Source: Anaerolineales bacterium (GTDB lineage Bacteria > Chloroflexota > Anaerolineae > Anaerolineales > DRKV01). From it: a DNA stretch of 32,263 nucleotides. The DNA lies in contig JAGUYX010000105.1 in NCBI GenBank assembly GCA_020061145.1, positions 1 through 32,263 of the forward strand. The letters run 5' to 3'. A model generated the notes under the pieces. It did not search any database and was not told the DNA's origin. It was given only the letters and a program-made list of their open reading frames with translations. Both the position numbers and the translations under genes were made by a program. Within the stretch, counting starts at the first letter, position 1, and every line of letters begins with the position of its first letter. Shown here one piece after another: positions 1-32,263 of this stretch.

Positions 1-288
1 CCCCCGGCAAAAATTGCCGCCATCGGGGTCAAGGTGGATGCACGCGGCATCACCCGCCACGGTTTTGCGTTAAACGTACAGCCGGACATGACTTATTGGG
101 AGGGAATCATCGCTTGCGGTCTGGCGGATCATGCAGTCACCAGCCTTGCAGAGCGCCTGGACACCCCGCCTTCTCTGGCGGCGATTATTGAACAGGTTAT
201 TCTGGCGTTTGGAGAAGTGTTTGGCTACCGGATGCAGGTTGATAAAGGAGTAGCCGGGGTGTTTGACGCAAATCCGATATACCTGTAA
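1..288 (+). CDS. lipB: Lipoyl(octanoyl) transferase, C-terminal part (5' end outside window)
   Basis: Frame open from base 1: KIAAIGVKVDARGITRHGFALNVQPDMTYWEGIIACGL..VTSL matches the LipB C-terminal signature. Confidence 0.88.
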   Translation, partial: PPAKIAAIGVKVDARGITRHGFALNVQPDMTYWEGIIACGLADHAVTSLAERLDTPPSLAAIIEQVILAFGEVFGYRMQVDKGVAGVFDANPIYL

Positions 289-337
289 ACTATAGGGCGG
301 AACATTACACTTTATGGCTCGCCCTGTGGAGAACGGA

Positions 338-970
338 ATGTTATCCTTTTCCAATCAATTGACCATGCGCGCCGGTCCCACCCCTGGAAAAATTTTTACC
401 CTGGGTACGGGGGAATTGACACTCGGTCGCGAAACAACCAACCCAATCGCCATATCAGACCCGGAAGTCTCTCGCCGGCACGCACGCCTGGTGTATCAAA
501 ATGGCCTGTATGCTCTGGAAGACCTGAATTCTACCAATGGCACTTTTGTGAATGGGCGTCGCCTGGTAGGGCGTTATGTCTTGCAACCTGGGGATGTGAT
601 CAACCTGGGCGAAAACGTGACCCTGATATTTGAATCCACCCCGCTGGATCCGGACGCCACCACCCCTTCACCCAGCGTCTTTCCCTCCATGGAAGAGCCA
701 TACCGCCCGATACGCGCTCCAACCCAAATTAATCCGGTCCTGCCGGAGGTAGCGACCCCTACACAGACTTATTATTCCGGGCAGGTGCCGGAAAATCCGG
801 ATGAATTCGAGCCTATGCCTCCTCAGGAACGCAACCGCGCCTTGCCCTGGGTGCTGGCCGGTTGTGGTTGCCTGACAATCGTGTGTATCGCCGCGCTGGG
901 TGTGCTCTGGTATATCGACGCCAATTTCCTGTGGTGTTCAGTCTTTCCGTTTCTCCCGGGTTGCCCGTAG
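338..970 (+). CDS. FHA-domain protein with C-terminal transmembrane segment
   Basis: FHA motif GELTLGRE..ISDPEVSRRHARL..LEDLNSTNGTFVNG; hydrophobic C-terminus. ATG at 338 has GGAG upstream and is preferred over 314. Confidence 0.85.
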   Translation: MLSFSNQLTMRAGPTPGKIFTLGTGELTLGRETTNPIAISDPEVSRRHARLVYQNGLYALEDLNSTNGTFVNGRRLVGRYVLQPGDVINLGENVTLIFESTPLDPDATTPSPSVFPSMEEPYRPIRAPTQINPVLPEVATPTQTYYSGQVPENPDEFEPMPPQERNRALPWVLAGCGCLTIVCIAALGVLWYIDANFLWCSVFPFLPGCP

Positions 971-978
971 AAACCGGC

Positions 979-2577
979 TTAGCGATGGGTGGGGGAATAA
1001 AACTGGGAGGTTTCCGGCACAGTGACCACCGGACTTGTCTCCTGCCTTTCGAATATGCTCAAGCGTCTATTTACCTCAGCCAGCAGGCGAAAAGCTTCCG
1101 GGTAACGCCCCTGTCTCCAGTATTCGCCAGCCTGCACCAGTTTCGTTTCCAGCCGCCGGTTTTCTTCTGTGCTGGGGTGGCGCAGGTAATCGGCGACGAT
1201 TTGCCGTTGGCGCATTTCCTGCCCGTTGAGCAGCCATGCAGTAAGAAAATACGCCGATGGATCCAGGGCCTGTTGGTAACGGCGTACCGTATCGTACAGA
1301 TCGACCGTCAGACGTACATCTTCGAGCAGATCCGGGATCAGCGCCTGTCGTCTGAGCTCCGCCAGGAAGCGCATTTCCAGCTGCCCCAGGCTGATGCCAA
1401 AGGATTTTTTCAAGCCGCGGTCGATCGCCTGGGAGGGAGACAGGTCGCCAGGAGGCGGCAATCTCCGGTAAAAGCGGAAAAAGGCAGCCTCTCCCCATTC
1501 CTCGACCATAAATTGGACCAATGCCCCGCCTTGCAAATAACCGACTTCATGCTGGCTTTCGTAAAAATTATCCGCCAGATCCGTGAGAGGGAGGTAGAGT
1601 CCCAGCGCCGGTAACGCCGCTGCCCGGCGGAGTAACGGTTCCTGGCGGTAATGTCCCCCGCTAAAATAAACTGCCAGGCCTTCGACGAACAAAGAAGGCC
1701 GGTACCCGCCGCCCAAACGTCCATCCAGAATATGCAGCAGCTCGTGGCGCAACACCTGAGCAAGATCATTGCTGGCATAGTTACGGTCCAGATAAGAGAT
1801 GGCGATTTCATCACTGGCAAACCCGCCATGCCCGAGCACGCGCGGCAACAACACCACCTCGATGGTTTGCTCCAGCTCCACTCCCATTTTCTTGCTGGCA
1901 AATTCTGACTGGGCCTCCACCGCGTCCAACAGCAGTTCCAGATCGCGGGCAGCCGCGGTTCCACTGACATAATGCACCAGGCAACAGGCCGTTTCAGCCG
2001 ATAACCAGCGCACTGCCGGTTCTGGCGGGGGGACAGACGCTAAAGGCTGCAGGATTATTTCCTCTGTCCAGCGATAACCATCCGGCGCAATGACAAATTG
2101 CAGGTGATAAGCTCCGGGGGACAGCTCCTGGGTATCCCAGACCCATAATAACGTTGCCTGTGAACGACCGGCGATGCCAAACCGCCCAAATAAAGCGGAA
2201 CCGAGCTGATGATCTCCCAACCATACCTGGACTTGCTGTTTCTCAGCCTGGAAATCTGGCGGGGAAAGCACCTCAAAACTGACCAGATCTCCAATATACA
2301 ACCCGCCTTCAGGGTGATAACGAACCACAAACCCATTGTTGGACGATGGCGCTACCCCGGCAGAATATTCCTCCGGAGGTGCTTTGGGCGCCATTTCTGT
2401 AGCAGATAAAGTTCGAGAAGAAGGAGGGTTAACCCTTAAATCGGCTGCCGCCTCGCCAGCCTTGTCCGGGATTTGATTCACACCATAAGTCAAATTTGCA
2501 AACTGGCAGGCAGGCGAAAACAACGATACAAGCAACAGGAATACCGGCAACCAACGCTGCACCAGGGGTGATTTCAT
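979..2577 (-). CDS. Peptidase-MA-like gluzincin metalloprotease, probable lipoprotein
   Basis: Signal peptide with SPAC lipobox; HELLHILD (HExxH) followed by FVEGLAVYFSGG. Confidence 0.75.
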   Translation of the reverse strand: MKSPLVQRWLPVFLLLVSLFSPACQFANLTYGVNQIPDKAGEAAADLRVNPPSSRTLSATEMAPKAPPEEYSAGVAPSSNNGFVVRYHPEGGLYIGDLVSFEVLSPPDFQAEKQQVQVWLGDHQLGSALFGRFGIAGRSQATLLWVWDTQELSPGAYHLQFVIAPDGYRWTEEIILQPLASVPPPEPAVRWLSAETACCLVHYVSGTAAARDLELLLDAVEAQSEFASKKMGVELEQTIEVVLLPRVLGHGGFASDEIAISYLDRNYASNDLAQVLRHELLHILDGRLGGGYRPSLFVEGLAVYFSGGHYRQEPLLRRAAALPALGLYLPLTDLADNFYESQHEVGYLQGGALVQFMVEEWGEAAFFRFYRRLPPPGDLSPSQAIDRGLKKSFGISLGQLEMRFLAELRRQALIPDLLEDVRLTVDLYDTVRRYQQALDPSAYFLTAWLLNGQEMRQRQIVADYLRHPSTEENRRLETKLVQAGEYWRQGRYPEAFRLLAEVNRRLSIFERQETSPVVTVPETSQFYSPTHR

Positions 2578-2652
2578 AGGCCATATTATAATAAGCCCAG
2601 ATCGCCTTCTCAGAGAACTTCAACCCCACTTTTAAACCTTACGGAGGTTCAC

Positions 2653-3729
2653 ATGGCTCATCTTTTCGTCCCGGGTCCGGTGGATGTAGACCCTGAGGTC
2701 GCCCAACAACAGACTCGCCCGATGGTTGCTCATCGCAGCAAGGAATTCGAGGAAATTTTTCACCGCGCGGCAGACAAATCCAAAGCCTTATTCGGCACCC
2801 AGCAGCGGGTGTTTATCAGCACTTCGTCGGGGACGGGTTTGCAGGAAGCGGCGATGCGCAATCTGGTCAGGGAACGCGTGCTGGTGTGTATCAATGGCGC
2901 TTTCAGCAAACGCTGGTATGAAGTCGCCACCACGAACGGAAAAACCACCGGAAAACTGGAAGGCGAATGGGGCAAACCCATCCTGCCCGAGCACGTCGCA
3001 GCAGCCTTACAGGAAGTTCACTACGACACCGTGGCGGTGGTCCATAACGAAACCTCGACCGGGTTGATGAATCCGGTCCCGGAAATCGCCCAGGCAGTGC
3101 GCGAGACCAGCCCCGATACATTGATCTGCGTCGATACCGTGTCCTCGCTGGGCGGCGTGGTCTTTGAGATGGATAAGTGGGGACTGGATTTTGTTTTGAC
3201 CTCATCTCAAAAGGCGCTGGCCCTGCCACCCGGCATCTCTCTGGCGGCAGTTTCCGAGCGCGCTATGGAGCGGGCCAAAGAAGTGCCTGACCGCGGCTGG
3301 TATTTCGATTTATTACGCCTGGAAAAACATCGCCTGGCAAACTCCACGCCTGCCACGCCAGCGGTATCGCTCATATACGCTCTGGATTACCAGATGGACC
3401 GTATCCTGACTGAAGGTATCGAAGCACGCGCCGACCGGCACGCGGCTATGCGCCGGCGAGTGGAAGATTGGGCAAAGCAACGGGGTTTCGCCATGTTTGC
3501 CGAGGATGGCTACCGCTCCAATACGGTGAGTTGTGTGACCAACCTGCGAGAAATGGATATTTCAGGGTTGAACAAATTCCTGGGCGAGCGCGAAATGCGC
3601 ATTTCCAACGGTTATGGCGATCTGAAAAACAAGACTTTCCGCATTGCCCATATGGGCGAGATTCACATGGCGGATTTGCAAATCCTGCTGGCTGCCATGG
3701 ATGAATATCTCGCCAAAAACCATTCCTAG
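2653..3729 (+). CDS. Class V aminotransferase (alanine-glyoxylate/serine-pyruvate aminotransferase family)
   Basis: FVPGPVDVDPEV..; VHNETSTGLMNPV; VDTVSSLGG; SSQKALALPPG (PLP-lysine region). Confidence 0.88.
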   Translation: MAHLFVPGPVDVDPEVAQQQTRPMVAHRSKEFEEIFHRAADKSKALFGTQQRVFISTSSGTGLQEAAMRNLVRERVLVCINGAFSKRWYEVATTNGKTTGKLEGEWGKPILPEHVAAALQEVHYDTVAVVHNETSTGLMNPVPEIAQAVRETSPDTLICVDTVSSLGGVVFEMDKWGLDFVLTSSQKALALPPGISLAAVSERAMERAKEVPDRGWYFDLLRLEKHRLANSTPATPAVSLIYALDYQMDRILTEGIEARADRHAAMRRRVEDWAKQRGFAMFAEDGYRSNTVSCVTNLREMDISGLNKFLGEREMRISNGYGDLKNKTFRIAHMGEIHMADLQILLAAMDEYLAKNHS

Positions 3730-3740
3730 ACAGGCGCTCG

Positions 3741-4988
3741 ATGAGCCAGGATCCAAACGCAACATACCCGGTAACTTTCGAGCGCCTGGTGTATGGCGGC
3801 GAGGCGCTGGGACGCCTGCCCGATGGGCGGGCTGTTTTTGTGCCTTTCGTGCTCCCGGGAGAACAAGCGGAAATCCGCCTGGTCGAAGATAAACCCCGTT
3901 TTGCACGCGGCGTACTGGTCCGGTTGATCACCTCCTCTCCCGAGCGCATCCAACCGCGCTGTATGCACTTCACCGAGTGCGGAGGCTGCCACTACCAGCA
4001 CATGAGCTATCCCGCCCAATTAAAAGCCAAAACCGATATATTGATCGACCAGCTGGAACGCATCGGGAAATTGAACAACCCGCCGGTGCGCCCTGCCATA
4101 CCGGCTTTCAGCCCGTGGAATTACCGCAACTATATCCAGTTCCATCAGGACCCGGCGGGTAAGCTGGGTTATGTGCGTTTTGATGGGCAGGGTGTGCTGG
4201 CAATTCAGGAATGCCATTTGCCAGAACCGCCCTTGAACAAAACCTGGCCCCGCTTTGACCTGGAACCCATTCAAGGCCTGGAAAGAATAGGTTTGCGCCT
4301 GGGAACCTATGGGGATGTTTTGCTTACCCTGGAGAGCAGCGAGCCGGAAGCTGCCGATTTCAGTGTGGACTTCGATCTATCGGCCGTTCATCTGGGTCCG
4401 GAAAACTCCATTCTGCTTGCCGGGGACGATCACGTGATTATGGAAGTTCTGGAGCGAGCCTTTCGAGTTTCCGCAGGGTCATTTTTCCAGGTGAACACAA
4501 TCGTCACAGCCCTGCTGGTCAGCCAGTTGTTGGAAGCAGTAAACCCTTCCCGGGAAGAGCTTGTCCTGGATGTCTATTGCGGTGTCGGCCTGTTCAGCGC
4601 TTTCCTGGCAGAGCGTGCCGGGCAGGTAGTTGGGGTGGAGGCGTCTCCGTATGCGGTCTACGACTTCGAAGTCAACCTGGCTGAGTTCGACAACGTGAGC
4701 ATCTACGAGGGAGAGGCGGGAGAAGTTCTACCGCTCCTGGAGCTGCATCCCGCTATTGTTGTGCTCGACCCACCCAGGGCAGGGGTGGAAATCCCCGCCC
4801 TGGAAGCGGTGATCGAGATGGCGCCGCGCCTCATTGCGTATGTCTCCTGCGACCCGGCCACCCTGGCGCGGGATGCACGCCGGCTGGTAGCAGGGGGATA
4901 CCGCCTGGAAGAAGTAACCCCATACGATCTTTTCCCACAGACGTATCACATCGAAAGCCTTAGTCTCTTCCGGAAAACACCCGATTGA
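3741..4988 (+). CDS. TRAM-domain RNA (uracil-5-)-methyltransferase, RumA/TrmA family
   Basis: N-terminal TRAM-like region, CxxCGGCxxQH cluster (CMHFTECGGCHYQH), VLDVYCGVGLFSAFLA SAM motif, VLDPPRAG, ISYVSCDPATLARD-like motif. Confidence 0.92.
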   Translation: MSQDPNATYPVTFERLVYGGEALGRLPDGRAVFVPFVLPGEQAEIRLVEDKPRFARGVLVRLITSSPERIQPRCMHFTECGGCHYQHMSYPAQLKAKTDILIDQLERIGKLNNPPVRPAIPAFSPWNYRNYIQFHQDPAGKLGYVRFDGQGVLAIQECHLPEPPLNKTWPRFDLEPIQGLERIGLRLGTYGDVLLTLESSEPEAADFSVDFDLSAVHLGPENSILLAGDDHVIMEVLERAFRVSAGSFFQVNTIVTALLVSQLLEAVNPSREELVLDVYCGVGLFSAFLAERAGQVVGVEASPYAVYDFEVNLAEFDNVSIYEGEAGEVLPLLELHPAIVVLDPPRAGVEIPALEAVIEMAPRLIAYVSCDPATLARDARRLVAGGYRLEEVTPYDLFPQTYHIESLSLFRKTPD

Positions 4989-5017
4989 ACACTCCCGAAA
5001 ATTAACCCACAAAATGC

Positions 5018-5045
5018 TTGACATTCTCCCCGATTCCGGTATAAT
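5018..5045 (+). promoter_or_regulatory. Sigma70-type promoter upstream of the DUF3052-like gene
   Basis: Exact TTGACA (5018-5023), 16-nt spacer, exact TATAAT (5040-5045); CDS starts at 5109. Confidence 0.75.
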
Positions 5046-5108
5046 TAGAACATAAGTTCTGATATTTCCGGAACCACACCTCACCGTCGAGCGGGAGAAG
5101 CCTGCAGG

Positions 5109-5612
5109 ATGATGATTCTGATGTTGCCAACCGAAAGATCTTCCAATAATTCGGAACCCGCATCCGCAGGGTATTCAGGAAAACCCCTCGCCCAAAAGTT
5201 GGGATTGAAACCGGGAATGCGGGCGTTGGTGCTGAACGCGCCCAAAGAATATGGGGATTTCTTCGAGGTATTCCCCGACGGTGTTGAATGGGTTTCCGGG
5301 GAAGAACCGGGAGCGGTGGATTTTATCCATCTCTTCGTCACCAGCCAGGTTAAGCTGGAACAAACCTTGCAGACAATGAAGCCGCGGATTTTACCGGAAA
5401 GACTCATCGGTGAAAAGCAATCCCCTTCTGGCAAGCGGTATGGCATGATCTGGGTCTCGTGGCCGAAAAAGGCCTCTGGAGTGCCAACCGATCTGGACGA
5501 AAATTGGATCCGGCAGCAAGCCCTGCAATTGGGTCTGGTCGATGTAAAAGTAGCGGCGATCGACGAAGTCTGGTCTGGTCTGAAACTTGTAATCCGTGTG
5601 CAAGACCGGTGA
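5109..5612 (+). CDS. DUF3052-like protein
   Basis: LAQKLGLKPGMRALVLNAPKEY..; IHLFVTSQ; GMIWVSWPKKASGVPTDLDENWIRQQALQLGLVDVKVAAIDEVWSGLKLVIR. Confidence 0.72.
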   Translation: MMILMLPTERSSNNSEPASAGYSGKPLAQKLGLKPGMRALVLNAPKEYGDFFEVFPDGVEWVSGEEPGAVDFIHLFVTSQVKLEQTLQTMKPRILPERLIGEKQSPSGKRYGMIWVSWPKKASGVPTDLDENWIRQQALQLGLVDVKVAAIDEVWSGLKLVIRVQDR

Positions 5613-5652
5613 GCAACGCTGTTTCAAATGGATGCTCGCTCTGGAGGCAAAT

Positions 5653-5928
5653 ATGAACGTAGGCATGTTGTGGTTCGATAACGATACCAAATCCGAAATC
5701 AAAACAAAAATCAAGCGCGCCGCAGTCTATTATCAGAAAAAATACGGGCAGTTCCCTAACCTGTGTTACGTCCATCCCAGCATGGTGAATGGGGATTCGG
5801 TAAAAGCCGAGGGGATCGAGATCCGCACGACACGTTCCGTTTTGCCGCATCATTTTTGGATTGGCGTGTATAGCGAGCCGCCGCTGGCGGAAAAATCCGA
5901 GGTCAGCCTGTCTAAAAGCAATCACTGA
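5653..5928 (+). CDS. Small conserved-looking hypothetical protein (91 aa)
   Basis: ATG at 5653 preceded by GGAGG; MNVGMLWFDNDTKSEIKTKIKRAAVYYQKKYG.. ; overlaps the convergent holA 3' end by 7 nt. Confidence 0.65.
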   Translation: MNVGMLWFDNDTKSEIKTKIKRAAVYYQKKYGQFPNLCYVHPSMVNGDSVKAEGIEIRTTRSVLPHHFWIGVYSEPPLAEKSEVSLSKSNH

Positions 5929-6992
5929 TCTGCTGCGGTAGCGGCTACCAGCATATTCAGCGCCACCGGCATCTCGATCTGGCTGGTTTTGACCCCCCGG
6001 TCGATTTCCAATAACTTATGGTACACGGCTTCCAGGTCAGGCAATGAAAATTGCCTGACCTGCTCGTTTAATTTTCGCGCAACATAGGAATGAACTTTTA
6101 CAAGTCGAGCGATATCGGCTTCTCCGCCGCCATCGTCGACCACCTCACGCGCCATCAACAGCAGCCGGAACTGGCGCACAACCATACCAAACAGGCGCAG
6201 CGGATCTTCATCCTCCAGCAGGCGAGTCAATAATTCCATCGCCCTGGTTGCATTGCGCAACCCCAACGCATCGACCAGGTCAAAAACGCTGGTTTCTGCG
6301 ATATCAGCGACCAGCAAGACCACATCATCCAGCTCAATCTCGCCTCGGTAGTTGACATACGCCAGCAGCTTTTGCAATTCATGGTCGGCGGTGCGCGTGT
6401 CGGTACCTACCAGGTTGCTTAGCGCCCCGGCTGCGTCCAGGCTGATCTGCCCCCCCAGCTCGCGCGCGCGACTCTGGATCCAGCGCGCCATAGCCGCTCC
6501 TCGGGGAAGCTGGTAAGCCCGGATAAACACCCGTGTTGGATTTTGTTTGGCCCATTTGACCAACCAGTGATCGTGGACGCGTTTGCTGCTGTAAGGCGCC
6601 GCCAGTTCGACATCCTCCAGCGTGGTGTATTCCGCCAGCACCAGCGCTGTCGATGCGGGAATCTCCTCCAGTAAAGCCAGAAAGGCTTCACGCGCGGCTT
6701 TGCCGCTCCCATCGCCAGATGTCTCATTGGTAGTTCCATCTATGCCAGTGGTTTTCCGCCTGAAACGCGCCAGGGGGTGGTGGAGAATCACCACGCGCCG
6801 GTCTGCCAGAAAAGGCAGCGCCAGAGCAATATTGCGCAATTCTTCAAGGGTAGCGTTGCGCCCATCCAAAATACTGACATTCATATCCCCCATGCCGCCA
6901 CTGGCTGACCGATCTTGGATTTCTTTGATAGCCTGTTGAATGGCGAACTCATTATCCCCATGGAACAGGTACACTACCGGTTTGCTGCTCAT
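5922..6992 (-). CDS. holA: DNA polymerase III subunit delta
   Basis: VYLFHGDNEFAIQQAIKEI..; LPFLADRRVVILHHPL; DLVDALGLRNATRAMELLTRLLEDEDPLRLFGMVVRQFRLLL. Confidence 0.9.
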   Translation of the reverse strand: MSSKPVVYLFHGDNEFAIQQAIKEIQDRSASGGMGDMNVSILDGRNATLEELRNIALALPFLADRRVVILHHPLARFRRKTTGIDGTTNETSGDGSGKAAREAFLALLEEIPASTALVLAEYTTLEDVELAAPYSSKRVHDHWLVKWAKQNPTRVFIRAYQLPRGAAMARWIQSRARELGGQISLDAAGALSNLVGTDTRTADHELQKLLAYVNYRGEIELDDVVLLVADIAETSVFDLVDALGLRNATRAMELLTRLLEDEDPLRLFGMVVRQFRLLLMAREVVDDGGGEADIARLVKVHSYVARKLNEQVRQFSLPDLEAVYHKLLEIDRGVKTSQIEMPVALNMLVAATAADQ

Positions 6993-6996
6993 TTAC

Positions 6997-7551
6997 TTAT
7001 CCGCGGGTACTCACCCGGTGCACAGGAATGCCGTTTTTCACCGCACTTTCCACTCCCAAAATTTCCAGATTGCCTGGCTCGCCAGAGGTGGTAAAACGCC
7101 TTTGCAGTTGATTACCTAAAGGTTGGGCCAGAATCAGCGCCAGGGTAGCGAACATGGCGGCAAAAGATAACCGTTCGAATTTATCGCGTAACCGCGGCCC
7201 GGCGCCAAACATGGTCAGCGCCCCTGCCAGCCCCGCCAGCGCGCCGCCGGTGACGAAATTGGTGCCACAATTAGGATGGACAGCCAGGTTCTGCTCACCT
7301 GCCCGCATTCGCCGTAATGCTTCGTGGGCAGCGCTTTCAACCGCTTCCGCAGGCACTTCCCCCAAAATCCAAAAACCGCCCGTATTGGAATAACCTGCCA
7401 TATTCATCCTCGGGAAGCGCGCCGCCAGCAAATGCAGGGTTGCATGTTCCAACCCGTGATTGCGCCGGATGCGCGATATCGGCTCAAAATTTAACAGTGA
7501 ATCCAGTAAACCAGCCATGTGTGGATCGCTCTCCTTCCATCCATGGATCAA
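6997..7551 (-). CDS. DUF6391-like membrane-associated protein
   Basis: RIRRNHGLEHATLHLLA..; GGFWILGEVP; HPNCGTNFVTGGALAG. Domain name assigned from memory. Start may be at MAGLLDSLLNF. Confidence 0.7.
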   Translation of the reverse strand: MIHGWKESDPHMAGLLDSLLNFEPISRIRRNHGLEHATLHLLAARFPRMNMAGYSNTGGFWILGEVPAEAVESAAHEALRRMRAGEQNLAVHPNCGTNFVTGGALAGLAGALTMFGAGPRLRDKFERLSFAAMFATLALILAQPLGNQLQRRFTTSGEPGNLEILGVESAVKNGIPVHRVSTRG

Positions 7552-7621
7552 GGGCGGAAACCCACCCTGAAAGTGGGGAATTGGGATGTTCGCTGCAGGT
7601 GATTATACATTTAATAACTAA

Positions 7622-7644
7622 TCCCGCAGGCTTTACCTGCGGGA
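7622..7644 (-). terminator. Intergenic hairpin at the end of the 7722-10578 minus-strand operon
   Basis: TCCCGCAGG / CCTGCGGGA 9-bp perfect stem, 5-nt loop. T-rich tract clearer on the plus strand (AAAATTTT), so possibly bidirectional. Confidence 0.5.
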
Positions 7645-7721
7645 AAATTTTACTTAAAGCGCCTGGCGGGCTCCTGATTGCCGGTTTACCCGCAGTTCAG
7701 CCCAAAAACGATCACGCGCCT

Positions 7722-8447
7722 TCAATTCCCCGGCGCAGCGGTTGCCGGCCCTGGCACGCTGACCGGTTTTCCGGAGGTGGCGCGCAAGAACCCCAGAAAC
7801 ATCAGGATAGCGCCTAACAACTCGCTAAAGTAAAGCCAATCTGCCAGCCCGGCTTTGATAAACGAACCGCCCAAAGCCGGCAGCAACGCGCCGGCAGCAA
7901 TCAGGACGTTGCCTACCATCCGATCGAACAAAACTCGTTTTCGCCAGAAGATAAACGCGGAATAGAGTGCACCACCAACCAGTCCGAGGGTGCCATAAAC
8001 GTTCAACAATATCGTCAACGTAATGATCGCGCCGCTGCGAACTATAATGTCCCGATATTGAGAGCTTACGGGGTCGGCGATATTGTAACTGGCAGCCGCT
8101 TCAGTGACCGGAGCGATGAATACCAGCACGGCTGCGATAACCGACACCACAGCCAGTATGCCCGTCAGAGTCGGCGCCACATTACGTTTGCGTACCAGCA
8201 AGTGGATGGTGCCCTGTCCCAACCAGGCGGCGGTGAGCATGGCGCCACTCAGGTACCATAATTTAAGGATAAATTCGCTATAGAATAGCGACAGGTACAG
8301 TTCCCCAAACGTACCCAACCCATATAAAACCAGTCCAAAACCCCACAAAAGAAGGTAAGTGCCTCTTTTTACACGATAACGGTTCAGCACCGCGCCTGCA
8401 AAAATCGCAGTCATCAGGGTGGAAAACAAAGGCAAATAATTCATCAC
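7722..8447 (-). CDS. Multi-TM integral membrane protein, unknown function
   Basis: 241 aa with about 7 hydrophobic segments; in line with upstream minus-strand genes. Confidence 0.75.
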   Translation of the reverse strand: MMNYLPLFSTLMTAIFAGAVLNRYRVKRGTYLLLWGFGLVLYGLGTFGELYLSLFYSEFILKLWYLSGAMLTAAWLGQGTIHLLVRKRNVAPTLTGILAVVSVIAAVLVFIAPVTEAAASYNIADPVSSQYRDIIVRSGAIITLTILLNVYGTLGLVGGALYSAFIFWRKRVLFDRMVGNVLIAAGALLPALGGSFIKAGLADWLYFSELLGAILMFLGFLRATSGKPVSVPGPATAAPGN

Positions 8448-8475
8448 GCCCTTCCTCTCTCCTCTACATTTTCCA

Positions 8476-8649
8476 TCAAGTGCCGGGTGTAAGTCCCAGA
8501 ACAGCCAAAATGATGATTGCTAAAGTCGCCAGCAAACCTGCAGCAAGCAAGAAAAAAACCAGCGGCATCAGCCAGCGCATCAGGCGCCCGCTGGAGAAAC
8601 GCTTGCTCTTCAAGCGTTTATCTTGATCATCCCCGGTTGCTGCGCTCAT
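8476..8649 (-). CDS. 57-aa single-TM small protein (not in the supplied ORF track)
   Basis: Read by hand: MSAATGDDQDKRLKSKRFSSGRLMRWLMPLVFFLLAAGLLATLAIIILAVLGLTPGT*; start overlaps the 3' end of the 8627-9253 gene by 23 nt. Confidence 0.6.
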   Translation of the reverse strand: MSAATGDDQDKRLKSKRFSSGRLMRWLMPLVFFLLAAGLLATLAIIILAVLGLTPGT

Positions 8650-9253
8650 AGGCCTCCATGGTTTCCAGCAGGGTGAGCATCACCAGATCGGTAAAGCTAG
8701 TTAATTTCCTCAGCATATCGCTCCACACCCTGGGCGAAGTCACCACAGCTTCTTCATAGACATATAAAACAGAATCCATAACCAGATCGCGAAAATACAA
8801 AAAAGCCTTAATGGCTTCGATGGTGGTCAGGTTGCAGCGCCGCGCCTGTGAGGCGTATTCAAAGCCCAGGGCGCGCGCTTCTGCGGCTGCTTTTTGCCCG
8901 TTAGCGCCCATATAGGCCATCAGGCTTTGCACGGTAGCCCGCCCACTCCGGCGGTACTGGTCGCGCGCCTCGCTATCCAGCTTGCGATACCAGCTTTCCG
9001 ATTCCAGCTCGCCTTCACCAATGTGCAGGCGGGTCATACGTAAAGCCGTCTGCCCCACCTGTTCGATATCTGCCTGCCCCTCCGCGTTATGGGATTGCAG
9101 CCATAATCCAACGTCACTGCGCCGATAACGCCGGTGACCTCCACGAGTGCGATGTACAGGCAACTCTCCTTGATCCGACCAGTTACGAACGGTGCTTGGA
9201 TGTACCCCCAACAATTTTGCTACTTCTCCCAGGCTTAACCACTCTTCTCCCAT
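8627..9253 (-). CDS. MerR/BldC-like HTH transcriptional regulator with helical C-terminal domain
   Basis: LSLGEVAKLLGVHPSTVRNWSDQGELPVHRTRGGHRRYRRSDV winged-HTH signature. Confidence 0.85.
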   Translation of the reverse strand: MGEEWLSLGEVAKLLGVHPSTVRNWSDQGELPVHRTRGGHRRYRRSDVGLWLQSHNAEGQADIEQVGQTALRMTRLHIGEGELESESWYRKLDSEARDQYRRSGRATVQSLMAYMGANGQKAAAEARALGFEYASQARRCNLTTIEAIKAFLYFRDLVMDSVLYVYEEAVVTSPRVWSDMLRKLTSFTDLVMLTLLETMEAYERSNRG

Positions 9254-9279
9254 ATAAGTCCTTGTTTTTCTTCAGGATA

Positions 9280-10578
9280 TCAATCTGCCGACATAGCCGC
9301 ACGTTCGACCAGTGAAAGCTCCTCGTCTGCTTGCTGGCGGAATCGGGTGACGCTAACAAAGCGCAACATAATCAAGGAAATTAACATAAAACCAGAAAGA
9401 ATAGCAAAAACGGTCATATACCCGGCGACCGGATTACCAGTAAAGCGGGCGACGGCATCGCGTACCACCCCGGATAACAATGAACCGGTCAACCGTGAAA
9501 ACGCGTTTGCCATTCCCCAGGCCCCGATAAATAAGCCCACATTGCCGGGAGTGGTCATATCGAGCATCAGGGACAGGTTGGAGGTGGTGGAAAGCCCGGT
9601 GCCCACCCCCAGACTGATCACACCCAGATAAAAACCGCTCAATCCACTTACCACTGGGCTGGCGACAATCAATAAAAACCCGATCAGGGCGAGAATGCCA
9701 CCCCAGCGGGCAACCGCTTTTTTCTCCAATCGACCTTCTAAAAAGCCGGAGACCAGCAAAGAGACCAGAACACAGATACCCCAGATAGCAGTAATGCGCG
9801 TGGTAGAGCGCACGCTCATCTCAAAAGCCTCGGCGCCAAATGGCTCCAGGAGCACATCCTGTCCAAGTATAGCAGCCAGCAGGATGATCAGATACCAGAA
9901 GAACAACCGCGCCTGGCGGTTTTCAAATACCGCGCGAAATAAGGTTCCCCAACTGTATTCTTCACTGTGAACCAGACGTGTAAAACGTTCTTCCAGGCGG
10001 AACAGCCCGAGCAGCCCAATGACCAGCGCCACCAGGCTGACCACCCGAAAAGCCTGGATAAGAATTTGCGGTGAATAGGGGTCGAGCAAGCGGCTGAGCA
10101 CAATGGCAGTGGCGATGATACTGACAATCATCATAAAAAACATGATGGCCACCGTCCGGCCGCGGCCGCCTTCTCCAGACACTTCCGTGGCCAGCGAGAA
10201 GTAGCTAACTGAGGCCAGGTTAAAACCCATCCCCCAGGCGCCAAATGCAATCAGGCCTGACGCCAGCCCCAATGGGAAATTGGTATCCATTAAAAAGGCA
10301 ACCTGAGGGGAAAGCGCCACACTGATCACACACAAAATCAGACCCAGCAGGATATACGGGCTACGCCGGTAACCGAACACCGGATGGCGATCAGAGAAAG
10401 AACCGATGGCAACCTGAATTGGTGAAAGCAGATAGGGAAGCGAAGCCAGAATGGCAACCAGGGTGGCTGAAAGGGCCAGCTCCTTGATCATCACCCGGTT
10501 CAGGGTGCTGTTGATCGGCACCAGGGTCATGGCAACCGCAGCGTGAATTAAACCGAGCTGGATACGTTTGCGCAGCAT
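9280..10578 (-). CDS. PucC-like (BCD family) MFS transporter
   Basis: 12-TM pattern; PINSTLNRVMIKELALSATLVAILASLPYLLSPIQVAIGSFSDRHPVFGYRRSPYILLG resembles PucC/BCD proteins. Confidence 0.8.
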   Translation of the reverse strand: MLRKRIQLGLIHAAVAMTLVPINSTLNRVMIKELALSATLVAILASLPYLLSPIQVAIGSFSDRHPVFGYRRSPYILLGLILCVISVALSPQVAFLMDTNFPLGLASGLIAFGAWGMGFNLASVSYFSLATEVSGEGGRGRTVAIMFFMMIVSIIATAIVLSRLLDPYSPQILIQAFRVVSLVALVIGLLGLFRLEERFTRLVHSEEYSWGTLFRAVFENRQARLFFWYLIILLAAILGQDVLLEPFGAEAFEMSVRSTTRITAIWGICVLVSLLVSGFLEGRLEKKAVARWGGILALIGFLLIVASPVVSGLSGFYLGVISLGVGTGLSTTSNLSLMLDMTTPGNVGLFIGAWGMANAFSRLTGSLLSGVVRDAVARFTGNPVAGYMTVFAILSGFMLISLIMLRFVSVTRFRQQADEELSLVERAAMSAD

Positions 10579-10650
10579 CAGCCCTCCCGGTCAGAGATTA
10601 CATGGCGTCTCGGGAACTCCCATGCGCTAGATCCCCGATTGACAAGCAAA

Positions 10651-10678
10651 ATTGTACCTTTCGATTCCAGTGGGTCAA
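10651..10678 (-). promoter_or_regulatory. Promoter for the PucC-like operon
   Basis: Minus strand TTGACC (10678-10673), 16-nt spacer, TACAAT (10656-10651), upstream of ATG at 10578. Confidence 0.6.
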
Positions 10679-10703
10679 TGTAGATTTTGTAGATTTTTTG
10701 TAG
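10679..10703. repeat. Three direct repeats of TGTAG(ATTTT) beside the -35 box
   Basis: TGTAG at 10679, 10688 and 10699 within TGTAGATTTTGTAGATTTTTTGTAG. Confidence 0.7.
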
Positions 10704-10720
10704 GGAATTGCTTAATGAAA

Positions 10721-11698
10721 TTAACCAGCTGGCTCAAGCGTCAGGATTTCGTCTACCAGGCGGGTAAAAGCGCTCTTATCCTGGCAGGTGAGCAACCGCT
10801 TACGCAGCGAATCCGGCAGCCGGAAGGGACTGATATAACGGCTGGCATGTTTCCGGAACAATACCAGCCCGAGTCGCTCTCCATAAAACGCCAGGGAGCG
10901 TTCCAGATGGCTCAATAATACCTGGCGGACTTCGTCAGGCGGCACGTTTACCCGTTCCCGCCGGCTGAAAATCCATGGATTGCCGATCGCGCCACGCCCG
11001 ATCATCACCCCTGCCACGCCGGTATGGGCTTTCATTCTCTCGATGTCGTCCACGTTGCGCACATCCCCGTTGCCAATCACGGGAATAGAAACCGCCTGGC
11101 GAATTTCTGCAATGGCGTCCCAGTCTGCCTGCCCGCCATACCCCTGCTGTTTGGTGCGCCCATGTACCGCCAACAAAGCGCCCCCCTGTTCCTCAACAAT
11201 ACGCGCAATCAACAGGTAATTACGGGTGGCATTATCCCACCCCAGGCGAATCTTCCCCGTCACCGGCACATCCAGCGCCTGACTTAATTTGCGAAAGGTG
11301 CGCGCAATGGTCAGCGGCGAACGCAACATCCCTGCCCCGGCGCCACGCCCGGCGACGCTTTTATCCGCACAACCCATATTGATATCGATAAAATCCGGCC
11401 CCAATTCTTGCAAGCGCAGAGCCGCCGCCAGTAAACGATCCGGATCGTGATCAAAGATCTGAAAGGCCACCGGTCGCTCTTGTGGATCAAAAATCAACTT
11501 CCGGTTGACTTCCGGGTTGCCGGTAAACAGGTGGATGACGCTGATAAACTCGGTATAGCTGACGGCTGAGCCCAGCTCCCGGCACAGGGACCGGAATGGC
11601 AGATCCGAAAAACCATCCATGGGCGAAAGGATCAAATCGCCATATACAGGCAGGTTACGGATATAAAAAGATGGCTTTTCAGGAATAATATTCGTCAT
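10721..11698 (-). CDS. tRNA-dihydrouridine synthase
   Basis: LSPMDGFSDLPFRSLCRELGSAVSYTEFIS; DINMGCADKSVAGRGAGAGML; VTGKIRLGWD; VHGRTKQQGYGGQADW; GNGDV; GVMIGRGAIGNPWIF. Confidence 0.94.
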   Translation of the reverse strand: MTNIIPEKPSFYIRNLPVYGDLILSPMDGFSDLPFRSLCRELGSAVSYTEFISVIHLFTGNPEVNRKLIFDPQERPVAFQIFDHDPDRLLAAALRLQELGPDFIDINMGCADKSVAGRGAGAGMLRSPLTIARTFRKLSQALDVPVTGKIRLGWDNATRNYLLIARIVEEQGGALLAVHGRTKQQGYGGQADWDAIAEIRQAVSIPVIGNGDVRNVDDIERMKAHTGVAGVMIGRGAIGNPWIFSRRERVNVPPDEVRQVLLSHLERSLAFYGERLGLVLFRKHASRYISPFRLPDSLRKRLLTCQDKSAFTRLVDEILTLEPAG

Positions 11699-11737
11699 TG
11701 GCTGGAATTTTCGTAAGCGTACCCTGGACCGGCGCGG

Positions 11738-12874
11738 TTATTTACCCAACAGGAAACGCAGAGCGTCCAGCAACCGGTCGACGGATTCCTGGCGGGCGTT
11801 ATATCCCATCAGGCCAATTCGCCAGACCTTGCCTTTGAGTTCCCCCAACCCGCCGCCAATTTCAATCCCATATTCCTGCAGTAATTTCTGGCGGGTCAGC
11901 AGGTCATCCACGCCCTGAGGGATGCATACCGTGGTCAGGGTGGGCAGGCGGTGAGCTTCGGGAACGTGGAATTCCAGGCCGAGTCCCTGCAAACCTTCCC
12001 ATAATCGCCGGGCAAAGAAACGGTGGCGTTCCCAGCGTTGCTCCAGACCTTCCTCCGCTACCAGGCGAAGCGCTGCGAACAACCCATAAGCCGTGGAAAT
12101 CGGCGCGGTATGATGATACTGCCGCTCGGCGCCCCAATATTTACCCAACAAGGTCAGATCCAGGTAGAAACTGGTTACCGGAGAATGCCGGTTTTGCAAC
12201 CTCGCCTCAGCCGCCGGGCTGAATGTAAGCGGGCTTAAGCCGGGAGGGCAGGAGAGATTCTTCTGAGCGCCGCTATAACAGGCATCCACCTCCAGGCGAT
12301 CGACGGACACCGGAAGGCCACCCAGGGAAGTAACCGCATCCACCAGGAGCAACCCGTCCTGTGCATGGACCAGGTCGGCAATCCCTTCCAGGGGTTGTAA
12401 TGCGCCTGTGGAAGTTTCTGCATGTACCAGGGCGACGAGTTTTTCTTGCCTGGCAGCCAGCGCCTGGCGAATATCGTCCAGCGAAAAAACTTGACCCCAG
12501 GGTTTACTGATCACGCGCACATCCGCGCCATATCGGCGCGCCATCTCACTGATGCGCATTCCAAAGTATCCATTCACGCAAACCAGAACCCGGTCTCCCG
12601 GCTCTACCAGGTTGGCGACTGCTGCTTCCATCGCGGCTGTCCCCGTGCCCGGCACAGCCAGGGTCAGCGGGTTGGTGGTTTCAAAGGTATATCGCAGAAG
12701 TTCCTGTATGCGATTCATCAGCGTGAGGAATACCGGATCCAGGTGCCCTAACAGGGGGACCGACATTTTTTGCAATACGCGCGGATCGGCGTTACTTGGC
12801 CCCGGGCCGAGCAGCAAACGGTTGGGGATATCGAGATCGGTTGTGTCGCGAGGGATTTCCCTGGTATGGGTCAT
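11738..12874 (-). CDS. Class V aminotransferase (alanine-glyoxylate aminotransferase-like)
   Basis: LLLGPGPSNADPRVLQKMSVPLLGHLDP; HAETSTGALQPL; VDAVTSLGGLPV; YSGAQKNLSCPPGLSP. ORF extends to 12895, but MTHTREIPRD with GGAG upstream is a likely start. Confidence 0.9.
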   Translation of the reverse strand: MTHTREIPRDTTDLDIPNRLLLGPGPSNADPRVLQKMSVPLLGHLDPVFLTLMNRIQELLRYTFETTNPLTLAVPGTGTAAMEAAVANLVEPGDRVLVCVNGYFGMRISEMARRYGADVRVISKPWGQVFSLDDIRQALAARQEKLVALVHAETSTGALQPLEGIADLVHAQDGLLLVDAVTSLGGLPVSVDRLEVDACYSGAQKNLSCPPGLSPLTFSPAAEARLQNRHSPVTSFYLDLTLLGKYWGAERQYHHTAPISTAYGLFAALRLVAEEGLEQRWERHRFFARRLWEGLQGLGLEFHVPEAHRLPTLTTVCIPQGVDDLLTRQKLLQEYGIEIGGGLGELKGKVWRIGLMGYNARQESVDRLLDALRFLLGK

Positions 12875-12921
12875 GGTTTGCTCCTTCACTGGCAAAGCCC
12901 TAAGTTGCCAGCCTCTGCGAA

Positions 12922-14343
12922 TTATTGTTCCTGTTTTTCGCCAGCGCCTTTGTCGGGTAAAAGCGCCTGCTCCAGCGCCTGGCGTAAAGACCTGACTTCA
13001 ATAATTTGAATGTTTTCCGGCCATTTTTCGCCTTTGCGCAGGTGTTTGGGCACAATTGCCTGTTTAAATCCCAGCTTTGCCGCCTCACGCAGGCGCGCAG
13101 GCATCTGGCTGACGGTACGCAACTCACCAGATAACCCGATTTCACCGATTAATACCGCTTCGGCGCGCACCGGGCGATCTTTCACTGAAGACGCAATTAC
13201 CGCGGCGATCGCCAGGTCAGCAGCTGGCTCATCTACCTGCAGCCCGCCGACAACGTTGATGAAAATATCCTGATCGGCAAGGCGCAGACCTACCCGGCGG
13301 GTGAGCACCGCGGTCACCAGCAGCAATCGGTTGAAATCAACTCCGTTAGGGGTGCGGCGCGGATTGCCGAATGAGGTCGGGGAAGTCAGGCCCTGCAATT
13401 CTACCAGGAGCGGGCGAGTGCCTTCCATGGTGACCGCGATGGCTGAGCCGGGCGCGTTTACCAGCCGTTCTGCCAGGAACGCCTCGGATGGGTTCAATAC
13501 CTCCGCCATACCCCGTTCCTGCATTTCAAACACTCCCACCTCGGCCGTGGCGCCGAAGCGATTCTTCACCGAACGCAGCAGGCGGTAAGATTGAAACCGG
13601 TCGCCTTCCAGGTAGAGGACGGTATCCACGATATGCTCCAGCACACGAGGACCGGCGATGGCGCCTTCTTTGGTGACATGCCCGATTAAAAACACCGCGA
13701 TCCCGCTGGATTTGGCCAGCTCACGCAGGCGGGATGCGCCTTCCCGCACCTGGGTTACGCTACCAGAAGACGAATCCAGGCCGGGAAGATAGACGGTCTG
13801 GATCGAATCGATCACCAGCAGGCGCGGCTTTAGCTGGTTTACATGCTCCAGTATGGCTTCCAGGTTGGTTTCGGTAACCAGAAACAATGCTTCGGGCAAA
13901 GGTGGATGCTTGCCATCAGTGAGGTGGGTCAGGCGCAGGGCGCGCATTTTGATCTGGCGTTCGGATTCTTCCCCGGAAACATACAACACCGTTTGCTCCC
14001 GCGCCATTTCCAGGGCCATTTGCAGGGTCAGTGTGGATTTACCAATTCCCGGGTCGCCGCCAATCAGCACAATCGATCCGGGGACAATCCCGCCACCCAG
14101 CACCCGGGCAAACTCGCCGATCGGGAGACGCAGGCGCTCTTCCACATCCCCGGTGATCTCGGATAGACGACGTGGGGTCGAACTGGCGCTGATGCCCACC
14201 ATTGCCCGGCGTCCCGCAGTTTGTTCCTGGATGACCTCTTCAAGCATGCTGTTCCAGGCGCCGCATTCAGGGCAACGCCCCAGTGGGCGAGGGGCGCTGC
14301 GCCCGCATTCCTGGCAAACGTATCGTGTTTTCAGTTTGGCCAT
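12922..14343 (-). CDS. radA: DNA repair protein RadA/Sms
   Basis: CQECG..CPECGAWNS zinc finger, GGDPGIGKSTL Walker A, KNRFGATAEVGVFEM (KNRFG motif), Lon-like C-terminal domain. Confidence 0.96.
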   Translation of the reverse strand: MAKLKTRYVCQECGRSAPRPLGRCPECGAWNSMLEEVIQEQTAGRRAMVGISASSTPRRLSEITGDVEERLRLPIGEFARVLGGGIVPGSIVLIGGDPGIGKSTLTLQMALEMAREQTVLYVSGEESERQIKMRALRLTHLTDGKHPPLPEALFLVTETNLEAILEHVNQLKPRLLVIDSIQTVYLPGLDSSSGSVTQVREGASRLRELAKSSGIAVFLIGHVTKEGAIAGPRVLEHIVDTVLYLEGDRFQSYRLLRSVKNRFGATAEVGVFEMQERGMAEVLNPSEAFLAERLVNAPGSAIAVTMEGTRPLLVELQGLTSPTSFGNPRRTPNGVDFNRLLLVTAVLTRRVGLRLADQDIFINVVGGLQVDEPAADLAIAAVIASSVKDRPVRAEAVLIGEIGLSGELRTVSQMPARLREAAKLGFKQAIVPKHLRKGEKWPENIQIIEVRSLRQALEQALLPDKGAGEKQEQ

Positions 14344-14415
14344 GCGTTTTCTCGATTAATCACTTTTTTTGTGCAGAAGCGATAATTTAGCCGTGGTCTT
14401 CATTATAAGGTGATT

Positions 14416-14451
14416 AAACAAGAAGGGGCTGTCCATTTTGGGGACAGCCCC
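14416..14451 (-). terminator. Terminator-like hairpin after clpC
   Basis: GGGGCTGTCC / GGACAGCCCC perfect 10-bp stem with a T-rich tail on the minus strand. Confidence 0.65.
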
Positions 14452-14481
14452 GATAAATCTGGGTGGATTAAATGATTCCAC

Positions 14482-16986
14482 TCAGGCAGCAGCCATTTCC
14501 TCAGTTGATTCCTGGCCGTTGATTTCCTTGCCGGGCTCATTTACCAGCCGCTGGAGGATGACCTGGTCTTCCTCGCCCATGGCGATTTCGATGTTATCTC
14601 CATCGATAAAGTCACCCGAGAGCAGCATGTCCGACAGCCGGTCTTCGATCTGGCGCTGGATCACCCGGCGCAGCGGCCGGGCGCCCATTTCGGGGTCAAA
14701 GCCTTTTTCCGCCAGCCAATCGATGGCATCCTGACGAGGCAGCAATACGATTTCGTGTTCTTCCAGGCGGGTGGCAACTTTAGCCAGTTCAAGGGAAACA
14801 ATCTTGCGGATATCTTCCCGACTCAAAGCCCGGAAAACGATCACCGAATCGAGACGGTTGATGAATTCTGGACGGAAAACCCGTTTCAGTGAGTCGGTTA
14901 ACTTCTTACGCATATCCTGATAGGCCACGCGTTCTTCTTCGTCTTCAGCTCGCTGCAGGTTAAACCCGAGCGAAGTCTGGCGTTTGATCATTTCTGCGCC
15001 TACATTCGAGGTCATGATGATCATCGCATTACGGAAGTCCACCTTGCGGCCGCGTGCATCACTCAGATGCCCTTCTTCCATGATCTGCAACAGCATATTA
15101 TGCACTTCTGGGTGCGCTTTTTCGATTTCATCGAAGACCACGATCGAATAGGGTCGCCGGCGAATGGCCTCAGTGAGTTGCCCGGCATCATCATAGCCAA
15201 CATAACCGGGAGGGGCACCCACCAGACGGCTGGCGTTATGGCGTTCCATAAACTCCGACATATCCAGCTGCACCAGGGCTTCTTCCGTGCCAAACAGGAA
15301 ACGCGCCAGCGACTTGGTCAGTTCGGTTTTCCCCACGCCAGTCGGCCCGAGGAACATGAAAGAACCGATCGGCCGGCGTGGATCTTTTAAACCGGCGCGA
15401 GCGCGGCGCACTGCCTTGGAGATGCTTTCGATGGCCTCTTCCTGCCCGACAATTTCCTTCATCAACTCTGCTTCCAGGCGCAACAGGCGTTCTGATTCTT
15501 CCTGGGCAATCTGCATCACCGGTACCCCGGTCCACATCGAGACTACCTCGGCAATGTCATCGGCGGTGACGGTCGGGCTGCTCGCCCGATCCCAGCCGGT
15601 ACGCAGGCGCTCCAATTGGCGCTCCAAACCTTCCTGGCGTTCCAGCATTTCCTGAGCATCGTCATAACGCCCATCTTCCAGCGCCAGGGCATGGTTGGCG
15701 CGCAGGTCGCGCAACTGCTGCATCAGGTCCTTGGCAGTTTTGGCTGCCGGGCTCTTATACATACGCACCCTGGATGAAGACTCGTCGATCAGGTCAATGG
15801 CCTTATCCGGCAGGAAGCGCTCGGTGACGTAACGGGCGGAAAGGCGCGCGGCGGCATCCAGCGCATCGTCCGAGATGGTCAGGCGGTGATGCTCTTCATA
15901 GGCGCCGCGAACTCCGCGCAGGATCTCCATCGTTTCGTCCAGCGACGGTTCTTCCACCATCACCGGTTGGAAACGCCGTTCAAGGGCCGCGTCGCTTTCA
16001 ATGTGCTTGCGGTACTCGTCCAGCGTCGTAGCGCCAATCACCTGCAGTTCGCCCCGCGATAATGCCGGCTTGAGGATATTGGCTGCATCCACCGATGAAC
16101 CGGCAGCGCCCGCACCCACCAGCATATGCACTTCGTCGATAAACAAGATAGCTTCGGCTGCCTTCAGCTCATCGATCACGCGCTTCAAACGTTCTTCAAA
16201 TTGTCCACGATACATGGTCCCGGCGACCAGCGAGCCAACGTCCAGTTGAAGGACGCGTTTATCCAGCAGTGGGGCGGGAACATCCCCCTCCACGATTCGC
16301 TGCGCCAGTCCTTCCACGATGGCGGTTTTTCCAACACCGGGTTCGCCAATTAATGCCGGGTTGTTTTTCGTCCGGCGGGCGAGAATCTGGATCACCCGCT
16401 CGATTTCCGTCTGACGCCCAATCACCGGATCCAGCTTGCCTTCTTCCGCCATCTGAGTCAGATCGACAGCCAGCTGGTCCACCATAGGTGTTTTGGCTTT
16501 CTTTTTCTCTTCACGTTCGCTGCTTCGACGCTCGCTCGCACTGGAGCGTGAAGTGGAACTCTCCTGAAGCACCCGGCGTGTCTGCCGGCGAATCTGCTCG
16601 GCGGTAACCCCCAATTTGCGCAGGACATCAATCGCCACGCCTTCACCATGACGTACCAATCCGAGCAAGAGATGCTCGGTGCCGATATAGTGATGGCCCA
16701 TGCGCCGGGCTTCGTCGACCGCAAATTCAAGTACCTGCTGAGTGCCGGGTGAAAGGTCCAGCTTGCCGCCCCGATACTGACCGGTACCGGTCATTCGTTC
16801 CACGATTTCCTGCACCCGATCTGCTTCCAGTCCCAGCTCACGCAAGACTCGCCCGGCAACGCCACCTTCCTCCCGGATTAATCCCAGGAGCAGGTGCTCA
16901 GTTCCAATATAATTGTGGCGCATACGCTCAGCTTCCTGGTGAGCCAGGCTAAGCACTCTGCGCGCTCTTTGTGTAAAACGTTCCAT
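14482..16986 (-). CDS. clpC: ATP-dependent Clp protease ATP-binding subunit ClpC
   Basis: Double Clp-N repeat, two AAA+ modules ([18 protein letters not shown]), UVR-like middle region. Start at [10 protein letters not shown], or at TTG 16995, which is better spaced from AGGAGGT. Confidence 0.95.
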
Positions 16987-17164
16987 TCCTGACAAAGTAA
17001 TACCTCCTGTCTTGCACAACCGGGCCTACACGATATTCGATACGGCATTCCTGTTGATTGCGAGACAATTTGTCCAATTGGATTCTACCAGAGTTTCGAT
17101 TTTGCTTTCATTTCGAAAGAGTTAATGTCTTCTAAGTTTTTTGTAAGATTTATCTCCCGCTGGC

Positions 17165-17198
17165 AAAAAAATAAAAGCGCACCCGGAGGATGCGCTTT
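17165..17198 (-). terminator. Rho-independent terminator after rpsA
   Basis: Minus strand AAGCGCA..TGCGCTTT stem followed by TATTTTTTT. Confidence 0.8.
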
Positions 17199-17226
17199 CT
17201 CATTTACCTTGCCAGCCGGTTGGGCT

Positions 17227-18582
17227 TCAGGCTTCCGTTTCTTCTTCCGTAACTTCTGCCTCTTGCTCTTCCGTCTCGCTGAGCACTTCAGCGGCATCCT
17301 CTTCGCCTTCTTCTGTCTTTCCGGCGTCGAGTTCCACATCCAACTCTGCTTCCGTGTCCAGATCATCGACTTCTTCTGCCAGCGCCATCTTCCAGTCGAG
17401 ATCTGCATAGGCGGCAGAATCTACCTTGCGCAGGCTCAAACCGATTCTGCGCCGGTCGGTTTCAACCTTGATAATCCGCAGGGTCAGGCGGTCGCCTTCC
17501 TGGACAACTTCCTTGGGATGTCCGATGCGCTGTTCGCTTAATTCCGAAATGTGGATCAGCCCTTCCAGGTCGTCATCATCTTCGATTTTTGCGAAAGCGC
17601 CGAACTTGGTCAGGTGCGTGATTGTTCCCTCGACCAGCTTTCCAACCTGCAGGTTTTTGGCTTTCCGCACCCAGGGATCTTCTTGAAGCTGGCGGATAGA
17701 CAGGCCAATCCGGCGGCGATCCCGGTCCACATTGATCACCTTGACCTCCACCTGCTGGCCGACTTCCAGCACCTCGCTGGGATGTTCGATGCGATCCCAG
17801 GAAATTTCAGACAGGTGTACCAGGCCGTCAGCCCCGTCAATGTTGACGAAGGCGCCAAAATCCGCCAGGCTGGTTACCCGGCCGGTACGCACATCGCCTT
17901 CACCCAATTCATCCAACAACCTTTCTTTGAGGGCTTCGCGCGTTTCTTTTAATGCTGCCCGCTCGGAAAGGATCAAACGCCGCCGACCGCGGTCTACTTC
18001 GATCACGCGCACCTTGATCGGTTCATCGACCATTTTCGACCAGCGTTGCTCTTGAGAATCGCCTTCCTTACTGATACGTCTCAAAGCTGACACCTGAGAC
18101 GCAGGTACAAATCCACGCAATGTGCCAATCGGCACGATCAGGCCGCCTTTGTTGTAGCCGGTGATGCGCGCCTCAAAGGTTTCATCCGATTGGAGCAGGG
18201 ATTCCACGTACTCCCAATCTTTTTCTTCCTTGGCGCGCACATAGGACAACAAAACGTTACCATTCTGATCTTCAGATTTGATAACATAAACGGGAATGGT
18301 GTTGCCTTCTACCAGTAATGTATTGCGTTCGGCATCATCCAGACGTTCCAACTCGCGAGTGTGGATTACGCCTTCGGATTTTGCCCCTATACTGACCAGA
18401 ATTTCATCCTCACCGACATGCATGATGGTTCCCTCACGGATTTCCCCCGGGGCGGGGATTTCCAGCTCGAGGTCGGTTTGTTCTAACAGATCTTCCATCG
18501 AGGGCATATCTGTCTGTTCAGTTTTAGGAAGATTTGCCTGCAATTCCTCCTCTGCCCCAGTCTGGGCGCGATTCTCTTCCAT
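17227..18582 (-). CDS. rpsA: 30S ribosomal protein S1 (multiple S1 domains, acidic C-terminal tail)
   Basis: S1 repeats such as GRVTSLADFGAFVNIDGADGLVHLSEISWDRIEHPSEVLEVGQQVEVKVINVDRDRRRIGLSIRQ. MEENRAQTG start has GGAG upstream; the ORF can extend to 18603. Confidence 0.92.
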   Translation of the reverse strand: MEENRAQTGAEEELQANLPKTEQTDMPSMEDLLEQTDLELEIPAPGEIREGTIMHVGEDEILVSIGAKSEGVIHTRELERLDDAERNTLLVEGNTIPVYVIKSEDQNGNVLLSYVRAKEEKDWEYVESLLQSDETFEARITGYNKGGLIVPIGTLRGFVPASQVSALRRISKEGDSQEQRWSKMVDEPIKVRVIEVDRGRRRLILSERAALKETREALKERLLDELGEGDVRTGRVTSLADFGAFVNIDGADGLVHLSEISWDRIEHPSEVLEVGQQVEVKVINVDRDRRRIGLSIRQLQEDPWVRKAKNLQVGKLVEGTITHLTKFGAFAKIEDDDDLEGLIHISELSEQRIGHPKEVVQEGDRLTLRIIKVETDRRRIGLSLRKVDSAAYADLDWKMALAEEVDDLDTEAELDVELDAGKTEEGEEDAAEVLSETEEQEAEVTEEETEA

Positions 18583-18617
18583 ACGTTGGTTACTCCGAAT
18601 CATAGAAATGTCTTCAC

Positions 18618-18646
18618 ATTATAAATGTGTTCTGCCCGGTTGACAA
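18618..18646 (-). promoter_or_regulatory. rpsA promoter
   Basis: Minus strand TTGTCA (18646-18641), 17-nt spacer, TATAAT (18623-18618). Confidence 0.7.
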
Positions 18647-18702
18647 CCTTTATCAAACATTCATCAACGGTTATAATGAAAGCCGCATGGTTAGGAAATA
18701 AA

Positions 18703-19809
18703 ATGCGACCTGTTTATCCGTTTACCGCTATCGTAGGGCAAAATCGTATGAAACGGGCGCTGATCATGAACGCCATCGATCAGCGCATCGGGGGTGTTCT
18801 GATTCGCGGCGAACGGGGTACTGCCAAATCCACTGCGGCGCGCGCCATGGCCGCATTGTTACCCGATATTGAAGTCTTCGCCGATTCTCCTTTCAACGAT
18901 GACCCGCATGCCCCGTCGACCTGGTCGGATTGGGCGAAAGAACATGTAGCCGCCGGCGGCAATAACAACATTGTCAAGCGCCGGGTACCCTTTATCGATC
19001 TGCCGGTCAGCGCAACCGAAGACCGCGTGGTGGGGACGCTGGATATCGAAAAAGCCATCCAGAAGGGCGAACGCCATTTTGAACCCGGTGTATTGGCTGC
19101 CGCTCATCGCGGCCTGTTGTATATCGACGAAGTAAACCTGCTGGACGATCACGTGGTGGATATCCTGCTGGATTCCGCCGCCATGGGAGTTAACGTGGTG
19201 GAGCGCGAGGGTATTTCCTTCGTTCATCCGGCACGCTTTATTCTGGTCGGTACAATGAATCCTGAAGAGGGCGATCTTCGACCCCAATTGCTGGATCGTT
19301 TTGGCCTGTCTGTGGAGCTGGTTGGCATCCGCGATGCCCGTGACCGGGTGTTGATCATGGAACGAAACCTGGCATTCGAGGCCGACCCTGAAGAATTCGG
19401 CCGCCAGTGGCAGTCTAAAGAACGGGAGTTATCTTCCCAAATAGCCCGGGCGCGCAAGCTGGTAGATCGGGTGACCTATACCAAACGTGATTTACTCTCC
19501 ATCGCCGCATTAAGCACCGATCTGAATGTGGATGGTCATCGCGCCGATCTGGTGCTGCTAAAAACTGCCCGCGCCAACGCCGCCTTCGAAGGTCGCCTGG
19601 CAATTAACAGCCGGGATATCGCCCTGGCAGCCGAGCTGGCCTACCCTCACCGCATCAAACGGGGCCCCTTCCACCAAAGCGAAATCACCTCTGAGCAGCT
19701 CCAGGAACGTATCGATCAACTTTATGGACAAAGCAGCAGCCCGGAGATGAACGAAGAGCCGGTACCTGTGGACGATGAGGTGATTGAGAAAAAAAAAAGG
19801 GTCGGTTAG
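18703..19809 (+). CDS. Magnesium/cobalt chelatase ATPase subunit (ChlI/BchI-like), zero-frame product
   Basis: PFTAIVGQNRMKRALIMNAIDQRIGGVLIRGERGTAKSTAARAMAALLP; LLYIDEVNLLDDHVVDILLD; LDRFGLSVEL. ATG 18703 preceded by TAGGAAATAAA. Ends IEKKKRVG* directly after A10GGG. Confidence 0.9.
   Translation: MRPVYPFTAIVGQNRMKRALIMNAIDQRIGGVLIRGERGTAKSTAARAMAALLPDIEVFADSPFNDDPHAPSTWSDWAKEHVAAGGNNNIVKRRVPFIDLPVSATEDRVVGTLDIEKAIQKGERHFEPGVLAAAHRGLLYIDEVNLLDDHVVDILLDSAAMGVNVVEREGISFVHPARFILVGTMNPEEGDLRPQLLDRFGLSVELVGIRDARDRVLIMERNLAFEADPEEFGRQWQSKERELSSQIARARKLVDRVTYTKRDLLSIAALSTDLNVDGHRADLVLLKTARANAAFEGRLAINSRDIALAAELAYPHRIKRGPFHQSEITSEQLQERIDQLYGQSSSPEMNEEPVPVDDEVIEKKKRVG
19777..19801 (+). promoter_or_regulatory. 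Putative recoding site: SD-like GAGGTGA plus A10GGG slippery run
   Basis: GAGGTGA at 19777-19783, A10 at 19789-19798, GGG at 19799-19801. Zero-frame stop TAG at 19807; the -1 frame has a TGA at 19785, so the shift must occur within the run. Confidence 0.7.
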
Positions 19810-20756
19810 GTGAAGACGAGGGGGAAGAACAGGCAGACGAGCAGGGTTCGGTAAATCCTTCAACGCAGAACGTTTTTCAATCCCTGGATGCAAACTGGTG
19901 GGATGGCGGACAGAAAGTACGTCCCGGCGAGGCTTTTACGCCGCGCCGCTTGGACAATCCCATTGATCGGATTACCCGCAGCAAAACGGGGCGCAGAACC
20001 CGTACCCGCACCGACCGGAAGCGTGGACGTTACATCCAGGCTCGCCCGGCACGGGGCAAGACGGATGATATTGCCTTTGACGCCACGCTGCGCGCTGCAG
20101 CGCCGTATCAGAAAAACCGCGGTGAACAGCGTGAACAGGTGGCTTTTGCCATCGAGCGGCAGGATTTACAACGTAAAATCCGGGTGAAGCGTACCGCTAA
20201 CCTGGTGATGTTTGTTGTGGATGCATCCTGGTCTATGGCGGTTGCCGAACGCATGTCAGCAACCAAAGGCGCTATCCTCTCTCTGTTAACGGATGCCTAC
20301 CAGCGGCGTGATCGGGTTGGCCTGATCGTGTTCCAAAAAAACCGCGCCTCGCTGGTCCTGCCGCCAACCAATTCCATCCAACTTGCCCAACGGGCGCTGG
20401 TGGATATTCCCGTGGGCGGAAAAACACCCCTCTCTGCCGGTCTGTATCTGGCTCTTCAGATTATCGTCCGCGAAAAACTCTCCCACCCGGATGTAATTCC
20501 CTTGATGATCCTGCTCACCGATGGGGCCGGCAACGTCGCCATGGGCAACCAGCCTCCACAAGTCGAGGCTCATCGCCTGGCGGATCAGATTGCGGAAGAA
20601 GGTATCCGCTGCGTGGTGGTCAACATGGAGCATGAGGCCTTCGACCAGGGTCTTGCGCAGTCCCTGGCGGATCACCTGAAAGCTCCTTGTTACACCCTGC
20701 ATGAGTTAAAAGCCGAAACGCTTTACGCCGCGGTGCGCAACGAAATAGGTGGTTAA
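19797..20756 (+). CDS. -1 frame extension: acidic linker plus VWA domain (ChlD/BchD-like C-terminal half)
   Basis: Frame open from the A-run: KGRLGEDEGEEQADEQGS..VRPGEAFTPRRLDNPIDRITRSKTGRRTRTRTDRKRGRYIQARPARGKTDDIAFDATLRAAAPYQ.., then VMFVVDASWSMA (MIDAS). No ATG or GTG in frame before 19950 (TTG, no SD). Confidence 0.88.
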   Translation, partial: KGRLGEDEGEEQADEQGSVNPSTQNVFQSLDANWWDGGQKVRPGEAFTPRRLDNPIDRITRSKTGRRTRTRTDRKRGRYIQARPARGKTDDIAFDATLRAAAPYQKNRGEQREQVAFAIERQDLQRKIRVKRTANLVMFVVDASWSMAVAERMSATKGAILSLLTDAYQRRDRVGLIVFQKNRASLVLPPTNSIQLAQRALVDIPVGGKTPLSAGLYLALQIIVREKLSHPDVIPLMILLTDGAGNVAMGNQPPQVEAHRLADQIAEEGIRCVVVNMEHEAFDQGLAQSLADHLKAPCYTLHELKAETLYAAVRNEIGG

Positions 20757-20762
20757 ACCAGT

Positions 20763-22802
20763 ATGCGCATTCTGGCGATTTTGTGCCTGATCTGGCTGGC
20801 CGCTTGCAGGCCGTCTCCCCCAGCTCCCACTCCAATTCCAGAAACCCTCTCCGCTCCCCGGATTTCGACTGCCACCTTGCCACCTGCCTCTCCCACTCCT
20901 GCTGTACACTTGACTCTGCTCAGCCAGTTGGGCAGGGGTATTGCGGAAGCCTTTGCCTGGTCCCCCGATGGAGCCCAACTGGCGGTTGCCTCAGCCACCG
21001 GAGTGTATCTATACCAGGCCGATACCCTGGAAGAAATCCAGGTCATCGGTCAGGGGTTGTGGGTAACCTCTATCGCCTTCAGCCGGAATGGGCAGCAACT
21101 GGCGCTGGGGTTGCGCAATGGCGGGGCGCGGGTGTGGGATTTTCCCACTAGCGCCTTTAGCCGCTCCCTGGAGGGCTCCAACGCCGCGGTGACCAGCATG
21201 GATTTCAGCCCGGATGGCAGCCAGCTTGCCATTGGCCGCGTGGACAGCACGTTATGGATCTGGCGATTAACCGATGGTCAGGTACGCCACCGCCTGCGCG
21301 GCCACAGCGATCGGGTGACGATGGTCGCCTACGGGGTACAACCGCTGGACGCCACACCGGGCGGGCATATGCTGGTTACCGCCAGCCGGGACGGCACCAT
21401 CCTGGCCTGGAATAGCGGAACCGGCAGCAGTCTGGCTTATTTCAACCAGCATCAGCAGCCAGTAAACGCGGCGATATTTGCGCCGCTGCCTCCCGGCGTG
21501 GAGGCGGTCAACGAAAAACTGGCTACCGCCGGCGAGGATGGCACCATCCGCTTCTGGCTGCCCCAACAGAATTTACCCATACTCACCATGCAGGCTTTTG
21601 CCCCATCAGGTAACGTCCTGCCGGAAGCCGTGGGCATCCGGACGATCGCCTTTACCTCGGATGGAGGCGTCCTGGCATCGGGAGATAGCGTGGGGAATAT
21701 TGCCTTATGGAATGCCATTACCGGCGAGCCATACCGGGCGTTTCAGGTTTATCGTAACAGCCCGGTGCGCCAGCTGGCCTTTCGTCCGGGCACGACCTTT
21801 CTCGGCTCTCTGGGAGACGATGGCATCATCCGCATCTGGAACGGCAACCCGGCTGCCAATGTCGATCAGACCGAACCGGAACCGCTTGCCAGCCTGGATC
21901 AGTTCAGCGGGGCTGTTTATGCTCTGGCGGCACAACCTGAAGGGAATATACTCGCCTCCGCACATGGCGATGGCGCGATCCGCTTATGGGATCTTTCCAA
22001 CGGGGAATACCTTGCCGCATTGCGCGGGCATAATGGCTCGGTAACTGCCCTGGCTTACAGCCCGGATGGCTCCCGGCTGGTTTCTGGCGGGCGAGATGGA
22101 AGTTTGCGTATTTGGGATAGCTCCTCCGTCCCTGAGGTCCAGAACGAAGCATTATCTGTGCTGCTTGGGCATCGCAATATGGTGCTGGATGTGGTTTTCA
22201 GCCCCGACGGCAGCCGGGTTGTTTCATCGGGAGCGGATGGCACGGTACGTCTTTGGGAGATACAGGCAGGCCGCCAGATCAGTACCCTGCGCACCGGTCA
22301 GGATTGGGTAAACAGCCTGGCTTTCAGTTCAGATGGCCAATATCTGGCTGCCGGAGATGAACGAGGCGTATTGCAAATCTGGGAAGGCATTTCCTCTGTC
22401 TCACCGGTTCAATCCGGGGAGCCTTTCCAGGCCCAGGAAGGCGCAATTTTAGGATTGGCCTTCGCCCGGGAAGACAACCTGCTGGCCAGCAGTGGCGACG
22501 ATAGTGTGATTAACCTGTGGGAAGTAAACACCTCCACGCAGCGATATACCCTGAGCGGGCATACCCAGCGGGTAACTGATCTGATTTTTATCCATGCCAG
22601 CGGGCTCCTCGCCAGCTCAGACGCAGGCGGTTATCTGTATTTGTGGCAGCTACCTAACCCTGTGCCCTATTTTCAATTCCAGGAACCCTGGCCGGTGGCA
22701 GCCCTTGCCAGTGGTCTGCCGCTCAGCAGCGAACACCTCTTGCTGATTTCCGGGAGCAGCGATGGCACACTGCGTTTATGGGGTTTGAATCTGGTTCCTT
22801 AA
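20763..22802 (+). CDS. WD40-repeat lipoprotein
   Basis: Signal peptide LIWLAAC lipobox; many repeats of form FSPDGSxLVSGGxDGSLRIWD; starts 6 nt after the chelatase stop. Confidence 0.93.
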   Translation: MRILAILCLIWLAACRPSPPAPTPIPETLSAPRISTATLPPASPTPAVHLTLLSQLGRGIAEAFAWSPDGAQLAVASATGVYLYQADTLEEIQVIGQGLWVTSIAFSRNGQQLALGLRNGGARVWDFPTSAFSRSLEGSNAAVTSMDFSPDGSQLAIGRVDSTLWIWRLTDGQVRHRLRGHSDRVTMVAYGVQPLDATPGGHMLVTASRDGTILAWNSGTGSSLAYFNQHQQPVNAAIFAPLPPGVEAVNEKLATAGEDGTIRFWLPQQNLPILTMQAFAPSGNVLPEAVGIRTIAFTSDGGVLASGDSVGNIALWNAITGEPYRAFQVYRNSPVRQLAFRPGTTFLGSLGDDGIIRIWNGNPAANVDQTEPEPLASLDQFSGAVYALAAQPEGNILASAHGDGAIRLWDLSNGEYLAALRGHNGSVTALAYSPDGSRLVSGGRDGSLRIWDSSSVPEVQNEALSVLLGHRNMVLDVVFSPDGSRVVSSGADGTVRLWEIQAGRQISTLRTGQDWVNSLAFSSDGQYLAAGDERGVLQIWEGISSVSPVQSGEPFQAQEGAILGLAFAREDNLLASSGDDSVINLWEVNTSTQRYTLSGHTQRVTDLIFIHASGLLASSDAGGYLYLWQLPNPVPYFQFQEPWPVAALASGLPLSSEHLLLISGSSDGTLRLWGLNLVP

Positions 22803-22862
22803 GTTAATTCACATAAGGATTTAATTAACTGTATTTCGTAATCGTAGTAGGGGCTGGGGAAA

Positions 22863-23162
22863 AGTGGATAAGTTCGCTTTGGGGGAAAGGCGTGTCCTGG
22901 ATATAGCAGCCGGGCGGAATTAAGCCGCAGATCTGGCGGTTGACCGTCGGTCCACAGGGCCGGATTAAATGAATCTTATCCCCACCCAGGCTGCGAGGAG
23001 AATGTGGACAGGCGGGAGGGATTGTCCACAGGATATACACAGAAGATAGATATGGGGGGATCTCGCAGAGCATTCCCATATATGGGAGTCAGTAAAGCTG
23101 AATTGCGGATAGTTTTCCCCAGTTAGAGGGACTTATCCACAGTTTTTCGCGAGTTATCCACA
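22863..23162. other. DnaA-box cluster (candidate oriC or DnaA-binding locus)
   Basis: Exact TTATCCACA at 23133-23141 and 23154-23162. One-mismatch sites at 22863-22871 (reverse), 22976-22984 and 23022-23030. Weaker sites at 23003-23011 and 23033-23041. AT-rich flanks at 22803-22840 and 23240-23283. Confidence 0.6.
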
Positions 23163-23222
23163 GAAAAATGTCCCTGCAAAGGTTTCCCCCTGACCGTTTT
23201 CCGAATTGACCGGGCAAGTTTC

Positions 23223-23251
23223 TTGACAAAGCGGCTTGGGAGATTTACAAT
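23223..23251 (+). promoter_or_regulatory. Promoter of the MFS-ArsR-MFS operon
   Basis: TTGACA (23223-23228), 17-nt spacer, TACAAT (23246-23251). Confidence 0.72.
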
Positions 23252-23255
23252 TTCT

Positions 23256-23271
23256 TTAGATATTTATCTAA
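23256..23271. promoter_or_regulatory. Perfect palindrome TTAGATA-TT-TATCTAA, probable operator
   Basis: 7-bp arms, 2-nt centre, starting 5 nt after the -10 box, at the expected transcription start. Confidence 0.6.
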
Positions 23272-23295
23272 CAAATTGTTCTTGAGCGGGATTTT

Positions 23296-24795
23296 GTGAA
23301 CCGGACGAATATCAAAACACCCCGTATGCCGACAGGAATGGCCGGATTTACCCTGGTCTGGGCCGGGCAATTGGTGTCATTGTTAGGCAGTGGAATGACA
23401 ACCTTTGCCATCAGTATCTGGGCCTGGCAGGAAACCGGGCAGGCGACTGCCCTGGCCCTGGCCGGCTTTTTTGGATTCGGGCCAACCATCCTGCTCAGCC
23501 CGTTTGCCGGGGCAATCGTTGACCGGTATAACCGCAAGCTGGTGATGATGCTCAGCGATTTGGCCGCAGGGTTATCTACGTTGGCTCTTTTCCTGCTGTA
23601 TGCCAACGGTGCACTGGAAATCTGGCATATTTATCTGGCCAATGCCTTCGCCGGCTCCTTTGCTGCGTTTCAATTTCCGGCTTATTCAGCCGCGGTCACG
23701 ACAATGATGGAGAAAAAGCACTATGCCCGGGCAAGCGGGATGCTTTCCCTGGCAGAATCCGCCTCCGGTATCTTTGCGCCATTGCTGGCGGGCGCCTTAC
23801 TGGGTTTTATCGGCATCGCCGGTATTATGGCAATTGATATTGTCACGTTTATTTTTGCCATCATTGCCTTGTTGCTGGTTCACATCCCGAACCCGCAGGT
23901 CACCGAAGAAGGACAACGCAGCCGGGGCAATTTCCTGCGTGAATCGATGTTCGGATTTACTTATATTTTCGCCCGGCCGAGTCTGCTCGGGTTGCAATTG
24001 GTCTTTTTTGCGATTAATTTCATAGCTATGTTCAGCTTTGTCCTTTTACCGCCAATGCTCCTGGCGCGCACCGGGAACAACGAGCTGGTACTGGGTTCGG
24101 TGCAATCCATCGGCTCGATCGGTGGGCTGATCGGCGGCCTGGTGTTGAGCGCCTGGGGTGGACCTCAACGCAAAGTGGACGGGGTGTTGCTCGGCATGGT
24201 GCTGATCAGCCTTTCGCAGGGGATGATGGGTCTGGGGCAGGCTTTTCTTGTCTGGGCTGCCGCCAGTTTTGCGGTTTCCTTTTTCCTCCCGATCTTGAAC
24301 GGTTCCAACCAGGCCATCTGGCAGGCGAAGGTTGCCCCCGACGTACAGGGCAGGGTATTTGCCACGCGCCGGCTGATCGCCCAGATCACCGCACCGGTCG
24401 CCATGCTGCTTGCCGGCCCCATCGCCGACAGGCTGTTTGAGCCGGCATTTTTAACCGGTGGGGCATTGTCTTCATCTGTTCTGGCCGGGCTGGTTGGCAG
24501 TGGGCCAGGGGCAGGCATGGGGATGATGTTTGTTTTTTCCGGTTTTCTGGGTATGCTGATTGGTTTTGGTGGTTATCTCTTCCCCGCAATTCGTAATGTG
24601 GAAGAAATCCTGCCGGATTACGGTGCGCCGGGAGCAGTTGTACCTGGCCATGTTCCTGACCATCGTCAACGCCAATTAATGGAACTTCTGGCGCAACGTG
24701 AAAAAATTATCCGCAACCCGGATTTCCAGACAAGACAGGTTGAATTGCGCCTCATTGGTCAGCGGCTGCGTGCGCTGGGGCGGATGGAGGAATGA
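23296..24795 (+). CDS. MFS transporter
   Basis: GTG start; multi-TM; FGPTILLSPFAGAIVDRYNRKLVMMLSDLAAG loop typical of MFS exporters. Confidence 0.88.
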   Translation: MNRTNIKTPRMPTGMAGFTLVWAGQLVSLLGSGMTTFAISIWAWQETGQATALALAGFFGFGPTILLSPFAGAIVDRYNRKLVMMLSDLAAGLSTLALFLLYANGALEIWHIYLANAFAGSFAAFQFPAYSAAVTTMMEKKHYARASGMLSLAESASGIFAPLLAGALLGFIGIAGIMAIDIVTFIFAIIALLLVHIPNPQVTEEGQRSRGNFLRESMFGFTYIFARPSLLGLQLVFFAINFIAMFSFVLLPPMLLARTGNNELVLGSVQSIGSIGGLIGGLVLSAWGGPQRKVDGVLLGMVLISLSQGMMGLGQAFLVWAAASFAVSFFLPILNGSNQAIWQAKVAPDVQGRVFATRRLIAQITAPVAMLLAGPIADRLFEPAFLTGGALSSSVLAGLVGSGPGAGMGMMFVFSGFLGMLIGFGGYLFPAIRNVEEILPDYGAPGAVVPGHVPDHRQRQLMELLAQREKIIRNPDFQTRQVELRLIGQRLRALGRMEE

Positions 24796-25898
24796 TGGGA
24801 AGCAGTAACCCGGCGTTACTGTGGGATACTGGCACGGCATATGATTTTTTAATCAGCCTGCATGTGCTGCACACACCGGATCGATTTGGGCTGCGGGGTT
24901 CCTGGGCGGCGGGCGTCCGTTCGCGTCTACCCGCTGCTGAACGAAAGGTGCTGGAACAGGCGGAAGAAATCTTCTGGCTGCCGCTGCACTGGCTGTATCG
25001 CCTGCCGGAACCGAAAGATGGGCAGACCCTGCTGGCGGAGCTGGAGAAAATCCCGGCCCGCGAACGCCTGCCTGTGCTGGGACTGAGACCTTCCCTGTCT
25101 CAGGATTTGCGCGAGTTATTGCAGGATGTGCAAGAACATGGCTCATGGAAAAAGGCCGATTTGGAGCAAATGCGCAGCCTGTTAAAGAACCGCATCCGCA
25201 CATTACGTCAGGATACCGCAGAAATAATTTTGAATGGTTGGGCAGATCCTGCCGGAACGGGCGAAGCATACCTGGCTGCACTGAAGGTATATTATGAGGT
25301 TTTCTTCGCCGAGGAAGAACATCGTATCCGCCCGGCAATAGATAAATCGCTGGAACATGCCCAGAAATTATCCCGTAAGGTGGATATCGATTCCCTGCTG
25401 GCGGAGCTATCCCTGGGCGTGCATTTCGAGCCGCCTTTATTCCATCCTGAGGCCGACCTGGTACTGGCGCCATCCTTCTGGATAACCCCGCTGGTAGTCT
25501 ACGAGCAACTCTCGGAAAATCGCTGGATTTTTGTTTTTGGAGGTCGACCGGAAGACGCGTCATTGGTTCCGGGAGAACCCGTTCCGGACAGCCTGCTGCA
25601 ATCCTTAAAAGCCCTGGCAGACCCTACCCGCCTGCGTATTTTACGTTACCTGCTGGACAGGCCGTTAACCCCCAGCCAGCTGGCAAGGATGCTGCGCCTG
25701 CGTGCGCCAACCGTGGTGCATCACCTCAACGAATTGCGCCTGGCGGGGCTGGTGCACCTCACGTTGGTGACACCTGAGAAAAAGGGGGAACGCCGGTATG
25801 CTGCCCGGGTAGAAGCCATCCCACGCCTGTTCAGTACCCTGCAATCTTTTCTGGAGCAAACAGATACCGAAACGGAAGAGGAACGATTTTCGAAATAA
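24792..25898 (+). CDS. ArsR-family transcriptional regulator with extended N-terminal domain
   Basis: C-terminal wHTH: LKALADPTRLRILRYLLDRPLTPSQLARMLRLRAPTVVHHLNELRLAGLV; overlaps upstream stop by 4 nt. Confidence 0.87.
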   Translation: MMGSSNPALLWDTGTAYDFLISLHVLHTPDRFGLRGSWAAGVRSRLPAAERKVLEQAEEIFWLPLHWLYRLPEPKDGQTLLAELEKIPARERLPVLGLRPSLSQDLRELLQDVQEHGSWKKADLEQMRSLLKNRIRTLRQDTAEIILNGWADPAGTGEAYLAALKVYYEVFFAEEEHRIRPAIDKSLEHAQKLSRKVDIDSLLAELSLGVHFEPPLFHPEADLVLAPSFWITPLVVYEQLSENRWIFVFGGRPEDASLVPGEPVPDSLLQSLKALADPTRLRILRYLLDRPLTPSQLARMLRLRAPTVVHHLNELRLAGLVHLTLVTPEKKGERRYAARVEAIPRLFSTLQSFLEQTDTETEEERFSK

Positions 25899-25899
25899 G

Positions 25900-27183
25900 A
25901 TGCATATTTACCGCAAAACTGCCTCCACCGGGCTGGGTATGTATTTCAGCCGCTTGCGTGCTTTCCGCCCCAACGCCCGTTTATATTTACTCCATGTCAT
26001 TATCGCCGGGGCGGCCCTCGGCGTGTTCCGCCTGCTGTTCAATTTTTACGTGCTCAGCCTGGGTTACGACGAAGCCCTGCTCGGCAGCCTGATTACCACC
26101 AACAATTTCTCGGCTTTGATCTTCGCTCTGCCGGTGGGTTATTTGGCAGATTTGCTCGGTCGTAAACGCTCTTTGCTCATTTCAGGCATTGGCGTGGCCT
26201 TATCGATTGCCGGCATGGTGTTATTCCCCTCCACCGGTATGTTTTACGCCATGAACGTCCTGTCTGGCGTGGCGCAGAGCCTGGGCGGAGTCACCATGGC
26301 GCCATTTTTGATGGAAAACAGCGGTACGGAAGAACGCACCTACCTGTTCAGCTTTGCTTCCGGCTTACAAACCGGATCGGCTTTTCTGGGTAACTGGATT
26401 GGCGGTTATCTGCCGACCTGGATAGCAACCAGCCGGATGGTTTCGGAAACCAGCAGTATCGCTTACGCCGGCGCCTTGCTGGTGATCGCCATGGTCGCTC
26501 TGTTGGGTCTGCTGCCCCTGTTTTTCCTTAAGATGTTGCACTTACGCCGGGAGGATAAATCGGTTTTTGCCCCGGTCAATTACGCCCGCCAACACCCGGT
26601 TCTTTTGGGAAAACTGGTCGGGCCGATGTTAATCACTGCCATTGGCGCCGGACTGATCATGCCGTTTATGAATGTCTTCTTCCGCCAGGTACATCACCAG
26701 CCAGACCCGGTTATCGGCTCGCTGTTCGCCTGGGGTTCGCTGGCAATGGGTGTAGGGCTGATGCTTGCTCCGGCGCTGGCCGATCGATATGGCAAGATTC
26801 AGGTGGTTGTGGTGACCCAGGCGCTCTCCATCCCTTTCCTGGTCATGTTAGGCTTTGCACCCTGGTTCTGGATGGCGGCGGTTGCTTATTACATCCGGTT
26901 GGCGTTGATGAACATGAGCAACCCGGTTTACCAGACGTATGTCATGGAGCATGTAGAACCCGGCGCTCGCGCCACGGTAGCCAGTCTGGTGAGCATGGCC
27001 TGGAGCTTCGGATGGGCATTCAGCCCGTCCGTCAGCGGGTGGTTGCAGGTGAATTACGGTTTTGGGCCGCCATATATCGGCACGATTGTGTTGTATACCA
27101 TTGCTGTCTTTTTATACTGGAAATTCTTCTGGAATCGCCAGGTCGAGCCAGGGTCTCTACCGGCTCCTGCGACGGGAGATTAA
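25900..27183 (+). CDS. MFS transporter
   Basis: Multi-TM; LGYDEALLGSLITTNNFSALIFALPVGYLADLLGRKRSLL; begins 2 nt after the ArsR stop. Confidence 0.88.
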   Translation: MHIYRKTASTGLGMYFSRLRAFRPNARLYLLHVIIAGAALGVFRLLFNFYVLSLGYDEALLGSLITTNNFSALIFALPVGYLADLLGRKRSLLISGIGVALSIAGMVLFPSTGMFYAMNVLSGVAQSLGGVTMAPFLMENSGTEERTYLFSFASGLQTGSAFLGNWIGGYLPTWIATSRMVSETSSIAYAGALLVIAMVALLGLLPLFFLKMLHLRREDKSVFAPVNYARQHPVLLGKLVGPMLITAIGAGLIMPFMNVFFRQVHHQPDPVIGSLFAWGSLAMGVGLMLAPALADRYGKIQVVVVTQALSIPFLVMLGFAPWFWMAAVAYYIRLALMNMSNPVYQTYVMEHVEPGARATVASLVSMAWSFGWAFSPSVSGWLQVNYGFGPPYIGTIVLYTIAVFLYWKFFWNRQVEPGSLPAPATGD

Positions 27184-27201
27184 AGCAGTGGTGCGAGTAA
27201 C

Positions 27202-27217
27202 CTTTTCGGTCGAAAAG
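27202..27217. repeat. Palindrome CTTTTCG-GT-CGAAAAG upstream of the OsmC-family gene
   Basis: Perfect 7-bp arms in the 96-nt gap between the MFS and OsmC-family genes. Confidence 0.55.
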
Positions 27218-27279
27218 CATCAAATTGTTCGGAAAAGCACGAAACTACAATGCGCCGAAACGAAAAGGAGTTCGCTTAG

Positions 27280-27687
27280 ATGGAAATGTTAATCAATTTT
27301 CCCGGTGGGGCTCGGGTTGATGCCCAATTTGGCCCTTACACGGTACAGACAGATCAACCACCCATGGGAGGCGGAGCAGGCTCTGCCCCGACGCCATTTG
27401 CTGTGTTCCTGGCTTCGATTGGAACCTGCGCCGGGATTTACGTATTGGGGTTCTGCAAGCAACGCGGCTTGCCGACCGAAGGCATCCAGTTGATCCAACG
27501 GGTGCATACCGACCCAACCAGCGGCATGGTGGGGAAAGTAGAGCTGGAAATTCAAGTTCCGCCCTCGTTCCCCGAGCAGTATCACAGTGCCCTGGTCCGT
27601 TCGGCGGAACTTTGTGCCGTGAAAAAGCACTTCGAAAAACCGCCGAAATTTGATATCTATACCAAATCTGTGGTAGTACCCGCCTGA
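27280..27687 (+). CDS. OsmC family protein
   Basis: FLASIGTCAGIYVLGFCKQRGLPTEGIQL; second Cys in RSAELCAVKKHFEKPPKF; SD AAGGAG upstream. Confidence 0.82.
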   Translation: MEMLINFPGGARVDAQFGPYTVQTDQPPMGGGAGSAPTPFAVFLASIGTCAGIYVLGFCKQRGLPTEGIQLIQRVHTDPTSGMVGKVELEIQVPPSFPEQYHSALVRSAELCAVKKHFEKPPKFDIYTKSVVVPA

Positions 27688-27707
27688 AAGGGCGGCTCCT
27701 GGGACGC

Positions 27708-27747
27708 AACCTGCCCCTCGCTGTGAAACGGGGGGCAGGTTGTTTTT
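27708..27747 (+). terminator. Rho-independent terminator after the OsmC-family gene
   Basis: AACCTGCCCC / GGGGCAGGTT perfect 10-bp stem followed by GTTTTT. Confidence 0.85.
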
Positions 27748-27773
27748 AACTTAGGGGTGTTATTCTACTGGGT

Positions 27774-28271
27774 TCAGCCCTGGATATGGGCTTCCAGGAA
27801 CCAGAGCGATTTATCCAGGCCGCGGCTTACCTCGGTTAACATGTCCGCAGTGTCCATATCGCCGGATGCATCGGCGGTGTCGATAGCCTTGCGAGTGCTC
27901 TGTGCCAGGGTGGCATATCGTTTTACCAACGCCTCGACAACTGCCATTCCATCAAAAACATCGCCGGGCAGCTCATCCAGATGGCTGTTTTTTGCCGCCA
28001 GGCGGGTTGTGCCCAGGGCTACGCCGCCCAACGCAGTGGCGCGTTCGGCGATCATATCCACGTAACCCAGCAGGCCGGCTGCCAGCTCGTCGAACAATTC
28101 GTGTAATTGCATGAACTGGGGCCCTTTGACGTTCCAGTGCGCCTGTTTGGTCTGGCTGAACAGGTCGAAAGTGGCAGCCAATTGCTCGTTGAGCAGGCCG
28201 ATCATCTTCTGGCGTGTGGCGGATGATAAATCGTTATGCGTGGAAAAGGTTTTTGTGGTTTGGGTAGTCAT
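27774..28271 (-). CDS. dps: Dps family DNA-protection/ferritin-like protein
   Basis: QAHWNVKGPQFMQLHELFDELAAGLLGYVDMIAERATALGG ferroxidase signature. Confidence 0.92.
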   Translation of the reverse strand: MTTQTTKTFSTHNDLSSATRQKMIGLLNEQLAATFDLFSQTKQAHWNVKGPQFMQLHELFDELAAGLLGYVDMIAERATALGGVALGTTRLAAKNSHLDELPGDVFDGMAVVEALVKRYATLAQSTRKAIDTADASGDMDTADMLTEVSRGLDKSLWFLEAHIQG

Positions 28272-28300
28272 ACGTAAAACCTCCTGTTTCTTTATATGGG

Positions 28301-29563
28301 TTATTTTTCCGGTCCGATATAAGTACCCTCCGGGATGAGGGTGCTTTTCGGGATGACCACAATCCCATCCTGTACGCTGTACAGAACTGTATCATGCTCT
28401 GTACCGCGTGGGAAGGGGCGGATCACCACATTTTTGCCCATGCGCACGTTCTTGTCGATGATCGCCCCCTCGATATCACAATTGGCGCCAATACCGATCG
28501 GTATTCCACCCGGCGGCGAGACCTCCGGGCTGTCGTAATAGTCAGCCCCCATGATATAGGTGGTCTTGATCCGTGCGCCGCTTTTGATAATACTGCGCAG
28601 ACCAATCACCGAATCGTTGATCTCGGCATCCTGCACCCGGGAACCATCCGCGATCATTGTGTTATTCAGCTTTCCCCCACTGACAATCGAGCCGGGTAAA
28701 AAGCGGGCGCGGGTATAGATCGGGCGGTCCGGGTCATAGATATTGAAGGGTGGTTTTTCCTGCGTCAGGCTGAGATTGGTCTCGTAAAACGAGCGGATGG
28801 TCCCGATATCCACCCAATAACCGTCGAAGTCAAAGCCATACACCCGGTGTTTCTGGATGGCGTATGGAATAACATGTCCGCCAAAGTCGGTGTAGGTGGT
28901 CTGCTCCAGCAGGTCGATCAGCGTCTGGGTGTTGAACATATAGATGCCCATCGAGCCCAGAAAAGGTCTTTCTGAGTCATCCCGGCTGACGAATTGTCTC
29001 TGGACTTCCGGGTCTTTGGGTTTTTCCACAAAATCCCGGATCACCCCTTGCTGATCGCGCTTCAATAGACCGAAGCGGGTGGCATCTTCAGTGCTCACCG
29101 GCTGCACCGCAACCGTGATCTCAGCCTCATTCGCCCAATGAAAATCGGCCAGTGCACTGTAGTCCATGCGATACAGGTGATCGCCAGCCAGAATCAGCAC
29201 AAATTCCGAGCGGGCGGATTTGATTTCAAACAACTGTTTGCGCACGGCATCAGCCGTGCCCTGATACCAGTCTGTGCTGGTTGGCGTTTGTTCTGCCGCA
29301 AGAATCTGCACCCAACCGGGGTGGAAGGCGTCGAAGTTGTAGGATTGGGTAATGTGACGGTGCAATGAAACCGAATTGAACTGAGTTAAGACGGCGATGC
29401 GATGGATGCCGGAATTGATGCAGTTGCTGAGGGGGATATCGATCAACCGGTATTTACCCGCGATCGGAACTGCCGGTTTGGCACGCAGTTTAGTCAGCGG
29501 GTAAAGACGTTTACCGACGCCACCACCCATCACGACCGCAAGGACCTGATTGATCGATGGCAT
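28301..29563 (-). CDS. glgC: Glucose-1-phosphate adenylyltransferase
   Basis: VMGGGVGKRLYPLTKLRAKPAVPIAGKYRLIDIPLSNCINSGI; ILAGDHLYRMDY; GTADAVRKQ. Start at MPSINQ (29563); the upstream ORF extension runs toward the tRNA. Confidence 0.95.
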   Translation of the reverse strand: MPSINQVLAVVMGGGVGKRLYPLTKLRAKPAVPIAGKYRLIDIPLSNCINSGIHRIAVLTQFNSVSLHRHITQSYNFDAFHPGWVQILAAEQTPTSTDWYQGTADAVRKQLFEIKSARSEFVLILAGDHLYRMDYSALADFHWANEAEITVAVQPVSTEDATRFGLLKRDQQGVIRDFVEKPKDPEVQRQFVSRDDSERPFLGSMGIYMFNTQTLIDLLEQTTYTDFGGHVIPYAIQKHRVYGFDFDGYWVDIGTIRSFYETNLSLTQEKPPFNIYDPDRPIYTRARFLPGSIVSGGKLNNTMIADGSRVQDAEINDSVIGLRSIIKSGARIKTTYIMGADYYDSPEVSPPGGIPIGIGANCDIEGAIIDKNVRMGKNVVIRPFPRGTEHDTVLYSVQDGIVVIPKSTLIPEGTYIGPEK

Positions 29564-29611
29564 GGGCGCACTCCTTAGGCGATTTATGTTGCTGGATCGA
29601 GTCAGGAAGTT

Positions 29612-29640
29612 AAAGGGGCTTTCAAGGCCCGGGAAGCCCC
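29612..29640 (-). terminator. Possible terminator of tRNA-Leu
   Basis: Minus strand GGGGCTT..AAGCCCC stem followed by TTT. Confidence 0.5.
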
Positions 29641-29657
29641 GTGATATAATGCCCAGA

Positions 29658-29739
<82 letters not shown>

Positions 29740-29795
29740 CAGTTCATGTAATACATGCCTAAGTATAACGAATTCGGTCTGGAGGGTCAAGGAAA

Positions 29796-30374
29796 GTGGT
29801 TTTCAGCTTCCTGGACGAAAAAGTGAAGCTGCGTCCGTTTGAGGCGCAGGACGCTCCACATTTAGAACAATACCTGAATCATCCGGCGATCAGCGGACGG
29901 CGTTACCTGCCCTGGAAATACCCGGAGACCGCGCCCCTTTCCATGGAAGTGGTCAACCAGATCATCAATGACTGGCAGGCATTCGAACAGGGCTTTCACC
30001 TGGCTGTGATTTCATCGCCGGCAGATCGCATTGTCGGGCATGTTAATGTGGATTGGGGGTGGGATGCGCATTGCCCGAGTGTATCCCTGGTCATTTCCCC
30101 GGAATATCAACGCCAGCGGTTCGGCAGCTCTACTCTGAACATCGTGTTACATTATTTATTCTCAGAAACGCCGGCGCATACTGTCGGAAGCGAGTGGGTG
30201 GCAGATTGGAACGAACCCGCAAAACGCTTTTTACTTAAAAACGGTTTTACCTTAAATGGCACTATCCGCTGGGCCGGGATGCATGGCGGAAAACCTTTTG
30301 ATATGCATGCCGCGGATATTTTGCGACGCGAGTGGCAGACCAGGCCGGGAGGGGAGCATGCCGCTGGAGGGTGA
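29796..30374 (+). CDS. GNAT family N-acetyltransferase
   Basis: KLRPFEAQDAPHLEQYLNHPAISGRRYLP..; SLVISPEYQRQRFGSSTLNIVLHYLF; GTG start. Confidence 0.8.
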   Translation: MVFSFLDEKVKLRPFEAQDAPHLEQYLNHPAISGRRYLPWKYPETAPLSMEVVNQIINDWQAFEQGFHLAVISSPADRIVGHVNVDWGWDAHCPSVSLVISPEYQRQRFGSSTLNIVLHYLFSETPAHTVGSEWVADWNEPAKRFLLKNGFTLNGTIRWAGMHGGKPFDMHAADILRREWQTRPGGEHAAGG

Positions 30375-30954
30375 AATTGTCCGGCTGCGAGAAGAGCGCG
30401 CCTCTGACTTGCATTTCTTACAGGCGCTGCGCAATGACCTGGATACTCAGGCGTGGAGCAAGGCCCTGCCACCCGATTATACGTTGGAGATGTACCAGAA
30501 GCGCTTCCAGGGGCGCGAGTTTTCCTATGATCGGACGGATGGGCGGTTTATCATCGAGCTGAAAGAGACCGAAGAGGTCGCCGGGACGATCCTGTACAGC
30601 AACCTGGTCTCACGCTGGGAAGCCACGATTGGCATCATGGTGGCAAAACCATTTTGGGGCAAGGGTGTCGCCCAGGAGGCTCAGGAAATTTTATTACGTT
30701 TCCTGTTTGAAGAGCTGGGTTTACGGGTCGTACGCCTGTGGACTCACAGCGGCAACCCGCATGCCATCCAGCTGGCAGAACGGGCCGGGTTTCAAATTGC
30801 CTTGCGCCAGCGGGAAGCGATTTTCAAAGCCGGGCAGCTATACGATAATATTGTGATGGATCTGCTCCGGCCGGAGTATTACGCCCGGCATCCGGAACTT
30901 ACCGACCGGTTACCCGGGTTTCAGGTCGTGGAGCAGGCTACCGGATCGGAATGA
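30358..30954 (+). CDS. GNAT family N-acetyltransferase (RimJ/RimL-like)
   Basis: EIVRLREERASDLHFLQALRNDLDTQAWS; GIMVAKPFWGKGVAQEAQEILLRFLFEELGLRVVRLWTHSGNPHAIQLAERAGF; 17-nt overlap with the previous CDS. Confidence 0.9.
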   Translation: MPLEGEIVRLREERASDLHFLQALRNDLDTQAWSKALPPDYTLEMYQKRFQGREFSYDRTDGRFIIELKETEEVAGTILYSNLVSRWEATIGIMVAKPFWGKGVAQEAQEILLRFLFEELGLRVVRLWTHSGNPHAIQLAERAGFQIALRQREAIFKAGQLYDNIVMDLLRPEYYARHPELTDRLPGFQVVEQATGSE

Positions 30955-30955
30955 A

Positions 30956-32026
30956 ATGAAATTAGGGATTATTGGTCTTCCCCAATCGGGAAAGACGACC
31001 GTATTCAATGCTTTGACCCGCGGCAACCAGCCGACCAGTATGAGCGGCGTTCGCTTTGATGTCCACCAGGCCGTGGTAGACGTGCCAGATGAGCGCGTAA
31101 ATAAGCTCTCGGCGTTATTCAAACCACGCAAAACTACCTATGCCAAGGTTACCTATGCCGATATTGCTGGTTTGGATGGCAGCGCCGGGAAAAGCGGGTT
31201 TTCCGGGCCGTTGCTCAACCAGCTGGCGCAGATGGACGGTCTGATTCACGTGGTGCGTTGTTTCGAAAATGCCAGCGTGCCCCACCCGGCAGGCAGCCTG
31301 GATCCGCAGCGCGATCTGCAAATGGTGGATGGCGAATTGCTCTTGAATGACTTGTTGACGGTCGAGCGGCGGCTGGTACGGCTGGACGAGGAGAAACGGA
31401 AAGGGGGTGGGCGTGAAAAAGCAATCATCGAACGGGAAATAACCCTGTTTCAGCGCCTGCAAGAAACCCTGAGTGCCGAAAAACCTTTACGCTCGCTTGA
31501 ATTAACTCCTGAAGAGATTAAGTTATTGGCGGGTTTCGGGCTGCTGACTCTCAAGCCGGTGATGGTGATCTTAAACCTGGCCGAGGGGGAAACACCTCCT
31601 TCCCTGGAATATAACCTGCCGGGGAGCGCTCTGGTCGCCTTGCAGGGCAAACTGGAGATGGAACTGGCTCAGCTACCTGCGCAGGAAGCCGAGATGTTCA
31701 TGGATGACTATGGCATTACCGAGTTGAGCCTGTCGCGTGTCATCCGGACTTCGTATGACCTGCTGGGTTTGCTCTCTTTCTTTACCGTCGGCGAAGATGA
31801 AGTGCGCGCCTGGACGGTTCCGGATGGGGCAACAGCCTTGGACGCTGCCGCAGCCATTCATAGCGACCTGGCAAAAGGGTTTATCCGCGCGGAAGTGGTG
31901 GATTGCGAAACATTGCTCGAACTGGGAGGGTTGGCGGAAGCCCGTCAAAAAGGAAAATTACGCCTGGAAGGCAAAGATTATTTGGTCCACGATGGCGAAA
32001 TTATTCATATCCGCTTTAATATTTAA
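30956..32026 (+). CDS. ychF: YchF-family GTPase/ATPase
   Basis: MKLGIIGLPQSGKTTVFNALTRG (G1), ADIAGL (G3), VILNLAEGE (YchF-type G4), C-terminal TGS-like FFTVGEDEVRAWTVPDG. Confidence 0.9.
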   Translation: MKLGIIGLPQSGKTTVFNALTRGNQPTSMSGVRFDVHQAVVDVPDERVNKLSALFKPRKTTYAKVTYADIAGLDGSAGKSGFSGPLLNQLAQMDGLIHVVRCFENASVPHPAGSLDPQRDLQMVDGELLLNDLLTVERRLVRLDEEKRKGGGREKAIIEREITLFQRLQETLSAEKPLRSLELTPEEIKLLAGFGLLTLKPVMVILNLAEGETPPSLEYNLPGSALVALQGKLEMELAQLPAQEAEMFMDDYGITELSLSRVIRTSYDLLGLLSFFTVGEDEVRAWTVPDGATALDAAAAIHSDLAKGFIRAEVVDCETLLELGGLAEARQKGKLRLEGKDYLVHDGEIIHIRFNI

Positions 32027-32059
32027 CCAGCCAGAACAACACCTCGGGAGATATAAAGG

Positions 32060-32263
32060 ATGGAGACGACCAAAGATTTGGTTCAAACCAGATGGAGCCT
32101 GGAAGACCTGTTCAGCAGCTTCGACAGCCCAGAAGCCCAACAAGCCATTCAGGACTTGCAGGCCAGGGTAGAAAAATTTGCCGGATTGCGGGAGCGCTTG
32201 ACCGCTGACATCTCTACCGGCGAGTTCCTGGAGATCGTCAAACAATACGAGGCAATCAACAAG
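32060..32263 (+). CDS. N-terminus of an M3-family oligoendopeptidase F-like protein (truncated by window end)
   Basis: AAAGG SD then METTKDLVQTRWSLEDLFSSFDSPEAQQAIQDLQARVEKFAGLRERL..; open to the window end. The catalytic HExxH is outside the window. Confidence 0.65.
   Translation, partial: METTKDLVQTRWSLEDLFSSFDSPEAQQAIQDLQARVEKFAGLRERLTADISTGEFLEIVKQYEAINK

Follow-up and report, generated by a model that had tools for sequence, protein, structure and literature searches.

A very probable chromosomal replication origin apart from dnaA in Anaerolineales, with an NrdR-box-like palindrome

An intergenic DnaA-box cluster and its surroundings

The window, the whole stretch of 32,263 nt analysed here, corresponds to contig C116 of an assembly of 3.15 Mb and 325 contigs, the nearest named relatives of which are Anaerolineales and other Chloroflexota MAGs. 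It contains an intergenic region of 493 bp, flanked by a WD40-repeat gene and an MFS gene. The features of this region and its conserved neighbours are as follows.

18625..19809, plus strand: BchI/cobaltochelatase-like AAA ATPase gene, conserved neighbour of the putative origin
19950..20756, plus strand: VWA-domain protein gene, conserved neighbour of the putative origin
22803..23295: 493-bp intergenic region, very probable oriC, WD40-repeat gene on one side and MFS gene on the other
22803..22828: AT-rich end containing TTAATTAA, where unwinding probably starts (DUE)
22829..22850, minus strand: DnaA-trio repeats, CTACTACGATTACGAAATACAG on that strand, then a short GC run (22850-22854)
22855..22871, minus strand: inverted overlapping DnaA boxes TTATCCACT (22863-22871) and TTTTCCCCA (22855-22863), facing the trio
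22976..22984, plus strand: DnaA box with one mismatch, TTATCCCCA
23022..23030, plus strand: DnaA box with one mismatch, TTGTCCACA
23043..23058: degenerate second palindrome half AAGATAGATATGGGGG, centred 30 bp away from the main palindrome; best-scoring partner, weak alone
23074..23087: NrdR-box-like palindrome TCCCATATATGGGA, between the inverted and tandem box groups
23133..23141, plus strand: exact DnaA box opening the tandem pair; the palindrome starts 59 bp away
23154..23162, plus strand: exact DnaA box closing the tandem pair, a 21-bp step on from the first
23240..23283: second AT-rich stretch, on the tandem-box side, 80% AT
27280..27687, plus strand: OsmC-like protein gene, separated from the intergenic region by MFS-ArsR-MFS genes

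The boxes listed in a preliminary description of this region, which proposed a candidate oriC with no dnaA beside it, are all present. Two exact boxes, TTATCCACA, lie 21 nt apart on the plus strand at 23133 and 23154, three one-mismatch boxes are located at 22863 (minus strand), 22976 and 23022 (both plus strand), and the weaker boxes at 23003 (minus) and 23033 (plus) have two mismatches each. Further two-mismatch boxes occur at 22855 (minus) and 23113 (plus). Boxes with no more than one mismatch number 15 in the window, versus 5.1 expected, and none of 100 shuffles reached 15. Five of these (the two exact and three one-mismatch boxes) fall within 300 nt, for which the maximum in 60 first-order simulations was 1 or 2. 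The flanks of the cluster are AT-rich, with 76% AT at 22803-22840 and 80% at 23240-23283, relative to a window mean of 45%. The stretch at 23240-23283 may double as the promoter site of the MFS gene.

On the minus strand, TTATCCACT is followed, after 13 bp, by TAC TAC GAT TAC. By eye and by a simple pattern, this conforms to the motif rule for the basal unwinding system (BUS), namely at least three trios (3′-NAN-5′) within 16 bp of a DnaA box (PMC8287927); the trio is assigned by motif. The BUS was described for Bacillus and is predicted in 85% of 2070 origins, with a peak of box-trio spacers at 10-13 bp (PMC8287927). The window has in common with the Bacillus subtilis BUS (PMC8287927) boxes beside trios of the 3′-GAT-5′ type, a 13-bp spacer from TTATCCACT, AT-rich DNA next to the trios, and tandem boxes. 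Unlike the B. subtilis origin, the site is not beside dnaA and has a lineage-specific palindrome between the box groups, in helical phase. Neither the minus-strand DnaA-trio nor the central palindrome appears in the preliminary description.

The directions of the surrounding genes had been taken as those expected for forks leaving the site. To the left, rpsA, a ClpC/ClpB-type gene and radA are indeed on the minus strand, and ychF to the right is on the plus strand, but the BchI-like ATPase, VWA and WD40 genes (18625-22802), which had gone unmentioned and lie between rpsA and the gap, are all on the plus strand. The immediate left neighbours therefore break the leading-strand rule.

Conservation, GC skew and the position of dnaA

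Loci in related genomes were found via the conserved BchI-like neighbour and via tandem box pairs. An AT-rich end, DnaA-trio repeats, inverted boxes and tandem boxes 21 bp apart form a layout common to at least six families of the order, and the order of trio, inverted boxes, palindrome and tandem boxes is kept in most of 30 loci. In the relatives, a TTAATTAA-type AT-rich end (at the equivalent place in L032, L051, L062, L174 and L190) is followed by TAGTAG repeats, which read CTACTAC on the minus strand, and by a short GC run; beyond these come an inverted box or two of them, a spacer, the palindrome and finally the tandem boxes. Their tandem boxes step by 20-21 bp, with the inverted boxes ~200-290 bp away from them; the trio motif is beside the inverted boxes in relatives too, and an inverted pair with 8-bp spacing is found in L032, L051, L174 and others. 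The box cluster is kept in many relatives, conservation on which the original proposal had been made to depend. A cluster near the BchI gene in L105 was dropped as an orthologue, as its layout differs.

OsmC directly adjoins the origin locus in L030, L032, L062 and L190. In the window, the MFS-ArsR-MFS genes (23296-27183) lie between the two, and parts of this set also border the locus in G003 (L115) and G124 (L174). Relative to the conserved neighbour genes, the locus is inverted in G124 (L174) and G243 (L190).

Within the window, GC skew changes from -0.050 on the left side of the gap to +0.052 on its right side, in agreement with the weak hint obtained earlier from hand tallies, and the minimum of the cumulative skew is at 20925, ~2 kb left of the cluster. 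Since the assembly is a MAG in 325 contigs, whole-chromosome skew was taken from relatives, with twenty 20-kb samples from each of two near-complete genomes, G243 and G231. In both, the whole-chromosome skew minimum, the position of which had been named as a check, coincides with the orthologous cluster. The 20 samples from G243 (a 2.717-Mb contig) have negative skew from 0.87 to 2.11 Mb and positive skew elsewhere; one flip is at 2.1209 Mb, where L190 has the orthologous cluster, and the other at ~0.75-0.87 Mb, half a chromosome away. The skew of G231 (3.520 Mb) flips at the cluster (0.327 Mb) and at ~1.95-2.1 Mb, also half a chromosome apart. In G124, the skew is scrambled and noisy overall, yet there is a local flip at its cluster. 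The whole-genome skews of G124 and G076 were too scrambled to serve as evidence and were set aside.

As first described, there is no dnaA beside the cluster. The sole full dnaA of the genome is on contig C176, between dnaK and a gene for an AI-2E-type transporter, and a box cluster looked for at this dnaA is absent. In three relatives (G243, G231 and G253), dnaA and the origin locus are ~320-330 kb apart. In L375 (G011:C424, family f9), the end of dnaA is 58 bp from the origin palindrome, next to the box cluster. With dnaA still at the origin at this single locus, the separation of dnaA from oriC is suggested to be derived. In family f9, dnaA abuts the cluster; elsewhere in the order, the two are hundreds of kb apart.

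The box cluster, the AT-rich element, the conserved layout and the skew flips in relatives together support the original proposal, and we conclude from these sequence features that 22803-23295 is very probably the chromosomal replication origin (probability about 0.93). Under the alternative put forward with that proposal, the cluster would be a DnaA titration or regulatory site, comparable to datA, with the true origin elsewhere, for example at the array on C204 (L012:9381-9454). There, four tandem boxes ~21 bp apart, three exact and one with one mismatch, lie downstream of a bPH_5 gene and just upstream of a DUF92 gene, and the array has more exact boxes than the cluster in the window. It lacks, however, a trio, an AT-rich element and any change of skew, and was rejected as an origin on these grounds; the skew of G243 and G231 flips at the orthologue of the window site, and arrays upstream of DUF92 recur in many relatives (11 of the 30 DUF92 loci examined, and also G023, G054, G076 and G124). 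Such arrays occur in many families of the order. Lacking a trio and a skew change, the C204 array itself is a candidate titration or regulatory site, similar in kind to the E. coli datA and DARS sites, which are DnaA-box arrays outside the origin (PMC12371093). Unlike these E. coli sites, the window site has a trio, an AT-rich element and a skew switch, which argue for an origin and make the titration alternative very improbable. Clustering of box-like sequences by chance or in connection with a promoter, for which the presumed MFS gene promoter in the region could be cited, is hardly credible, as more than two boxes per 300 nt were found in 0 of 60 simulations and a layout conserved across families rules chance out. 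A pair of exact boxes on C179 was rejected as a candidate because it is inside a moeA-like coding frame.

With 22803-23295 as the origin, we infer that DnaA would bind the exact tandem boxes (23133 and 23154) and the inverted boxes (22855-22871), extend from the inverted boxes onto the DnaA-trio (22829-22850, minus strand) and open the AT-rich end (22803-22828) in the manner of the Bacillus BUS.

The palindrome, its distribution and spacing

The core of the palindrome, CCCATATATGGG, has one exact copy in this genome, at the putative origin. The 14-mer consensus, CCCCATATATGGGG, is present as an exact match in 108 of 299 genomes of the order, whereas the reversed control gave 0, and it is rarely found beyond the order and class; outside the order, in a draw from the phylum, it was found in 3 genomes of the same class and 2 others. 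The 84 sites examined form a non-random sample, made up of the matches listed by the search: 30 precede nrdR and 9 precede dnaA, 27 belong to DnaA-box clusters, and the remaining 18 fall elsewhere. Six more sites upstream of dnaA were deduced from their positions. As a reference for the association with box clusters, 1 of 400 random 1-kb stretches drawn had three or more boxes. The palindrome is absent from some of the origin loci compared, L062 and L130, and upstream of this genome's own dnaA there are just degenerate copies. Upstream of dnaA in family f11 (L281, L378 and L380), the palindrome is immediately followed by a DnaA box, TGTGGATAA, which looks as though both regulators might act at this place. 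Ten neighbours were scanned for the 18 palindromes without nrdR, dnaA or DnaA boxes and had no common theme; they include one ATP-cone protein (L334) and two phage integrases (L342 and L366). The exact palindromes of L342 and L366 are near the integrase genes and are possibly in mobile elements.

The distance from the palindrome to the first exact tandem box is 59-61, 70-71 or 80-82 bp in 23 of 28 origin loci. The probability of this phasing by chance is about 1e-7, an optimistic value as related genomes are not independent. Helical phasing of this kind argues for a protein that cooperates with the DnaA complex.

NrdR as a candidate link between precursor supply and initiation

NrdR is an ATP/dATP-sensing repressor of ribonucleotide reductase. 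We identified nrdR by TIGR00244 and its neighbour nrdJ by TIGR02504, and NrdR is encoded in all 12 genomes tested. Before nrdR, the palindrome has a partner box 31 bp upstream (z = 7.1), and the nrdR-nrdJ genes of this genome are likewise preceded by a palindrome pair 31 bp apart (913 and 944 in L301). Known NrdR boxes are two of 16 bp with a gap of 15-16 bp (PMC12176259). A palindromic box and the 31-bp pair before nrdR-nrdJ are therefore held in common with the described NrdR regulon (PMC12176259); unlike in that regulon, oriC and the dnaA upstream region carry the motif as well, for the most part as a single strong site whose partner is weak or otherwise spaced. In 21 origin loci, a partner at 30-31 bp is weak (z about 2.4), that in the window, at -30, scoring 7.0 bits; before dnaA the partner is at 39-40 bp, which is non-canonical for NrdR. 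The nrdR leaders of family f11 (L298-L307) have a conserved sequence, TACGGGGATGCAG...GCCCANANATGGC, that spans both boxes and exceeds the conservation that boxes alone need. No earlier report of an NrdR box in oriC was found in the literature searched (NrdR with dnaA, oriC or regulon; origins of Chloroflexi or Anaerolineae; oriC apart from dnaA), a search that covered papers outside subscription; a prior mention of dnaA in this connection may exist.

The most likely binder of the palindrome is NrdR, at roughly even odds. Another regulator with the same site, which would control replication genes and ribonucleotide reductase, might instead bind the palindrome in oriC and before dnaA; this is the main rival reading, and we regard it as less likely than not. 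The mostly single strong site in the origin, and the second site before dnaA at 39-40 bp versus the 31-bp pair before nrdR, would fit such a regulator; the identical exact 14-mer before nrdR, however, has the canonical pair geometry of NrdR boxes and every genome tested encodes NrdR. Caulobacter offers a parallel for a regulator with its site within oriC, next to DnaA boxes, since CtrA binds oriC there and blocks DnaA (background in PMC12186491); unlike CtrA, the proposed regulator is a nucleotide sensor that has sites before ribonucleotide reductase genes as well.

If NrdR is the binder, it would occupy the palindrome at high dATP, next to the tandem DnaA boxes and at a constant helical phase to them, and might then restrain or otherwise tune initiation and dnaA expression. 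The simplest reading of all three locations is that NrdR would bind at each of them and make both initiation and the expression of dnaA depend on the dATP/ATP ratio. On the motif evidence, it is a balanced question whether NrdR binds oriC, the dnaA upstream region and the ribonucleotide reductase operon, and so directly gates both initiation and precursor supply in Anaerolineales. The recurrence of the palindrome before the initiator and ribonucleotide reductase genes hints that DNA supply is directly linked to the start of replication.

Connections between dNTPs and initiation are usually discussed indirectly, through control of ribonucleotide reductase expression by DnaA and through effects of dNTPs on S-phase entry. 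The very probable origin described here is placed apart from dnaA in a large and mostly uncultured group, which matters for the prediction of origins and for metagenome-based estimates of growth rate. Should the palindrome prove to be an NrdR site, it would provide a concrete and testable molecular link of the dNTP pool to the start of replication.
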